A stretch of DNA of 64,000 nt from Nocardia sp. BSTN01 (GTDB lineage Bacteria; Actinomycetota; Actinomycetes; Mycobacteriales; Mycobacteriaceae), in the NCBI RefSeq assembly GCF_015354405.1, contig NZ_JADKYP010000030.1:19377-83376 (forward strand), read 5' to 3'. The position numbers and the translations under genes were made by a program. Positions 1 through 64,000 of the stretch are shown here, piece by piece. Within the stretch, counting starts at the first letter, position 1. Every line of letters begins with the position of its first letter. Under the pieces are notes generated by a model. The model saw only the letters and a program-made list of their open reading frames with translations. It ran no database searches and was not told where the DNA came from.

Positions 1-676
1 CGCGGCCGATCGCGCCGCCGACGATGTCGGTCAGCGACTGCTGCGGCCAGCGGCGGCCGGGCAGACCACCACAGACGATCACGTACGACTGCGCCTGGCG
101 GATCATCTGCTGGACGCTGTGGTCGATGCGGATCAGCGTCTCGTAGACGTCGTCACCGCGGTGCTGGCGCAGCGCGGCGCTCACCACTTGGCCGACGTCG
201 GCGCCCAGACTGACCACGGAGGTGCCGAACGCGCGCACCGCGGCACTGGTCGCCTCGCGGGAGGCGTTCTCGACCTGTTCGCGGATGCTGGCCTCGGTGG
301 CGGAGATCGCCTGCTGCTTCTCGTAATCCAGCTCGTGGCTGGTGCGTTCATGGGTTTCGGCGGCCACTCGGTGCAGGTCGTCGGCGTAACGCTCGGTCAG
401 CCGCTGCAGCAGCTGGGCGAAGCGAGAACCGCCGCGGTCGATGGCGGGCAATTCGACCGTCGATTCGGCGCGGCGCACGGAGTCGGCCACCAAACCCATT
501 GTGGTGCTCGTGAAATGTTCGAGCTCGTCCTCGTGGGCGCGCAATTCCGCCTCGGCACTGCGGGCGCGGGCGCGCTGCTGCGACGCGTAATACGCGGCAT
601 ACAGAGCTCCCGCGATCGTCAGTATCAGAATTGCGGCGAGGATCCACGAAAGAGTCACGGCGGTAGCTTGATTCAT
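1..676 (-). CDS. CvnA-like histidine-kinase-type ATPase, N-terminal part (runs off the left edge)
   Basis: About 225 residues are present; the C-terminus lies outside the window. The protein opens with one membrane segment (residues about 8-28, rich in Leu, Ile and Ala), then a charged helical stretch likely to be coiled coil (residues 32-150), then a region with an Asp-His pair (RIDHSVQQ) followed by GGLPGRRWPQ. This layout matches the dimerisation region of the membrane ATP-binding proteins that head conservons (CvnA) in actinomycetes; the ATPase domain would follow. ATG at 676 is preceded by GAGGGA. Family knowledge says such proteins are followed by roadblock, DUF742 and GTPase genes, which would lie to the left. 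Assignment rests on remembered family motifs only. Confidence 0.6.
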   Translation of the reverse strand, partial: MNQATAVTLSWILAAILILTIAGALYAAYYASQQRARARSAEAELRAHEDELEHFTSTTMGLVADSVRRAESTVELPAIDRGGSRFAQLLQRLTERYADDLHRVAAETHERTSHELDYEKQQAISATEASIREQVENASREATSAAVRAFGTSVVSLGADVGQVVSAALRQHRGDDVYETLIRIDHSVQQMIRQAQSYVIVCGGLPGRRWPQQSLTDIVGGAIGR

Positions 677-939
677 CAGTTCCCTCGGTGCCGGATTTCC
701 GGCCGCTTCGTCCTTCCCTACTCGACGGCCGCGAACGACGCGGCCGGGATAACACTCAGGTCGGACGGCGGGAACGCGGCAGGCAGGATGATACTGCACC
801 TAACCTGAATGGGACCTCGAAGCGCTTACCGGACAGGCGAATTCACCATCGACCTACCGGTGGAGGATCCCGATCGGCCCCAGCACCCGACGACAGCAAA
901 GATAGCAGCAATTCCGGGTGGCAGCGACCGATTCGTTAT
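677..939. other. intergenic region upstream of the CvnA-like gene
   Basis: About 260 bases without a convincing gene. It must hold the promoter of the leftward CvnA-like gene. The only motif noticed is CCTAACCTGA near 799-808, which equals half of a DtxR/IdeR-type box; the other half is absent. Short open frames here have no recognisable content and run into the 3' end of the neighbouring kinase gene. Confidence 0.4.
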
Positions 940-2025
940 CTACGGCTCGGTAGGGAATATGTTCATCGCCGGTGTTTCGGACGCGGCGGGTTCGCCGCGC
1001 CTCGATTTCACCTCGAAAGACGCCGCGACGGCGTGCAGCGCGGTGGCGACGGCGAGGTGTAACCGCAGGTCGTCGGCTGCGTGATCATCGACGGCCCAGG
1101 CTATTTCCTCCATTGCCCGCAGAAACGCCCACCGCCACGCGCGCCCGGGGTCGACGGCGGTGGCCGTGGCCGTGGCGGTGACCATTCGTTTCGCGTGCTC
1201 GGCGGTCGGCAAGCGCTGAATCCGAATCATGATCAGGAAGCCGATATCGAATGCGGCCTCGCCGAGATACGGTTTCGGGTCGATCAGCAGCCACGGCTCC
1301 CGCTCGGCGGCAACGATATTGCCCAGGTGGGTATCGCGATTGACGACGACCAGCGGTTCCCGCGGCCGGGACAGTTCGGCGCATCGAGCCGTCGCGGCGT
1401 CCAGCAGGGTGAACGGAACGGCGTGAACCAGTTCGGATTTCGGCTGTCCGAAGCGGACCGTCCAGTCGGCGACCAGTGCGGAAACGGTGGGAATGTCCGG
1501 ATAACCGTCGGGAAGTGCGACGGGCGGGCGGCGCAGACGCCGATACAAGCGGCAGGCCAGATCGACCTTGTCCGCGTGTTCCGGCAGACCTTCCATACTG
1601 GGGAATCCGGGCTGCGCCAGCAGTGGCGTACCCGGCCGCGCCCATTCGAGCAGCAGGGCGCCGCTGCCGGGATCGTAGTCGTGCAGGCGGACCGCCCCGT
1701 CGCCGTCGTAGCAGTACAGCCCGGCCGCCTCACCCACGTTCTCCTGGTCGACCACCGGAATCTTCAGCACCGCCTCCGAATCGTCGGCGCGGCGGACGGG
1801 AGCGGCATAGGAATGGGTGCCACCGGCGAACGCGGAACCGAGCGGCGTCAGTTGCCAGCGCGCGCACAGGGTCTCGACCCGCTCGGGAAGCTCCGCGAGC
1901 CAGGTCCGGCCGCGCGCGCCGAAGAACGTTTTCACGGTCTCGACGACCTCGGGTGGGAGCGCGATCGGCGGTCCGGTCGGAGTCGGCACCGCCTCAGCCT
2001 GGCCGAGCGCGGCGGGGGAGCGCAA
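940..2025 (-). CDS. aminoglycoside/hydroxyurea antibiotic resistance kinase family protein (APH(6)-like)
   Basis: A 361-residue cytosolic small-molecule kinase of the APH_6_hur family, whose members phosphorylate streptomycin or hydroxyurea; the real substrate here is unknown. The N-lobe carries a Lys in VLKIP (about residue 89). The catalytic loop reads NRDTHLGNIV, keeping the Asp and Asn but with Asn-Arg where most members have His-Gly; the metal-binding segment is LLIDPKPYLGE. The frame opens with TTG at 2025; an internal GTG at 1989 (giving VPTPTGPP) is an equally good start. It is divergent from the DUF1707 gene with a short gap, so the two may share a promoter region. Resistance is not proven by homology alone. 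Confidence 0.75.
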   Translation of the reverse strand: MRSPAALGQAEAVPTPTGPPIALPPEVVETVKTFFGARGRTWLAELPERVETLCARWQLTPLGSAFAGGTHSYAAPVRRADDSEAVLKIPVVDQENVGEAAGLYCYDGDGAVRLHDYDPGSGALLLEWARPGTPLLAQPGFPSMEGLPEHADKVDLACRLYRRLRRPPVALPDGYPDIPTVSALVADWTVRFGQPKSELVHAVPFTLLDAATARCAELSRPREPLVVVNRDTHLGNIVAAEREPWLLIDPKPYLGEAAFDIGFLIMIRIQRLPTAEHAKRMVTATATATAVDPGRAWRWAFLRAMEEIAWAVDDHAADDLRLHLAVATALHAVAASFEVKSRRGEPAASETPAMNIFPTEP

Positions 2026-2102
2026 GCGGATTACCGCCTGCCCGTTCGGGTTCCGGGTGATGTTCCCCGGCGCGTGGTGAGGGTCGCCTCTAGGCTTGGC
2101 CC

Positions 2103-2510
2103 GTGGGAAACGAGCACGTGCGGGCCTCGGACGCGGACCGGGAGAAGATCGTCGAGCGATTGCGCTCGGCGATGAACGAGGGGCGATTGAATCTCGCCGA
2201 ATTCGACGACCGGGTCCAGCAGGTCTACGCCGCGCGCACCTACGGGGAGTTGTCGCCGGTCCTGTCGGATCTGCCCGCGGTGCGGGAGCAGCCGGGCGCC
2301 GCGCGGGCCGGTCGGGTGCCGCCCTGGGTGCTGATCATGTGGACGCCGTGGGTCTTCGTCAACATCCTGTGCGTCGTGATCTGGCTGGCCACCGGCGCCG
2401 GATACTTCTGGCCGTTCTGGGTCGAGGTGCCGTGGGGACTGGCGCTGTGCATACCGACCGTCATCGGCATCACCGTCGGCAGGAACCAGGCGCCGTGTCC
2501 GCCGGACTGA
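2103..2510 (+). CDS. DUF1707 domain two-helix membrane protein
   Basis: A 135-residue protein starting with GTG. Residues 7-60 form a DUF1707 (SHOCT-like) domain, recognisable from RASDADREKIVERL and from GRLNLAEFDDRV followed by AYAARTYGEL-type sequence. Residues 73-127 hold two hydrophobic helices separated by a short Trp/Phe-rich turn (2TM module), so the N-terminal domain should sit in the cytoplasm on a membrane hairpin. Such proteins are common in actinobacteria and have no established biochemical role. The gene ends at a strong hairpin shared with the convergent etfA gene. Confidence 0.75.
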   Translation: MGNEHVRASDADREKIVERLRSAMNEGRLNLAEFDDRVQQVYAARTYGELSPVLSDLPAVREQPGAARAGRVPPWVLIMWTPWVFVNILCVVIWLATGAGYFWPFWVEVPWGLALCIPTVIGITVGRNQAPCPPD

Positions 2511-2526
2511 ACCCCCGCGAACGCAG

Positions 2527-2572
2527 ACGGCTCGCCGAACCGATACCGCGAGGTACCGATTCGGCGAGCCGT
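2527..2572. terminator. bidirectional hairpin terminator between DUF1707 gene and etfA
   Basis: The arm at 2527-2539 (ACGGCTCGCCGAA) is a perfect inverted repeat of 2560-2572, and the 20-base loop itself contains a second pairing (TACC/GGTA). It lies between two convergent genes and can serve both. Confidence 0.75.
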
Positions 2573-2592
2573 ACTCCCTGCAGGGGTCTCGA

Positions 2593-3552
2593 TCAGCCCT
2601 TGTGGGTCTTGACCGCCTCGGTCAGCTGCGGCGCGACGTTGAACAGGTCGCCCACGATGCCGTAGTCGCTGATCTCGAAGATCGGCGCCTCTTCGTCCTT
2701 GTTGACGGCGACGATGGTCTTCGAGGTCTGCATGCCGGCGCGGTGCTGGATCGCGCCCGAGATACCCAGGGCCACATACAGCTGCGGCGACACGGTCTTA
2801 CCGGTCTGGCCGACCTGGAACTGGCCCGGGTAGTAGCCCGAGTCGACGGCGGCACGCGAGGCGCCGACCGCGGCACCCAGCGCGTCGGCCAGCGGCTCGA
2901 CGACCTTGTGGAAGTTGTCCTCGCTGCCGACGCCGCGACCACCGGAGACCACGATGGTGGCCTCGGTGAGTTCCGGACGGTCGCCACCGGCGACGGGCTC
3001 GCGGGAGGTCACCTTGGTGACGCCCTCTTCCTGAGCCGGAACCTCGACGGTCACCTTCTCGCCGGCGCCGGCCTGCGGGGCCGCCTCGATCGCGCCCGGG
3101 CGCACCGAGATCACCGGCACGTCGCCGGTGGCCTTGGCGTCCACGGTGAACGCGCCACCGAAGATCGAGTGCACGGCGGTGCCGTCGGACTTGACGTCGA
3201 TGACGTCGACCAGCAGGCCCGAGCCGATGCGGGCGGCCAGGCGACCCGACACCTCCTTGCCCTCGGCGGACGCGGCGACCAGCACGGCGGCCGGCGACGC
3301 CGACTCGACCAGACCGGCCAGCACGTCGACCTTCGGGGTGACCAGGAAGCCCTCGACGTCGTCGGACTCGGCGACGTAGATCTTCTCGGCACCGGCCGAG
3401 GTCAGCGCGTCGGCCAGCTTGTCGGCGCTACCGGGCGCACCCAGCACGACCGCGGCCGGGGTGCCCAGCGTGCGGGCGGCGGTGAGGAGTTCGGTGGTGA
3501 CCTTCTTGGGGGCACCTTCGGCGTGCTCGACGAGCACGAGTACTTCTGCCAT
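2593..3552 (-). CDS. etfA: electron transfer flavoprotein alpha subunit
   Basis: This 319-residue protein is the FAD-binding subunit of the electron transfer flavoprotein, which takes electrons from acyl-CoA dehydrogenases and passes them to ETF-quinone oxidoreductase. The N-terminal domain opens [10 protein letters not shown]. The C-terminal FAD domain has SGGRGVGS (about 203-210), [10 protein letters not shown] (about 247-256) and GISGAIQH (about 262-269). It lies 41 bases downstream of etfB and is surely co-transcribed with it. M. tuberculosis has the same order as fixB (Rv3028c) and fixA (Rv3029c). Confidence 0.96.
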
Positions 3553-3593
3553 GTTGCTTCTCCTGAAGTCTGTGGTGATTGCGCTCGGTGGGC

Positions 3594-4379
3594 TCAGATG
3601 ACCTTCTGGCCGATGAGGTACTGCGCGACCTGGTTGCCGCCCTCGCCCTCGTCGACGACCTTCTCGCCCGCGGTGCGCGGCGGCTTCGGGGTGACACCGG
3701 AGACTGCGGTGCCGGCATTGCCCACGCCGACGGTCGACGGGTCGATGCCCAGGTCGGCCAGGGTGAACGTCTGCACTTCCTTCTTCTTCGCGGCCATGAT
3801 GCCCTTGAAGGAGGGGAAGCGGGGCTCGTTGATCTTCTCGGTGACCGAGACGATGGCGGGCAGGTTCGCCTCGAGCTTGAACACGCCCTCGTCGGTCTCG
3901 CGCTCGCCGGAGATCTTGTCGCCGTCGACGGTCAGCTTGCGCAGGTGGGTGAGCTGCGGGATGCCCAGGTACTCGGCGATGATGGCCGGCACGGCGCCGG
4001 CGCGGCCGTCGGTGGCCTCGTTACCGGCGATGACGAGCTCGATGCCTTCGATCTGGCCCAGCGCACCGGCGAGCACCCACGCGGTCTGCACGGCGTCGGA
4101 GCCGTGGATGGCGTCGTCCTTGACGTGGATGGCCTTGTCGGCACCCATGGACAGCGCCTTGCGGATGGCCTCGGTGGCACGCTCGGGACCCATGGCGAGA
4201 ACGGTGACCTCGCCGCCCTGGGCTTCCTTGATCAGCAGAGCCTCTTCGACGGCACGCTCGTTGATCTCGTCCAGGATCGCGTCGGCGGCCTCCCGGTCGA
4301 GGGTGTAGTCACCATCGCTGAGCTTGCGCTCGGACCAGGTGTCGGGAACCTGCTTGATCAGTACGACGATGTTCGGCAT
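3594..4379 (-). CDS. etfB: electron transfer flavoprotein beta subunit
   Basis: This 261-residue protein pairs with EtfA and carries the AMP-binding and partner-recognition surface. Features seen are the opening NIVVLIKQVPDTW, the SMGADKAIHV segment, AGNEATDGRAGAVP (about 118-131) and a C-terminal region with lysines that wraps on the alpha subunit in known structures. It is the first gene of the etfBA operon. The 147 bases upstream hold the divergent start of a methyltransferase gene and a perfect 22-base palindrome (4501-4522). Confidence 0.96.
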   Translation of the reverse strand: MPNIVVLIKQVPDTWSERKLSDGDYTLDREAADAILDEINERAVEEALLIKEAQGGEVTVLAMGPERATEAIRKALSMGADKAIHVKDDAIHGSDAVQTAWVLAGALGQIEGIELVIAGNEATDGRAGAVPAIIAEYLGIPQLTHLRKLTVDGDKISGERETDEGVFKLEANLPAIVSVTEKINEPRFPSFKGIMAAKKKEVQTFTLADLGIDPSTVGVGNAGTAVSGVTPKPPRTAGEKVVDEGEGGNQVAQYLIGQKVI

Positions 4380-4500
4380 TGGTCTTCGTCGACCTCCTGT
4401 TCTGGTGGCACGTGAGGTGGGGTCGCACGATCGGGTGGCCGTACGTCCACATGAAAAGCTCCGTCACATCTAAAGCTCCGTCCGGGAGATTACCCTACAT

Positions 4501-4522
4501 TAAGTTACTCACGGGTAACTTA
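4501..4522. promoter_or_regulatory. 22-bp perfect palindrome (operator candidate) between etfBA and the methylglucose-polysaccharide operon
   Basis: TAAGTTAC (4501-4508), a 6-base spacer TCACGG, then GTAACTTA (4515-4522). Size and symmetry fit a TetR-family operator. It is 122 bases from the etfB start and 8 to 68 bases before the possible starts of the rightward operon, so it could control either or both. No T-run follows, so it is not a terminator. Confidence 0.55.
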
Positions 4523-4589
4523 GGGTGTGATGTTCTCCATGCCCGGTCCGGACGCCGGTGTGATACAGGCAACCGCTAACGTCGATCCA

Positions 4590-5405
4590 ATGAGTGAGGC
4601 TGTCGCCTCCCCGGTGAGCGGGGAGTCTGCCGGGGTGGAGTCGCTGCCACTGACCGGCGAACGGACCGTGCCGGGTATCGCGGAGGAGAACTACTGGTTC
4701 CGCCGACACGAGATCGTCTACGCGCGCCTGCTCGAACGCTGCGGCGGGGCAACGGTTCTGGAGGCGGGTTCCGGCGAGGGCTACGGCGCGAACATGATCG
4801 CCGACGTCGCCACCCGGGTGATCGGGCTGGACTACGACACCAGCGCGGTGGAACACGTTCGTGCGGCCTACCCGCGGGTCGAGATGATCCAGGGCAATCT
4901 CGCCGACCTGCCACTCGACGACGCCTCCGTCGATGTGGTGGTGAACTTCCAGGTCATCGAACATCTCTGGGATCAGGGTCAATTCCTGCGTGAATGCCTG
5001 CGGGTGCTGCGCCCCGGCGGGCAGTTGCTGATCAGCACGCCGAACCGGATCACCTTCTCGCCCGGTCGCGATACGCCGTTGAACCCCTTCCACACTCGCG
5101 AGCTGAACGCCGCCGAACTCGCGGAACTGCTGGAGCAGGCCGGATTCCGCGTCGACGTGATGGCCGGTGTCCATCACGGCCCGGCGCTGGTGGCTCTCGA
5201 CGAACAGTGGGGCGGCTCGTTCATCGACGCGCAGATCGAACGGGCGCTGGCCGGTGAGCCCTGGCCGGCCGAACTGACCGCGGCGGTGGCCGGGGTGCGC
5301 ACCGACGATTTCGAGCTGCGCCCGGCGCCCGGTTCGGCCGTCCCGGCGTGGGATCCGGAGATCGATGCCAGCCTCGATCTGGTCGCCATCGCGGTGAAGC
5401 CGTGA
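4590..5405 (+). CDS. class I SAM-dependent methyltransferase (Rv3030-like, methylglucose lipopolysaccharide)
   Basis: A 271-residue Rossmann methyltransferase: LTGERTVPG followed by ENYWFRRHEIVYARL, SAM motif I VLEAGSGEGYG (about 56-66), acidic loop GLDYDTS, and NFQVIEHLWDQ. The same blocks occur in M. tuberculosis Rv3030, which lies in the same place next to fixA and upstream of Rv3031-Rv3032; that operon serves synthesis of the 6-O-methylglucose lipopolysaccharide that binds fatty acyl chains. I use ATG 4590 because the length (271) matches the family; GTG 4527 or ATG 4530 upstream in frame would add about 20 residues. Its stop overlaps the GTG of the next gene by four bases. Confidence 0.88.
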   Translation: MSEAVASPVSGESAGVESLPLTGERTVPGIAEENYWFRRHEIVYARLLERCGGATVLEAGSGEGYGANMIADVATRVIGLDYDTSAVEHVRAAYPRVEMIQGNLADLPLDDASVDVVVNFQVIEHLWDQGQFLRECLRVLRPGGQLLISTPNRITFSPGRDTPLNPFHTRELNAAELAELLEQAGFRVDVMAGVHHGPALVALDEQWGGSFIDAQIERALAGEPWPAELTAAVAGVRTDDFELRPAPGSAVPAWDPEIDASLDLVAIAVKP

Positions 5406-6973
5406 GCGATTCGCGGGCGGTGCCGGGCCGGTTCAGCCTGGTCCTGCATTCCCATCTGCCGTGGCTGGTGCATCACGGACGCTGGCCGGTGGGTGAGGAA
5501 TGGCTGTATCAATCGTGGGCGGCGTCCTATCTGCCCGTCGCCCGGGTATTGAGAACGCTTGCCGCGGAAGGACGTTCGCATCTGCTCAGCTTCGGCATCA
5601 CGCCGGTGCTGGCCGCGCAGCTCGACGATCCGCACGCGCTGGCGGCCATGCATCACTGGCTGGGGAACTGGCAGATGCGTGCCGACGAGGCATCGATGGC
5701 CGGCAAGCGCGAACTGGGCGGCTACGAACACACACTGGCCGCGGAGGCCCTCGCCGATTTCGAACAGCGGTGGCGGCACGGCGGTTCGCCGGTATGGCGG
5801 GAACTCATCGACGCCGAGGCGATCGAACTACTGGGCGGTCCGCTGGCGCATCCGTTCCAGCCTCTGCTCGACGCACGCCTGCGTGACTTCCAGTTGCGCG
5901 AAGGTCTGGCCGATGCGCGGCATCGCTGGGGACACACCCCGGCGGGGATCTGGGCGCCGGAATGTGGCTTCACTCCGGGGATGGAACAGGGCTATGCCGC
6001 AGCGGGTGTGACGCATTTCATGGTCGATGGTCCGGCGCTGCGCGGCGACACCACCCTCGGCCGCCCCGTGTGGGACAGCGACGTGGTCGCCTTCGGACGG
6101 GATCTGCAGGTCAGCTATCGGGTGTGGTCGCCGAAATCGGGCTACCCGGGCCAGGCCCACTACCGCGACTTCCACCATTACGACCACGAGACCGGCCTCA
6201 AACCCGCGCGCGTCACCGGCAAGCAGGTCGCGGGTCCGGACAAGGCGCCCTACGATCCCGCGGCCGCCGCGGCGGCGATCGAGCGCGATGTCGCCGATTT
6301 CGTGGCGACCGTGCGCGAGCGGCTGATCACCGAATCCGAGCGGATCGGCCGGCCGGCGCTGGTGGTGGCGGCCTTCGACACCGAACTGTTCGGCCACTGG
6401 TGGCACGAGGGGCCGCAGTGGCTGGAACAGGTGTTGCGCGCCCTGCCCGAGGCCGGCGTCACCGTCGGTACCCTGGCCGACGCCCGGGCGGACGGATTCG
6501 TCGGCGCGCCGGTCGAGCTGGCCGATTCGTCGTGGGGGTCGGGAAAGGACTGGCGGGTGTGGGCCGGGGATCAGGTCCGCGACCTGGTCGATCTCAACGC
6601 CGAGATCGTGCGCGCGGCCCTGGACACGCTCGACAAGATGGCCGCGCAGTCCGACGGTCTGCGTGATCCGGTCGCCGATCAGCTGCTGCGCGAGGCGATT
6701 CTGGCGGTGTCGAGCGACTGGGCGTTCATGGTCAGCAAGGACTCCGCGGCCGGATACGCTCGCGACCGCGCGCATCAGCACGCGCACGCCGTCCGCGAGA
6801 TCGCCGCGGCGGTCACCGCGGGCCAACTCGCCAAAGCACGGCAGTTGGCGGCAGGATGGTACGCGGCCGACGGATTCTTCCCCGCTCTCGACGCGCGACG
6901 GCTCGACGCGCGAGGTACGGACATCCCCGCAGTCGGTCACCGCTCGGCGGGAGCAACAGAAGGATCGGCATGA
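5402..6973 (+). CDS. GH57 alpha-1,4-glucan branching enzyme (Rv3031-like)
   Basis: A 523-residue GH57 enzyme. Visible blocks: HSHLPWL near the N-terminus (metal/substrate His), GIWAPECGF with the expected nucleophile Glu187, and FDTELFGHWW with the expected acid/base Asp326; the C-terminal all-helical part completes the fold. Family members form alpha-1,6 branches on alpha-1,4-glucans. M. tuberculosis Rv3031 is about the same length and sits between equivalents of the two neighbouring genes. GTG at 5402 overlaps the stop of the methyltransferase (GTGA), and its own TGA overlaps the ATG of the glucosyltransferase (ATGA), so translation of the three is coupled. Confidence 0.92.
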   Translation: MSDSRAVPGRFSLVLHSHLPWLVHHGRWPVGEEWLYQSWAASYLPVARVLRTLAAEGRSHLLSFGITPVLAAQLDDPHALAAMHHWLGNWQMRADEASMAGKRELGGYEHTLAAEALADFEQRWRHGGSPVWRELIDAEAIELLGGPLAHPFQPLLDARLRDFQLREGLADARHRWGHTPAGIWAPECGFTPGMEQGYAAAGVTHFMVDGPALRGDTTLGRPVWDSDVVAFGRDLQVSYRVWSPKSGYPGQAHYRDFHHYDHETGLKPARVTGKQVAGPDKAPYDPAAAAAAIERDVADFVATVRERLITESERIGRPALVVAAFDTELFGHWWHEGPQWLEQVLRALPEAGVTVGTLADARADGFVGAPVELADSSWGSGKDWRVWAGDQVRDLVDLNAEIVRAALDTLDKMAAQSDGLRDPVADQLLREAILAVSSDWAFMVSKDSAAGYARDRAHQHAHAVREIAAAVTAGQLAKARQLAAGWYAADGFFPALDARRLDARGTDIPAVGHRSAGATEGSA

Positions 6974-8232
6974 AGATCTTGATGGTGTCGTGGGAGTACC
7001 CACCGGTGGTTGTCGGTGGGCTCGGCCGGCACGTCCATCATCTGGCCGTCGAACTGGCTGCCGCCGGTCACGAGGTCGTCGTTCTCGCGCGCCGGCCGAT
7101 GGGCACCGACGCCACGACGCATCCCACCCACACCTTCATCGAGGAACGGGTGCTGGTCGTCGCGGTCGCCGAGGATCCGCCCGCCTTCGACTTCGGCGAG
7201 GACATGCTCGCCTGGACCCTGGCCATGGGGCACGCGATGGTCCGCGCCGGTATCGCGCTGAGCAAACCGGGTATCGCCGAGGGCTGGACGCCGGATGTGG
7301 TGCACGCCCACGACTGGCTGGTCGCGCATTCGGCGATCGCCCTCGCCGAGTACTACGACGTGCCGCTCGTCTCCACCATCCACGCCACCGAGGCGGGCCG
7401 GCACAGCGGCTGGGTCTCGGGCCGGGTCAACAAGCAGGTCCATTCGGTCGAATGGTGGCTGGCTCGCGAATCCGACGCCCTCATCACCTGTTCGGCCTCG
7501 ATGCAGGACGAGGTGGACAAGCTCTACGGCCCCGAACTGGTGCCGGTGACGGTGATCCGCAACGGAATCGACGTGGGGGCGTGGACATTTCGCGATCGCG
7601 CGCCGCGGTCGGGCCCGCCGCGACTGCTGTACGTGGGCCGCCTCGAATACGAGAAGGGCGTCCAGGACGCCATCGCCGCGCTGCCGCGGATCCGGCGCGC
7701 GCATCCGGGCGCCACGCTGACCATCGCGGGTGTGGGCACGCAGTTCGAATGGTTGCGCGAGCGCGCGCGGGTCCACCGGGTGGCGCGGGCGGTGAATTTC
7801 GCCGGGCGCCTGGACCATGCGGAACTGCTGGGCTGGCTGCACGGTGCCGACGCGATCGTGCTGCCCAGTCGCTACGAGCCGTTCGGCATCGTCGCCCTGG
7901 AGGCCGCGGCGGCCGGAACGCCGCTGGTGACCTCCACCGCGGGCGGGCTCGGTGAGCTGGTGATCGACGGGGTCACCGGGGCATCCTTCGAACCGGCGGA
8001 TGTGACCGGACTGGTCGAGGCCGTGACGGCCGTGCTCGACGATCCGATCGCGGCGCAGCAGCGCGCCTACGCCGCTCACGATCGGCTGACCGCCGATTTC
8101 GCCTGGGATGTGGTGGCGGCGGAGACGATTCAGGTCTATCAGGCCGCCAAGCGCCGGGTTCGCAATCCGCTGGGCCGCCCGGTCATCACCGAACGCCCAC
8201 TGCCGGAACGGGATTCGAATAACCCGTTGTGA
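6970..8232 (+). CDS. GT4 family alpha-glucosyltransferase (Rv3032-like)
   Basis: A 420-residue GT-B glycosyltransferase that should elongate an alpha-1,4-glucan as the backbone of methylglucose lipopolysaccharide. The N-terminal domain begins MKILMVSWEYPPVVVGGLGRH with the glycine-rich donor/acceptor loop; the C-terminal domain has LLYVGRLEYEKGVQDA and the nucleotide-sugar motif RYEPFGIVALEA (Glu about 302). It is third in the coupled operon, in the order known from Rv3030-Rv3032. In mycobacteria the Rv3032 enzyme also contributes to glycogen and capsular glucan, so a dual role is possible. Confidence 0.92.
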   Translation: MKILMVSWEYPPVVVGGLGRHVHHLAVELAAAGHEVVVLARRPMGTDATTHPTHTFIEERVLVVAVAEDPPAFDFGEDMLAWTLAMGHAMVRAGIALSKPGIAEGWTPDVVHAHDWLVAHSAIALAEYYDVPLVSTIHATEAGRHSGWVSGRVNKQVHSVEWWLARESDALITCSASMQDEVDKLYGPELVPVTVIRNGIDVGAWTFRDRAPRSGPPRLLYVGRLEYEKGVQDAIAALPRIRRAHPGATLTIAGVGTQFEWLRERARVHRVARAVNFAGRLDHAELLGWLHGADAIVLPSRYEPFGIVALEAAAAGTPLVTSTAGGLGELVIDGVTGASFEPADVTGLVEAVTAVLDDPIAAQQRAYAAHDRLTADFAWDVVAAETIQVYQAAKRRVRNPLGRPVITERPLPERDSNNPL

Positions 8233-8283
8233 TCGGCCGGGTCGCGGCGGCGGCCGCCGGGCGGCGGGGGCAGAATTTTCGGT

Positions 8284-8925
8284 ATGGCTGTTCCGACGAC
8301 TCGACTGCTGGTACTGGCCGTGGTGCGGCTGCTGCAACCCGTGCACGGCTACGACGTGCGGCGTGAGCTGCTGTCCTGGCATGCCGACGAATGGGCCAAC
8401 GTCAAACCCGGCTCGGTCTACGGTGCGCTGAACACCCTCGAGCGCGACGGGCTCATCGCCGTCGAGGGTGTGGGCCAGGACGGCGCGCGACCGGAGCGGA
8501 CCACGTACCGGCTGACATCCGAAGGGGAGAAGGTACTCGCCGATCTGATCCGGGAGGGTCTGTGGTCGGCCGAGCAGCCGAAACATCCGTATCACGCCGC
8601 GGTGGCGTTGTTCCCGTTCGCGCCGCGCGGCGATGTGATCGCGGCATTGCGCAGCCGCATCCTGAAGTTCGAGGCCGATCTGGGCTACTTCGAGCGGGAG
8701 GAGCAGCGGATCCTGTCCGGCAGCGGAGATCCGACCGAAACCGAGCCGTATCACGTGGCCGACGCTGTGGCGCTGGCCGCCGCTCATACTCGCGCCGACC
8801 TGGAGTGGTCGCGAAAAACCCTGCAGCGCATCGAGAACGGTGAGCTGGATGTCTGGTCTTCGGCGCCGTACAGGATCTTCGACCAGGCGCGGGATCAGGC
8901 GGGAGCCGCCGTTGATCAAGACTGA
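8284..8925 (+). CDS. PadR-family transcriptional regulator of the downstream ABC exporter
   Basis: A 213-residue PadR protein. The winged helix (residues about 8-85) shows HGYDVRRELLSWHADEWANVKPGSVYGALNTLERDGLI, followed by the wing TTYRLTSEGE; the C-terminal half is helical and used for dimerisation. It lies 46 bases upstream of an ABC drug-exporter-type pair, a common PadR arrangement in which the regulator represses the transporter until a ligand binds. A near-perfect 20-base palindrome that starts in its stop codon and covers the -35 element of the exporter promoter is the likely operator. Confidence 0.9.
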   Translation: MAVPTTRLLVLAVVRLLQPVHGYDVRRELLSWHADEWANVKPGSVYGALNTLERDGLIAVEGVGQDGARPERTTYRLTSEGEKVLADLIREGLWSAEQPKHPYHAAVALFPFAPRGDVIAALRSRILKFEADLGYFEREEQRILSGSGDPTETEPYHVADAVALAAAHTRADLEWSRKTLQRIENGELDVWSSAPYRIFDQARDQAGAAVDQD

Positions 8926-8944
8926 ATAGTAAAGCTTGACTATT
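8925..8944. promoter_or_regulatory. PadR operator candidate overlapping the exporter promoter
   Basis: AATAGT-A-AAGCTT-G-ACTATT: an inverted repeat with one mismatched pair, centred on AAGCTT. It overlaps the TGA of the PadR gene by one base and covers the -35 hexamer at 8936-8941, so binding would block RNA polymerase. Confidence 0.6.
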
Positions 8945-8964
8945 TGAGCCGTCCTTCCTACCGT
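8936..8964 (+). promoter_or_regulatory. sigma-70-type promoter for the ABC exporter, likely leaderless
   Basis: -35 TTGACT at 8936-8941, 17-base spacer, -10 TACCGT at 8959-8964. Transcription would start about 7 bases later, at or next to the ATG at 8972, so the mRNA is probably leaderless; no ribosome-binding site precedes the ATG. Leaderless starts are common in mycolata. Confidence 0.5.
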
Positions 8965-8971
8965 GAGCGGT

Positions 8972-9961
8972 ATGGAAACGACGGCTACCGTTCGTGACCG
9001 CACCCGCACCTCGGCGATCCGGGTGCGGGGGCTGGCACGGACGTTCACGACGAAAACAGGACCGGTGCAGGCCGTGAACGGCTTGGACTTCGAGGTCCGC
9101 GAAGGCGAGATCGTGGGACTGCTGGGTCCCAACGGCGCCGGTAAGACCACCACCCTGCGGATGATCGCGACGCTGCTCGCGCCGACCGCGGGCGAGGCGC
9201 GGATCGCCGACGCCGATCTGCGCCTGGCCCCGCGCGAGGTGCGGGCCCGCATCGGGTACGTCGCGCAGGGCGGCATGACCAACGACGAGGAGCTGGTCAT
9301 CGACCAACTGGTCCTGCAGGCAAGGCTTTTCGGGCTGAGCAAGGCCGAGGCGACGGTCAGTGCCGAACATCTGCTGCGGACACTGGAACTCGACGGACTC
9401 GGCCGTCGCCGCTGCCGCGAACTGTCCGGTGGGCAGCGCCGCCGCGTCGACATCGCACTCGGCCTGGTGCATCGGCCGCGGCTGGTCTATTTGGACGAGC
9501 CGACCACCGGACTGGACCCGCAGAGCCGGGCGAACCTCTGGGACCACGTGCGGCGGTTGCGGTCCCAGGGCACGACGATCGTGCTCACCACGCACTACCT
9601 GGACGAAGCCGACGCGCTGTGCGACCGGATCCTGGTCATGGACCACGGCGGCATCGTCGCCTCCGGTACCCCGGACGAGCTGAAACGGCGGATCTCCGGC
9701 GATGTGATCAGCCTCGAGATCGCCGACGCGCAAGCGGATCTCGCGATCGAGATCGCCGATTCGGTGCTGGAGTTGCGCTCGAAACTGCGTGCCGACGGAC
9801 TGGTTCATCTGACGGTGGCGCGCGGCGATGCCGCCGTCGTGCCGCTGCTGCGCGCACTGGACGAGCACGGCATCGTGCCCGGTGCGCTGACCGTGAAACG
9901 ACCGAGCCTCGACGACGTGTTCCTCACCGTCACCGGGCGTTCGCTGCGGGAGGGAAAATGA
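8972..9961 (+). CDS. ABC transporter ATP-binding protein (DrrA/daunorubicin-resistance type)
   Basis: A 329-residue nucleotide-binding subunit of an ABC-2 exporter. Walker A GPNGAGKTTT, signature LSGGQRRRVDIA, Walker B LVYLDEPTTGLDP and switch His in LTTHYLDEAD are all intact. The last 80 residues form the C-terminal accessory domain (DUF4162 type) found in DrrA-like exporters, ending in RPSLDDVFLTVTG. The ATG at 8972 fits the leaderless promoter; GTG at 8963 is an alternative. Its stop overlaps the permease ATG (ATGA). Substrate cannot be read from the sequence; antibiotics or lipids are typical. Confidence 0.92.
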   Translation: METTATVRDRTRTSAIRVRGLARTFTTKTGPVQAVNGLDFEVREGEIVGLLGPNGAGKTTTLRMIATLLAPTAGEARIADADLRLAPREVRARIGYVAQGGMTNDEELVIDQLVLQARLFGLSKAEATVSAEHLLRTLELDGLGRRRCRELSGGQRRRVDIALGLVHRPRLVYLDEPTTGLDPQSRANLWDHVRRLRSQGTTIVLTTHYLDEADALCDRILVMDHGGIVASGTPDELKRRISGDVISLEIADAQADLAIEIADSVLELRSKLRADGLVHLTVARGDAAVVPLLRALDEHGIVPGALTVKRPSLDDVFLTVTGRSLREGK

Positions 9962-10719
9962 GGTTTCTGCGGGAGACCGGGCTGGTGTTCTGGTCGCAAC
10001 TGCGCACCCAGCTGCGCAATCCGGTGTGGGTGATCATCGGATTGAGTCAGCCCGTGCTGTACCTGGTGCTGTTCGGTCCGCTGGTGAAGGCGATCGCACC
10101 GGCGCTGGGCGCCGATACCGACCCGTGGAAGGTACTGACGCCGGCATTGGTGATCCAGGTCGGGCTGTTCGGGTCCATGTTCGCCGGGTTCGCGATGGTG
10201 CAGGAACTACGGGCCGGCGTGATCGAACGCCAGCGCGTCACCCCGGCCCACCGTGGCGCACTACTGGTGGGCCGGGTACTCAAGGATATGGTCGTGCTGA
10301 TCGTGCAGGCGCTGGTCCTGGTCGCGGTCGCGATGGCGGCGTTCTCGTTGCGCCCCAACGCTTTCGGGCTGATCGCCTCGGTGCTGCTGATTTCGGTGAT
10401 GGCCGCCGGTCTGGCCTCTGGCTCCTATGCCCTGGCACTGTGGGCGCGTTCGGAGGACACGCTGGCATCGGTGCTCAACAGTGTCTCGGTGCCGTTGATG
10501 TTGCTGTCGGGTATCCTGCTGCCGATGAGCCTGGCGCCGCACTGGCTGCGGATCGTCGCCGACGTCAATCCGTTCCAGCACACCGTCGAGGCCGCGCGGG
10601 CACTGTTCCGCGGTGATTTCGGGGTCACCGAGGTCTATCTGGGCACCGGTCTGACGGTGGCGGTCGCCGTCGCGCTGATGGTGGTCGGCGCTCGCAGCTT
10701 CGCCCGCGAGAACGCCTGA
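9958..10719 (+). CDS. ABC-2 type transporter permease
   Basis: A 253-residue membrane subunit starting at the ATG that overlaps the stop of the ATPase gene. The sequence shows the amphipathic N-terminus typical of ABC-2 permeases (LVFWSQLRTQLRNPVWVI), about six hydrophobic segments, and the conserved ERQRVTPAHRGALLVGRVL cytoplasmic loop that couples to the ATPase, then the ABC2-signature region PLMLLSGILLPM. It completes the PadR-controlled DrrAB-like exporter. A strong hairpin follows 20 bases after the stop. Confidence 0.9.
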   Translation: MRFLRETGLVFWSQLRTQLRNPVWVIIGLSQPVLYLVLFGPLVKAIAPALGADTDPWKVLTPALVIQVGLFGSMFAGFAMVQELRAGVIERQRVTPAHRGALLVGRVLKDMVVLIVQALVLVAVAMAAFSLRPNAFGLIASVLLISVMAAGLASGSYALALWARSEDTLASVLNSVSVPLMLLSGILLPMSLAPHWLRIVADVNPFQHTVEAARALFRGDFGVTEVYLGTGLTVAVAVALMVVGARSFARENA

Positions 10720-10738
10720 ACCGCTGCTCAGCTCACCG

Positions 10739-10766
10739 CCGCCGCGCCGGTGCTCCGGCGCGGCGG
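10739..10766 (+). terminator. intrinsic terminator after the ABC exporter
   Basis: CCGCCGCGCCGG (10739-10750), loop TGCT, perfect complement at 10755-10766, then TTT. Stem of 12 GC pairs. Confidence 0.75.
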
Positions 10767-10902
10767 TTTCGGTCGAGTGGGCCAACTCGGGGGAACGACG
10801 CAGTGAACGTTCGGTGTGACGGGGATCTCGTTCACCGGACTGGCATTCGCTCGACACTCGAACGTCGCCGCCTCGCCGAATCGGACTGGCTTCATCGACA
10901 TC

Positions 10903-11796
10903 ATGACGCCATCGTCCGTGCTGAACCCGACCCGCACGACAGGCCCAGGGGTGGCGGCGCCACAGTACTCCCTGGTTGTGTCCTCCGATCTCGACCATCG
11001 CCGCGCCGCGCAGCGGCTGCGCTACCGGGTGTTCGCCGGCGAACCCGGATTCGATATTCCCTTCAGTGCCGACGGCCTGGACGCCGACCGGTTCGACGAG
11101 CACTGCGACCATCTGCTCGTCCGCGACGAGGCGTCCGGCGACTTCGTCGGCTGCTATCGGATGCTGCCGCCCGACAAGGTGCGCGCGGCCGGCGGGTACT
11201 ACACGGCGACCGAATTCGATCTGAGCGCCATGGACCCCGAGGGTCGCCGGATCGTCGAAATGGGCCGCGCCTGCGTGGTTCCGGACCATCGCAACGGCTC
11301 GGTGCTGACGCTGATGTGGGCCGGAATCCTGCACTACATCCAGCTCACCGGCTACGACTGGGTGATGGGCTGTGTCTCGGTGCCGATGCGCGACACGCCC
11401 GCCGATCCGCCCGGCGCCAACGTGGCCGCGGTCCGGGATCTGTTGCTGAGCAAGCACGCAGGTGATCCGGCTCGCCGCGTGCGCCCCTACCACCCGGTCG
11501 TGGTCGACGGCCGCGGCCTCGACGAACTGGACGCCCCGGCCCGGCCGAAACTTCCCCCGCTGCTGCGCGGTTATCTGCGCCTGGGCGCCGAGATCTGCGG
11601 TGAACCGGCCCACGACCCGGATTTCGGCGTCGCGGATTTCGTCGCCCTCCTGGGCCTGGAAACCATCAACACCCGCTACCTGGAACGCCTGCGGAGCGCC
11701 GCGGGAGCCATGGACGCTCGCGCGTCGGAAAGCACAGACGCTCGTGCGGACGCCGATGCCGCGCGGGCCCGCGATACGGGCGGAGGAGCACGATGA
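10903..11796 (+). CDS. OlsB-like N-acyltransferase / GNAT fold protein (Rv3027c-like)
   Basis: A roughly 297-residue protein. Residues 20-200 match the hemolysin-like/ornithine-ACP N-acyltransferase GNAT family: RRAAQRLRYRVFAGEPGFDI, DEHCDHLLVRD, VGCYRMLPPDKV, EMGRACVVPDHRNG and YIQLTGYDWVMGCVSVPM. The tail (last 40 residues) is Ala/Asp/Arg-rich and probably disordered. It overlaps by four bases (ATGA) with a PlsC-type acyltransferase, as in OlsB-OlsA pairs that make ornithine lipids; M. tuberculosis has a comparable pair (Rv3027c-Rv3026c) next to fixB. The start is uncertain: ATG 10903 chosen, GTG 10816 is upstream in frame. Whether ornithine lipids are really made is inference. Confidence 0.75.
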   Translation: MTPSSVLNPTRTTGPGVAAPQYSLVVSSDLDHRRAAQRLRYRVFAGEPGFDIPFSADGLDADRFDEHCDHLLVRDEASGDFVGCYRMLPPDKVRAAGGYYTATEFDLSAMDPEGRRIVEMGRACVVPDHRNGSVLTLMWAGILHYIQLTGYDWVMGCVSVPMRDTPADPPGANVAAVRDLLLSKHAGDPARRVRPYHPVVVDGRGLDELDAPARPKLPPLLRGYLRLGAEICGEPAHDPDFGVADFVALLGLETINTRYLERLRSAAGAMDARASESTDARADADAARARDTGGGAR

Positions 11797-12797
11797 CCGA
11801 GACAACCGACTTACGAAGCAGCGCGAACACCGTCGGCCCGGCGGTGGCCGACCCCGTCGGCGCGGCGCAGACGCCGTTCGATCCTCGGCCGATGGCGCAA
11901 CCGCCGGCAGTCCACGCGTGGATGCCCGCGAGTCCGTGCGGCGCCGGCTGTGTGGCCGTGCCCGATACCGCGGGTGCGGTGCGGAGTGTGGCGCGGATCG
12001 CGGGTGTGGTGGGGTTGCTGGTGGCGTTTCCGGTGGTCAATGTGGTGACGCCGGCTGCCCGGCGGACGGGCTTGCATCGCCGGTACGCACGGGCCGTATT
12101 GCGCTGCTGCGGAATCGCTTTGCGAGTCGTCGACGAGCGTGGCGCGGTCGACGAGGGTGCGGTGCACGGCCCGGCGGATTCCGGGCGCGGTCTGCTGGTG
12201 GTGGCCGGGCACGTCGGATGGGCCGATGTGCTGGCGTTGGCGGCGGTCTCGCCGATGGGCTTCGTGGCCCGCGGCGATCTGGTGTCGTGGCCGGTGCTGG
12301 GGCAACTGGCCCGGCTCATGCGCGTGATCCCGATCGATCGGGAGCGGTTGCGGCAGTTGCCCGAGGTGATCGCGGCGATGTCGGCGCGACTGGCGGCGGG
12401 GGAGCGGGTCGGCATGTTCCCCGAGGGCACCACCTGGTGTGGCCGCGCCCACGGCCGGCTGCGCCCCGCCCTGTTCCAGGCCGCGGTCGACACCGTCACG
12501 CCGGTCCAGCCGGTCCGGCTGCGCTATCTGGACCCCACCGGCGAGACGTCGACGGTCCCCGGCTTCGTCGGCGTGGACACCTTCATCGACTCGGCCCGCC
12601 GCGTCCTGCGCGCCAAGGGGATCGTCGCCGAACTCGTCCTGCTGCCGATCGAGGAACCGGGCACCGATCGCCACGACCTGGCCGAGCGTTGCGATCGCGC
12701 CATCCGCGGCCGCACCGAAGTGCGTATCGACGCCCATGCGACGGCCATCGGCACCGGCCCGATCCGCGAGATCGTCGTCGCCGACGCGGCCTCCTGA
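11793..12797 (+). CDS. PlsC-type 1-acyl-glycerol-3-phosphate acyltransferase family protein (OlsA/Rv3026c-like)
   Basis: A 334-residue acyltransferase. The catalytic HX4D box reads HVGWAD and the second block is FPEGTTW; both are intact. A hydrophobic stretch around residues 66-90 probably attaches it to the membrane. It would acylate a lyso-lipid, either lyso-ornithine lipid or lysophosphatidic acid, with an acyl donor produced for the upstream N-acyltransferase. The start ATG overlaps the stop of that gene, showing tight coupling. It ends at a hairpin shared with the convergent PAS-ANTAR gene. Confidence 0.85.
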   Translation: MTETTDLRSSANTVGPAVADPVGAAQTPFDPRPMAQPPAVHAWMPASPCGAGCVAVPDTAGAVRSVARIAGVVGLLVAFPVVNVVTPAARRTGLHRRYARAVLRCCGIALRVVDERGAVDEGAVHGPADSGRGLLVVAGHVGWADVLALAAVSPMGFVARGDLVSWPVLGQLARLMRVIPIDRERLRQLPEVIAAMSARLAAGERVGMFPEGTTWCGRAHGRLRPALFQAAVDTVTPVQPVRLRYLDPTGETSTVPGFVGVDTFIDSARRVLRAKGIVAELVLLPIEEPGTDRHDLAERCDRAIRGRTEVRIDAHATAIGTGPIREIVVADAAS

Positions 12798-12809
12798 CCG
12801 CACGGGGAA

Positions 12810-12846
12810 GGTCGTCGCGCCGAGCCCCGCGGCCGGTGCGACGACC
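12810..12846. terminator. hairpin between convergent acyltransferase and PAS-ANTAR genes
   Basis: GGTCGTCGC at 12810-12818 pairs perfectly with GCGACGACC at 12838-12846; the loop is also GC-rich and can pair. No T-run. It sits in the 56-base gap between convergent genes. Confidence 0.5.
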
Positions 12847-12853
12847 GGTGCGC

Positions 12854-13543
12854 TCAGTCGTGCGAGATGAGGCGGTGCGCGGTCAGAACGATATGGTCGA
12901 CGCGACTGCGCAGGGCGGTGTTCTCGCCGTTGAGGCGGCGGAACTCGTGCACGAACTGCGCGGCCAGATCCCGCAGTTTGGTGTTGGTTTCCTGGGAACG
13001 CCAGCTCAGTACCCGGAACGCCTGTTCGGGGCTGATGCCGTAGGCCAGCGTCAGCGCGCCCTTGGCCTGTTCGATCACCGCGCGCGACTCGATCACCTCG
13101 GGCAGCACCTCCGACAGCGCGTCGTTGCGCTCCTCGGCGATCGTCTCGGTGACGTCGACGAAATATCCGCTGGCCCCGACCACCGTGCCATCGTCGTCGG
13201 TGAGCTGTTCGCCGACGACGATGATCTCGTGGGTGTCACCGCCGGTGTCGACGATGCGGTGCTGACCGCAGATCGGCTCGCCGGTTTTCACCGAGATCTC
13301 GATGCTGGCCGCCAGTTCCTCCCGGTCGTCCGGGTGTTTGTGCGACATGAGCAGTTCGGTGGTGGGTTCGGTGTCGGCGCTCGGATACCCGTACATCTGC
13401 GCCGCCTCGTCCGACCATTCCCAGCGCTGATCGGCGAACCAGAATCGGAACCAGCCGACATGATCGCAAGGTTGTGCGCCGAGCACGCTCGTCAAGGGGT
13501 GGAGCGGCGCGATGCGCGGCGACTGTTCCGTACTCACCTTCAC
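12854..13543 (-). CDS. PAS and ANTAR domain RNA-binding regulator
   Basis: A 229-residue signalling protein. Residues 28-135 form a PAS domain with GWFRFWFADQRWEWSDEAAQMYGYP and HPDDREE. Residues about 140-210 form an ANTAR domain (ESRAVIEQAKGALTLAYGISPEQAFRVLSWRSQETNTKLRDLA), which binds paired hairpins in mRNA leaders to prevent termination. The known mycobacterial relatives act in stress and lipid gene control. It stands at the edge of the SigF-type signalling island, which suggests a place in the same response. The PAS ligand is unknown. Confidence 0.88.
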   Translation of the reverse strand: MKVSTEQSPRIAPLHPLTSVLGAQPCDHVGWFRFWFADQRWEWSDEAAQMYGYPSADTEPTTELLMSHKHPDDREELAASIEISVKTGEPICGQHRIVDTGGDTHEIIVVGEQLTDDDGTVVGASGYFVDVTETIAEERNDALSEVLPEVIESRAVIEQAKGALTLAYGISPEQAFRVLSWRSQETNTKLRDLAAQFVHEFRRLNGENTALRSRVDHIVLTAHRLISHD

Positions 13544-13622
13544 AGTATCCGCTGTGTGGCGGTCGGGTGTTACGCCAGGTCGGACGGGATGTGACGTGCC
13601 CCGCGCGCGTTATCTGTTTGGT

Positions 13623-13889
13623 ATGAGGGTTTCGGGGCATCTTGTCGTCGGTACACAGGACATCCACTTCGAGAGGACCGGGACAGTCGTGGTTGCGTTG
13701 CTCATGGTGATCGGCTCGGTATCACTGATCGTCATCGCGGTGCATGCGACGGTGGTCGCGGTATGGACGGCGAAATTGCGCCTTCGGCGCACCTCTGACG
13801 CCCTGCGCGGGGCGGCGCCTCTCGTAGCGAAAACCGTTGTACATCAGCCTCTTCTCCGGCCTCGTGCCGGTGCCGACGCGACGTCCTGA
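13623..13889 (+). CDS. possible small single-pass membrane protein
   Basis: An 88-residue open frame from ATG 13623 with one strong hydrophobic segment (VVVALLMVIGSVSLIVIAV) followed by basic residues (KLRLRR), a plausible type of small membrane protein. Third-codon GC is lower than in the neighbours and I do not recognise the sequence, so it may be a chance frame in the roughly 480 bases between the PAS-ANTAR gene and the receiver-phosphatase gene. GTG 13689 is an alternative start. Confidence 0.3.
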   Translation: MRVSGHLVVGTQDIHFERTGTVVVALLMVIGSVSLIVIAVHATVVAVWTAKLRLRRTSDALRGAAPLVAKTVVHQPLLRPRAGADATS

Positions 13890-14024
13890 TCGTGGCCTGC
13901 CCCCCGGTGCGCGCAGCGTGTTCGGCCGGGTTCCGATAGGATCGGCAAGCCTCACGGTCGAAAAACGGGCCGCTGAGCAAGTCGGCGTGCGCTCGAGCCG
14001 CCACTTCGTTGATCGGAGGCAGCA

Positions 14025-15476
14025 TTGTCGAAGCGTGCCGTCCCAGGCACGGTTGCTGTTCCCTCGTCGCGGTCCGAGGCAGCCGGTGCGCTGCGGGCCG
14101 ATACCGTGCGCATTCGTCGCATCGACGGTGCTCCGCGCCCCCGCACGGTCGCGGTGACGGAACAGACCCCGCGGTTTCGCGATGTATCCAGCCGTTCCGC
14201 GGGCCACTCGTCCGAGGGTCCGAATTCCGCATCCGTTCGAGACGAGAGCCGCGGTTCCACCGTGCGGCCACCCCTCGACGGCGTCACGCCGCTGGGCACC
14301 GCGTCGCCGCTCGGACAGACGATCCTGCTGGTCGAGGACGACCCGGGTGATGCCCTGCTGGTCGAGGAGCTCGTCGCCGACGGGGCGCCCGGCGTGCGCC
14401 TGGAACATGTGCGCTCGCTCGCCGAAGCGGGGGCGTGGCTGGCCGCGGGCCTGCCCGACTGCGTGCTGCTCGATCTGAATCTGCCCGATTCCCACGGCCT
14501 GGACGCGCTCGCGCAGTTGCGGGAATACACCGATCAGGTCGCGGTCGTGGTGATGACCGGCCTGGACGAAGAACAGACCGGGCTGGCCGCGATGGCCGCC
14601 GGCGCCCAGGACTATCTGGTGAAGGGCCGGGTCGAGCCGGAGTGGTTCGGCCGGGCCGTGCGCTATGCGATTCAGCGCAAGCAGGCCGAGCGCACCACCG
14701 CGGCCCTGCGCGCGAGCACCATGCGCGCCCAGGAGAACGCGCGCCTGGAACGCGGACTGCTCCCCAAACCGCTGCTGCGCGGTGCGCCGATCGTCGATGT
14801 GGTCTCGCGGTATCGCCCCGGTCGCGCGCATTCGCTGCTCGGCGGTGATTTCTACGACGTCGTGCAGGAGGCCGACGGCACGGTGCACGCGCTGATCGGC
14901 GATGTGGCCGGTCACGGCCCGGACGAGGCCGCGATCGGCGTGGGCCTGCGATTGGCTTGGCGCACACTGGTATTCAGCGGCATCACCGGACCTCGTCAGC
15001 TGCAGCTGCTGGAGGAGGTGCTGGTCGCCGAGCGCACCGGCCCTCAGACGTTCGCCACGCTCACCACGCTGTACGCCCCGCCCGGCCGAGGTGCCGTGGA
15101 GGTGATCCGGGCCGGTCATCCCGGCATGCTCGTGCATTCGCCGACCGGCACCGAATGGCTGGAGGTTGCGGGCGGACCGGCACTCGGCTTCATGCCCGGC
15201 ATCGCGGACTGGCCGGTCACCGAAGTGACCGTGCCCCCCGGTACCGGACTGGTGCTGTTCACCGACGGCCTGTTCGAGGTGCGTACCGGCACCGGCGACT
15301 GGCTGGGCGAGGACGGCCTGCTCGCGATGGCGAAGGGAGTGTCGGTCGAACAGCCGGCCCGCTATCTCGACGAACTGCTGGGTCAGGTCGAATCCGCGGC
15401 CGCCCCGGCCGGAGGACTCGACGACGATCTGGCGATCGTCTATCTGCGCTGGCACGGGGGTGAGCAGGCCCGGTGA
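14025..15476 (+). CDS. fused response regulator receiver / PP2C serine phosphatase (RsbU-like)
   Basis: A protein of up to 483 residues. After a poorly conserved N-terminus, a receiver domain (TILLVEDDPGDALLVEEL, phospho-acceptor in VLLDLNLPDSHG, Lys in YLVKGRV) leads through a helical linker to a SpoIIE-type PP2C phosphatase with GGDFYDV, GDVAGHGPDEA, FTDGLFEVR and GLDDDLAIVYL; the metal-binding Asp residues are present. Such proteins dephosphorylate STAS antagonists and so release a sigma factor. The start is TTG 14025 or more likely GTG 14154, since sequence before that looks low-complexity. It overlaps the histidine kinase gene by four bases. Confidence 0.9.
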   Translation: MSKRAVPGTVAVPSSRSEAAGALRADTVRIRRIDGAPRPRTVAVTEQTPRFRDVSSRSAGHSSEGPNSASVRDESRGSTVRPPLDGVTPLGTASPLGQTILLVEDDPGDALLVEELVADGAPGVRLEHVRSLAEAGAWLAAGLPDCVLLDLNLPDSHGLDALAQLREYTDQVAVVVMTGLDEEQTGLAAMAAGAQDYLVKGRVEPEWFGRAVRYAIQRKQAERTTAALRASTMRAQENARLERGLLPKPLLRGAPIVDVVSRYRPGRAHSLLGGDFYDVVQEADGTVHALIGDVAGHGPDEAAIGVGLRLAWRTLVFSGITGPRQLQLLEEVLVAERTGPQTFATLTTLYAPPGRGAVEVIRAGHPGMLVHSPTGTEWLEVAGGPALGFMPGIADWPVTEVTVPPGTGLVLFTDGLFEVRTGTGDWLGEDGLLAMAKGVSVEQPARYLDELLGQVESAAAPAGGLDDDLAIVYLRWHGGEQAR

Positions 15477-17086
15477 ACGACGTCCGACACCGCGATGGGA
15501 TCGTCGGCCGGCTCACCGCACAGACGTGGTTTCAGCTGGTCGTCGCCCTGATGCTCGTGGTGGTGATCGCCGGTGCGATCGCCGCCGCGCAAATGATCTC
15601 CCGCACCGACGCCATCGAAGACCGGCTGCTCGATCGTGCCCAGCCCGCCGCGACCGAGGCATACCGGCTACAGGCCGCCCTGATCAACCAGGAAACCGGC
15701 CTGCGCGGTTACGCGATCTCGGCCGACGAGCAGTTCCTGCAGCCCTACAACCAGGGTGTCGCCGACGAGGCCGCCGCCGCGGGACGGTTGCGTGAGGTGG
15801 CCGCCGGTCACACCACGCTGCTCGGCGATCTGGACGCCGTCGAGGCCGCTGCTCAGCGCTGGCGTACCGAATACGTGCAGCCGATGATCGCGGCGGCCGG
15901 CAAGGTGTCGCCGGCCGAATCCGCCGCCATGGTCACCCGGGGCAAGGGCCTGTTCGACGAGATACGCACGACGTTCGCCGTGCAGAACGCGGATTCGGCG
16001 GCCGCGATCGCCCGGGACCGCCACGACCTGGACAACGCGCGCACTCTGCGCGACGGTGTGCTGATCGCGGTGGTCGTCCTCATCCTGCTCACCGGCCTGG
16101 CGCTGACCGTGCTGATCCGGCGGCTGGTCGCCCGCCCGCTCGACGATCTCACCGAAGCGTCCCGGCGGGTGTCGGCCGGCGAATTCGATCATCACATCGA
16201 GGCGCACGGGCCGGCCGACCTGGCGACCGTCGCCGAGGCGGTCGAGGAGATGCGCGTGCGCATCGTCTCCGAACTGGGGTCCTCGCGGGCGCAGGAGGAA
16301 CTACTCGCCCGGCAGGCCGACGATCTGGATCGCCAGACGGTGCAACTGCGCCGCTCGAATGCCGAGTTGGAGCAGTTCGCCTACGTCGCCTCCCACGACC
16401 TGCAGGAGCCGCTGCGCAAGGTCGCCGCGTTCTGCCAGCTACTGGAGAAGCGCTACGGCGATCAGCTCGACGAGCGGGCCAAACAGTACATCGACTACGC
16501 CGTCGACGGCGCCAAGCGGATGCAGCGGCTGATCAACGATCTGCTGACGTTTTCGCGCGTGGGCCGGGTGATCGAGGGCGACGAGGTCGTCGAACTGGAC
16601 GCGATGCTGGATTCGGCATTGGACAACCTGTCCGGTGCGATCGAGGAATCCGGCGCGGTGATCGAGCGTCCGGAGCGGCTGCCCGAAATCTCGGGCCAGC
16701 CGACGCTGCTGACCATGCTGTGGCAGAACCTCATCGGCAACGCCGTGAAATTCCGTACCCCCGGCACCGCGCCGGTGGTGCGCATCGAATGCGAGCCGGG
16801 CGATCATCCGGACGAATGGCGTTTCTCGGTGTCCGACAACGGGATCGGTATCCCGCCGGAATTCGCGGACAAGGTCTTCGTGATCTTCCAGCGTCTGCAC
16901 AACCGGGAGGATTACAGCGGCACCGGCATCGGCCTGGCGCTGTGCAAGAAGATCGTCGAGTATCACGGCGGCAATCTGTGGATCGATACCGAATACACCG
17001 GTGGCGCCCGATTCCGCTTCACCATGGCGACGCAGGCCGCCGGACCCGCATCCACCGAACTCGTATCCGAAGGAGCCGACGCATGA
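15473..17086 (+). CDS. CHASE3-HAMP sensor histidine kinase
   Basis: A 537-residue membrane sensor kinase. Two membrane segments (about 20-41 and 195-218) bracket a CHASE3 extracellular domain (LINQETGLRGYAI). A HAMP domain follows (RRLVARPLDDLTEASRRVSAGEFDH), then a coiled coil, a HisKA domain with the phospho-acceptor in ASHDLQEPLRKV, and an ATPase domain with N box QNLIGNAVKF, G1 DNGIGIP and G2 GTGIGLALCKKI. The start GTG overlaps the preceding stop, and the gene ends overlapping a single-domain response regulator, so phosphatase, kinase and regulator form one operon. The signal is unknown. Confidence 0.95.
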   Translation: MNDVRHRDGIVGRLTAQTWFQLVVALMLVVVIAGAIAAAQMISRTDAIEDRLLDRAQPAATEAYRLQAALINQETGLRGYAISADEQFLQPYNQGVADEAAAAGRLREVAAGHTTLLGDLDAVEAAAQRWRTEYVQPMIAAAGKVSPAESAAMVTRGKGLFDEIRTTFAVQNADSAAAIARDRHDLDNARTLRDGVLIAVVVLILLTGLALTVLIRRLVARPLDDLTEASRRVSAGEFDHHIEAHGPADLATVAEAVEEMRVRIVSELGSSRAQEELLARQADDLDRQTVQLRRSNAELEQFAYVASHDLQEPLRKVAAFCQLLEKRYGDQLDERAKQYIDYAVDGAKRMQRLINDLLTFSRVGRVIEGDEVVELDAMLDSALDNLSGAIEESGAVIERPERLPEISGQPTLLTMLWQNLIGNAVKFRTPGTAPVVRIECEPGDHPDEWRFSVSDNGIGIPPEFADKVFVIFQRLHNREDYSGTGIGLALCKKIVEYHGGNLWIDTEYTGGARFRFTMATQAAGPASTELVSEGADA

Positions 17087-17529
17087 CCGCACCGGTGAGC
17101 CAGCCCATCGACATCCTGCTCGTGGAGGACGATCCCGGCGACGAGCTGATGACCCGGGAGGCGTTCGAGGACAACAAGATCGGCAATACATTGCACGTCG
17201 CCCGCGACGGCCAGGAGGCGCTCGACTTCCTGTACCGGCAGGGGGAATTCGCGCAGGCGCCGCGGCCCGATCTGATTCTGCTCGATCTGAACCTGCCGAA
17301 ATACGACGGCCGCCAGGTTCTGGAAAAGATCAAATCCGATCCGGACCTCAGCCATATTCCGGTGGTGGTGCTCACCACGTCGGCGGCCGAGGAGGACATT
17401 CTGCGCAGTTATCGGCTGCACGCGAACGCCTATGTGACCAAACCGGTCGACCTGGATCAATTCATCGCCGCGATCAAGCACATCGACGAATTCTTCGTTC
17501 AGGTCGTCCGGTTGCCACGCCAGCGATGA
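17083..17529 (+). CDS. single-domain response regulator (Rcp1-like)
   Basis: A 148-residue stand-alone receiver. The acidic pocket (LLVEDDPGDELMTREAF), phospho-acceptor Asp in LILLDLNLPKYDG, Thr in VVVLTTSAAEED and Lys in YVTKPVDLDQF are all present; there is no output domain. ATG at 17083 overlaps the stop of the histidine kinase (ATGA). Receivers of this subtype (with the extended segment around FLYRQGEF) pair with CHASE3 or phytochrome-like kinases and act by protein contact. The most likely job here is a phosphorelay between this kinase and the receiver-phosphatase. Confidence 0.93.
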   Translation: MTAPVSQPIDILLVEDDPGDELMTREAFEDNKIGNTLHVARDGQEALDFLYRQGEFAQAPRPDLILLDLNLPKYDGRQVLEKIKSDPDLSHIPVVVLTTSAAEEDILRSYRLHANAYVTKPVDLDQFIAAIKHIDEFFVQVVRLPRQR

Positions 17530-17565
17530 AGCCGGCGGCGAGAAACGCGCCGGATGGGCGCCGGA

Positions 17566-17970
17566 TCAGGCCGAGGTGGTCTGCTCCGGCGCGGCCAGGG
17601 CGTCCGCGACCGTCGGGAACAGCCGCAGCAACGCGTCCAGCGCCGTCACCTCGATCGGGCGCCGCACCGCGGGCGACGCGACCACCCTCAGGCCTCCCGT
17701 CGCGGTGGACTGCGAAGTGGCGAGCAGTACGCTCAGCCCGGCCGACCCGAGGAAGCCGACCTCGGTCATGTCCAGCACCACGGTCGTGGGCTCGGCCTGC
17801 AGCGCCTGGTCGAGGGCCGATTGCAGCTCCGGCGCGGAGTTCATGTCCACTTCACCGGCCACGGTCACGACCACGGCCGAACCTTCCGTGCGCTGCTCGG
17901 TGCGCAGCAGCGGCGACACCCGTTCGCCGCTCATCGGGTCGACCCCAGCGCGAGGCGATTCGTACCGCAT
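17566..17970 (-). CDS. STAS domain anti-sigma factor antagonist
   Basis: A 134-residue STAS protein of the RsbV/SpoIIAA kind. The phosphorylatable Ser lies in VGFLGSAGLSVLL and the strands VVTVAGEVDMNSAPELQSAL and TTVVLDMTEV mark the fold. When unphosphorylated such a protein binds the anti-sigma kinase and frees the sigma factor. It is divergent from the rsbW-sigF pair and is the natural substrate of the receiver-phosphatase encoded two genes to the left. ATG 17970 gives 134 residues; ATG 17934 (MSGERVS) gives 122 and is equally plausible. Confidence 0.88.
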   Translation of the reverse strand: MRYESPRAGVDPMSGERVSPLLRTEQRTEGSAVVVTVAGEVDMNSAPELQSALDQALQAEPTTVVLDMTEVGFLGSAGLSVLLATSQSTATGGLRVVASPAVRRPIEVTALDALLRLFPTVADALAAPEQTTSA

Positions 17971-18161
17971 TTCGCCACTTCGATACCTCCGGCGTATTTC
18001 GATCTGCGCCGCTGTCCGCGGCGTGGCGACGATTCGCCGCTGACCAACATACCCGTTTCGGCGCGATCCGAACGGGGGCCTTCACTTCGATCGGAGGGCG
18101 CCGGGCGGGCGCTCGCGTACGCTGTGAAATCGTTTCGCGGCACGATATTTGGGAGCAACGA

Positions 18162-18596
18162 ATGGGCATGGTCGAGAAAGTGTCCCCGGACGCGGGGACC
18201 ACTGCGGTCGGATTCCAGGTACCGGCCGATGCGGCGCAATTGATGATGGTCCGGGCATTGACCGAAACCGTCGCTCTGGTCGCCGATTTCGGTATCGATG
18301 AGGCCACCGATATCCGTCTGGCCGTCGACGAGGTGGTCAGCGCGCTGATCGTGGACGCGGCCGCCGAATCGGTGATCGATTGCACATTCACCGCGACCGA
18401 AACCACCATGGACGTGCGCGTAGCCGCCGTCACCACGACCGCGGGCAGCCCGGATACCAACAGCTTCGGCTGGCATATCGTCTCGACGCTGACCCAGTGG
18501 GTGAAGACCGAGAGTTCGGACTACGACGCATCCGTGGGCGGGCACCCGACCGTCGTCGAGTTCCGCTGGGCACGTGGCGGAACCGATGTCGACTGA
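18162..18596 (+). CDS. rsbW: anti-sigma factor / serine kinase (RsbW/UsfX-like)
   Basis: A 144-residue HATPase_c_2 protein. Recognisable features are VPADAAQLMMVRALTETVALVADFG and the N-box region DEATDIRLAVDEVVSALI, while the G boxes are weakly conserved, as in M. tuberculosis UsfX (RsbW) next to sigF. It should hold the downstream sigma factor inactive and phosphorylate a STAS antagonist. GGGAG precedes the ATG by a good distance. The 3' end overlaps the start of the sigma factor gene, the usual arrangement for a stoichiometric pair. Confidence 0.85.
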   Translation: MGMVEKVSPDAGTTAVGFQVPADAAQLMMVRALTETVALVADFGIDEATDIRLAVDEVVSALIVDAAAESVIDCTFTATETTMDVRVAAVTTTAGSPDTNSFGWHIVSTLTQWVKTESSDYDASVGGHPTVVEFRWARGGTDVD

Positions 18597-19383
18597 GAAC
18601 GGTTCGGGCACCGCGCGCCATCCCGACGGTTACGACGACGTCGCCCCGCTGTTCGTCGAGCTCGCCGCCCTGCCCGAGGACGACCCGGAGCACGACCGGC
18701 TGCGCGAACGCATCATCAACCGGTGTCTGCCGCTGGCCGAGCACATCGCGCGCAAGTTCAGCGGGCGCGGCGAGAACTTCGAGGATCTCCTGCAGATCGC
18801 CCGAGTGGGCCTGGTCGCGGCCGTCGACCGGTTCGATCCCACGCAGGGGTCGCCGTTCCTGGCCTTCGCGGTGCCGACGGTGATGGGCGAGGTGCGCCGC
18901 CACTTCCGCGATCACACCTGGGCGCTGCGGGTGCCCCGGCGGATCAAGGAGATCCAGACCGCGCTGGGACCGACCGTGGAGACGCTGTCGCAACGGCTGG
19001 GCCGGATGCCGCGGGCGCGGGAGATCGCCGAGGAGATGGACGCCGATCTGGGTGAGGTGACGCAGGCGCTGATCGCCCGCAACGCCTATCAGACCCAATC
19101 GCTGGACACGCCTACCTCGGAGGACGACAGCCGTTCCGGGAATGCGATCCTCGACACGCTGGGTGACGTGGATCCGACTTTCGGCTCGATCGACGACACT
19201 CTGACGGTGAAGCCGCTTATCGATGCCCTGCCGGAGAAGGAGCGGTACGTGCTGACCATGCGTTTCTTCGGCGGAATGACGCAGGAGCAGATCGCGCGGG
19301 AACTCGGCTGTTCCCAGATGCAGGTGTCGCGGATCCTGACGAGAACGCTCAAACAGCTGCGCGAGAAAGCGCTGCGCGACTGA
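18574..19383 (+). CDS. sigF: SigF/SigB-type alternative RNA polymerase sigma factor
   Basis: A 265-269 residue group-3 sigma factor. Region 2 shows HIARKFSGRGENFEDLLQIARVGLVAAVDRFDPTQG-type sequence with the -10 recognition helix, region 3 includes RVPRRIKEIQTAL, and region 4 ends with MTQEQIARELGCSQMQVSRIL as the -35 helix-turn-helix. It follows and overlaps the RsbW-type gene as in mycobacteria, where SigF governs stationary-phase and stress genes. GTG 18574 or ATG 18586 may be the start. I found no convincing SigF-type promoter (GTTT then GGGTA) directly upstream, so self-activation is not shown. Confidence 0.92.
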   Translation: MAEPMSTENGSGTARHPDGYDDVAPLFVELAALPEDDPEHDRLRERIINRCLPLAEHIARKFSGRGENFEDLLQIARVGLVAAVDRFDPTQGSPFLAFAVPTVMGEVRRHFRDHTWALRVPRRIKEIQTALGPTVETLSQRLGRMPRAREIAEEMDADLGEVTQALIARNAYQTQSLDTPTSEDDSRSGNAILDTLGDVDPTFGSIDDTLTVKPLIDALPEKERYVLTMRFFGGMTQEQIARELGCSQMQVSRILTRTLKQLREKALRD

Positions 19384-19482
19384 GGTAGGCCGACGGCGTC
19401 GCATGGCGTGCGGGAAAGGGGGTATCGCGGATGCCGAGGAGATCATCGAGTGGAGATCATCGGTTGCGATCGGAATGAGGAC

Positions 19483-19980
19483 ATGAGCGGATTTCCAGAT
19501 CCCCCGGGCGACCCCGCCCCAGGGCCCGCGATACGCGAGCCGCACCCGCTACGGGTGGCCCCCTTCGAGGCGAATTTCCCGTCGCAGGCCGACCGGATCG
19601 CCGAGGTGCGCCACGATCTGCGGGCCTGGCTCGAGCGCGGGGGAATCGGCTCGGAACAGATCTACGATCTGTTGCTGGCGGTGGACGAGGCCTGCACGAA
19701 TGCCGTGGAGCACGGCTACCGCCAGGGTGCCGGCATGGTGGGTCTGCGCGGGGAGATCAGCGGGTCGGACCTGTACCTGACCATCGTCGACCACGGCAGC
19801 TGGGAACCTCGCGCGGAGGTTCCGGATCCGGTGCGCGGGCGGGGACTGTCGATCATGCGCGCTCTGGTGCGCGATGTCGAGATCACCACCGGCGCCGACG
19901 GCACCCGCGTCGCGATGCACACCGAAATAGTCTCGGCGCCAACGGGTTCCGAGTCGACCGCGGGGTACGACCGGGGGTAG
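19483..19980 (+). CDS. second HATPase_c_2 anti-sigma regulatory protein
   Basis: A 165-residue kinase-like protein with a better preserved ATP site than its neighbour: N box [18 protein letters not shown], Asp in IVDHGSW and the glycine loop [11 protein letters not shown]. Such proteins are RsbW or RsbT-like serine kinases acting on STAS proteins. A second one beside an RsbW-SigF pair suggests an extra input layer or a different sigma/antagonist partner. ATG 19483 is preceded by AATGAGGAC; GTG 19450 upstream in frame is possible. It ends at a short hairpin. Confidence 0.85.
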
Positions 19981-19987
19981 TCCGTTA

Positions 19988-20008
19988 ATACCCGCGGCGA
20001 GCGGGTAT
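19988..20008 (+). terminator. hairpin after the anti-sigma regulatory gene
   Basis: ATACCCGC (19988-19995), loop GGCGA, GCGGGTAT (20001-20008): a perfect 8-base inverted repeat eight bases after the stop codon, without a T-run. Confidence 0.5.
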
Positions 20009-20119
20009 GCGGTAGGCAGAAGGCGGGCGAGGCGGGCGCCGCGGCGGGATTTTTCGGGCCCCCACCGGGGTTGTACCGGTGCGAGACTTGGGGCGGGGAC
20101 CCGATTCGAAGGAGGAAGC

Positions 20120-20635
20120 GTGACCGACACGCGCACGGCGATTCTGGCAGGCGGATGCTTCTGGGGTATGGAGGAGCTGATCCGCAAGCAGCCGGGTGTG
20201 ATTTCCACGCGCGTCGGATACACCGGCGGGCGCAACGATCACCCCACCTACCGCAACCATCCGGGCCATGCCGAGGCCGTGGAGATCGTCTACGACCCCG
20301 CGCGCACCGACTACCGGGCCCTGCTCGAGTTCTTCTTCCAGATCCACGATCCGTCGACGAAGGATCGCCAGGGCAACGACGTCGGCAGCAGCTATCGGTC
20401 CGCGATCTTCTATCTCGACGACGAGCAGAAGGCGGTCGCGCTGGACACGATCGCCGATGTGGACGCCTCCGGGCTGTGGCCGGGCAAGGTGGTCACCGAG
20501 GTGACCCCGGCGTCCGATTTCTGGGAGGCCGAACCGGAGCACCAGGACTACCTGCAGCGTTATCCGAACGGCTACACCTGCCACTTCCCCCGGCCGGGCT
20601 GGAAACTGCCCAAGCGCGCCGCGACCCCGCAGTAG
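20120..20635 (+). CDS. msrA: peptide-methionine (S)-S-oxide reductase
   Basis: A 171-residue MsrA that repairs methionine S-sulfoxide. The catalytic Cys is in GGCFWGMEE at residues about 12-20, and [21 protein letters not shown]-type substrate-pocket sequence follows, then FQIHDPST and [10 protein letters not shown]. The C-terminus has a single further Cys in [11 protein letters not shown], which may act as the resolving residue. GTG at 20120 is preceded by a strong GAAGGAGGA site. It sits next to the stress sigma island and to an F420-type reductase gene six bases downstream. Confidence 0.95.
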
Positions 20636-20641
20636 GCCGGC

Positions 20642-21145
20642 ATGTCGGACCGCACTCGTCGCTCACGTATCGGCAATCCACTGTCGGCCCTGGGACGCGC
20701 GATCGCCCGCATCCCGTGGGTGATGCGCACCGGTCCGGTCGTGATCGTGCTGGAACGCGTCATCCGCCGGCTCACCGGCGGCCGGCACGGCGTACTCGAC
20801 CTGGCGGGTCTGCCGTCGATGGAGCTGACGGTGCGCGGACGTAAATCCGGGTTGCCACGGACGGTGTCGCTGCTGTACGTGCCGGACGGGCCCGAGCGAT
20901 ATCTGCTGATCGGGTCCAACTGGGGGCGGCCGGAACATCCGTCCTGGTCGGCGAATCTGGCCGCCGCCTCCGACGCCGAAATACACAGTGGCGGAAGGCG
21001 AATCAAGGTGCGGGTCCGGCAGCTGAGCGGATCCGAGCGTGAGGACGCCTGGGCTCGCGCGGTGGCCTATTGGCCCGGATACACCATGGAACAGCGTCTG
21101 GCGGGCACGCGCCGGTTCCGGCTGTTCGAATTGACGCCCATCTGA
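20642..21145 (+). CDS. nitroreductase/deazaflavin(F420)-dependent oxidoreductase family protein (Ddn-like)
   Basis: A 167-residue split-barrel protein. The region LTVRGRKSGLPRTVSLLYVPDGPERYLLIGSNWGRPEHPSW is the hallmark of the actinobacterial family that includes Ddn, in which Gly-Arg-Lys-Ser-Gly and the SNWG loop contact cofactor F420. Members reduce quinones or nitro compounds with F420H2. It starts six bases after msrA and may be co-transcribed, giving a small redox-defence operon. The substrate is unknown. Confidence 0.85.
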   Translation: MSDRTRRSRIGNPLSALGRAIARIPWVMRTGPVVIVLERVIRRLTGGRHGVLDLAGLPSMELTVRGRKSGLPRTVSLLYVPDGPERYLLIGSNWGRPEHPSWSANLAAASDAEIHSGGRRIKVRVRQLSGSEREDAWARAVAYWPGYTMEQRLAGTRRFRLFELTPI

Positions 21146-21286
21146 GCCGAGTTCGACGGTGCGCACCGGCCGGTTTCGCTCCCGCGGCGGGGCGGCCTGC
21201 TGGACAATGGGGCCGAGCCGACGATGTGCGGCCCGGCCCCAGGTACCGCCGGAACGCATGGCGCGGACCGAGCGGCGACGGGTGAG

Positions 21287-22549
21287 ATGCGGATGCGATC
21301 AGGACAGGACAGTGCTCTGCTGCGGCGACGCGCGGCACTGGAACGGCAGTGGGCGCGTTGGGTTCCGAGCCCGCGCGAGCTCCCGGCGACCCCGGCCGTG
21401 TGTTCTCTCGATGCTCCCGATGCCGATGCGGCGCAGCCCCGGGCCGATGTGGCGCAGTCCTGGGTGCGATCGCGCGCGTTCGTCGATCCGGCCACCGACT
21501 GCGCGCCCGCCGTGGCCGGCGATGTCGCGTCGAAATGGGCCGATTCGCCGCTGCGCGGACCGATCGCCGAACTCTCCGATCAACTGCACAGCATCACCCA
21601 CGACGCCGGATTCGTCGCCGCCGTCACCGACGAAGCGGGAACCATCCTGTGGTCCGACGGCGGTCAGGTGATGCGACGGCGTGCCGAGCGGGTCGGCTTC
21701 ACCCCCGGCGGTCGCTGGGACGAGAACCACATGGGCACCAACGCGCTGTCGCTGGCATTGCACACCGGGCGCCCGAGCAGTGTGTTCTCCGCCGAACATC
21801 TGGTCGAAGCGTTGCACGGCTGGGTCTGCTACTGCGCGCCGATCCGGGACGCGGGCGGCCGGCAGCTCGGCGTGCTGGATCTGTCCACCACCTGGGATCG
21901 TTCGCATCCGCTGGCCATGTCCACGGTGTTGTCGCTCACCGCCGCGGTGGAGGCGAAACTGCAAGGCGGCGTGGCGAATACGGCCGCGGGCGTGCGGCTG
22001 GAATGTCTCGGCGCCGCCGGACTGACCAGGGGCGGGCGGCCGCTGCGGTTGCGCCGCCGGCTGCTCGAAATCCTGACCCTGCTGGCCCTCGAACCCGACG
22101 GCTACACCCCGGAACGGTTGCAGCTGGCCGTCTACGGCGACCGGCCCACCGGTTCCAGCACGCTCAAGGCCGACGTCTCACATCTGCGCCGCGCCACCGG
22201 CGGCGATATCAGCAATCGGGTCTATCGGCTGACCACACCGGTGTCCTGCGATGCCACCGATATGCTCGCCGCCCTGGCGACCGGGGACACCGCCACCGCC
22301 GTGCGGCTGTATCGCGGCCCGCTGCTGCCGGGCTCGCAGACACCGGGCATCGTCGAATGGCGCGAACACCTCGAAGTCGGTATCCGCACCGCGGTCCTGT
22401 CGGCCGGTGAGGCCGAATACGCCCTGGACTACGGCGCGAAAGCGCCCGGTGACATCGAGATCCACGAACACGCGCTGCGGCTGCTACCCGCCCGCGACGC
22501 GCGCCGCGCGGTGGCCGCCGCGCGTTTGCACAGCGCACTGCGCAGCTGA
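21287..22549 (+). CDS. GAF domain transcriptional regulator of the aldehyde dehydrogenase operon
   Basis: A 420-residue regulator. Residues about 40-230 resemble the sensory half of AcoR-like activators (SWVRSRAFVDP, DENHMGTNALSLALHTGRP, CYCAPIRDAGGRQLGVLDLST, a GAF domain). The AAA+ sigma-54 module of AcoR is absent; the C-terminal part instead carries GRPLRLRRRLLEILTLLALEPDGYTPERL and SSTLKADVSHLRRATG, which looks like an OmpR/SARP-type winged helix. It is immediately upstream of the aldehyde dehydrogenase gene and is the obvious local activator. ATG 21287 chosen; ATG 21293 is also possible. Confidence 0.75.
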   Translation: MRMRSGQDSALLRRRAALERQWARWVPSPRELPATPAVCSLDAPDADAAQPRADVAQSWVRSRAFVDPATDCAPAVAGDVASKWADSPLRGPIAELSDQLHSITHDAGFVAAVTDEAGTILWSDGGQVMRRRAERVGFTPGGRWDENHMGTNALSLALHTGRPSSVFSAEHLVEALHGWVCYCAPIRDAGGRQLGVLDLSTTWDRSHPLAMSTVLSLTAAVEAKLQGGVANTAAGVRLECLGAAGLTRGGRPLRLRRRLLEILTLLALEPDGYTPERLQLAVYGDRPTGSSTLKADVSHLRRATGGDISNRVYRLTTPVSCDATDMLAALATGDTATAVRLYRGPLLPGSQTPGIVEWREHLEVGIRTAVLSAGEAEYALDYGAKAPGDIEIHEHALRLLPARDARRAVAAARLHSALRS

Positions 22550-22702
22550 TCGGCGCTGCGAAGTCGATCGGGCGCTGCGAAGCTGATCGCGACGCGCCCG
22601 CCGCGTTCAACCTTGTGCCAACCCTCGCGGCCCATAGTGGTCCACATCACGGCGAGCCCTGTCGTGATGCGACCCTTCGTGACTCATCGAGGAGCACCCG
22701 TC

Positions 22703-24219
<1,517 letters not shown>

Positions 24220-24220
<1 letters not shown>

Positions 24221-24615
24221 TGGGTACCCGCGTCGACCTGACCGAGGCCGCGCAGACATTGCTGGACGATCTGATTCGTCAGCACGGGCCGGTCATGTTC
24301 CATCAGTCCGGCGGGTGTTGTGACGGCAGCGCGCCGATGTGCTTCCCGCGCGGGGAATTCCGCGTGGGCGCCTCGGATGTACTGCTCGACCGGGTCGGCG
24401 CCGATACCCCGTTCTGGATGAGCGCCGATCAGTACGAGTACTGGAAGCACACCTATCTGACCGTCGACGTGGTTCCCGGGCGGGGGAGCGGGTTCTCGCT
24501 CGAAGCTCCCGAGGGGGTGCGGTTCCTGATCCGGTCCCGGCTGCTCACCGATGCCGAAGTGGCCGAACTCGATTCCGAACCGCCGCCGCTCACCGGGGCG
24601 GATGCGGTGAGTTGA
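24220..24615 (+). CDS. DUF779 protein paired with aldehyde dehydrogenase
   Basis: A 131-residue protein of the DUF779 family. It has the conserved MFHQSGGCCDGSAPMCFP block with three Cys, suggestive of a metal or redox site, and YEYWKHTYLTVDVVPGRGSGFSLE. ATG shares its A with the stop codon of the aldehyde dehydrogenase (TGATG), so it is made from the same transcript. Its role is not known; the constant pairing suggests it supports the dehydrogenase. A 14-base-pair hairpin follows. Confidence 0.88.
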
Positions 24616-24625
24616 CGCATGCCGC

Positions 24626-24673
24626 CGGCGAGGCGGATCCGCGGCCCACACGGCCCGTAGATCCGCCTCGCCG
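24626..24673 (+). terminator. hairpin terminator after the aldehyde dehydrogenase/DUF779 operon
   Basis: CGGCGAGGCGGATC (24626-24639) pairs perfectly with GATCCGCCTCGCCG (24660-24673) across a 20-base loop, 10 bases after the DUF779 stop codon. Confidence 0.7.
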
Positions 24674-24778
24674 CGGTGCGTGCGGCGTATTCTGGCCGGG
24701 ATCGTCCGCCAGTATCCGTATCGAGGTGCCGCTCGAGAACAGTGCCCGGCCCGCGGCATCGGTGACGAGAGGGGCCGC

Positions 24779-25561
24779 ATGTCGGCGCGTACGGCATTGT
24801 TCATCACCTGTGTCAACGACGTCATGTATCCGGGAACCGGCCGGGCGGCGGTGGCGTTGCTGCGCCGGCTCGGCGTCGAGGTCGACTTTCCGATGGCCCA
24901 GAGTTGTTGCGGCCAAATGCATGCCAACACCGGCTACCGGGCCGACACCGCGAAGATGGCCCGGCATTTCGTCTCGGTGTTCGGTGACTACGACCGGATC
25001 GTCGTGCCGTCGGCCTCGTGTGGCGCGGCGCCCGGCGAGTTCTACCGGGTGGTGGCCGAGCAGGTCGGCGACGACGCGCTGGCCCGCGATGCCGAGGCGC
25101 TGCTGCCCAGAATCCGGGAGCTGACCGAATTCCTCACCGACGATCTGGGTGTCGTCGATGTGGGCGCCTATTTCCCGCATCGGGTGACCTATCATCCGAC
25201 CTGCCATTCGCTACGCGTGCAACGCATCGGCGACCGCCCCTACCGATTGTTGCGCGCGGTGGCCGGGCTCGATCTGGTCGAATTGCCCGCGGCCGACGAA
25301 TGCTGCGGATTCGGCGGCACCTTCTCGGTGAAGAATGCCGCCGCCTCCGGCGCGATGAACGCCGACAAGGCGGCGCACGTGCGCGAGACGGGCGCGAGTG
25401 TGGTGACCGCCGTGGACAATTCGTGCCTGATGAACATCGGCGGGCGTCTGGCCGCCGACGCGACCGCGGTGCGCGATCTGCATCTGGTGGAAATCCTGGC
25501 GCGCACGAAGGCCGACGGGCCGATGCCCGGGCTGCCGGTGGCCGCGGGAGCCCGCTCGTGA
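24779..25561 (+). CDS. lutA: lactate utilization protein A (Fe-S oxidoreductase subunit)
   Basis: A 260-residue protein with two cysteine-rich CCG-type modules: SCCGQMHANTGY with the following PSASCGAAPG, and HPTCHSLR with ECCGFGGTFSVKN. These are the signatures of LutA (YkgE), which with LutB and LutC oxidises L-lactate to pyruvate. ATG 24779 follows GAGAGGGG. Its stop overlaps the GTG start of lutB. The three genes form one operon with four-base overlaps. Confidence 0.94.
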   Translation: MSARTALFITCVNDVMYPGTGRAAVALLRRLGVEVDFPMAQSCCGQMHANTGYRADTAKMARHFVSVFGDYDRIVVPSASCGAAPGEFYRVVAEQVGDDALARDAEALLPRIRELTEFLTDDLGVVDVGAYFPHRVTYHPTCHSLRVQRIGDRPYRLLRAVAGLDLVELPAADECCGFGGTFSVKNAAASGAMNADKAAHVRETGASVVTAVDNSCLMNIGGRLAADATAVRDLHLVEILARTKADGPMPGLPVAAGARS

Positions 25562-27030
25562 GCAAGAGTTTCGTCGGCTGGCCGCCGTTCCCGCAGGCCG
25601 CGCGGACCGCGACCGCGGACGACCGGTTGCGCGCCAATGTGCACCGTGCCACCCACACCATCCGCGCCAAGCGCGACGCCCTGGTGGCCGAACGACCGGA
25701 CTGGGAGGAACTGCGCACCGCCGCGGCCGCGGTCAAGGACGAGGTGCTGCGCCGTCTCGACATCTATCTGGAGCGACTGGCCGGTGCGGTGGAAGGCGCT
25801 GGGGGAGTGGTCCATTGGGCAACCGATGCCGCCGAGGCCAACGCCGTCGTCACCGCACTGGTCCGGGCGACCGGCGAGAAGGAGATCGTCAAGGCCAAAT
25901 CCATGCTGTCGGAGGAGATCGGCCTGGACGAGGCGCTGACGGCGGCCGGAATCGACACCCGCGAAACCGATCTCGCCGAGATCATCCTGCAATTGGGCGA
26001 CGATCTGCCCTCTCATATCGTGGTGCCGTCGATGCACCTGAACCGCAGCCAGATTCGCGACATCTTCCGCCGCGAGATGGGCAAGCACGGCCGTCCCGCG
26101 CCGGACGATCTGACCGACGATCCGCAGGCGCTCGCCGATGCGTCGCGGCTGCATCTGCGGGAGAAGTTCCTGCGCGCGAAGGTCGGCATCACCGGCGCGA
26201 ATTTCCTTGTCGCCGAGAGCGGAACGGTGGTGATGGTGGAGTCGGAGGGTAACGGGCGGATGTGCCTGACCCTGCCCGAGACGCTGATCACGGTGGCCGG
26301 CATCGAGAAGGTGATTCCGAGCTGGCGCGATCTGGAGATCTATCTGGAGTTGCTGGCCCGCAGCGCGACGGGGGAGCGGATGTCGCCGTATGTGTCGACC
26401 TGGACCGGCGTCACCGCCCAGGACGGTCCCTCGGTCTTCCACCTGGTCCTGGTGGACAACGGCCGAACCCGCGCGCTGCGCGACGAGCTCGGGCGGGAAG
26501 CGTTGCGCTGCATCCGCTGTGGCGCCTGCATGAATATCTGCCCGGTCTACGAACGCACCGGCGGACAGGCTTACGGTTCGGTCTATCCGGGGCCGATCGG
26601 TGCCATTCTCAACCCGTTGCTGAAGGGCGCCGACGATCCGCAGACCGCCTCGCTGCCGTATGCGTCGGCGCTGTGCGGGGCCTGCGACGACGTCTGCCCG
26701 GTCCGTATCGATATCACCGGGAATCTGCTGGCCCTGCGCCATCGGGTGGCCGAGGGTGAGGCGGCGGTGAAGCATCGGGTCGAGCGGGCGGCCTTCGACG
26801 CGATGGCGGGATTCATGAGCCATCCGGCGCTGTGGGGTGCGGCCGTGCGTTCGGCGGCGCGCATCGGCGTCGCGGTCCCGAAGCGGCATCTGCCCGGTCC
26901 GCTGGGCGGGTGGACCGACAGCCGGCGGGTCCCCGACATCCCCGCCGAATCGTTTCGCCGCTGGTGGGCGCGCACCGACGGCGGCCGCCACGACGACGAG
27001 AGCGCCAACGACGAGGGGGGCGGCTCGTGA
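25558..27030 (+). CDS. lutB: lactate utilization protein B (Fe-S subunit)
   Basis: A 490-residue protein joining an LUD domain (residues about 60-290: HWATDAAEANAVV, VKAKSMLSEEIGLDEAL, ITGANFLVAESGTVVMVESEGNGR) to a ferredoxin-like domain with two 4Fe-4S motifs, CIRCGACMNICPVY and CGACDDVCPVRI. It is the central electron-transfer subunit of the LutABC lactate oxidation complex. GTG 25558 overlaps the stop of lutA; its stop overlaps the GTG of lutC. Length and domain order are normal for the family. Confidence 0.95.
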   Translation: MSKSFVGWPPFPQAARTATADDRLRANVHRATHTIRAKRDALVAERPDWEELRTAAAAVKDEVLRRLDIYLERLAGAVEGAGGVVHWATDAAEANAVVTALVRATGEKEIVKAKSMLSEEIGLDEALTAAGIDTRETDLAEIILQLGDDLPSHIVVPSMHLNRSQIRDIFRREMGKHGRPAPDDLTDDPQALADASRLHLREKFLRAKVGITGANFLVAESGTVVMVESEGNGRMCLTLPETLITVAGIEKVIPSWRDLEIYLELLARSATGERMSPYVSTWTGVTAQDGPSVFHLVLVDNGRTRALRDELGREALRCIRCGACMNICPVYERTGGQAYGSVYPGPIGAILNPLLKGADDPQTASLPYASALCGACDDVCPVRIDITGNLLALRHRVAEGEAAVKHRVERAAFDAMAGFMSHPALWGAAVRSAARIGVAVPKRHLPGPLGGWTDSRRVPDIPAESFRRWWARTDGGRHDDESANDEGGGS

Positions 27031-27671
27031 ATGCGCGCGAGACGATTCTGCGACGCGTCCGCGAGGCCATCGGCGAACCGGTGGACGCGGTCGCCGTGCC
27101 GCGCGACTATCTGCGGACCGCGCCGGGAGTCGACCCAGACGATCGTGGCGCGATCCTGGAGCTGTTCGAACAGCGACTGGAACGCTATGGCGCTCAAGTG
27201 CGTCGGACCACCCTGGCCGGGGTCGCCGCGACCGTGGACCGGGAGCTGCGGAACGCGTCGGCGCGGGTGGTGCTGACGCCGCCCGGACTGCCGGACATCT
27301 GGACGGCCCTGTGGGCGGACCGCTCCGAGCACCGCGTCGTGACCGACGATCCGCCGCTGACGACGCTCGAACTGGACGCGGTCGACGCGGTCGTGACCAC
27401 CTGCGCCGCGGCGATCGCGCAATCGGGCACGATCGTCCTGGACGGCGACGCCGGACAGGGCCGCCGCGCGCCCACCCTCGTCCCGGACTGTCACGTCTGC
27501 GTGGTCCACGCCGAACAGGTGAAAACCGCACTGCCGGAGGTCGTTCCGCGTCTCGACCCGCGCCGCCCGACCACCTGGATCAGCGGTCCGTCGGCCACCG
27601 TGGATATCGAGATGACCCGCGTGCAGGGTGTGCACGGGCCCAGGCGATTGCTCGTGATCCTGGTGGAGTGA
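27027..27671 (+). CDS. lutC: lactate utilization protein C (LUD domain)
   Basis: A 214-residue LUD-domain protein, the third part of the LutABC system. The sequence has VDAVVTTCAAAIAQSGTIVLDG and a C-terminal GPSATVDIEMTRVQGVHGPRRL block that marks LutC. GTG 27027 lies in a GTGA overlap with lutB. I saw no FadR-type LutR or permease beside the operon, so control and lactate uptake must be encoded elsewhere. Confidence 0.93.
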   Translation: MNARETILRRVREAIGEPVDAVAVPRDYLRTAPGVDPDDRGAILELFEQRLERYGAQVRRTTLAGVAATVDRELRNASARVVLTPPGLPDIWTALWADRSEHRVVTDDPPLTTLELDAVDAVVTTCAAAIAQSGTIVLDGDAGQGRRAPTLVPDCHVCVVHAEQVKTALPEVVPRLDPRRPTTWISGPSATVDIEMTRVQGVHGPRRLLVILVE

Positions 27672-27921
27672 GAACAGCCCGAACCGCCTTCCCTTCCGCT
27701 GTCACGGACGAGGGCAGGACGCCTGGCCTGCGATCAGGGACCGGCCGCGTGGATCGGCAGGGTGTAGGCGGCCGATGGCTGATCGTGGTACATCTCCGGA
27801 TGGGCGGCCGTCATCGACTCCGGCACAGTGCGGAAGCGGCGGGAACGTCATGCGTGGATCATGGTCGATCGGTACTCGCCGACAGGAAGTGAGATCGACC
27901 GCGCGGTGAAGGAGGTGTCCG

Positions 27922-28596
27922 GTGTCGGCGCAGGTGATGGGCCCGGGTGAGCTGGCGGCGCGGATCGTGCGGGCCGCGGAGGGTGCGGGCGGGCGCCGGT
28001 ACCTGATCGGGGTCGCCGGACCGCCGGGAGCCGGAAAGTCCACGCTGGCACAGGGTTTGGCGGAGGCGGTGCGGAGTCGGGGGGTGTCCGCCGAGGTGGC
28101 GGGGATGGACGGATTTCATCGGACCTCGGCAGAGCTGCGTGACTCCGGCGCGCTCGGTCGCAAAGGGCAGCCCGATACCTTCGAGGTGGCGGCGTTCGTC
28201 GCGCGGCTTCGGACGCTGCGCGACAGTGCGATCGGCGTGCCGGTGCCGTGGCCGGTCTACGATCGAGCCCGCCACGACCCGATCCCCGATGCGGTGACCT
28301 TCACCGGCGAACGGGTCGCGATCGTGGAAGGGAACTACCTTCTGCTGGATCGGCCGGGGTGGCGTGAGGTGCGGGTATATCTCGACGAGGTCTGGTACCT
28401 CGATGCCGAGGAATCGGTCATCGAACAGCGCCTGCTGCGCCGGCATCGGCGCGGCGGTAAATCACCGGATCGCGCGCAGGCCATGGTCGCCGGCAGTGAC
28501 CTGGCGAATGCCCGTCTCATCGCGCGGACCGCGGACCGGGCCGATCTCGTGCTGCGCGCGGTCCCCGGCGGCTACCGTATCCGCCCGGTTCGGTGA
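27922..28596 (+). CDS. P-loop nucleoside/nucleotide kinase family protein (uridine kinase/PanK-like)
   Basis: A 224-residue P-loop kinase. Walker A is GVAGPPGAGKSTLAQGL, the substrate strand VAGMDGFHRTSAEL and the Asp-rich segment PVYDRARHDPIPDAV follow, with VEGNYLLLDRPGW as Walker B-like strand and a lid ERQ-type region RLLRRHRRGGKS. This is the fructose/nucleoside kinase subfamily near uridine kinase and pantothenate kinase. GTG 27922 follows AAGGAGG. It is convergent with a PfkB kinase, which hints at a sugar or nucleoside pathway, but the substrate cannot be named. Confidence 0.85.
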   Translation: MSAQVMGPGELAARIVRAAEGAGGRRYLIGVAGPPGAGKSTLAQGLAEAVRSRGVSAEVAGMDGFHRTSAELRDSGALGRKGQPDTFEVAAFVARLRTLRDSAIGVPVPWPVYDRARHDPIPDAVTFTGERVAIVEGNYLLLDRPGWREVRVYLDEVWYLDAEESVIEQRLLRRHRRGGKSPDRAQAMVAGSDLANARLIARTADRADLVLRAVPGGYRIRPVR

Positions 28597-28676
28597 GCCG
28601 GTACGGCGTGCATCTGACCGGCTGATTCGTTAGTGCGACTCCAGCCCGTCCCGGCGCGATGCGCGGCGCGGTCACC

Positions 28677-29543
28677 TCATTCGGCCCATTCACCGAGCCG
28701 GTCGCCCCACGCGCGGGTACCGAAGAACCGGCACGACAGGGTGGCGACCGCGGCGGCGCGGGTGAGCGCGTCGACGAAGTCGTGGCCGCGGGAGTGGTAC
28801 GCGCAGAACGCGCCGTGCAGGATGTCCCCGGCGCCGAGCGTATCCGCGCCGTCCACGTCCTCCACCGTGATCTCGCCCCGAACACCGTCGGCGGAGTACA
28901 TGATCGGTTGCTGCCCGCGCGTGACGGCGACCGCGTGGACCCCGATCCGGTGCAGGTGGGCGAACACGTCCCGGGAGTCCGGCGGCGCGAACGAGGCCGA
29001 GCAGATGGCGATGTCGACCAGCGGCAGCAACTCCGCGTGTTCCGGCTTCCAGCGGCCCCCGTCGAGCACCACCGGAATTCCCGCGTCGCGCGCCACCCGC
29101 GCGATGCCGAGGGCGAGTTCGAGGTGATGTCCGTCGACGAGCACCACCGAGGCGTCCCGGACGAGGGCCGCGAATTCGTCGTCGAAGGACACCTCGATGC
29201 CCGAACCGTCCAGCGAGACAACGGTTCGCGTCCCGGCACCGGCCGCGACGACGATGGACGAGATCGGCGGCGGGTCGGTACGCCGCGCCGTCGTGTCGAC
29301 GAGTTCGACACCGTGGGACCGTAGATCGTCGCGGATCAGCGCGGTGAGCGGATGCTGACCGACGGCGGTGAGCAGCCGGGCACCGCCGGTCAGTATCGCG
29401 CAGGCCACCGCGGCATTGGCGGCCGGTCCACCGGCGCCCAGAAATTGGTCGCGCGCACGGGTTTTGGTGTCCTCGACCGGATAGGCGTCGACGGCGTAGG
29501 AGAGGTCGACGGTGGTGAGGCCGACGAACAGCGGGACGCTCAT
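28677..29543 (-). CDS. PfkB family carbohydrate kinase
   Basis: A 288-residue ribokinase-fold enzyme. It begins SVPLFVGLTTVDLSY and shows the first PfkB signature around FLGAGGPAANAAVACAILTGG, and the second, DTLGAGDILHGAFCAY, with the catalytic Asp about residue 240. Phosphoryl acceptor could be a sugar or nucleoside. ATG 29543 has GGAAGGG seven bases upstream; ATG 29549 overlaps the stop of the TetR gene. It is second in an operon with that TetR regulator, which probably controls it. Confidence 0.88.
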   Translation of the reverse strand: MSVPLFVGLTTVDLSYAVDAYPVEDTKTRARDQFLGAGGPAANAAVACAILTGGARLLTAVGQHPLTALIRDDLRSHGVELVDTTARRTDPPPISSIVVAAGAGTRTVVSLDGSGIEVSFDDEFAALVRDASVVLVDGHHLELALGIARVARDAGIPVVLDGGRWKPEHAELLPLVDIAICSASFAPPDSRDVFAHLHRIGVHAVAVTRGQQPIMYSADGVRGEITVEDVDGADTLGAGDILHGAFCAYHSRGHDFVDALTRAAAVATLSCRFFGTRAWGDRLGEWAE

Positions 29544-29545
29544 TC

Positions 29546-30118
29546 TCATCCCTTCCGTGCCGGTCCGGCCGGACGCATCAGGAGCGGGGCGACGAACCGC
29601 TCCACCGTCCGGCGTTCTGCGGCGGCATCGGGCAGCGGCCAGGTGAGCAGCGACAACACCACCCGCACGATCCACTCCGCCGCGTCGTCGTCTCCGGCGA
29701 TTCCGGTGAGCGCGGTGGCGATGCCGCGCAGTTCGGGCATGGCCACCACGTGGTCGCCGGTGGCGCCCGCCCCCGCCAGGAACGCCGACAGCGTGGGTTC
29801 GGCGCGGATCGCCGCGAGCGAGGCGAGGACGGCCTCCACCACGCGCCGCGGGCCGCGCAACGGTGCCACGGTCGCGGCCACCCGTTCGGCGATATCTCGC
29901 GCCGCCGACACCGTCACGATCCGGACCAGCTCCGGCTTCCCGCCGACGTGCCGGTACACGGTGGCCCGGGAGCAGCCCACGCGTTCGGCCACATCGTCGA
30001 TGCTCACCCGGTCGATTCCGCGTTCCAGGAACAGGTCGGCCGCTGCCGCTTCGATGCGCGAGCGAGCGACGGTGCGCCGCACCCCTCCCGCAAGCCAATC
30101 GACGTCGGTGGTTCGCAT
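29546..30118 (-). CDS. TetR-family transcriptional regulator
   Basis: A 190-residue TetR protein. The DNA-binding domain (residues about 15-62) reads RSRIEAAAADLFLERGIDRVSIDDVAERVGCSRATVYRHVGGK; the C-terminal helical part forms the ligand pocket. ATG 30118 is chosen since sequence before it has no family similarity. It is followed directly by the PfkB gene and is divergent from a P450 gene 239 bases away. A GTCTCG-N3-CGAGAC palindrome in that gap is a candidate operator. Confidence 0.88.
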   Translation of the reverse strand: MRTTDVDWLAGGVRRTVARSRIEAAAADLFLERGIDRVSIDDVAERVGCSRATVYRHVGGKPELVRIVTVSAARDIAERVAATVAPLRGPRRVVEAVLASLAAIRAEPTLSAFLAGAGATGDHVVAMPELRGIATALTGIAGDDDAAEWIVRVVLSLLTWPLPDAAAERRTVERFVAPLLMRPAGPARKG

Positions 30119-30147
30119 CGCAGGACATGGTCCCTTCGGTCTGTGGT

Positions 30148-30162
30148 GTCTCGTCCCGAGAC
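30148..30162. promoter_or_regulatory. candidate TetR operator between the TetR and P450 genes
   Basis: GTCTCG (30148-30153), TCC, CGAGAC (30157-30162), 30 bases upstream of the TetR start. Half-site-like TGTCTC recurs at about 30176 and 30276 in the same gap, nearer the P450 start. Confidence 0.4.
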
Positions 30163-30357
30163 GAAACAGCGAAATTGTCTCACGAGCGGCTCCGCTTGTA
30201 TACGCCCTCCAAGTGGGCAAACAGCGCTGCCTCGATCCGCCGGGGAGAGCTCGGTGTATGAGCAAGGTCTCCCTTCTGTCTCATGATGCGACGCCGATTG
30301 ACACACGTCTCCGGCCCGCGCACGGTGAGCGCACCCGTTCCCCGAGGGAGTTCACCG

Positions 30358-31596
30358 ATGACCACGACCGTGCCGGACGGATCGGAACTGTTCCTGTCCG
30401 CTCATCTCGACGACCCGTATCCGCTCTACGACCGCCTGCGCGGCGGGGCTCCGGTCTACCGGGTGCCCGGTACCGACTTTCACCTCGTGTCGTCCTGGGA
30501 ACTCGTCACCGAAGCGGCTGCCCGCACCGCCGAGTTCTCCTCCCACCTCACCGCGGTGCTGCTGCGTCATCCGGGCGCCGCCCCGACCGCCTTCGACCTC
30601 GACGGCGGCGGTCACGCGGTCCATGTTCTCGCCACGGCCGACGATCCGTCCCACGCCGTCCACCGCAAACTCGTCTCGAGTGTGCTGGCCGGGCGCATCC
30701 GGGAACTCGGCCCTGCGGTCGAGGATCTGGTGGATCGACTCTGGTCGCAGCACGTCCGCGACGGCCGTATCGACTGGGCCGCCGATATGGCCGACCGGCT
30801 GCCGCTGGCCGTGGTCGCGGCGGTGGTCGGTGTGCCCGGCGACGATGTGCCCCAGCTGCTCGAGTGGGCCTACGACAGCACCGAAATGCTCGGCGCCGTG
30901 GTGGACGCGCAACGTCTTCCGCGACTGGTGCATTCGGCAGCGCTGCTCGCCGGGTACCTCCACGAACAACTGCGCCGGACGCTGGGCGCGGGCATGCCCG
31001 ACGGCCCGCCGCGAACCGTGCTCGACGCGCTGGCCCGTGCGTGCCGTACCGGCACTCTCACCGAGGAGGTCGCGGTCTTGATTCTCGTCCAGCTGGTCGG
31101 CGCCGGGGGCGAATCCACCGCCGGCCTGATCGCCTCGGCGGCCCGAATCCTCGCCACACACCGCGATATTCAGCACCGGCTCCGCACCGGCCCGCACCTG
31201 ATTCCCGCCTTCCTCGACGAGGTGCTCCGCCTCGAATCGCCCTTCCGCGGCCACTATCGCCATGTCACCACCGACACCGTTCTCGGGGATGTCTCCTTGC
31301 CCGCCGGAAGCCACCTCCTGCTGCTGTGGGGCGCGGCCAATCGCGACCCGGCGATCTTCCCGGAACCCGCCACCGTCGAGCTGAACCGTCCGAACATCAA
31401 GTCGCACACCGCCTTCGGCCGTGGGCTGCATTTCTGCGTCGGCTCTGCCCTGGCGAAACTGGAAGCCCGCACCGCGATCACGGCCCTTCTCGACCGCAGC
31501 ACCGACATCGCGCTCTCCGCACCCCCGCGGTGGACCCCGAGCATCCTCGTCCGCCGCCACACCGCCCTGCCGCTGCGCATCCGGACTGCGGAATAG
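30358..31596 (+). CDS. cytochrome P450
   Basis: A 412-residue soluble bacterial P450. The I-helix oxygen-binding motif is GAGGESTAG, the K-helix ExxR is EVLR, and the heme loop FGRGLHFCVGSALAKLE places the thiolate ligand at Cys360. ATG 30358 is preceded by CGAGGGAGTTC. I cannot assign the CYP family or substrate. It stands alone, divergent from a TetR gene, with no ferredoxin next to it; the ferredoxin at 41.3 kb could serve it. A strong hairpin follows 26 bases after the stop. Confidence 0.9.
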   Translation: MTTTVPDGSELFLSAHLDDPYPLYDRLRGGAPVYRVPGTDFHLVSSWELVTEAAARTAEFSSHLTAVLLRHPGAAPTAFDLDGGGHAVHVLATADDPSHAVHRKLVSSVLAGRIRELGPAVEDLVDRLWSQHVRDGRIDWAADMADRLPLAVVAAVVGVPGDDVPQLLEWAYDSTEMLGAVVDAQRLPRLVHSAALLAGYLHEQLRRTLGAGMPDGPPRTVLDALARACRTGTLTEEVAVLILVQLVGAGGESTAGLIASAARILATHRDIQHRLRTGPHLIPAFLDEVLRLESPFRGHYRHVTTDTVLGDVSLPAGSHLLLLWGAANRDPAIFPEPATVELNRPNIKSHTAFGRGLHFCVGSALAKLEARTAITALLDRSTDIALSAPPRWTPSILVRRHTALPLRIRTAE

Positions 31597-31621
31597 GACA
31601 GCGGTCGCCCCGCGGTCACCT

Positions 31622-31659
31622 CGATCGCGCGGCGTCGCCCGAGGTCGTCCGCGCGATCG
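31622..31659 (+). terminator. hairpin after the first P450 gene
   Basis: CGATCGCGCGG (31622-31632) pairs perfectly with CCGCGCGATCG (31649-31659), 16-base loop, no T-run. Confidence 0.5.
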
Positions 31660-31693
31660 CGGTGCGCTGTCAGGTACCGGAGGAAGGTGCCCA

Positions 31694-31828
31694 AACGAAC
31701 TCGTCGACCTGGCGCACGAGGGTGTCCTCGATATCGCTGTCGAACGTTTCATCCTCGACGACGGTCCCGAGGCATACCGCAGGCTCGCGGCGGGCACCCT
31801 GCGCGGCCGCGCCGTCATCGTCGCCTGA
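31694..31828 (+). pseudogene. remnant: C-terminus of a zinc-type alcohol dehydrogenase
   Basis: The last 44 codons read NELVDLAHEGVLDIAVERF, then ILDDGPEAYRRLAAGTLRGRAVIVA and stop. This is the standard C-terminal end of MDR alcohol dehydrogenases (substrate-domain return helix and last strand). Upstream in all frames there is only the P450 3' end and its hairpin, so the catalytic and NAD-binding domains are gone. It looks like the scar of a deletion beside the P450 gene. Confidence 0.7.
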
Positions 31829-31858
31829 TCGCCTCTCGGCCGCGCCCCGCCGCCGGAC

Positions 31859-32998
31859 TCACACGGCGAGCGCCGACTTGTTGTACTCCTCGAGTAGCCC
31901 TGCCGCGTAATTGCGCCGGTCGTTGGTCGAAAGGCCCGCGCTCTTCTCGTAGTACCTGTCGAAGGCCTCGGCCACGGTCCGGGCGTCGTTGGGGTTCGCG
32001 GTGACGGCGTTGTTCGCCTGCTGATAGTCGCCACCGCGCAGTTCCTGAACCATGTAATCCAGATGGGTATGCCAGTCGCCGATATTCTCACCGGGCCTCT
32101 GCGCGAATGCCTGGAGGCCGGAAAGCCGGTTGAAACGCCACTGGAACAGGCCCTTCGCCGATCCGTTGTCGCCGGTGGCGGAAACATCGAATCCCGACTC
32201 GAATTTCGCGTTGGCGACGATGCCGGCGGCCTGCGCCGGTGTGAAGTGGTAGGTATCGATGAGGTACTTCATCATCGCCATCGCGGTGGGCTTTTCCGTG
32301 GTCGGAATGATCGCGGTACCCATGGATCCGGACTGGCCGCTCCACGGAGTGCTTCCGTTGTATCCCGCCGGAGTGGCTCCCGCGGAGGGACTCGAACCGG
32401 GCGACACAGCCGGTATCGGATTGCCGGTGGAGGACGGCGGGGCGTCGCCCTTGATCTTCAGCGCCGCGGCCGCGGCCTGGTCGGAGACACCGTGGACTTT
32501 GTCGTATGTCGTGCCGACGGTCTCCCACACGCCCTTGAACAGGCCGTCGATGATGTCTCTGGGTAATTCCTTGTGGGAGGTGCCGTCCTTGTCCTTCACC
32601 GTCCGCACGGATTTGAAGGACGCGTCGATCTTCGTGTTGAGTTCTCCCACCGCGGTATCGACGGCCCCGTAGGCCTCGGTCACGGCATCGCCGATGCCCG
32701 CGGTTCGCACCACGATGCCCGCGTCCTTGCGCTGGATGCCGGACGTCGCCGTGTGCATCTGGCTCTTGTGATCGCTGTACTTGTCGATCATCGCCGACTC
32801 GTCCTCGGGATCGGCGATTCCCTGGCCGCGCAACATTCCGCGCAGGTCGGGTGCCTTCGACGGCGTGCCCGAACCGAGCAGCCGAACCTGTTCTTGGATA
32901 ACCCCTTCCGCGGCGCTGAAAAGCGCTTTCAAGCCCGCCGGCGCACAGTCCGGGAGCTCGTGCAGATCGCCCAGTCGGCTGGTGCCATCGGAGCTCAT
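31859..32998 (-). CDS. phage tail-tip lysozyme domain protein
   Basis: A 379-residue protein. Residues about 240-375 match the tail-tip lysozyme (Phage_lysozyme2) fold: AMAMMKYLIDTYHFTPAQAAGIVANAKFES, GDNGSAKGLFQWRFNR and DWHTHLDYMVQEL, with the Glu in KFES as expected catalytic acid. The N-terminal 190 residues are helical (FSAAEGVIQEQVRLL, ESAMIDKYSDHKSQMHTATSG) without a signal peptide, then a Pro/Ser/Gly linker. A helical leaderless N-terminus before a wall-cleaving domain is the form of type VII secretion substrates in actinobacteria, but no ESX genes are nearby. Codon GC is lower than in the flanking genes. Confidence 0.78.
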   Translation of the reverse strand: MSSDGTSRLGDLHELPDCAPAGLKALFSAAEGVIQEQVRLLGSGTPSKAPDLRGMLRGQGIADPEDESAMIDKYSDHKSQMHTATSGIQRKDAGIVVRTAGIGDAVTEAYGAVDTAVGELNTKIDASFKSVRTVKDKDGTSHKELPRDIIDGLFKGVWETVGTTYDKVHGVSDQAAAAALKIKGDAPPSSTGNPIPAVSPGSSPSAGATPAGYNGSTPWSGQSGSMGTAIIPTTEKPTAMAMMKYLIDTYHFTPAQAAGIVANAKFESGFDVSATGDNGSAKGLFQWRFNRLSGLQAFAQRPGENIGDWHTHLDYMVQELRGGDYQQANNAVTANPNDARTVAEAFDRYYEKSAGLSTNDRRNYAAGLLEEYNKSALAV

Positions 32999-33199
32999 CG
33001 GGGCCTCGCTCTCAACCAGGCAGAGTCGACACGCGTCGGTGACCGGACTTCCCGGAACGGGGGAGGTCGTCGACCTTCGGCGACACGTCGTGTGCGCCGC
33101 CGACGCCGACCCGGTGGTCCCACCGACATCACTGCCGGAAGCATAAGGGTGGCGTCGGAAGGCTCTACTCCCGACGCTGGGAAGAGATCCGCGCCGCGC

Positions 33200-34201
33200 C
33201 TACTCCGTCGCGCACTTGGACCATTTGTTGAACGGTCCCGATACCCCGTAGTTGTCCTGCGCGCTGGTGACGGCTTTGGATTCGGCCTCTTCCGCGGTGG
33301 TGCCCCAGGTGGAGGCCCAGCCGTTGTTCTGGCCGACGACCACCGCGACGCAGGCGTTGCGCGCCCACGCCGCCGGCTGTGCGCAACCGGGGCAACGGGT
33401 TTGGACCTGGTTGGTGGCGTCGTCGGAGCTGACCGTGCTGCGCGCCCAGGTCACCTTGCCGGTGTCGGCGTCGTAGCCTGCGGCGATCCAGACGTCGGCC
33501 GGTGTGGCCGGAGGCGGGGGAGCGTAGCGGGTGGTCTCGCGGGTGGTGGGTGCGGTCGAGGTCGAATACGTCGGCGAGGGGCGGGTGGTCGTCGACTGCT
33601 GGCCGGCCGCATCGGTATCGCTGTTCTTGTTGTGGTTGTGCACCACGATCACCGCGACGACCGCGCCCAGCACGAGGACCGCCGCGACCACTGCCGCGAC
33701 GATCGCCAGCACCTTGCCGCCACCCGAATTCTGCTGCGGCGCACCGGGATACGGGTAGGGCTGCCCACCGTACTGCGGGTCCGGATACGGCTGCGCATAC
33801 GGTTGCCCGCCCGGATATCCGCCTTCGGGATAGCCGCCCGGCGGATATGCCTGCCCATACATCGGGGGCTGATTCGGATCGCCCGGATACGGCACCCCGG
33901 CGGGATACCCCTGTCCCGCATGGACGGTGGGATCCTCGGACCCGGGCGGCGGGCCCGGATGTCCACCGGGATACGCCTGGGTCGGCGGCGCCTGCTGTCC
34001 GGGGTAGGCCTGCGTCGGCGGGGCGGGTTGTCCCGGATAGGCCTGGGTGGGCGGCGCCGGTTGCTGGGGTGCGGGGCCGCCGGGCTGCGCGCCGGGATCC
34101 GGCACGCCACCGGGGTAGGCCCGGGTCGGCGGCGCCGGTGGCGGGCCCGACTCGCCCGACGGTGGCTGCTGCGGGGAATCCGGGCGATCGTCGGCGGCCA
34201 T
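33200..34201 (-). CDS. proline-rich membrane protein with DUF4189 domain
   Basis: A 333-residue protein. Residues 1-155 are disordered and contain repeated APPTQAYPGQ units (four copies about residues 25-82) and further Tyr-Pro-Gly repeats; one membrane segment follows (KVLAIVAAVVAAVLVLGAVVAVIVV, about 163-187); after a Ser/Thr/Pro linker the C-terminal 100 residues form a DUF4189 domain (WGTTAEEAESKAV, four Cys in RCPGCA, NACVAV and KCATE). The DUF4189 part should lie outside the cell. Function of the domain is unknown. Confidence 0.85.
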   Translation of the reverse strand: MAADDRPDSPQQPPSGESGPPPAPPTRAYPGGVPDPGAQPGGPAPQQPAPPTQAYPGQPAPPTQAYPGQQAPPTQAYPGGHPGPPPGSEDPTVHAGQGYPAGVPYPGDPNQPPMYGQAYPPGGYPEGGYPGGQPYAQPYPDPQYGGQPYPYPGAPQQNSGGGKVLAIVAAVVAAVLVLGAVVAVIVVHNHNKNSDTDAAGQQSTTTRPSPTYSTSTAPTTRETTRYAPPPPATPADVWIAAGYDADTGKVTWARSTVSSDDATNQVQTRCPGCAQPAAWARNACVAVVVGQNNGWASTWGTTAEEAESKAVTSAQDNYGVSGPFNKWSKCATE

Positions 34202-34426
34202 CGCCTACCGCGCCCGGCTCGTCGAAATGCGCTGTGTCGTGGTCGGCATCGACATCGACCGTGCCCCCGTCCCTGCTGTGAATCGTATCGGCGAGCCACT
34301 GTAGCGCATACCTATGACGTCAAGTTTGCCCGAAATAGCATTCTCGGATTTGGAGAGCAATATTGCCGTCGCCACTATTCTGATAAGTCGGAGCCTGAGA
34401 CCGGGGACGCCCGAGAGGACAGCATC

Positions 34427-35776
34427 GTGACCGTGCACGCCGACGACCACAGACAGCCGCGCTACGACTTCGATCGCCATGCGCCGCAGTACCGCGACAA
34501 CTTCGACGCGATCACCACCGACATGCACCGGCGGTGCCCGCTGGCCTGGTCGCCGACCTACGGCGGGCACTGGGTGGCGGCCGGCAGCCGGGAGGTGTTC
34601 AGCCTCGCGCGGTCGGAAAACGTGTCGAGCGATCATGATCCGAACGGGGAGCGCCGCGGCTATCGCGGTATCACCATTCCGTTTCCCGAGACCGGGAATG
34701 CCATCCGCAACGGCATCCTCGAAATGGATCCGCCCGAACAGCGGTTGTGGCGCCAAGCGCTCAATCCCTATCTGTCACCGGCCGCGGTGCAGCGCTGGGT
34801 GCCGTTCGTCGACGAGGTGGTCCGGGCGAGCCTCGACGATCGGATCGAGAGCGGGCGGATCGATTTCGTCGACGATCTGGCCAATATCGTGCCCGCCGTC
34901 CTCACCCTGGCGATGCTCGGCATACCGCTGCGCAAATGGCAGCTGTACTGCGAACCCGCGCACGCCTCGGTCTACACCCCGCCCAATTCTCCTGATATCG
35001 AACGGGTTCGGCGTCAGCACGAGGCGATGGGGCTGGATCTGCTGATCAATCTCACGGAGGTGCGGGAGAATCCGCGTCCGGGAATCATCGAGGCGCTGAC
35101 CCGGCTCGAGCTCGACGGGACCGCGCCGCCGGATATCGAACTGCTGGGCATGCTGGGCCTGCTGATCGGTGGCGGTTTCGACACCACCACCGCGCTGACC
35201 GCCCATGCGCTGGAATGGCTCTCGGACCATCCGGATCAGCGGGCGATCATGAGCACCGAACGCGAGGTGCTGTTGAACTCGGCGACCGAGGAATTCCTCC
35301 GCTACTTCACTCCCGCACCCGGCGACGGCCGCACCATCGCCGCGGATTGCGAATACGCGGGCATCCGGCTCGAGGAGGGGGAGCGGCTGTGGCTGTCGTG
35401 GGCGATGGCCAATCGCGATCCGGAATTGTTCCCGGATCCCAACACCCTCGATCTGGACCGGAAAGGCAACCGCCACTTCAGCTTCGGCCTGGGCGTGCAC
35501 CGCTGTATCGGATCCAATGTGGCGCGCACCGTATTCAAGCGCATGCTGGTCGCGGTGCTCGATCGGCTGCCGGATTTCCGGTGTGATCCCGGCGGCGCGG
35601 TGCATTACGACACGATCGGCGTGATCCAGGGGATGCGCCACCTACCGGCCACGTTCACACCCGGCCGGCGGCTGGGACCAGGGCTGGACGAAACCCTGGA
35701 GACCCTGCAGCTGCTCTGCGACGAGAATCGTCTGGCCGAACCGGTCACCGTCCGGCGCGACGGCGCCGACCTCTGA
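34427..35776 (+). CDS. cytochrome P450
   Basis: A 449-residue P450. I-helix LIGGGFDTTTAL, K-helix EEFLRYF, and heme loop FSFGLGVHRCIGSNVAR with Cys360. It differs from the neighbours in opening with YDFDRHAPQYRDNFDAITTDMHRRCPLAWSPTYGG and in a longer C-terminal tail, as in a group of mycobacterial/nocardial P450s of unknown substrate. GTG 34427 follows CGAGAGGACAGC; GTG 34433 is a close alternative. A hairpin separates it from the convergent SDR gene. Family number not assigned. Confidence 0.9.
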   Translation: MTVHADDHRQPRYDFDRHAPQYRDNFDAITTDMHRRCPLAWSPTYGGHWVAAGSREVFSLARSENVSSDHDPNGERRGYRGITIPFPETGNAIRNGILEMDPPEQRLWRQALNPYLSPAAVQRWVPFVDEVVRASLDDRIESGRIDFVDDLANIVPAVLTLAMLGIPLRKWQLYCEPAHASVYTPPNSPDIERVRRQHEAMGLDLLINLTEVRENPRPGIIEALTRLELDGTAPPDIELLGMLGLLIGGGFDTTTALTAHALEWLSDHPDQRAIMSTEREVLLNSATEEFLRYFTPAPGDGRTIAADCEYAGIRLEEGERLWLSWAMANRDPELFPDPNTLDLDRKGNRHFSFGLGVHRCIGSNVARTVFKRMLVAVLDRLPDFRCDPGGAVHYDTIGVIQGMRHLPATFTPGRRLGPGLDETLETLQLLCDENRLAEPVTVRRDGADL

Positions 35777-35824
35777 GCGCGGAAGGCGCTGCGGCCGAGC
35801 CCGGTTCACCACACTTCTGCGCAA

Positions 35825-35851
35825 ACGCCCGTCCCGTGGCGGGACGGGCGT
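35825..35851. terminator. bidirectional hairpin between P450 and SDR genes
   Basis: ACGCCCGTCCCG (35825-35836), loop TGG, perfect complement 35840-35851. It lies between convergent genes. Confidence 0.75.
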
Positions 35852-35863
35852 CGCTAGCGCTCG

Positions 35864-36613
35864 CTACCGGATGATCTGCCCCCCGTCGACGTTGAGGATG
35901 TGCCCGGTGACCCACGCCGCGTCGTCGGACAGCAGATACAGGCACGCACCCACCAGATCCTGCGGCGTGCCGATCCGCTTGAGCGGCAGGCGATTCACCA
36001 TGTCGTTCACGATCGAGCCGGGGGTGACGGTCTGCGTCGCCTCGGTGTTGATCGGCCCCGGCGCGATGGCGTTGATCCGGATGTTGGATCCGCCGAGTTC
36101 GACCGCCAGCTGCTGGGTGAGGCTGTTGACCCCGGCCTTGGCGAGGCCGTAGAAGTTCGAATACACCCATGCGGCGGTGGAGGACTGGTTCACGATGGAC
36201 CCGCCGCCACCCTTCGACATGTGCTGCCACACCGCGCGGGTCATGTTCAGCGCGCCGTCGAGATTCACGCTCATGAACTTCTTGTAGTAGTCCCACGGCA
36301 CGGTCAGCAGCAGGTCCAGCTTCATCCCGCCGTAGATGGCGGCGTTGTTGACCAGATGGTTGATCGAGCCGAATTCGTTCCGCGTGTAGTCGGCCAGCGT
36401 GGTGACCGATTCCGGATCGGAGACGTCGACAGGATGGAAGACCGCGGTGCCGCCGCCGCTGCTGATCTCCTCGGCGACCTGTTTTCCCTTGTCCGCGTTG
36501 AGATCCGCGACGACGACGGTGGCGCCCTCGCCGGCCAGTGCTTTCGCGTATTCGGCGCCGATGCCCTGCGCCGCGCCGGTGACGATCGCGACGCGATCGG
36601 TGAAACGAGCCAT
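35864..36613 (-). CDS. SDR family oxidoreductase (Rv0769-like)
   Basis: A 249-residue classical short-chain dehydrogenase: TGAAQGIGAEYAKAL cofactor loop, LVNNAAIYGG, catalytic Ser and Tyr-Lys in QSSTAAWVYSNFYGLAKAGV, and the C-terminal VTGHILNVDGG. It is 46 bases downstream of an aldehyde dehydrogenase gene, the same two-gene order as Rv0768 (aldA)-Rv0769 in M. tuberculosis near cyp123. The likely role is oxidation of a hydroxyl made by one of the P450s. Confidence 0.9.
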   Translation of the reverse strand: MARFTDRVAIVTGAAQGIGAEYAKALAGEGATVVVADLNADKGKQVAEEISSGGGTAVFHPVDVSDPESVTTLADYTRNEFGSINHLVNNAAIYGGMKLDLLLTVPWDYYKKFMSVNLDGALNMTRAVWQHMSKGGGGSIVNQSSTAAWVYSNFYGLAKAGVNSLTQQLAVELGGSNIRINAIAPGPINTEATQTVTPGSIVNDMVNRLPLKRIGTPQDLVGACLYLLSDDAAWVTGHILNVDGGQIIR

Positions 36614-36659
36614 GAGTTGTCTTCTCCTGTCGATAATTCGCGACGAGGTCGCGTGCTGT

Positions 36660-38132
36660 CTATTTCTGCGCGGTGGCGATCAGCTTGGTTTCGAGGTACT
36701 CCTCGAATCCGGCCACACCGAGTTCGCGGCCGATGCCGGACTGCTTGTAGCCGCCGAACGGGGCGTCGGCGCTGTACCAGATACCGCCGTTGACGCCGAG
36801 CGTTCCGGTCCGGACACCGTTGACCACGTGGTCGATTCGCGCCTGGTCGGTGCCCCACACCTCGCCCGACAGGCCGTAGGGCGATTCGTTGGCCAGCCGG
36901 ATGGCGTCGTCGTCGCCGTCGTGCGGGATCACCACCAGCACCGGGCCGAAGATCTCCTCCTGGGCCACGGTCGAGGTGTTGGACACGCCGCTGATCAGGG
37001 TGGGTTCGATGAAATATCCGCGCTCGCGATCGGGACTGCCGCCGCCGGTGACGATGGTGCCGCCTTCGGCGCGTGCGATATCGATGTAGCGCTGCACGCG
37101 GTCACGCTGGCGCGCCGAGATGACCGGCCCGCAGACGGTGCCCGGTTCGTTCGGATCACCCGGGACGATGCCGCCCATCGACTTCGCCGCCGCCGCGACC
37201 GCGGTGTCGTACTGCTCGCGCGGGACGAGCAGGCGAGTGGTCAGCGCGCAGCCTTGGCCGGCGTGGACGCAGACGGTGAAGCCCGCGTAACTCGCCGCGG
37301 CGGCCACATCGGTGTCGTCCAGGACGATGAAGGCCGACTTGCCGCCGAGTTCGAGGAACACCTTCTTCAGGCTCTGCGCCGCACCGGCCATGATGGTCCG
37401 GCCCGTCTGCGTCGATCCGGTGAACGAGATCATGTCCACCCGCGGATCGGTGACCAGCTGGGCGCCCAGCTGGTGGTCGTCGGAGGTGACGATATTGATC
37501 ACGCCGGCCGGAATGTCGGTCTGTTCGGCGATCACCGTGCCCACCAGCGCGGCGACCCACGGGGTGTCGGGAGCCGGTTTGAGCACCACCGTGCACCCGG
37601 CCGCCAGGGCGGGACCGAGCTTGGCGAAGTTGATCTGATGCGGGAAATTCCACGGCGTGATGGCGCCGACCACGCCGATCGCCTCCCGGCGCAGCGTGCG
37701 GGCCGTGGGAATTCCCATCGGCTTCGCGACGCCGAGATCGCTGACCCACTCGTAACTTTCGGCCAGACCGGCGAAGTAGCCGAGATCGCCGATCGGGCCC
37801 TCCAGTTGCGGGCCGCTGGTCAGCATGCGCGGAGCGCCCACCTCGGCAATGGTGATCTCGCGCAGTTCCTCGATGTTGTCGCGCAGCGCGTCGCGCAGTT
37901 GCCGCAGGCAGCGCGCTCGGAACGCGTGATCGCGCGACCATTCGGTGTTGTCGAAGGCCGCGCGGGCGGCGGCGATGGCCGCGTCCATATCGGCGGCGTC
38001 GGCGTTGGCGGCCTGGCCGAGAATTTCCTCGGTCGCCGGATTGACCGTCGCGAATACCCCCGCGCCGCCGGCGACCAGTTTGCCGTCGATCAGAAGCCGG
38101 GATCCCTCGCCAGGGGGGAGCAGTTTCGTCAT
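36660..38132 (-). CDS. aldehyde dehydrogenase (Rv0768/AldA-like)
   Basis: A 490-residue NAD-dependent aldehyde dehydrogenase. The cofactor motif ITPWNFPHQINFAKLGPAL, the base Glu in LELGGKSAFIV and the nucleophile in VHAGQGCALTTRLLV are present. ATG 38132 is preceded by GGAGAGG. With the downstream SDR it forms a leftward operon; its promoter region is shared with a rightward SDR and holds a KstR-like palindrome and TGTCTGGACA. It should carry P450-derived aldehydes to acids ready for CoA activation. Confidence 0.93.
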   Translation of the reverse strand: MTKLLPPGEGSRLLIDGKLVAGGAGVFATVNPATEEILGQAANADAADMDAAIAAARAAFDNTEWSRDHAFRARCLRQLRDALRDNIEELREITIAEVGAPRMLTSGPQLEGPIGDLGYFAGLAESYEWVSDLGVAKPMGIPTARTLRREAIGVVGAITPWNFPHQINFAKLGPALAAGCTVVLKPAPDTPWVAALVGTVIAEQTDIPAGVINIVTSDDHQLGAQLVTDPRVDMISFTGSTQTGRTIMAGAAQSLKKVFLELGGKSAFIVLDDTDVAAAASYAGFTVCVHAGQGCALTTRLLVPREQYDTAVAAAAKSMGGIVPGDPNEPGTVCGPVISARQRDRVQRYIDIARAEGGTIVTGGGSPDRERGYFIEPTLISGVSNTSTVAQEEIFGPVLVVIPHDGDDDAIRLANESPYGLSGEVWGTDQARIDHVVNGVRTGTLGVNGGIWYSADAPFGGYKQSGIGRELGVAGFEEYLETKLIATAQK

Positions 38133-38150
38133 TCGCCTCTCCGATAGGGC

Positions 38151-38160
38151 TGTCTGGACA
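38151..38160. promoter_or_regulatory. palindromic motif TGTCTGGACA in the divergent aldehyde dehydrogenase/SDR promoter
   Basis: TGTC-TG-GACA, arms perfectly inverted. Near-identical copies (GTCCAGACA or TGTCCAGAC) occur at 39212-39220 and 46882-46890 in other promoters of the region. Confidence 0.35.
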
Positions 38161-38197
38161 CCTGTACGGAATATAGTTTGGACGGAGCTGTGAATAC

Positions 38198-38211
38198 AAG
38201 AACGTGTTGCA
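38198..38211. promoter_or_regulatory. KstR-like operator candidate (AAGAACGTGTTGCA)
   Basis: It matches the published KstR consensus TNNAACNNGTTNNA at all specified positions except the first T. It lies 34 bases before the rightward SDR start and 66 bases before the aldehyde dehydrogenase start. Confidence 0.45.
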
Positions 38212-38244
38212 GAGTGATCGAATCGTGAGAGGCGGGTACCGGCG

Positions 38245-39123
38245 ATGACCGGAGATGCGGCGGTGGCCGGCAAGGCGGCGATCGTGGTGGGCGGCGGCAG
38301 CGGTATCGGCCGGGCCGTCGCCGTCGAACTGGCACGCCAGGGCGCGGGCGTGGTGGTCAATTCCCGGGCCGAGGCGGCAGTGGACGCGGTGGTGGACGAG
38401 ATCCGCGCGGCGGGTGGACGCGCGGTCGCGGTCGCGGGCTCGGCCGCGGACGAAACGATCGCGGACGCACTGGTGAGCCGGTGCGTCGAAAGTTTCGGTG
38501 CCGTCGATGTTCTCGTCAACTGTGCCGGGATCGCCGAACCCGCCCACTCGTCGATTCTCGACATCTCGACCGCGGACTGGCGCGCCCAGCTGGATTCACA
38601 CCTGACCACGGTGTTCAACACCTGCCGCGCGGTGGCGCCGCTGATGGTGGCGCGCGGTGCGGGCTCGATCGTCAACACCGGCTCGTTCGCCTACCTGGGC
38701 GACTACGGCGGCACCGGCTATCCGGCCGGAAAAGGCGCGGTCGCGAGCCTGACACTGGCCATGGCCGCGGAATTGAAAGAGCACGGCATCCGGGTGAACG
38801 CGATCTGTCCCGGAGCCAGGACGCGGCTGTCCACCGGCCCGGAATACGAGGAGAAGATCGCGGAGTTGCGCGCGCGCGGCCTGCTCGACGAGTTCACCGC
38901 GCAGTCGTCACTGGACGCGCCGCCGCCGGAGTACGCCGCGTCGTTGTATGTCTATCTCGCCTCCGACCTCGCGACCGTGACGGGGCAGATCCTCGTTGCC
39001 GCAGGCGGATTCGTCGGTCGCTTCGCGCGGCCGAAGCTCGAGTCGATCGGCTATCGCGACCATGCCGATGCGCCGCCGTGGTCGGTGGCCGAACTGCACC
39101 ACCTCCTCGGCGACGGGGCGTGA
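38245..39123 (+). CDS. SDR family oxidoreductase
   Basis: A 292-residue short-chain dehydrogenase. Cofactor loop VVGGGSGIGRAVAVEL, LVNCAGIAEP, and catalytic residues in NTGSFAYLGDYGGTGYPAGKGAV (Ser, Tyr-x3-Lys). The tail beyond the Rossmann core (about 35 residues, ending SVAELHHLLGDGA) is longer than in classical SDRs. It is divergent from the aldehyde dehydrogenase and upstream of the CYP123-like P450. Substrate is probably an alcohol or ketone of the same pathway. Confidence 0.88.
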   Translation: MTGDAAVAGKAAIVVGGGSGIGRAVAVELARQGAGVVVNSRAEAAVDAVVDEIRAAGGRAVAVAGSAADETIADALVSRCVESFGAVDVLVNCAGIAEPAHSSILDISTADWRAQLDSHLTTVFNTCRAVAPLMVARGAGSIVNTGSFAYLGDYGGTGYPAGKGAVASLTLAMAAELKEHGIRVNAICPGARTRLSTGPEYEEKIAELRARGLLDEFTAQSSLDAPPPEYAASLYVYLASDLATVTGQILVAAGGFVGRFARPKLESIGYRDHADAPPWSVAELHHLLGDGA

Positions 39124-39215
39124 GGAAGATGGGAACGCTCGCCTGCCAGGGTGGTGCGCCCACGCTGCCGAGGACGCTCGCCCATTGTCCGGATTCCGGT
39201 CCGGTGGTAGCGTCC

Positions 39216-39239
39216 AGACACATGTCCAGTCCTGTGTCT
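39216..39239. promoter_or_regulatory. inverted repeat upstream of the CYP123-like gene
   Basis: AGACACA (39216-39222) and TGTGTCT (39233-39239) are perfect inverted repeats spaced by 10 bases; the left arm overlaps a GTCCAGACA copy. Confidence 0.4.
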
Positions 39240-39268
39240 CGGTTGGCGGTGTGCGGATGAGGCTCGAT

Positions 39269-39282
39269 GTGAACGCGTTATA
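39269..39282. promoter_or_regulatory. KstR-like operator candidate (GTGAACGCGTTATA)
   Basis: AAC-GC-GTT core with A at the last consensus position; only the first T of TNNAACNNGTTNNA differs. It is 19 bases before the P450 start codon. Confidence 0.45.
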
Positions 39283-39300
39283 TTTCGAGAGGTGGGTGTG

Positions 39301-40506
39301 ATGACTGTGGCATCTGCGCAACCGGTCGTATTCGATCCCTACGACTACCGGTTCCACGAGGATCCGTATCCGGTCTATCGGCGGCTGCGCACGGAGGCGC
39401 CGCTGTACTACAACCCGGACCTGGACTTCTGGGCGCTGTCGCGCCACGCCGACGTGACCGCCGCATTCCGCGACGCGGCCCGTCTGTCCAGCGCCAACGG
39501 CGTCTCCCTGGATCCGGCCGCGTGGGGCCCGCACGCGCACAAGACCATGTCGTTCCTCGCCATGGACGATCCGCGCCACCTGCGCATGCGCCAGCTGGTC
39601 AACAAGGGCTTCACCCCGCGCCGCATCGCCGGTATGGGCGAGCGGATCCGGGAACTGACGCTGCAACATCTCGAACCGGCGCTCGAGCGAGGCAGCTTCG
39701 ACTGGATCGAGGATTTCGCGGGCAAACTGCCCATGGACGTCATCTCCGACATGATGGGCGTGCCGGAACCCGATCGCGCGGAGATCCGCCGGATGGCCGA
39801 TCTGGTGGTGCACCGCGAGGAGGGCGTACTCGACGTGCCGGAGGCGGCCATCGAGGCCTCGCTCAATCTGGTCGTCTACTACTCCGACATGGTCGCCCAG
39901 CGTCGCCGCAGCCGCACCGAGGATCTGACCTCGGCGCTGCTCGACGCGGAGATCGACGGCGACAAACTCACCGACGACGAGATCATCGGATTCATGTTCC
40001 TGATGGTCGTGGCCGGTAACGAGACCACCACCAAACTGCTCGGCAACGCGCTGTACTGGGCCGGCCGCAATCCCGAACAGTTCGCCAAGGTGGTCGCCGA
40101 CGGCGATCTGGTGCCGGACTGGGTCGAGGAGACGCTGCGCTACGACAATTCGAGCCAGATGGTCGCGCGTTCCTCGGTCGTCGACGTGCCGTTCGAACAC
40201 GGGGTGATCCCCGCCGGTTCGAAGGTGGTGCTGCTCATCGGCTCCGCCAATCGCGACGACGCGGTCTTCACCGACGGCGATCGCTACGACATCGAACGCG
40301 CCGACAAGAGCGCGCTGGCCAGTTTCGGTGGCGGCGTGCACTTCTGCCTCGGCGCGCATCTGGCCCGCTTGGAAACCGTGGTCGCGTTGCGCGAGTTCGC
40401 CTCCCGCGTCCGGGAGTACTCGCTCGACGAGTCCGCCATGGAGCGGGTGCATTCGACCAATGTCCGGGGGTTCGCGAAACTCCCTGTCACCGTGGAGGTT
40501 TCGTAA
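39301..40506 (+). CDS. cytochrome P450, CYP123-like
   Basis: A 401-residue P450 whose sequence parallels M. tuberculosis CYP123 (Rv0766c) from the start (VFDPYDYRFHEDPYPVYRRL) through FAGKLPMDVISDMMGVPEPDR to the end (RVHSTNVRGFAKLPVTV). I-helix MVVAGNETTTKLL, ExxR EETLRYD, heme loop FGGGVHFCLGAHLARLE with Cys349. ATG 39301 is preceded by GAGAGGTGGG. In M. tuberculosis CYP123 is near cyp51; here no cyp51 is found and an SDR gene follows directly. Substrate unknown. Confidence 0.92.
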   Translation: MTVASAQPVVFDPYDYRFHEDPYPVYRRLRTEAPLYYNPDLDFWALSRHADVTAAFRDAARLSSANGVSLDPAAWGPHAHKTMSFLAMDDPRHLRMRQLVNKGFTPRRIAGMGERIRELTLQHLEPALERGSFDWIEDFAGKLPMDVISDMMGVPEPDRAEIRRMADLVVHREEGVLDVPEAAIEASLNLVVYYSDMVAQRRRSRTEDLTSALLDAEIDGDKLTDDEIIGFMFLMVVAGNETTTKLLGNALYWAGRNPEQFAKVVADGDLVPDWVEETLRYDNSSQMVARSSVVDVPFEHGVIPAGSKVVLLIGSANRDDAVFTDGDRYDIERADKSALASFGGGVHFCLGAHLARLETVVALREFASRVREYSLDESAMERVHSTNVRGFAKLPVTVEVS

Positions 40507-40507
40507 T

Positions 40508-41510
<1,003 letters not shown>

Positions 41511-41511
<1 letters not shown>

Positions 41512-42596
41512 TGGGCGCGATCAGGGTGATCCAGTGGGCGACCGGCGGAGTGGGTCGCGCCGCGATCGAAGGCGTCCTCGACCATCCGGAGCTGGAACTC
41601 GTGGGCGCCTGGGCGCACAGTCCGGACAAGGACGGCGTGGACCTCGGCGTGCTCGTCGGCCGCGAACCCGTCGGCGTCACCGCGACCACCGACGCCGAGG
41701 CCCTGCTCGCGCTCGACGCCGACTGCGTGGTCTACAGCCCGGTCTTCGCCGACACCTCGGTCCTGCGCGCGATCCTGCGCTCGGGCAAGAATGTGGTGAC
41801 TCCGCTGGGCTGGTTCTACCCCCGGCAGCGCGACCGCGAGAAATTCGACGCGGTCTGCGCCGAGCGCGCGGTCACCCTGCACGGCACCGGTATTCACCCC
41901 GGCGGCCTCACCGAACGCCTGCCGCTGGTGGTCTCGGCGTTGTCGGGTTCGGTGACCGGGATCCGTGCCGAGGAGTTCTCCGATATCCGCACCTACGGCG
42001 CCCCGGACGTGGTGCGGCACTGGATGATGTTCGGCGCCGATCCGGACAAGGCGAGGGAGAGCACGGTCGCCGCGATGCTGGCCGGCGGCTACAGCCAGTC
42101 GGTGTGGATGCTCGCCGACGAACTGGGCTTCGACCTGGATCCCGATATCCGCACCACCCACGACATCGCGGTCGCCACCGCGCCGATCGACTCACCGATC
42201 GGCGTCATCGAGCCGGGACAGGTTGCGGCCCAGCACTTTCGCTGGGAGGGAACGGTCGACGGCGAGCCGGTGATCACGGCGGCGGTCAACTGGTTCATGG
42301 GTGAGCGGGACTTCGACCCGGCGTGGAGCTTCGGGCCGAACGGGCAGCGGTTCGAGGTCGAGGTGCGCGGCGACCCCGGCTGCGTCCTGACCCTGTCCGG
42401 GCTGCACGCCCACGATCCGGCCGAGGGGGCCCGGCGCAATCCCTCGATCGTCGCCACGGCGCGCAACTGTGTGAATGCGATCCCCGATGTCGTCGCGGCC
42501 GCTCCGGGTGTGCGGACCTATCTCGATCTGCCGCTGCCGGCGGGGCGGGCCGCGCCGCATCTGCATCGCGACCGGAGAACCGAGGTGAGCGGATGA
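41511..42596 (+). CDS. dihydrodipicolinate reductase-like NAD(P)-binding protein
   Basis: A 361-residue protein with an N-terminal Rossmann domain (IRVIQWATGGVGRAAIEGVL, VGAWAHSPDKDGVDLG) and a C-terminal domain including HGTGIHPGGLTERLPLVVSAL and YLDLPLP. Proteins of this type are annotated as dihydrodipicolinate or 2,4-diaminopentanoate dehydrogenase relatives and occur in steroid and terpene clusters of mycolata, with unproven function. It overlaps the ferredoxin gene by one base and ends the P450-SDR-ferredoxin operon at a terminator. Confidence 0.85.
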
Positions 42597-42616
42597 ACGA
42601 ACACCGCCGCTGAATT

Positions 42617-42637
42617 CCCGGGCACTACCCGGGTTTT
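42617..42637 (+). terminator. intrinsic terminator of the CYP123-like operon
   Basis: CCCGGG (42617-42622), loop CACTA, CCCGGG (42628-42633), then TTTT: a classical rho-independent form, 20 bases after the stop. Confidence 0.75.
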
Positions 42638-42799
42638 CATCGACCGAACGGTGCGATACAGACGAATAATGTCGGGCTATGCGCGTCCGGGCGATCGGGA
42701 AATCCCGTCGATCGGGCTGTATTTCGTATGCCCGGAATAGTTTTGTCATAACTTCTGTTTTTCCGGAATGCGCGCGTCCGCAGCTCTTTTCCACTGCAG

Positions 42800-42834
42800 T
42801 GCAACGTGTTCTAATCAAGGAGGAACACGTTTCG
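42800..42834. promoter_or_regulatory. two KstR-like operators upstream of the CYP125-like gene
   Basis: TGCAACGTGTTCTA (42800-42813) fits the KstR consensus TNNAACNNGTTNNA completely. A second core, AACACGTT, lies at 42824-42831. Both are 45-80 bases before the GTG. The surrounding 42640-42870 is clearly more AT-rich than the rest of the region, as expected for a promoter zone. Confidence 0.65.
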
Positions 42835-42878
42835 AACAAAATTCATGATTCGCAGTGCAGCGGACACGAGGAGGAACT

Positions 42879-44105
42879 GTGGCTGCTCCGTCGATACCGG
42901 CCGGATTCGATTTCACCGACCCGGGACTGTGGGCCGAGAGAAGTCCGGTCGCCGAATTCGCGGAATTGCGGCGCACCGCGCCGGTCTGGTGGAACGCCCA
43001 GAACGCGGAGCAGGCCTATCCCTTCGAGGACGCGGGCTACTGGGTGGTGAGCCGGCACGAGGACATCAAGGAGATCTCGCGCCGCTCGGACGTCTTCTCC
43101 TCGGAGAAGAAGGGTTCCATCATCCGGTTGCCCGGCTTCGCGACGCCGGAGCAGTTGTCGGTCACCAGCGCGCTGCTGGTGAACATGGATCCGCCCAAGC
43201 ACACCAAGATCCGCCGCATCATCTCGAAGGGCTTCACCCCGCGCGCGGTGGAGAGCCTGCGCGCGGCATTGACCGAGCGGGCCGAGCGAATCGTGCGCGC
43301 GGCCAAGGAATCCGGCGGCGGCGATTTCGTCGAGCAGGTGGCGTGCGAGTTGCCGCTCCAGGCTATCGCCGAACTGCTCGGTGTCCCGCAGGACGATCGG
43401 CACAAGCTGTTCGACTGGTCGAATCAGATGCTCAACTACGACGACCCGGAATATGGCGATTCCGCGGTCGCCTCGGCCGAAATTCTCGGCTACGCGTGGA
43501 ATATGGCCGAGACACGCCGGACCGAGCCGTCGGACGATATCGTCAGCCAATTGGTGAGCGCCGATATCGACGGCGAGGCGTTGGGTTCGGACGAATTCGG
43601 CTTCTTCGTGATTCTGCTGGCGGTGGCCGGAAACGAGACCACGCGTAATGCGATCACCCACGGGATGAAGGCTTTCGTCGATCATTCGGAACAGTGGGAG
43701 CTGTACCGGCAGCAGCGCCCGCGCACCGCGGTCGACGAAATCGTGCGCTGGGCGACTCCGGTCACCGCGTTCCAGCGCACCGCCACCGAGGATGTGGAAT
43801 TGGGCGGTCAGCTGATCAAGGCCGGCGAGCGGGTCGGATTGTTCTACAGCTCGGCCAATTTCGACGAGGCCGCCTTCGGCAAGCCCTTCGACTTCGACGT
43901 GCTGCGCGACCCCAACCCGCATCTCGCCTTCGGCGGCACCGGCGCGCACTTCTGCGTCGGCGCCAACCTCGCCCGCCTCGAAATCGACCTGATGTTCAAC
44001 GCCATCGCCGACGTCATGCCCGACCTGCACCAGATCGCCGACCCGCAGCGCCTGCGTTCGGGCTGGATCAACGGCATCAAGCACTGGCAGGTCGAATACT
44101 CCTAG
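42879..44105 (+). CDS. cytochrome P450, CYP125-like (steroid C26/27-monooxygenase family)
   Basis: A 408-residue P450 closely parallel to M. tuberculosis CYP125A1 (Rv3545c): PAGFDFTDPGLWAERSPVAEF, CELPLQAIAELLGVPQDDR, VAGNETTRNAITHGMKAF, VRWATPVTAFQRTA, FYSSANFDEAAF and RSGWINGIKHWQVEYS at the end. Heme loop FGGTGAHFCVGANLARLE, ligand Cys359. CYP125 oxidises the terminal side-chain carbon of cholesterol and cholestenone. GTG 42879 has GAGGAGG at ideal distance. KstR-like operators lie upstream, as for known cyp125 genes. None of the usual neighbours (fadA5, kstD, mce4) are seen, so it may be a paralogue with another sterol or terpenoid substrate. Confidence 0.9.
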   Translation: MAAPSIPAGFDFTDPGLWAERSPVAEFAELRRTAPVWWNAQNAEQAYPFEDAGYWVVSRHEDIKEISRRSDVFSSEKKGSIIRLPGFATPEQLSVTSALLVNMDPPKHTKIRRIISKGFTPRAVESLRAALTERAERIVRAAKESGGGDFVEQVACELPLQAIAELLGVPQDDRHKLFDWSNQMLNYDDPEYGDSAVASAEILGYAWNMAETRRTEPSDDIVSQLVSADIDGEALGSDEFGFFVILLAVAGNETTRNAITHGMKAFVDHSEQWELYRQQRPRTAVDEIVRWATPVTAFQRTATEDVELGGQLIKAGERVGLFYSSANFDEAAFGKPFDFDVLRDPNPHLAFGGTGAHFCVGANLARLEIDLMFNAIADVMPDLHQIADPQRLRSGWINGIKHWQVEYS

Positions 44106-44538
44106 ACCCGTCGGTGACCGCCGGTTCGCCGAAGACAGCACGGTGCCCGCGTGCGGTGTCCATGTATTCGCGAACCCGGTGGATCACACCGTCGCGCAGC
44201 TCGAAGATGAAGCAGTAGTCGTTGCTGTACCGGTTCCCGTTCGCGAGCGTGGCGCTCATCGTCTCCTCCACGATCACCCGGTCGCCTTCGGCATAGAAGC
44301 CGTGGAAGTCCAGCGCGACATCGGCGACGAACAGCCGGGGAAAGTCGTTCGCGATGAACTGCGTGATGGCCTCGCGTCCGATCAGATGGTTCGGGCCGTC
44401 CAGTGCGATCGCGGTGGCGTTGCCGGCCGGTGCCAGCCATTCGGCGTCCGGGGTGAAGAACGCTGCGATCTGCTCGGCGTCATGGCTGGCGAATGCTCGC
44501 CAGGCGGCCTGAACGACGGTCTTGCTGTCCGGTGTCAT
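44077..44538 (-). CDS. SnoaL-like/NTF2-fold protein (Rv0760c-like)
   Basis: A 153-residue protein of the nuclear transport factor 2 fold: VVQAAWRAFASHDAEQIAAFFTPDAEWLAPAG, IGREAITQFI, EETMSATLANGNRYSNDYCFIFELRDGVIHRVREYMDT. Members are ketosteroid isomerase-like enzymes, hydrolases or binding proteins. M. tuberculosis has one (Rv0760c) at the end of its cyp51/cyp123 locus. Its 3' end overlaps that of the convergent CYP125-like gene by 29 bases. ATG 44538 begins MTPDSKTV. Confidence 0.85.
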   Translation of the reverse strand: MTPDSKTVVQAAWRAFASHDAEQIAAFFTPDAEWLAPAGNATAIALDGPNHLIGREAITQFIANDFPRLFVADVALDFHGFYAEGDRVIVEETMSATLANGNRYSNDYCFIFELRDGVIHRVREYMDTARGHRAVFGEPAVTDGSRSIRPASA

Positions 44539-44622
44539 GCCCCGGACCCTACCGCCGCGAACGCCGTCGATCCGGCGGGAAACGGACGAGGTCATCGGGA
44601 CGCCGGCGGCCCGTGCCGCCAT

Positions 44623-44652
44623 GAGGGCCGCACGATCACTCGTGCGGCCCTC
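44623..44652 (-). terminator. hairpin downstream of ppnP
   Basis: GAGGGCCGCACGA (44623-44635), loop TCAC, perfect complement 44640-44652. It lies 38 bases beyond the leftward ppnP stop codon. Confidence 0.65.
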
Positions 44653-44690
44653 GCGCGGTAAACGCTTGCGCGGCAGGTTCTTATGATCGC

Positions 44691-45002
44691 TCAGCCGAAG
44701 TGGCAGATGTAGTGCAGGGTTTCCCGCACCTCGATGTCGAACGAGCTGTCGCCGGGCACGGAGAACGACTCGCCGCCGCGGTAGGTCGTGGGCTCGGTCT
44801 CGCCGGGCAGCGTCACGGCGCACTCACCCTCCACCAGCTCCATGATTTCCGGGGCGCCGGTGGTGAAGGTCAATGCCGCCGGCAGGATCACGCCGACCGA
44901 CTTCCTGGTGCCGTCGGGCAGCGTGATGTCGTGGCTCACGCATTTGCCGTCGAAGTACACATTGGCCTTCGTGGCCACGCTGACGTTCTCGAACTGCGAC
45001 AT
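44691..45002 (-). CDS. ppnP: pyrimidine/purine nucleoside phosphorylase PpnP
   Basis: A 103-residue single-cupin protein: [51 protein letters not shown] and a C-terminal HYICHFG. This matches PpnP (YaiE, DUF1255), which phosphorolyses several nucleosides. Length is as in E. coli. It lies downstream of the metallo-hydrolase gene with a 103-base gap and a moderate ribosome-binding site (CGGGAAAGAG), so it may be a separate unit. Confidence 0.92.
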
Positions 45003-45105
45003 GATCTCTTTCCCGGAGGTGAAGTGGAGTAGTCAGCCTACTGACGCCACCTCCGGGCACCGTGCGGCGGGATCGAGATGCGGTCGAGGGTTACCGCGCG
45101 GGTCG

Positions 45106-45726
45106 TCAGTGTCCGCGCTTGATCCATTCCGGCAGGTGGGGTGCTTCGGCGCCGATGGTGGTGGAGTCGCCGTGGCCGGTCAGGACGGTGGTGTCCGCGG
45201 GTAGATGCAGCAGGCGGGTGCGGATGGATTCGATGATCGTCGGGAAGCTCGAGAACGAGCGGCCGGTGGCGCCGGGACCGCCCTGGAACAGGGTGTCGCC
45301 GGTGAAGACCGTCTTCTCCGAGGCCAGGTACAGACTCACCGCGCCGGGGGAGTGGCCCGGTGTGTGCAGGACCTCGATCTCGCTGCCCGCCACCGGGATT
45401 CGCTCCCGATCGTGCAGCGGTTCGTAGCGGGTGTCGGGGTAGAGCGCGCTCCACAGCACCTCGTCGGCCGGATGCAGCCGGATCGGTGCTCGCAGCGCCG
45501 CGGCCAGTTCGGTGGCCACGTTGATGTGGTCGTTGTGGGCGTGGGTGCAGAGGATGGCGCGCACCGTGCGCTCGCCGACGGCCGCGATGATCGGCTCGGC
45601 CTGGTGGGCGGCGTCGATGACAACGGCCTCACGGTCGTCACCGACGACCCAGACGTTGTTGTCGACATCCCAGCTGCCGCCGTCCAATTCGAACTTTCCT
45701 GAGGTGACGACGCGGTCGATCCTCAC
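45106..45726 (-). CDS. MBL-fold hydrolase, likely S-formylmycothiol hydrolase partner of MscR (Rv2260-like)
   Basis: A 206-residue metallo-beta-lactamase-fold enzyme with [35 protein letters not shown] and [10 protein letters not shown], giving the full set of metal ligands seen in glyoxalase II-type thioesterases. The start overlaps the stop of mscR by four bases. M. tuberculosis has the same pair (Rv2259 mscR, Rv2260), where the hydrolase is thought to cleave S-formylmycothiol to formate and mycothiol. That role is inferred from position. Confidence 0.88.
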
Positions 45727-46805
45727 AGCGTCACCACCGATCGCAGAACGTCGCCGTGGTGCATGGTGGTGAATGCCTGCTCGACCTGGTCGAGGGCCAC
45801 GCGTTCGCTGACGAACCGCTCCAGCGGCAACCGTCCCTGGCGGTAGAGGTCGAGCAGCATCGGGAAGTCACGTTCCGGCAGGCAGTCGCCGTACCAGGAG
45901 GATTTCAGCGAGCCGCCGTGTGAGAAGAAGTCGATGAGCGGCATCTCCAGCGTCATATCCGGCGTCGGCACGCCGACCAGCACCACCGTGCCGGCCAGAT
46001 CGCGCGCGTAGAAGGCCTGCTTCCAGGTTTCCGGCCGCCCGACCGCGTCGATCACCACGTCGGCGCCGAAACCGCCGGTCAACTCCTGCACCCGCTCGAC
46101 CACGTCGTCACCGGCCTCGAGTGTGTGGGTGGCGCCGAGTTCTTTGGCCCACTTCAGTTTTCGCGGATCGCGGTCGATCGCGATGATGGTGGTGGCACCC
46201 GCCAGCCGCGCTCCCGCGATGGCCGCGTCACCGACGCCGCCGCAGCCGATGACCGCGACCGAATCGCCGTAGCTCACGCCGCCGGTGTTGATCGCCGCCC
46301 CCAATCCGGCCATCACGCCGCAGCCGAGCAGGCCGGCCACGGCGGGATCGGTCTCGGGGTCGATCACGGTGCACTGTCCCTCGTGCACCAGGGTCTTGTC
46401 GGCGAAGGCGCCGATGCCGAGGGCCGGGGTCAGTTCGGTGCCGTCGGCCAGCGTCATGGGTTTGCCGGCGTTGTGGGTGTCGAAGCAGTACCACGGCTTG
46501 CCACGTTTGCAGGCGCGGCACTGGCCGCACACCGCGCGCCAGTTCAGCACCACATGATCGCCGGGCTGGACGTGGGTGACGGCATCACCGACGGTCTCCA
46601 CCACACCGGCCGCCTCGTGGCCGAGCAGGAAGGGGAATTCGTCGTTGATGCCGCCCTCGCGGTAGGTCAGATCGGTATGGCACACCCCGCAGGCCTGCAC
46701 CCGCACCACCACATCGTGCGGACCCGGATCGGGGATGACGATATCGACGATCTCGACCGGGGCGCCCACACTGCGGGCGATGACGCCGCGAACCTTCTGG
46801 GACAT
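45723..46805 (-). CDS. mscR: S-(hydroxymethyl)mycothiol dehydrogenase (mycothiol-dependent formaldehyde dehydrogenase)
   Basis: A 360-residue zinc MDR dehydrogenase: [27 protein letters not shown], structural zinc Cys set in [15 protein letters not shown], and cofactor loop [17 protein letters not shown] followed by AIDRDPRK. The start [19 protein letters not shown] and the length match mycobacterial MscR (Rv2259), which oxidises the formaldehyde-mycothiol adduct and can reduce S-nitrosomycothiol. ATG 46805 follows AAAGGAG. It is first in an operon with the hydrolase. A GGACAGCTGTCC palindrome is about 70 bases upstream. Confidence 0.93.
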
Positions 46806-47103
46806 GGAATCTCCTTTACGCGTCGAGGGTGGCGGTTCACCTACGGGTCAGTGTATGCCCGCACCGGCAGCGCCGGACAGCTGTCCAGACTCTAGTTCAA
46901 TTTCCCGGTCACGACGCTCGTGCCATGTGGAAACCGTTTTCACTCCACGTCGAGCGCGCTGGTGCCACCGGGCGCATGGTCGCCGGGCCGCGAGCGCTTC
47001 GGCCGCGAGGGCGTCTGGGTTCGGCCCTGCCGCTCCGGTCGCGGTGGCGGGGCGAAGCTACCGGCGTCGGTGCCCGGGTACATGGCGGCCGGCGACTCGA
47101 CGG
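46806..47103. other. intergenic region between mscR and small leftward genes, with 12-bp palindrome
   Basis: About 300 bases without a supported gene. It contains the mscR promoter. The perfect palindrome GGACAGCTGTCC is at 46875-46886 and continues as TGTCCAGACTC, a copy of the motif seen at 38151 and 39212. Nothing else recognised. Confidence 0.45.
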
Positions 47104-47388
47104 TCAGGAGGTGAATCTGCGCCGGAACTCCTCGCTCACCGCGCACCACAGCGCGTGGTATTGCGGCAGAAGGGAATGTGCTTGCGCCAAACTCGGCGTG
47201 TCGATGAAGACCACGCCGTGGCATGAGTACCGCGTCACCCGGAAATTCACGAAAGATTCGGTATTGATGGCTTTTTCGCGATCGGTGAGATGAGTGATCT
47301 CGACCCGCTCGCGGCCGGCGACCCGCCACCATGCCGATGACGGCCCGACTGCCGTCCGGAAGTGGCCGCTATTCGCGGTATCGGTCAC
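47104..47388 (-). CDS. hypothetical protein, third gene of a small leftward trio
   Basis: A 94-residue soluble protein I do not recognise. It has an aromatic, mixed alpha/beta composition (SSAWWRVAGRERVEITHLTDREKAINTE, RVTRYSCHGVVFID, SLLPQYHALWCAVSEEFRRRF), compatible with a small folded domain. The start ATG 47388 lies inside the end of the preceding 59-residue gene (20-base overlap), so the two are translationally coupled. It lies beside an XRE/DUF397 set transcribed the other way. Confidence 0.6.
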   Translation of the reverse strand: MTDTANSGHFRTAVGPSSAWWRVAGRERVEITHLTDREKAINTESFVNFRVTRYSCHGVVFIDTPSLAQAHSLLPQYHALWCAVSEEFRRRFTS

Positions 47389-47548
47389 GGTATTTCGCCT
47401 CTCCGGCGCGGTCCTCGCGCGCGATCCGGTCGATGATCGCGCGCACGGAATCGCGCGATTCTGGCTTGGAGATCTGCTCGGGCCAGAACACCGCGAGCAC
47501 GATCACCGCGAGCGGAATACTGATCAGCAGAACGAATTCCCAGAACAT
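47369..47548 (-). CDS. small single-pass membrane protein, second gene of the trio
   Basis: A 59-residue protein: N-terminal membrane segment MFWEFVLLISIPLAVIVLAVFW, then a charged cytoplasmic helix (SRDSVRAIIDRIAREDRAGEAKYRDRYRE). It starts five bases after the stop of the 55-residue gene and overlaps the 94-residue gene. No known family recognised; the form resembles small regulatory or toxin-like membrane peptides, but there is no evidence for toxicity. Confidence 0.6.
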   Translation of the reverse strand: MFWEFVLLISIPLAVIVLAVFWPEQISKPESRDSVRAIIDRIAREDRAGEAKYRDRYRE

Positions 47549-47553
47549 CGGCT

Positions 47554-47721
47554 TCACTCCCGACCCGAGTCCGGCACCAGGTGTTTCGCCTCTATCAGCC
47601 GCTGCTTCGCCTGCTGTTTCACCGGGCAAACGCACAAAGCGCAGTCGATGTGCAATTGCATGATGATATGCGCGTAAGAGACGGTCATGATCGGCATTCG
47701 ATCGTGGTTGAGCAGTCCCAT
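47554..47721 (-). CDS. small cysteine-containing protein, first gene of the trio
   Basis: A 55-residue frame, ATG 47721 to TGA 47554: MGLLNHDRMPIMTVSYAHII, then MQLHIDCALCVCPVKQQAKQ and RLIEAKHLVPDSGRE. The three Cys (C-x2-C-x-C) could bind a metal. An internal ATG giving MPIMTV may be the true start. The coding feel (biased third positions, tight spacing to the next small gene) supports it. Unknown function. Confidence 0.5.
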   Translation of the reverse strand: MGLLNHDRMPIMTVSYAHIIMQLHIDCALCVCPVKQQAKQRLIEAKHLVPDSGRE

Positions 47722-47856
47722 GGTGGATACTTCCCCTGCGATGTGAAAGTGGTTGTCGGCGTTGAGGTTGCATCGACTCGGCCGCGAGTTGTAGTCGAAT
47801 GGTGGGGATTTCGGATATCCGTTGCCGTACCGATTGTTTGAACTCGTCTACCAGCA

Positions 47857-47881
47857 ACCTGTCCAGTGGGGACCTGTCCAG
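47857..47881 (+). promoter_or_regulatory. direct repeats upstream of the XRE gene
   Basis: ACCTGTCCAG occurs twice, at 47857-47866 and 47872-47881, with a 15-base period, 36-60 bases before the XRE start. The TGTCCAG part also occurs in the promoters at 39.2 and 46.9 kb. Possible regulator-binding sites in the divergent promoter. Confidence 0.35.
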
Positions 47882-47916
47882 AAAACCGGGACACAATCGA
47901 TAGGGGAGCTAACAAC

Positions 47917-48795
47917 ATGGGGTCAGGGAGCACACTCGCGCAACGAGCATTGGGGCGCGAACTGCGGCGGCTGCGAAACAACAAGGGAATGGGGCAATCA
48001 CAGGCCGCGCGCATCGCGGAAACGTCGCATCAGACGATCGGCCGCATCGAAGAAGGGCAGACGACGAGAATCACGAGCCTCCAGGTGAACGCACTGTGCG
48101 ACAGCTACGGGGCGACCGATGAGGAGCGGCGCATCTGCCTGGATCTGGTGAAGGAGATCCGCGCGTCGCGGGAGGGGAAGGTGACCGCCAGCTGGTGGAG
48201 GGCGTATGCGGACGCGCAAGCGACTGGGTTCAACCACTATCTCGCACTGGAAGATGCGGCTAATCACCTGACGGTGTGGAAGACAGCCATCATGCCCGGA
48301 CTGCTCCAGACGTCCTCGTACCGGCGAACGATGGCCTGGACCGAATATCCGGACATGTCCACGGATCATCTGGAGCGACAGATCGAGTGGCAGACACATC
48401 GCCAAGAGAGGTTGGCAGATCCCGACCTGCAGATGACGGTGTTCCTGTATGAGACCGTCCTGTATGAACAGGTCGGTGGCGCAGCTGTATTCGATGAACA
48501 GATGCGCCACCTGTTGACTGTGGCTACGTATCCGAACGTGTGTGTCCGCGTGGTTCGGTTCACCGCGTCGAGTCATTTGGGGGCGTACGTCGGTTCGTTC
48601 ATGCTGCTGGAATTTCCGGATCTCGTGTCTGGACTGCCGCAGCCGCCCATCGTCTATGTCGAGGGCTGGACAGGGGATCTGTACCTGGAGCGCGAGGCGG
48701 AGTTGCAGCGTTATAACCAGGCACTTCGCGAGATCGATCGTGTAGCGTTGACTGAAGCCGATTCGGTAGCACTGATCAAGGAGCGCATGCGGTGA
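47917..48795 (+). CDS. XRE-family regulator with DUF5753 domain
   Basis: A 292-residue protein. Residues 10-65 form an XRE helix-turn-helix (LGRELRRLRNNKGMGQSQAARIAETSHQTIGRIEEG); residues about 100-285 form the DUF5753 domain (ALEDAANHLTVWKTAIMPGLLQTSSYRRTM, YETVLYEQVGG). This type is highly multiplied in actinomycetes and almost always precedes DUF397 genes, where the pair acts in development or as toxin-antitoxin-like modules (Scr1/Scr2 in Streptomyces). ATG 47917 follows AGGGGAGC. Its stop overlaps the first DUF397 gene (GTGA). Confidence 0.9.
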   Translation: MGSGSTLAQRALGRELRRLRNNKGMGQSQAARIAETSHQTIGRIEEGQTTRITSLQVNALCDSYGATDEERRICLDLVKEIRASREGKVTASWWRAYADAQATGFNHYLALEDAANHLTVWKTAIMPGLLQTSSYRRTMAWTEYPDMSTDHLERQIEWQTHRQERLADPDLQMTVFLYETVLYEQVGGAAVFDEQMRHLLTVATYPNVCVRVVRFTASSHLGAYVGSFMLLEFPDLVSGLPQPPIVYVEGWTGDLYLEREAELQRYNQALREIDRVALTEADSVALIKERMR

Positions 48796-48995
48796 GCAAC
48801 GAGCTGTCCGGGGCGAAGTGGTTCAAGTCGAGCTTCTCGGGTTCGAGCAAAGAATGTGTCGAGGTCGCGTTCGTCGACGATGGTGTCGGCGTTCGTGATT
48901 CGAAGAACCCCACCGGTCCCGCCCTGATCTTCACCCCCTCGGAATGGTCCACGTTCACCGCGAGCGTAGAGCAGGGTGACTTCGACCAGGCATAG
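48792..48995 (+). CDS. DUF397 protein, copy 1
   Basis: A 67-residue DUF397 protein: LSGAKWFKSSFSGSSKECVEVAF, VGVRDSKNPTGPALIFTPSEW, SFTA-type end (TFTASVEQGDFDQA). GTG start overlaps the stop of the XRE gene, so the pair is coupled. DUF397 proteins bind their XRE partner. Confidence 0.9.
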   Translation: MSNELSGAKWFKSSFSGSSKECVEVAFVDDGVGVRDSKNPTGPALIFTPSEWSTFTASVEQGDFDQA

Positions 48996-49004
48996 GAGCG
49001 TGCC

Positions 49005-49208
49005 ATGAGCAACGATCTGTCCACGGCGAAGTGGTTCAAATCAAGCCGCTCGGGCTCAACCAAGGAGTGCGTCGAGGTGGCGTTTCTCAACGACGGTGTA
49101 GGCGTTCGTGATTCCAAGAACCCGACCGGTCCCGCCCTGATCTTCACTCCTTCCGAATGGTGCGCGTTCACCGCAGGCCTGGAACACGGTCGGTTCGACC
49201 ACGCCTGA
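49005..49208 (+). CDS. DUF397 protein, copy 2
   Basis: A 67-residue paralogue of copy 1, nine bases downstream: LSTAKWFKSSRSGSTKECVEVAF, GVRDSKNPTGPALIFTPSEWCAFTAGLEHGRFDHA. The closeness in sequence shows a recent tandem duplication. A perfect 15-base-pair hairpin follows. Confidence 0.9.
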   Translation: MSNDLSTAKWFKSSRSGSTKECVEVAFLNDGVGVRDSKNPTGPALIFTPSEWCAFTAGLEHGRFDHA

Positions 49209-49226
49209 GGCATCCTGTAACAGCCG

Positions 49227-49259
49227 AGAACCCCCGAAGGTGGAACCTTCGGGGGTTCT
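49227..49259 (+). terminator. strong intrinsic terminator after DUF397 copy 2
   Basis: AGAACCCCCGAAGGT (49227-49241), loop GGA, perfect complement 49245-49259. A related hairpin with the same CCGAAG/CTTCGG core follows copy 3. Confidence 0.8.
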
Positions 49260-49382
49260 GCCGTCCGCAGCCTCCTTGACAGAGGTATGACGCCGACCGG
49301 TGCCCCGGCCGTCGATCTCATGCGACACTAATTGTTCAGCCTCCCAGCTTGTTTCGGCTTCACCGACCAAGGAGCGTCTGTC

Positions 49383-49586
49383 ATGAGCAAGGACCTGTCC
49401 GGGGCGAAGTGGTTCAAGTCGAACTTCTCAGGCGCGAGCAAAGACTGCGTCGAGGTGGCGTTCCTCGGTGATGGTGTGGGCGTTCGTGATTCGAAGAACC
49501 CAACCGGCCCGGCTTTGGTCTTTACCCCCGCCGAATGGTCCTCCTTCACCGCCAGCGTCCAGCGCGGCCGGTTCGATCGGGCGTAG
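49383..49586 (+). CDS. DUF397 protein, copy 3
   Basis: A 67-residue paralogue: LSGAKWFKSNFSGASKDCVEVAF, GVRDSKNPTGPALVFTPAEWSSFTASVQRGRFDRA. It is separated from copy 2 by a terminator and its own 120-base leader, so gene plus terminator appear to have been duplicated together. It must have its own promoter or rely on read-through. Confidence 0.9.
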   Translation: MSKDLSGAKWFKSNFSGASKDCVEVAFLGDGVGVRDSKNPTGPALVFTPAEWSSFTASVQRGRFDRA

Positions 49587-49607
49587 CAGCCTCCGTCCAC
49601 TACGTTC

Positions 49608-49652
49608 GAGAACCTCCGAAGCTCTTATCTCTCTCGGACTTCGGGGGTTCTC
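49608..49652 (+). terminator. hairpin terminator after DUF397 copy 3
   Basis: GAGAACCTCCGAAG (49608-49621) pairs with CTTCGGGGGTTCTC (49639-49652) with one G-T pair; 17-base loop. Confidence 0.7.
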
Positions 49653-49727
49653 GCGTATTCGTCGTCGCTGAGGTGAGGGCGCACCGGGCGGGTGACGTTC
49701 GATTGGGGGCCCGGACGGTGTTCTGCC

Positions 49728-49801
49728 TGAACTTTCCGTGCAAACCTCGCCCGATTTTGCGGAAACCCGCAAATTTCCCGGAGGTTTGCACGGAAAGTTC
49801 A
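49728..49801. repeat. 74-bp palindromic element, copy 1
   Basis: Outer arms of 21 bases (49728-49748, beginning TGAACTTTCCGTGCAAACC, and 49781-49801) are perfectly complementary. The 32-base loop contains a second inverted repeat, TTTGCGG (49756-49762) and CCGCAAA (49767-49773). A copy of exactly the same length lies at 51114-51187. The two flank the alpha/beta-hydrolase gene in the same orientation. Confidence 0.8.
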
Positions 49802-49843
49802 GCCCCCTCTGACACAACGCAATTCGCGCCGTGTCGCGCGTTC

Positions 49844-51040
49844 TCAGCGGAGATGCCGATCGGCGAGGGCCCGAGCGGCAGCATCGGGCACGTAGGCCGC
49901 ACACGCGGTGATGAGATCCCGGATCCCGTGAACGGTTTCGGTGGTGAGCGCGGCATGGCGCACCACGTCGAGTTCGTTGGCGATGGTGAGGAGTGCGAAG
50001 TCCGCGAGATCGGTGCCGTCCACGGCGACCACCTCGCCGGTGAAGCGGTCGGTGACCGGAAGTGGGGTGGCGCCGAGGTGGGGATAGGTCTCGGCGCGGT
50101 CGCACGCGCCGTAGCGGTAGACCAGCGCTTCCGCGTCGTGACCGATTGCCGCGCGCAGGCGTGATCGCCGGTCGGGTGACAGCAGCGAGTGGGGGAAGCC
50201 GTCCGTGCTGTAGGTGGCGTGGGTGAGCGCGGCCAGCCGAACCCGGTGACCTCCACCGAGGTCCGCGACCAGCTGCCGCACCCGCTCGAGGTGATCGAGG
50301 AGATCCCCACCGGGATGCTCCACCCGGGCCGCGCCGAGTTCGCGCAGCAGCGCCAGCGCCGGCCACGGTGTGGTGAGATCCGCGATCGTCCGCGCCAACG
50401 CCTCCGGCTGATCGCGGGCGACCAGATGCCCGGCGCCGGGAATTCGGATCACCGTGGCGTGCGGAGCCAGCCGGAGCAGCCCGTCCGCCTCGACGTCGGT
50501 GAGCGGTGTGGCCCGACCGGCACGGATCAGAAGGATGGGGATATCCAGTTGCGCGGTGATCTGGCGCAGTCCCGGGACGTGGGCCAAGACATCGTCGATG
50601 AAGTCCGGGTAGACATTCGACAGACCGCCGGCATCGAGAAAACGCCGCACCCGGCCCGCATCGAGATTGGGCACCACATCCACCAGAACCAGCCCCGTGA
50701 CCTTCGCTCGGGTGCGCGGATCACCCAGTGCCGCAACGGCGGCGAGCCCACCCAGTGAGGCGCCGACGAGCACGCATCCGGGTTCCGCATCGACTATCGC
50801 GGCAATATCGCCGCCGCACTCGTCCAGCCTCCTGAGTGCCCCACCGCTGTCGCCGTGGCCGCGCTGGTCGAAAGCGACACACCGCATTCCGTCCTCGACC
50901 AGTCGCTCCACGACGGGAGCCCACACCTGCCGCCGCTCACCCCCGGCATGCAGCAAGACCACCGTCGGCCCATCGCCGACCTCCTCCCCGTGCAGATCCA
51001 CGCCGGAACGCGCAATATGCCGCGGCCGCACCACATCCAT
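49844..51040 (-). CDS. alpha/beta hydrolase fused to DUF6817 domain
   Basis: A 398-residue protein of two parts. Residues 1-225 are an alpha/beta hydrolase: TVVLLHAGGERRQVW, VAFDQRGHGDSGG, nucleophile elbow LVGASLGGLAAV with Ser about 94, Asp in the ILLIRAGRATPLTDVE strand and the His in PGAGHLVARDQP. Residues 228-398 match the DUF6817 family (EHPGGDLLDHLERVRQLVADL, ALTHATYSTDGFPHSLL, YRYGACDR, DLADFALLTIANELD), which resembles HD-like metal-binding proteins. The fusion suggests a two-step reaction, for example ester cleavage then a second hydrolysis. The gene is bracketed by two palindromic elements. Substrate unknown. Confidence 0.8.
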   Translation of the reverse strand: MDVVRPRHIARSGVDLHGEEVGDGPTVVLLHAGGERRQVWAPVVERLVEDGMRCVAFDQRGHGDSGGALRRLDECGGDIAAIVDAEPGCVLVGASLGGLAAVAALGDPRTRAKVTGLVLVDVVPNLDAGRVRRFLDAGGLSNVYPDFIDDVLAHVPGLRQITAQLDIPILLIRAGRATPLTDVEADGLLRLAPHATVIRIPGAGHLVARDQPEALARTIADLTTPWPALALLRELGAARVEHPGGDLLDHLERVRQLVADLGGGHRVRLAALTHATYSTDGFPHSLLSPDRRSRLRAAIGHDAEALVYRYGACDRAETYPHLGATPLPVTDRFTGEVVAVDGTDLADFALLTIANELDVVRHAALTTETVHGIRDLITACAAYVPDAAARALADRHLR

Positions 51041-51113
51041 GATTTACCCCCGTGCGATTGTCAGGCCGTTGACGATAGTGCCACGCTGTGATCCCCGCCG
51101 CCCCAGCGTCCGG

Positions 51114-51187
51114 CTGAACTTTTCGTGCAAACCTCGCCGGCGATGACGGAAATCGCCACATTTCGCCGCGGTTTGCACGATTAGTTC
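51114..51187. repeat. 74-bp palindromic element, copy 2
   Basis: Arms 51114-51132 (TGAACTTTTCGTGCAAACC) and 51169-51187 pair at 17 of 19 positions. The inner inverted repeat is GGCGAT (51138-51143) and ATCGCC (51151-51156), different in sequence from copy 1 but in the equivalent place. It lies between the start of the hydrolase gene and the start of the aldo/keto reductase gene. Confidence 0.8.
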
Positions 51188-51244
51188 ACCCCCGCCCATA
51201 GGCGCCGGCACGTTTACCGGCCACATCGGGGGTAGAACACGGAC

Positions 51245-52132
51245 ATGACGACTACACCGCTGCTGACCCTGAACAACGGCGTCCGGATGCCCGCGATCGG
51301 GCTGGGGGTCTTCCAGACGCCGCCCGACGAGACGGCCGCGGCGGTCGATGCCGCTCTGGCGACCGGGTATCGGCATATCGACACCGCGGCGGCCTACGGA
51401 AACGAACGCGAGGTAGGGGAGGCGATCCGGGGCTCGGGCGTGGACCGTTCGGAGGTCTTCATCGAGACGAAGATCTGGATCAGCGACTTCGGTTACGACG
51501 CGACGTTGCATGCGTTCGACAAGAGCGCAGGCAAACTCGGTGTCGACCGGATCGACCTGCTGATCCTGCATCAGGCGCTGCCCTCGCGCTTCGATCTCAC
51601 CGTCGACGCCTACCGTGCGCTGGAGCAGTTGCTCGCCGACGGTCGTGTCCGGGCGATCGGGGTCAGCAACTTCATGCGTGAGCACCTCGAGAATCTGCTG
51701 AAGCAGACCTCCGTGGTCCCGGCGGTGAATCAGATCGAGGTGCATCCGTACTTCCGCCAGCCCGACGTCCTCGCCGCCGACGACGAGTACGGAATTCTCA
51801 CCCAGGCCTGGTCGCCGATCGGTGGCATCACCTTCTACCGCGACAGCGGACACACCAGCACCCTCGACGACCCGGTCATCACCGCGATAGCCGAGTCGCA
51901 CGCGAAGACACCGGCCCAGGTGATGTTGCGCTGGGGCCTGCAACAGGGCCGCTCGGTCATCCCCAAATCCACACGGCCGCAACGAATCGCCGAGAACTTC
52001 GACGTCTTCGACTTCGACCTCACCGGTGACGAGCTCGCAGCGATCGATGCCCTCGACACCGGACAGCGCGGCGGCCCCGAACCCGCCGACGTCACCCTGG
52101 ACACCTTCGGCATCGACATCCCGGAAACCTGA
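51245..52132 (+). CDS. aldo/keto reductase
   Basis: A 295-residue AKR barrel of the 2,5-diketo-gluconate reductase group: TLNNGVRMPAIGLGVFQTP, GYRHIDTAAAYGNEREVGEAI with catalytic Asp and Tyr, Lys in IETKIW, His in LLILHQALP, GVSNFMREHLE, QIEVHPYFRQ and the NADPH loop SVIPKSTRPQRIAENF. It reduces aldehydes or ketones with NADPH. It stands alone after the palindromic element. Confidence 0.93.
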   Translation: MTTTPLLTLNNGVRMPAIGLGVFQTPPDETAAAVDAALATGYRHIDTAAAYGNEREVGEAIRGSGVDRSEVFIETKIWISDFGYDATLHAFDKSAGKLGVDRIDLLILHQALPSRFDLTVDAYRALEQLLADGRVRAIGVSNFMREHLENLLKQTSVVPAVNQIEVHPYFRQPDVLAADDEYGILTQAWSPIGGITFYRDSGHTSTLDDPVITAIAESHAKTPAQVMLRWGLQQGRSVIPKSTRPQRIAENFDVFDFDLTGDELAAIDALDTGQRGGPEPADVTLDTFGIDIPET

Positions 52133-52211
52133 ACAGGGTGTTCGGGACCCGCTCACGCGCCGTCGTCCTGCGCGCCGTAACCGTCCGCGGCGACCCGGAC
52201 GAAATTCCGTT

Positions 52212-52440
52212 TCAGCGAGCGGATTTCGCCCAGGCGGCAACGAGTTCGGTCGCTGGGCGATCCGAGAACGCAACCGTGCGGAGCCCGTCGGGGAGGCGCT
52301 GGTCGAGCGGCGCGGGTGCCGAGGTCCCGTTCCAGACCACCGCTTGCGGCCAGTCCTGGATCGCGCGCAGTACCGGCGCGGTGTCGTCGGCCGTGCCGCA
52401 GGTCCGGTACGCGCTCGATGCGGAGTCGGCCTCGGCGGGT
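52212..52440 (-). pseudogene. possible remnant of a regulator C-terminus
   Basis: Leftward frame ending at TGA 52214-52212 reads VLRAIQDWPQAVVWNGTSA, then PLDQRLPDGLRTVAFSDRP and ATELVAAWAKSAR. The ending resembles the last part of LysR-type effector domains (Val-Ala-Phe-x-Asp-Arg-Pro then Glu-Leu-Val-Ala-Ala-Trp). No helix-turn-helix is found upstream, so it would be a truncated gene. Family call is weak. Confidence 0.35.
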
Positions 52441-52476
52441 AGCCGCCCCCTCGGCGGCCGGTCAGGTCGGCCGCCG

Positions 52477-52660
52477 TCACCGAGGGGCGGTGGCGAGTGG
52501 GTCGTCCTCGGCCACGTCGACGGGTATCGAGCGCACGACTCGCAGGCTCGGTTCCGACGTTTCGGTCCGGGCGCAGCGCGGTACCGATCAGCCGGGCGGC
52601 CTCGGCACCCTCGACACGGTTCTGCGCTATGACTTCGAGCGAGGCTCTCGTCTCGGCGTA
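52477..52660 (-). pseudogene. possible frameshifted gene fragment
   Basis: Leftward frame YAETRASLEVIAQNRVEGAE and ARLIGTALRPDRNV looks coding; then coding character shifts to another frame reading EPSLRVVRSIPVDVAEDDP with ATAPR and stop at 52479-52477. A single frameshift would join them into one protein end of about 60 residues. Family not recognised. Confidence 0.3.
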
Positions 52661-52779
52661 GGAAGGTGGAGGACGTCTTCGCGACCCGACTGCTCGACCG
52701 CTGAGGTCATCCGTATGTGAGTAGGCGTTTCCGTCACGGTGTAGCGAATTGTTGCCGCGAAGGCTTGACGAACGGGTAG

Positions 52780-52792
52780 TTAGCGGAGCTAA
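52780..52792. promoter_or_regulatory. operator candidate upstream of the carboxylic acid reductase gene
   Basis: TTAGC-GGA-GCTAA, perfect 5-3-5 inverted repeat, lying between the candidate -35 TTGACG and -10 TAAGTT, 76 bases before the ATG. Confidence 0.4.
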
Positions 52793-52868
52793 GTTAACCG
52801 TGATGCGCGCTACAGTGGCGCGTGGGCGACGACTCGTCCGCCGGTTGACGACCCAGGGAGACCTACCC

Positions 52869-55800
52869 ATGTCCGATGACGTGCAGAAGGCCGAGCGCAA
52901 ACGGCGCCTCGCCGCGGCGATGGCCGACGACGAGGTGCGCGCGGCCTGGCCGGATGCGGACGTCAGCGCCGCACTCGCGCGCCCCGGGCTGCGGTTCGCC
53001 GAACTGATCGACACGGTCATGACCGCGTACGCCGACCGTCCGGCCGTCGGGCAGCGGGCCGGTGAGATCGTCGTCGATGCCGAGGGGCGCCGGATGCGGC
53101 GGCTGCTGCCGCGCTTCGAGACGCTGAGCTATCGGCAGCTGTGGTCGCGCGCCGGTGCGCTGGCGAGTGCCGGGCAGGCAGCCGGGGTGCGGGCCGGGGA
53201 CTTCGTGTGCACCGTCGGATTCGTCAGCAGCGATTACGTCACCGTCGACCTCGCGGGGGTGCGGCTCGGCACCGTAGCGGTGCCGCTGCAGGCCACTGCC
53301 GGTGTCGCCCAATGGCATTCGATCATCGCGGAGACCGAGGCGCGGGTGCTTGCCTGCAGCGCCGAACTGCTCGACGCCGCTGTCGAGGCCGCGCTGACGA
53401 GTGCGACGATCGGGCAGCTGGTCGTCTTCGACAGCGCCGACGACGATGACGAACGCGCGGCGGTCGCGGCGGCTCGCGCCCGGCTGGCCGAATCCGGTCG
53501 TGACGTCATGATCGACTCGCTGGACGAACTCATCCAGCGCGGTCTCGCCCTACCGGCCGTTCCGCTCGCCGGCGCGCCGGGCGACGACCCGCTGTCGTTG
53601 CTCGTCTACACCTCCGGCAGCACCGGAACGCCCAAGGGCGCCATGTACACCGACCGTCTGGCCGCCGCCATGTGGTTGTACACCGCGAAGGCGCCGGTGC
53701 CCGCGATCACCCTCAACTACCTGCCGCTCAGCCATGTGGCCGGGCGTCTGCAACTGGGCGGCACGCTCGCCCGCGGCGGCACCGCCTACTTCACCGCACG
53801 CAGCGATATGTCGACGTTGTTCGAGGATCTGGAGCTGACCCGGCCCACCGAACTGGTGTTCGTGCCGCGTGTCTGCGAGATGCTGCTGCAGCACCACCAG
53901 GGTGAGGTGGAGGCCCGGATCGCGGCCGGCGGTGAGCGCGGCGTCGTCGAGGACGAGGTGAAAACCGAACTGCGCGAACGACTTCTCGGTGGCCGCTTCC
54001 TCGGCGCGATGTGTGCCAGCGCGCCGCTGGCGCCGGAGATGCGCGCCTTCATGGAATCCGTCCTGGGCATCGGCCTGCACGACGGATACGGTTCCACCGA
54101 GGCCGGCGGCAGCGTCATCGTCGACAACAAGGTCCGGCGCCCGCCGGTCCTGGACTACAAGCTGGCCGACGTGCCCGAACTCGGCTACTTCGGTACCGAC
54201 CAGCCATATCCGCGGGGGGAACTGCTGCTCAAGACCACCACCATGTTCCCGGGCTACTTCAAACGCCCCGAGATCACCGCGGAGATGTTCGACGCGGACG
54301 GCTTCTACCGCACCGGCGACGTGGTCGCCGAACTCGGCCCCGACCATCTGGTCTACGTCGATCGTCGCAACAACGTGCTCAAGCTGTCGCAGGGCGAGTT
54401 CGTCACCGTCGCGAAGCTGGAATCGGTGTTTTCCACCAGTGCGCTGATCCGCCAGATCTTCGTCTACGGCAGCAGCGAACGCGCCTATCTGCTCGCGGTG
54501 ATCGTGCCGTCCGAGGAGGCGCTGACGCTCCCCGATCTCCGTGCGGCACTGGCCGAATCGCTACAGGAGCTGGCGAAGGAGGCCGGGCTCGACAGTTACG
54601 AGATTCCGCGCGACTTCCTGCTCGAGACCGAGCCGTTCACTCAGGACAACGGCCTGCTGTCGGGAATCGGAAAGTTGTTGCGGCCCAAGCTGAAGCAACG
54701 CTACGGCGAGCGCCTGGAGCAGCTCTACGCCGAACTCTCGCGGGAACAGGCCGACGAGCTGGCCGCACTGCGCCACGGCGCCGCGGACCGCCCCGTGCTG
54801 GAGACGGTCGGCCGGGCCGCGCGGGCCCTGCTGGGCTGCGCGAGTATCGATATCCGGCCGGAGGCGCATTTCACCGACCTCGGTGGCGATTCGCTGTCGG
54901 CGCTGTCGCTGTCGAATCTGCTGACCGAACTGTTCGGCGTGGAGGTGCCGGTGGGCACCATCGTCCATCCGGCGAATACGTTGCGGCGCTTGGCCGAATA
55001 CATCGACGGCGAACGGAACGAGGGCGGCCGCCGCCCCACGCTCGCCACCGTGCACGGACCCGGCACGCGCGTGCGGGCCGCGGATCTGACCCTCGACGCG
55101 TTCATCGACCACGAAACCCTCACCGCCGCAAAGTCTCTGCCTCCCGCGTCGACTCCACCGCGCACGGTTCTGCTGACCGGGGCCAACGGCTACCTCGGCC
55201 GGTTCCTGTGCCTGGAATGGCTGGACCGGCTCGACGCCTGTGACGGCACGCTGATCTGTGTGATCCGCGGCCGTGACGCCGAAGCCGCGCGGGCGCGCCT
55301 GGACGAGGCGTTCGACAGCGGGGATCCCGTACTGCTGCACCGGTATCGGGAGCTCGCGTACCGGCGGCTGACCGTCCTGCCGGGTGATATCGCCGAACCG
55401 AATTTCGGACTGGACGAGGACCGGTGGCGCGAACTCACCGACACCGTCGACCTGGTGGTGCACCCGGCGGCGCTGGTCAATCACGTCCTGCCCTACGCCC
55501 AGCTGTTCGGGCCGAACGTGGTCGGTACGGCCGAGGTCGTGCGCCTGGCCATCACCGCGCGCCGCAAACCGGTGACCTATCTGTCCACCGTCGCGGTGGC
55601 CTCCCAGGTCGACCGCTTCACCGAGGACGGCGATATTCGCGAGGTCAGCCCCGAGCGGGTCATCGACAGCGGCTACGCCAACGGGTACGGCAACAGCAAA
55701 TGGGCCGGTGAGGTGCTGCTGCGCGAGGCGCACGACCTGTGCGGACTGCCGGTCGCGGTCTTCCGGTCCGACATGATCCTCGCGCACAGCGACTTCGCGG

Positions 55801-56345
55801 GGCAGTTCAATCTGCCCGATATGTTCACGCGACTGTTGCTCAGCGTGCTCGCCACCGGTCTCGCGCCGGAATCGTTCTACCGACCCGGCCCCGACGGGGG
55901 CCGCGCCCGCGCCCACTACGACGGCCTGCCCGCCGACTTCACCGCCGCCGCGATCACCGCGCTCGGTCCCGGCGCCGACAGCGGATTCGAGACCTTCGAT
56001 GTGCTCAACCCGCACGACGACGGCATCGGCCTGGACACCTTCGTCGACTGGCTCGTCGCCGACGGTCACCGCATCACGCGCATCGCCGACTACGCCGACT
56101 GGCTGGCCCGTTTCGAGACCGCACTGCGCGCCCTGCCCGAACGGCAGCGGCGGCATTCGGTGCTGCCGCTGCTGCACGCTTTCCGCCGCCCCGCCCCGGC
56201 CATTGCCGGATCGACGCTGCCGGCCGAGCGGTTCCGGGCCGCGGTGCGCGCGGCGGGAACCGGTCCCGACGGCGACATACCGCATCTGAGCCGGGAATTG
56301 ATCGGCAAATACGTCCGGGATCTGACCGCGGCGGGTCTGCTGTGA
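52869..56345 (+). CDS. car: carboxylic acid reductase
   Basis: A 1158-residue three-domain enzyme that reduces carboxylic acids to aldehydes with ATP and NADPH. Adenylation domain with [16 protein letters not shown] (about 247-262) and GYGSTEAGG; carrier domain with [13 protein letters not shown], the phosphopantetheine Ser at 675; reductase domain with [13 protein letters not shown] (about 768-780) and catalytic Tyr940-x3-Lys944 in [11 protein letters not shown]. Length and order agree with the Nocardia iowensis enzyme (1174 residues). It needs a phosphopantetheinyl transferase, not found here. ATG 52869 follows AGGGAGACC. Substrate range cannot be read from the sequence; aryl and fatty acids are usual. 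Confidence 0.95.
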
Positions 56346-56478
56346 AGATTGCCGAAACCGGACACGGCCGGGCCCTGCCGGGCGTACCGTTTTGCCCCAC
56401 AGCGTTGGTCGGCGAAGGCGCCGAGGGTGACCACGTCGCCCCGAGCGTTCGCCGAGTGCGACAAGGAGGTCGATTCCG

Positions 56479-56673
56479 GTGCACCGACTCGAGAAGTCCG
56501 CTCTGTGGCGCTGTGTGCTGGACGGATTGTCCGCACTGGGTGCGGGATTCGGCGCGATGGTTCCGGTCTTCCTGAACGAATGCCACGTGGACGACTACCG
56601 CGACGCCGAAGCGGCCGAGGCCGAATGGGATTGGTCGATCCCGTACCAGTGGTTCGACCACGCCAACGGCTGA
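56479..56673 (+). CDS. small hypothetical protein downstream of car
   Basis: A 64-residue protein: HRLEKSALWRCVLDGLSALG, then GFGAMVPVFLNECHVDDYRD and a Glu/Ala/Trp-rich end (AEAEWDWSIPYQWFDHANG). GTG 56479 has a strong AAGGAGG at good distance, and the frame has normal codon bias, so I believe it is expressed. It lies 134 bases after car. No family recognised. Confidence 0.5.
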   Translation: MHRLEKSALWRCVLDGLSALGAGFGAMVPVFLNECHVDDYRDAEAAEAEWDWSIPYQWFDHANG

Positions 56674-56777
56674 GCGTGCCGGCCGGGCGGTGGTCGATGT
56701 GGGCCGGTCGTGGCTGGGCTGCCCACGCGCCGCGGTCGCTGGTCGGCTCGGCCGCCCGCGAACGGTAGTCGCTTCGC

Positions 56778-56797
56778 AGCGAGCGAGCGAGCGAGCG
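56778..56797. repeat. AGCG tetranucleotide repeat, five units
   Basis: AGCG repeated five times in the gap between the small gene and the SDR gene. No gene covers it, so slippage would have no coding effect. Confidence 0.7.
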
Positions 56798-56843
56798 AGC
56801 GGGCGGAGCGTGGCCGTGGCGGCGCCGGCTCCGTGTCCGGCGA

Positions 56844-57575
56844 TCAGGCAGTCGGATCGGCCGCTGCCAGGTAGTCGGCCCCGCCGACATAGACCGTATG
56901 GCCGGATTCGGTGTCGGCCGTGGTGGCGTCGGCGATCGCGGTCGCGAACTCGTCGATCGTGGGCAGCGCGCCGTACTCGGTCCGCGCCGCCACCGCGTCC
57001 GGATCGCGGCGTTCGAGGAGGCGCACGATGATGGTGCCCTCGATCATGTCGCCCGATACGACCGTGAAACCGACACCGCGCGAATCGAAGTCGCCGATCA
57101 TGGCGCGTAGTGCGTCCTCACCCGCCCGCTTGCTCAGTGCGATGGGCTCGTAGTCCGGCGGGGTGGGTTTGCGGCCGTGGAAGTGCGCCTGGTGACTGGT
57201 GACGAACACGATGCGTGATCCCGGCGCCAGCAGCGGCAGGGCCAGGCGGACCAGCCGCACCTGGGCGTCCCGATTGATCGCCATGGCGTAATCGGGTGCC
57301 ACGCCGTGTTCCAGCCCGCCGGAGGCGTTGAGGATCAGCACGTCCAGCCGCCCGAAGCGGGTGCGGATCTCCTCGATCATGGCCGCGGCCGCCTCGGGAT
57401 CGGACAGATCGGCGCCCACCGGCGTCGCCACGCCGCCGTCGGCCGCGATCGCGTCGGCGAGATCGGTTGCCCGTCTGCGCTTCTCGCGATAGTTCAGGAC
57501 GACGTGATCGCCGCGCCCCGCGAGACTCCGGGCGGTCCGCGCCCCGATACCGCGGGAGGCGCCGGTGATCAACAC
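56844..57575 (-). CDS. SDR family oxidoreductase, N-terminus probably shortened
   Basis: A 243-residue short-chain dehydrogenase starting directly at the first strand, LITGASRGIGARTARSL, with LNASGGLEHG and VTSHQAHFHGRKPTPPDYEPIALSKRAGE. Two oddities: the first codons usually found before the strand are missing, since GTG 57575 is the only in-frame start; and Tyr and Lys of the active site are separated by six residues instead of three (YEPIALSK). Related actinobacterial proteins share this spacing as far as I recall, so the enzyme may be divergent rather than dead. Its start is 8 bases from the start of a divergent HxlR gene. Confidence 0.75.
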   Translation of the reverse strand: MLITGASRGIGARTARSLAGRGDHVVLNYREKRRRATDLADAIAADGGVATPVGADLSDPEAAAAMIEEIRTRFGRLDVLILNASGGLEHGVAPDYAMAINRDAQVRLVRLALPLLAPGSRIVFVTSHQAHFHGRKPTPPDYEPIALSKRAGEDALRAMIGDFDSRGVGFTVVSGDMIEGTIIVRLLERRDPDAVAARTEYGALPTIDEFATAIADATTADTESGHTVYVGGADYLAAADPTA

Positions 57576-57583
57576 GATGCTGG

Positions 57584-57835
57584 ATGCTGCGCATCGTCTG
57601 GGAACTGGCGCCGGGACCGCTCGGTTTCCTCGAACTGCGCCGGCGCATGGACAACTGCTCCTCGAGCATGCTGTCGGTGCGTCTGCAGACCCTGCAAGCC
57701 GCCGGTGTGATCGTCAAACGCGCCGACAAGGCCTACGAATTGACCACGGCCGGAGGCGAACTCGTGCGGGCACTGGAACCGCTGTGGGTGTGGGCGGCGG
57801 GCCATCTCTGCGCCGATGCGGCGGTCGCGGAATAG
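57584..57835 (+). CDS. HxlR-like winged-helix regulator, N-terminally truncated
   Basis: An 83-residue protein matching the core of HxlR regulators: LRIVWELAPGPLGFLELRRR, MDNCSSSMLSVRLQTLQAAGVIV and the wing KAYELTTAGGELVRAL. The roughly 20 residues that usually precede (a helix ending in a Lys/Arg-Trp) are missing; in frame upstream only five codons precede the ATG before a TGA. The residues Cys-Trp just before the ATG still fit the family, which suggests truncation by a deletion. It may be non-functional. Confidence 0.6.
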   Translation: MLRIVWELAPGPLGFLELRRRMDNCSSSMLSVRLQTLQAAGVIVKRADKAYELTTAGGELVRALEPLWVWAAGHLCADAAVAE

Positions 57836-58090
57836 CTGCTGCCGTCGACCGAGCGAGACGCTGCGGCAGCGGTAGGCGTCGGCGTACTTCCGGCGCGCGA
57901 TGCGGGCGGGGGCGGCCGGGCGGGAGTCGGCAGCGCGTCATGGGGATGTCGGCATCGGGTGCTGGGCGCCGGTGCCGAGGTTGCGCGTATACGCCGGTGT
58001 CGTGTGCCCCCGGTCGCGGAATCGATCCACTAGGTTTGTGAGACACGCCCACGGGCGGCGGGTGGAGTTCGACGAGATCTGGGGACTGAT

Positions 58091-58552
58091 ATGAACGGTG
58101 ACACGATTCGGCGCGGCAGCCGTCCGCTGTTCGGCGCGGCCGCGGCTGCCGCCCTGCTGATACTGGCCGGCTGCGGCTCGACCGACACCGGCAACGCCCG
58201 CCCGGCCGACCCGGTCGCACCGAAGGCGACCACCACCAGCACGGTCCCGGAAGTGATCGACTGTTCCTTCAGCAAGCCGGCGGTTCGGCCGGAGAACATG
58301 ATCCTCGCCTGCGCCGATCTGGGTGCTCAGGTGGAACAGATCGTGTGGCAGAGCTGGGGGCCGGATCAGGCGCAGGGGGACGGGATCGAACGGGACAACA
58401 CGTGTGAGCCCAACTGTGCCGCCGGCAAGTACGTCACCAAAAAGGTGCATCTCACGCTGACCGACGTCGCGCGACCGGGCAATGTCTTCACCAAGGTGAC
58501 CACCGTGGATGCCGACGGCCACACCTACACCTGGCCGAGAACGCCGCGTTGA
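58091..58552 (+). CDS. lipoprotein, function unknown
   Basis: A 153-residue secreted lipoprotein. The signal peptide has basic residues (RRGSR), a hydrophobic core (AAAAAALLI) and a lipobox LAGC with Cys about residue 28. The mature part has Cys in VIDCSFSKP, ILACADLG and NTCEPNCAAG, likely two disulfides, and a beta-rich end (KKVHLTLTDV, TKVTTVDADGHTYTW). Related small lipoproteins are frequent in Nocardia; role unknown. Confidence 0.75.
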   Translation: MNGDTIRRGSRPLFGAAAAAALLILAGCGSTDTGNARPADPVAPKATTTSTVPEVIDCSFSKPAVRPENMILACADLGAQVEQIVWQSWGPDQAQGDGIERDNTCEPNCAAGKYVTKKVHLTLTDVARPGNVFTKVTTVDADGHTYTWPRTPR

Positions 58553-58608
58553 TCCGCTCCGGCGGCTAGAATTATGTGGTACTCAGGGTGTCGCTTACCG
58601 CCCGATAA

Positions 58609-58628
58609 TTGCTACGCTGCTGTAGCAA
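58609..58628. promoter_or_regulatory. 20-bp palindrome upstream of the PF10118-FNR-EphD-like operon
   Basis: TTGCTAC (58609-58615), GCTGCT, GTAGCAA (58622-58628), perfect 7-6-7 inverted repeat, 51 bases before the ATG. Fits a TetR-family operator. Confidence 0.55.
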
Positions 58629-58679
58629 CGGTGCCGGTGCGGCCGGAACCGATGGCCGAGATGACGACCAGGAGTACCG

Positions 58680-59582
58680 ATGAAGTTACTTCCCATGCGC
58701 AACCGTGGCGTGGGCGATCCCGGTGAGGTGGCGCTGCACGCGCGCAACGTGCGGTTCGACTGGCGAGCCACGCCGCTGCACTGGCTGGCCGCCGAACCCA
58801 TCGCCTCGCACGTATTCAACTCGCTCAACCTGCTGCTGCCCGAGGGCGAGCGGATGTTCATCCAGACCTTCTCCGAGGCGCTGCCGCTGATCAAAGACGA
58901 GAAGTTGCGGGAACAGGTCATCGGCTTCATGGGGCAGGAGGCCATGCACGCCGAAACCCACAACGATTCGCTGCAACAGGTGTTCCGCGCCCACGGCGTC
59001 GACGTCGACAGCTACGCGCGGCAGATGGAATACATCTTCCGCAAGGCGCTGGGGCCGCGCGACGGGCAATCGCCGCGCGAGGAGTTCCAGACCCTGGTCG
59101 AACGGCTGGGCTTCATCGCCACCCTCGAGCATTTCTTCGCCTTCCTCGGCGACTGGATCATCAACGCTGATCTGGAGCGGTTCGACGCCGCGCCCAACAT
59201 GCTCGACCTGTATCGCTGGCACGGCGCCGAAGAGGTCGAACACCGCTTCGTCGCCCACGATGTCGCCACCTACTTCGAGGTCGGCTACGTGCGCCGCTGT
59301 GCGCTGATGGCGATCACCTTCCCGATCTTCGTGGCGCTGCTGCTGCGCGGCACCAAATACCTGGTGCACCAGGACACCGAGCTGCCGGACATGGGGTATC
59401 CGCGCATCGTGGGCAAGGCGCTCGGCGCGATGTGGCGGGGCGCGCTGCCGGACATTCCCTCGCTGCTGTGGTCGGCGCTGTCGGTGGCCAAACCCGGATA
59501 CACCCCGGCCTCGGTCGGATCGACCGCGCAGGCCGTCGCGTATCTGGCGAAATCGCCTGCGGCACAGGCACTCGCGTCGTGA
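58680..59582 (+). CDS. PF10118 family metal-dependent hydrolase-like protein
   Basis: A 300-residue protein of the family annotated as predicted metal-dependent hydrolase (COG3687). Conserved His/Glu residues lie in FMGQEAMHAETHN, TLEHFFAFLGDW and WHGAEEVEHRFVAHDVA, a ferritin-like di-metal arrangement more suggestive of an oxygenase than of a hydrolase. It begins a three-gene operon with an iron-sulfur ferredoxin reductase, its natural electron donor if it is a di-iron oxygenase. Its stop overlaps the GTG of that gene. Confidence 0.82.
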   Translation: MKLLPMRNRGVGDPGEVALHARNVRFDWRATPLHWLAAEPIASHVFNSLNLLLPEGERMFIQTFSEALPLIKDEKLREQVIGFMGQEAMHAETHNDSLQQVFRAHGVDVDSYARQMEYIFRKALGPRDGQSPREEFQTLVERLGFIATLEHFFAFLGDWIINADLERFDAAPNMLDLYRWHGAEEVEHRFVAHDVATYFEVGYVRRCALMAITFPIFVALLLRGTKYLVHQDTELPDMGYPRIVGKALGAMWRGALPDIPSLLWSALSVAKPGYTPASVGSTAQAVAYLAKSPAAQALAS

Positions 59583-60688
59583 CGACCCGCAGGCCCGTCC
59601 CCGTCGAACTACCGCCCGACCTCTACGGCGGGCGCGGTTCGGACCGGCCGATCCGCATCATCGGCGCGGTCGCCGAGGCGCGGATGCGGTGGGCGTCGCT
59701 GATCCACCGGCGTCCGGTAGCCGGCGCCGTCGACAGCGGCCGCGTGCGCGTGCGGGTGGTCGAGCGGCGGATCGAGGCCCACGACGCCGATGTGGTGAGC
59801 CTGGTGCTGCGCGCCGCCGACGGCAGTGCGTTGCCGACCTGGCGACCGGGCGCCCATTTGGACCTGGAACTGCCCTCGGGCCGGCTGCGGCAGTACTCGC
59901 TGTGCGGTGACCCCGCCGATCGATATCGCTATCGGGTCGCGGTGCGCCGGATGCCGGGCGGACTCGGTGGTTCGGTCGAGGTGCACGACGAACTCGGCGT
60001 CGGTGCCGAACTCGCGATCCGCGGGCCTCGCAACGCCTTCCCGTTCGTCCTGCCCGGTCACGGATCCTCCGCTGCCCGTGTGCATTTCGTCGCGGGCGGC
60101 ATCGGGATCACGCCGATCCTGCCGATGGTGCGGATGGCGCATCGGCTGGGTGTGGACTGGACCATGGTCTACACCGGCCGCAGCCGCGACACCATCCCGT
60201 TCCTCGCCGACATCGAATCCTTCGGCAGCCGGGTGACGGTGCGCACCGACGACGACGGCGGTCTGCCGACGGCGGCGGATCTCCTGCCCGGCGTCGGCGT
60301 CGACACCTCGGTCTACTGCTGTGGCCCGGTCCCGATGACCTCGGCGATCGCCGCGGCGGTACGCGAAATGCCCGGCGTGGAACTGTATTCCGAGCGATTC
60401 TCCGCCGCGCCGGTGGTCGACGGAAAGCCGTTCCGTGTCGAACTCGCCCGCACCGGTGAGGTGCTCGACATTCCCGCCGACCGCACCGTACTCGACGAGG
60501 TGCTGCGTGTCCGGCCCGATATCGCCTACTCCTGCCGGCAGGGTTTCTGCCGCACCTGCAAGGTGCGGGTACTCGACGGGCAGCCCGATCATCGCGACAC
60601 CGTCCTCACCCCCGCCGAACGCGCCGAGGGCGAACTGCTCATCTGCGTATCACGGTGTGCGGGTGAACGTTTGGTGCTCGACCTCTGA
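59579..60688 (+). CDS. ferredoxin reductase with C-terminal 2Fe-2S domain (PDR/VanB type)
   Basis: A 369-residue reductase: flavin-binding RQYSLCGDPADRYRYRVAV, NAD-binding HFVAGGIGITPILPMVRMA and CGPVPMTSAI, then a plant-type 2Fe-2S domain with YSCRQGFCRTCKVRVLDG and a fourth Cys in LLICVSRCAG. The usual FMN-site Arg-x-Tyr-Ser is present. It carries electrons from NAD(P)H to an oxygenase, most simply the PF10118 protein encoded just upstream. GTG 59579 overlaps that gene's stop. Confidence 0.92.
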   Translation: MTTRRPVPVELPPDLYGGRGSDRPIRIIGAVAEARMRWASLIHRRPVAGAVDSGRVRVRVVERRIEAHDADVVSLVLRAADGSALPTWRPGAHLDLELPSGRLRQYSLCGDPADRYRYRVAVRRMPGGLGGSVEVHDELGVGAELAIRGPRNAFPFVLPGHGSSAARVHFVAGGIGITPILPMVRMAHRLGVDWTMVYTGRSRDTIPFLADIESFGSRVTVRTDDDGGLPTAADLLPGVGVDTSVYCCGPVPMTSAIAAAVREMPGVELYSERFSAAPVVDGKPFRVELARTGEVLDIPADRTVLDEVLRVRPDIAYSCRQGFCRTCKVRVLDGQPDHRDTVLTPAERAEGELLICVSRCAGERLVLDL

Positions 60689-60719
60689 CATCCACTCGCC
60701 CCTCCTCGAGGAGATTCTC

Positions 60720-62483
60720 GTGACCGACACCGCACCCGTCCCGGACACCGAACATTTCGTCCGCAACGGTGAATTCGATATCGCCGTCTACGAATACGGC
60801 GATCCCGCCGCACCGACCATGCTGCTCGTACACGGCTGGCCCGACGACCATCACCTGTGGGATCGCGTGATTCCCAAGCTGGCCGGGCGTTTTCACGTCG
60901 TCGCCTACGACACCCGCGGCCACGGCCGTTCCACCCGCACCGATCGCACCGAGGACTACGGCCTCGACCGCTTCGCCTCCGACTTCTACGCGGTCGCCGA
61001 CGCGATGAGCCCGGACCGGCCGGTGCACGTGCTCGCCCACGACTGGGGTTCGGTCCAGGTATGGGAGGCGGTATGCGAGCCGCAGGCCGCCACCCGGGTG
61101 GCCTCGTTCACCTCGGTGTCCGGCCCGAATCTCGACCATCTGGCGAAGTGGACCCGGAATCGGATGGGCCGCGGCGCGGTGTGGGGGCCGGCCACCCAAT
61201 TGCTGTCCTCGGCCTACACCTTCCTGTTCATGACCCCGGGGCTGAACAAGGCGGTGATGCGGCCGCTGTCGTCGGAGAAGGTGTGGAAGCGGTTCATCGG
61301 CCTGATGAACGAAACCTCGCCGGAGAACGTGAAACTCGGCCCGGCGTTCCGGCAGGACTTCTTCGACGGGATGCGGATCTACCGCGCCAACATCGTGCCC
61401 CGCATGCTCGGCCCGCGCGAGCGGCACACCGAGGTTCCGGTGCAGCTGGTCATCGCCCGCCGCGACATCGCCGTGCGCCCGGCCGGATACGACGACACAT
61501 CGAAGTGGACCGATCGGCTGTTCCGGCGCGAGATCGCGGGCGGTCACTGGCTGCCGTTCTCCCATCCGGAGTTGCTGGCCACCTCGGCCACCGAACTCGC
61601 CACGGCCGTCGACACCGGTGATTATCCGCGCACGCTGCGCCGTGCCGAGGTCGGGGCGCAGGCCGGGCCGTTCACGGATCGGCTGGTCGTGATCACCGGC
61701 GGCGGCAGCGGCATCGGCCGGGAAACGGCACTCGCCTTCGCTCGTCGTGGTGCCGAGGTCGTCCTGTCGGATCTGAACCTCGATGCCGCCAAGGAGACCG
61801 TCGAACTGATCACCGCGGCCGGTGGCAGTGCCCACGCCTACGCCGTCGACGTCGCCGACGAAGCGGCGATGAGCGAACACGCGAGCGCGGTGATCGCCGC
61901 CCACGGCGTGCCCGACATCCTGATCAACAACGCCGGCATCGGCCAGGCCGGCGACTTCTTCGAGACCTCCGCCGCCGAATTCGACCGGGTCCTGCGGGTG
62001 AATCTCGGCGGTGTGGTCAACGGCTGCCGCACCTTCGGCGCCGCCATGGCCGAGCGGGGACTAGGCGGGCATATCGTCAACCTGTCCAGCATGGCCGCCT
62101 ACAGCCCGCAGCAGGGTTTCAGCGCCTACTCGACCAGCAAGTCCGCGGTCTTCATGTTCTCCGACTGCCTGCGCGCCGAACTGGCCGGCAAAGGCATCGA
62201 GGTGCACACCATCTGCCCCGGCATCGTGCACACGAATATCGTTGCGACAACGAAGTTCTCGGGCCTGTCCGACGACGCGGAGGCCGCGAAGCAGGCCAGG
62301 TACGACGCGCTGTACCGCAGGCGCGGCTACGGCCCGGAGAAGGTCGCCGACCGCATCGTGCGCGCGGTCGAACGTCACCGCGACATCGTCCCCGTCACCC
62401 CGGAAGCCCATCTGCAGTACCACTTCAGCCGACTGGCACCGGCCCTGCACCGCTTCGTCGCCGCGCGGGTGAAGCTGACCTGA
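60720..62483 (+). CDS. alpha/beta hydrolase-SDR fusion (EphD-like)
   Basis: A 587-residue bifunctional protein. Residues 1-300 are an alpha/beta hydrolase of epoxide-hydrolase type (LLVHGWPDDHHLWD, nucleophile Asp in LAHDWGSVQVWEA, His in GGHWLPFSHPE); residues about 315-587 are a short-chain dehydrogenase (VITGGGSGIGRETAL, NNAGIGQAG, SSMAAYSPQQGFSAYSTSKSAV). M. tuberculosis EphD (Rv2214c) has the same build and acts on epoxy-mycolic acids. GTG 60720 follows GAGGAGA. With the upstream oxygenase-like gene and reductase it forms a lipid oxidation unit: oxidation, opening or hydrolysis, then alcohol oxidation (inference). Confidence 0.9.
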   Translation: MTDTAPVPDTEHFVRNGEFDIAVYEYGDPAAPTMLLVHGWPDDHHLWDRVIPKLAGRFHVVAYDTRGHGRSTRTDRTEDYGLDRFASDFYAVADAMSPDRPVHVLAHDWGSVQVWEAVCEPQAATRVASFTSVSGPNLDHLAKWTRNRMGRGAVWGPATQLLSSAYTFLFMTPGLNKAVMRPLSSEKVWKRFIGLMNETSPENVKLGPAFRQDFFDGMRIYRANIVPRMLGPRERHTEVPVQLVIARRDIAVRPAGYDDTSKWTDRLFRREIAGGHWLPFSHPELLATSATELATAVDTGDYPRTLRRAEVGAQAGPFTDRLVVITGGGSGIGRETALAFARRGAEVVLSDLNLDAAKETVELITAAGGSAHAYAVDVADEAAMSEHASAVIAAHGVPDILINNAGIGQAGDFFETSAAEFDRVLRVNLGGVVNGCRTFGAAMAERGLGGHIVNLSSMAAYSPQQGFSAYSTSKSAVFMFSDCLRAELAGKGIEVHTICPGIVHTNIVATTKFSGLSDDAEAAKQARYDALYRRRGYGPEKVADRIVRAVERHRDIVPVTPEAHLQYHFSRLAPALHRFVAARVKLT

Positions 62484-62488
62484 GCGGG

Positions 62489-62521
62489 CTCGCGCGCCGC
62501 CCGTGCCGGGCGGCGCGCGAG
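62489..62521. terminator. bidirectional hairpin between EphD-like and slipin genes
   Basis: CTCGCGCGCCGCCCG (62489-62503), loop TGC, perfect 15-base complement 62507-62521; between convergent genes. Confidence 0.8.
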
Positions 62522-62531
62522 GCTACCGCGT

Positions 62532-63470
62532 TCATTCGGGGCGACCAGGTGTCCGCTGCGGTCGGCCCGGCTGTGTCAGGAAGGGTGCGGGGGACAGTGG
62601 TGGTTGCTCGTCGGCATCGGTGACCGGTAGTTGGGTCTGCCCGTTCTCCGCGCCGGCCGAACCGGATGTCTCCGTACCGGTGTCTGCGGTCGCTGCGCCC
62701 GATTCCGGCGGGGTCGACCGTTCCAGGAAGCGCAGCAGCTCCACCGGGAACGGGAGGACCAGGGTCGAATTCTTCTCTGCCGCAACCTCGACGACGGTTT
62801 GGAGCAGCCGTAGCTGCAACGCCGCCGGGGCGGTCGCCATCCGTTCGGCGGCGTCGGTCAGCTTCCGCGAGGCCTGGAGTTCGCCTTCGGCAGTGATGAC
62901 GCGGGCGCGGCGTTCGCGCTCGGCCTCCGCCTGCCGCGACATCGACCGTTTCAGCGATTCCGGCAGGGCCACGTCCTTGATCTCCACCCGGTCGATGTGC
63001 ACGCCCCAGGCGAGGGCCGGGCTGTCGATCATCAATTCCAGGCCCTTGTTCAACTGTTCGCGGTTGGACAGCAGATCGTCGAGTTCGCTCTTACCGATGA
63101 TCGAGCGCAGCGACGTTTGCGCCACCTGCTCGACGGCGAACAGATAGTCCTGCACCTCGACCACCGCCTGTGCCGGGTCGATCACCCGGAAGTACACCAC
63201 CGCGTCGACCCGCACGGTCACGTTGTCGCGGGTGATGCCCTCCTGTCCCGGCACCGGCATCGTGACGACCTGCATCGGCACCTTGCGCATCTTGTCCACG
63301 AACGGAATGAGCACCCGCAACCCCGGTTTACGCACCGCTCGCACCCGCCCGAACCGGAACACCAGCCCGCGCTCGTACTGCTGAACCACCCGCAACCCGG
63401 TCCCGAAGGCGATGCCGGCGCACACCGCCCCGGCCCCCACGATGAATGCGGCAAACATCGCAACGTCCAT
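62532..63470 (-). CDS. SPFH/band 7 protein (slipin)
   Basis: A 312-residue membrane-scaffold protein of the stomatin/slipin group. One N-terminal membrane segment (MFAAFIVGAGAVCAGIAFGTGL), then the SPFH domain: VQQYERGLVFRFGRV, PGLRVLIPFVDKM, VTVRVDAVVYFRVIDP, QTSLRSIIGKSELDDLLSNRE, WGVHIDRVEIKDVALPESLKRSMSRQAEAERERRARVI-type coiled region. The last 60 residues are Pro/Thr-rich. ATG 63470 is used; an upstream ATG at 63530 would add 20 hydrophilic residues. Slipins organise membrane microdomains; no NfeD gene is seen next to it. Confidence 0.9.
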   Translation of the reverse strand: MDVAMFAAFIVGAGAVCAGIAFGTGLRVVQQYERGLVFRFGRVRAVRKPGLRVLIPFVDKMRKVPMQVVTMPVPGQEGITRDNVTVRVDAVVYFRVIDPAQAVVEVQDYLFAVEQVAQTSLRSIIGKSELDDLLSNREQLNKGLELMIDSPALAWGVHIDRVEIKDVALPESLKRSMSRQAEAERERRARVITAEGELQASRKLTDAAERMATAPAALQLRLLQTVVEVAAEKNSTLVLPFPVELLRFLERSTPPESGAATADTGTETSGSAGAENGQTQLPVTDADEQPPLSPAPFLTQPGRPQRTPGRPE

Positions 63471-63654
63471 AGCGTCACCACCATGCGAAACGCCCGGCAC
63501 GCCCGCGACCGGGCTCCTGCCATCGATCATGGCACCGATGCGCCGAACGGGCCATGCACGCTCGACGCAGGGCGTTGTCGGGCGGGGCGCTCGCGGCTGG
63601 GAGGTACACGCCGCTCACCGGGCGAACGGCAGGATGTGCGGTTACCGTCCGCTC

Positions 63655-64000
63655 ATGGAATTCGTCGTCATCGCCGCCGTGGTCGGCGCACTCGTGTGGA
63701 TCTCGGTCGCGGCCGTTCGCCGAGAACGCCGGCCGTCGGCGCGCCGTCGGAAATGGGAGGCCGGCAATGCGGGTGGTGGCGGCCGCAGATTCAGCGGAAG
63801 TGATTGCGGCGGAGGCGGTTGCAGTGCGGGCGGTTGTAGCGGGGGTAGTGGTTGCAGCGGGGGCAGTAGTTGTGGTGGGGGAGCCAGCTGTGGTGGGGGA
63901 GCCAGTTGTGGTGGGGGAAGCAGTTGCGGTGGCGGAAGTAGCAGTTGTGGCGGCGGAAGTAGCTGCGGTGGGGGAAGTAGTTGTGGCGGTGGCAGTAGCA
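63655..64000 (+). CDS. membrane-anchored Cys/Gly/Ser-repeat protein, N-terminal part (runs off the right edge)
   Basis: At least 115 residues; the C-terminus is outside the window. It starts MEFVVIAAVVGALVWISVAA (one membrane segment), then a basic stretch (VRRERRPSARRRKWEAG), then from about residue 48 a repeat of five to six residues, consensus S-S/A-C-G-G-G, with 11 Cys in the last 65 residues seen. The reading frame is maintained through the repeats. It lies 184 bases from and divergent to the slipin gene. I know no characterised family; Cys-Gly-rich tails occur in some actinobacterial membrane proteins and in metal-binding or post-translationally modified peptides. Function unknown. Confidence 0.65.
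   Translation, partial: MEFVVIAAVVGALVWISVAAVRRERRPSARRRKWEAGNAGGGGRRFSGSDCGGGGCSAGGCSGGSGCSGGSSCGGGASCGGGASCGGGSSCGGGSSSCGGGSSCGGGSSCGGGSS

Follow-up and report, generated by a model that had tools for sequence, protein, structure and literature searches.

Dispersed 74-base palindromic elements in the Nocardia nova group and insertions at their hairpin tips

Among the closest described counterparts of the element reported here are the REP/REPIN sequences of the GTAG and CGTC super-families, which form long-lived populations (excerpt of PMC8049555) and whose hairpins take IS insertions at the symmetry axis, as for ISPsy8 (excerpt of PMC1525189). The Nocardia element resembles them as a many-copy extragenic palindrome with species-group variants. 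It is, however, a single hairpin of 74-76 bp, whereas REP units measure 20-40 bp and are often dimeric; its consensus (profile of 117 copies) has no GTAG/CGTC tag, and no Y1 transposase match was obtained in the element-rich Nocardia genomes defined below. The hairpins also occur in Nocardia, whereas the word Actinobacteria is missing from PMC3733652; of four actinobacterial names looked for in PMC6006769, none was present. ERIC, NEMIS and RUP are named MITE types (excerpt of PMC3733652), short non-coding elements with terminal inverted repeats that lie beside genes. The Nocardia element shares with them terminal inverted repeats, a lack of coding capacity and a high copy number, but differs in its near-fixed length, its partly near-random core and its conserved tip, and neither an autonomous partner nor a duplicated target site of the element turned up at the loci and arms examined. 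Literature searches on Nocardia with "miniature inverted-repeat" found nothing, and those with "repetitive extragenic palindromic" returned no Nocardia repeat family by title. None of the literature matches listed, from a scope without most subscription papers, describes this family.

Hairpin elements in the window and in the host genome

The window (the whole 64,000-nucleotide stretch of DNA that was analysed) carries two such elements on either side of one gene:

49728..49801, plus strand: copy 1, a 74-bp hairpin element with 21-bp perfect arms (81.3 bits with covariance model R1)
49762..49767, plus strand: copy 1, hexamer at the hairpin tip (element positions 35-40, from the position profile), the place of insertions in other copies
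49844..51040, minus strand: alpha/beta-hydrolase-DUF6817 gene between the copies (context only, outside the element)
51115..51188, plus strand: copy 2, a 74-bp hairpin element (86.9 bits with R1)
51149..51154, plus strand: copy 2, hexamer at the hairpin tip (element positions 35-40, from the position profile)

The initial annotation had described two 74-bp palindromes closely bracketing this gene. Both are real and of that length, and copy 1 lies exactly where it had been placed, while copy 2 occupies 51115-51188 rather than 51114-51187. The hydrolase-DUF6817 gene does lie between them, at the 74 bases from copy 2 that had been given and at 42 rather than 43 bases from copy 1. The two copies have the same orientation around the gene, start 1387 bases apart and are 76% alike over an 85-base alignment; the arms of copy 2 are imperfectly complementary (TTT versus TTA). 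Allowing up to 3 mismatches, a 21-base arm query has 3 matches in the window against 0.00 expected: copy 1 is hit in each of its arms and copy 2 in one. Folded as single-stranded DNA (plus strand), copy 1 reaches -31.7 kcal/mol (z -9.4) and copy 2 -24.0 kcal/mol (z -6.1), with 0 of 200 shuffles as good in either case. A T-run was found 3' of neither copy, and an Rfam search of the window at the gathering score gave 0 matches.

Copy 1 sits between convergent genes, a DUF397 gene (end 49586) and the hydrolase-DUF6817 gene, and copy 2 between the divergent hydrolase-DUF6817 gene and an aldo/keto reductase gene (start 51245). At 47866-49586, an HTH_31/DUF5753 regulator gene precedes three small genes that resemble one another (48792, 49005, 49332), the last of which, the only one of the three run against Pfam, is the DUF397 gene.

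The 7.79-Mb host assembly contains 57 occurrences of the core GTGCAAACCNC; of 40 stretches around such places outside the window, most, not all, belong to hairpin elements. Model R1, built from 20 copies, returns 58 rows in the host at E<=1, corresponding by hand count to 30 places, most of them matched on both strands: 26 are full-length (at least 57.8 bits), one is interrupted by an IS and 3 are partial or decayed. According to our own crude gene caller, 20 of 24 host loci lie between genes, 3 overlap a weak ORF and 1 is unassigned; the neighbouring genes are convergent at 7 of the 24 and divergent at 4 (copy 2 and 3 others). Where both neighbours could be placed, 11 of 20 loci have a gene 3' end less than 100 bases away (hand count), and between co-directional genes the AAAA strand is the gene strand in 4 of 9 cases (compared by hand). 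Most host copies are not arranged as a pair around one gene. Two places, C88:107724 and 109255, are local copies with similar cores and flanks. The lone arms that were read look like truncated copies, and those inspected, a non-exhaustive sample without the small contigs, yielded no longer element bounded by such ends.

Distribution, inheritance and constraint

Across the genus, R1 matches 30 of 151 Nocardia genomes (E<=0.01), and 12 genomes of the N. nova group are element-rich, with at least 10 rows each among the matches listed (both strands counted). The many copies, mostly between genes, that R1 finds in the host and in other Nocardia genomes support the REP/MITE-like family of the initial annotation, which had proposed a covariance-model search. 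In a named scan, whose loci were picked by exact 10-base arm cores and could measure ~64-84 bases, the matches listed come from N. nova, N. kruczakiae, N. cerradoensis, N. aobensis, N. africana, N. elegans, N. veterana and N. mikamii, and from seven non-Nocardia contigs that by eye seem unrelated. The matches listed include 133 distinct elements, of which 117 measure exactly 74 bp and 122 fall into 33 flank-similarity clusters; 3 of these clusters (6 elements) lie on non-Nocardia contigs.

The Y1 transposase family PF01797 matches 28 of the 150 genus genomes searched (one of the 151 lies outside that sample), and the 28 include none of the 12 element-rich genomes: G000 and G040 have a listed count of 0, and the other ten are among those unlisted. 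Mobilisation by a RAYT/IS200 system was rejected on this ground. Copy 1 has no match among plasmids and phages at E 1e-5. Seven stretches were obtained from viral contigs, and the two that were read (L386, L392) look unrelated. A Coriobacteriaceae MAG has a pair of hairpins with CGTGCAAACC arms, 136 bases apart (L172, 4534-4616 and 4670-4753), probably by chance.

Several species share elements at orthologous loci, apart from some losses. At the window locus, N. aobensis, N. kruczakiae, N. cerradoensis, N. africana and N. nova all have copy 1, and in these five the hydrolase-DUF6817 gene lies between both copies; in G076, copy 1 has been lost together with ~186 bases. Copy 2 is present at the orthologous locus in N. 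aobensis, N. kruczakiae, N. cerradoensis and G076. Its orthologue in N. nova NBRC 15556 has ~70 bases inserted at about positions 40-42, and in N. africana it is cut short, the sequence diverging at the end of the right arm. In L245 (N. nova, G084), the ~70 bases at the tip of copy 2 resemble part of an aldehyde dehydrogenase gene, judged by eye and not by a search, and may be filler DNA at a broken hairpin. In the C99 region, a second region chosen by place and holding three weaker copies, several of the relatives examined are missing an element or carry one that is halved or decayed. G076 has half an element, broken at about the tip. A clean empty site of the element was found neither at the window locus nor in the C99 region.

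The consensus has arms TGAAC-N3-TCGTGCAAACCTC, ends TGAAC...GTTCA and the tip GAAAAC. In a profile of 117 copies, tip positions 35-38 carry 1.76-1.86 bits and position 40 carries 1.70, values inflated by the orientation of the copies by their tip. End positions 2-4 reach 1.93, 1.80 and 2.00 bits, positions 71 and 73 reach 1.79 and 1.70, and positions 1, 5, 70, 72 and 74 stand at 1.2-1.3. Positions 44, 45, 48 and 49 are near-random (0.05-0.29 bits), with the other inner positions intermediate; positions 10-19 and their mirror are conserved through the selection of loci and cannot hold indels. In 180 ortholog pairs, which are not independent of one another, the element shows 27 indels beside 1430 substitutions over 13264 aligned bases, and the 74-base flanks 362 indels beside 5927 substitutions over 24760 bases, or 0.019 versus 0.061 indels per substitution. 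Without the 20 arm-selected positions the substitution rate of the element becomes ~0.148 by our own arithmetic, and it remains below that of the flanks.

Covariation of the inner stems, a central claim of the initial annotation, is at best weak. Across 29 ortholog clusters, the inner part holds 11 pair-keeping double changes, where shuffles give 8.0 +- 1.9 (20 of 200 with at least as many) and slid registers 4-12. In favour of covariation, one-sided pair-breaking changes number 119 against 129.7, fewer than in all 200 shuffles. In the outer arm of the same clusters, the corresponding values are 10 against 6.6 +- 1.7 (13 of 200 as high) and 49 against 56.0, again below every one of the shuffles. 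Over the 117 copies, the inner 32 bases fold only slightly better than shuffles (mean z -0.81, with z below -2 in 13 copies; -2.7 for window copy 1 and -1.3 for copy 2), and arm covariation in a 20-copy host alignment is 0.062, under the shuffle mean of 0.075. Selection on a folded or palindromic form, which had been suggested from the inner stems, finds no clear support in their covariation but is supported by the near-fixed length, by the conserved ends and tip, and by moderate arm covariation in one sister population described below.

Insertions at the hairpin tip

Insertions with GGGCTGTTGC ends begin 38-40 bases into the element at five loci (L204 and L205, which are orthologous, L206, L207 and L208), under a search pattern that allowed ~27-49 bases into the element. 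At L204 (1531-1679) and L205, in two genomes, an element of ~150 bases with GGGCTGTTGCAAAAT ends is inserted in the tip, in L204 with GCTTCC on both sides. A search for the IS family with GGGCTGTTGC ends gave one weak match, to a Streptomyces plasmid (E 0.2), and a comparison with phages gave none. The IS itself was not seen in the host assembly, in which 58 small contigs stand as N.

Insertions in the hairpin elements may explain some of the breaks in that assembly. Contig C110 carries 40 element bases followed by an IS end and contig C35 carries 39 element bases, and the two map to one orthologous element with a 5-base overlap at the tip. Nine host contig ends without IS sequence, that of C35 included, lie in elements, against 0.18 of 412 expected (uniform breaks, 45 copies assumed; probability ~4e-13). 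An origin of these breaks as a purely physical effect of the hairpin was dropped, and IS insertion preferred, because seven of the nine bare ends stop at element base 39 and the other two at base 33, and because C110 and C35 share one element with a 5-base overlap. We infer that IS insertion lies behind the other bare contig ends too. Three further pairs of breaks were found, of which one overlaps by 4 bases, whereas the other two miss 2 bases and show no duplication, which speaks against IS insertion; the only explanation we offer for these two is that the duplicated hexamer was lost in assembly.

Readings of the family and related hairpins

The elements form a dispersed, largely inherited and length-constrained family of palindromes with strong hairpin potential and IS-like insertions at the tip. 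With moderate confidence, we regard them as REP/ERIC-like extragenic palindromes that are kept by constraint on the folded or palindromic DNA and whose tip is an IS target, the function being the part that we infer. The palindromes would have spread, through a putative mobiliser, in an ancestor of the N. nova group, and the copies, now largely inherited at fixed loci, would be kept because the palindrome is recognised as DNA, either double-stranded with a fixed spacing or as an extruded hairpin. The recogniser would most likely be a DNA-binding or nucleoid protein, and the tip-inserting IS would parasitise the site rather than mobilise it. If the constraint is real, Nocardia has its own equivalent of the REP elements, one that lacks the tyrosine transposase and comes in dozens of natural variants across species. 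The question of selfish versus useful bacterial palindromic repeats could then be tested in a new lineage, and IS biology would gain a natural set of hairpin-tip targets.

It is possible, if doubtful, that the elements are instead an inert MITE family with short terminal inverted repeats, mobilised by a DDE transposase that was lost or went unseen and now drifting, the conservation being exaggerated by sampling. Dispersed, short, palindromic and non-coding elements would fit such a family, as would the absence, halving and decay in the C99 region and the two local copies on C88, and the named loci were indeed selected via exact arms. Yet the tip and ends, which played no part in that selection, stand at 1.7-2.0 bits beside near-random inner positions, and indels are suppressed relative to the flanks; nor was there a clean empty site at the two loci mentioned or, in the non-exhaustive sample of lone arms, a longer element with the same ends. 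Two observations weaken the reading of constrained extragenic palindromes somewhat in favour of an inert MITE: 3 of the 33 clusters are non-Nocardia, and two paired breaks lack a duplication.

Transcription terminators or mRNA-stabilising hairpins that act as RNA are an unlikely explanation. The hairpins are strong, 7 of 24 loci are convergent and 11 of 20 lie close to a gene 3' end, but, unlike an intrinsic terminator, neither window copy is followed by a T-run, copy 2 and three other loci of the 24 lie between divergent genes, the 4 of 9 orientations show no strand bias, and a terminator needs neither a fixed sequence nor a fixed length. The paired regulatory RNAs of the initial annotation are not supported, given this absence of strand bias and of any Rfam match in the window. 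That annotation had also considered the ends of a mobile cassette, and the equal orientation of both copies around one gene would suit such ends or an attC-like recombination site. Integron attC sites are palindromic too, with a divergent core between conserved boxes, and their R boxes read GTTRRRY and RYYYAAC; the Nocardia consensus, with TGAAC and a 3' end GTTCA, does not fit them, and the elements are mostly dispersed singly rather than paired. Since the copies stand at orthologous places in several species, with the same gene between them, ends of a cassette around the hydrolase gene are not supported, and we consider paired ends of either kind highly improbable.

Other Nocardia genomes hold hairpins of 74-76 bp that follow a similar plan but have arms of their own. 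The single-contig genome G085, the sister population mentioned above, has 39 places (hand count) and 33 full-length copies with different arm variants and the tip CGGGAATTCCCG. Its covariation score of 0.133 is reached by 4 of 500 shuffles, with slid registers at most 0.070, although relatedness among the copies within one genome can carry them past the shuffles and inflate the score; the number of pair types is unexceptional (58 of 500 shuffles). Taking the origin to be at coordinate 0, 16 of the 39 places point one way relative to the replication strand and 23 the other (by hand). Two gaps are shorter than 3 kb against 0.53 expected (p 0.10), and the copies lean towards coordinate 0, at a median distance of 1.37 Mb against 2.09 expected if uniform. 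The weak R1 matches L077-L087, from other Nocardia species, include hairpins of ~75-76 bp with other arms, and L088-L094 look like chance. The generic pattern TCGTGCAN{42,48}TGCACGA finds 20 places in G034 (control 1), 10 in G109 (0), 7 in G138 (2) and 6 in G112 (0), and no genome outside Nocardia exceeds 3 among 301 genomes of the family from 31 genera. The 13 G034 copies that were read mostly have TGGCA-type ends, a TCGTGCA box, which the search pattern itself partly imposes on the sister families, and a core of 58-59 bases.

We suggest, tentatively and as an improbable extension, that Nocardia harbours a class of fixed-length 74-76 bp DNA hairpins whose arm "code" is swapped per lineage while the spacing, the TCGTGCA box and a short A/T-rich tip are kept. 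Read as DNA by a putative host protein, such hairpins might form a chromosome-organising or genome-marking system distinct from REP/RAYT.

Some further repeats came to light in the same genomes. L279-L290 (G034, a 5.2-Mb Nocardia genome) represent a separate family of ~75-base hairpins with TGGCATTTTCGTGCA-type ends. L081 (G018) has a hairpin of similar length with arms GGCCTGAGCGGACAAAACC and without the TCGTGCA box, perhaps a further arm variant. In L352, a stretch of ~100 bases at 4772-4876 has 81-88% matches elsewhere in 8 of the 11 Nocardia genomes searched and could be another repeat or an RNA gene.
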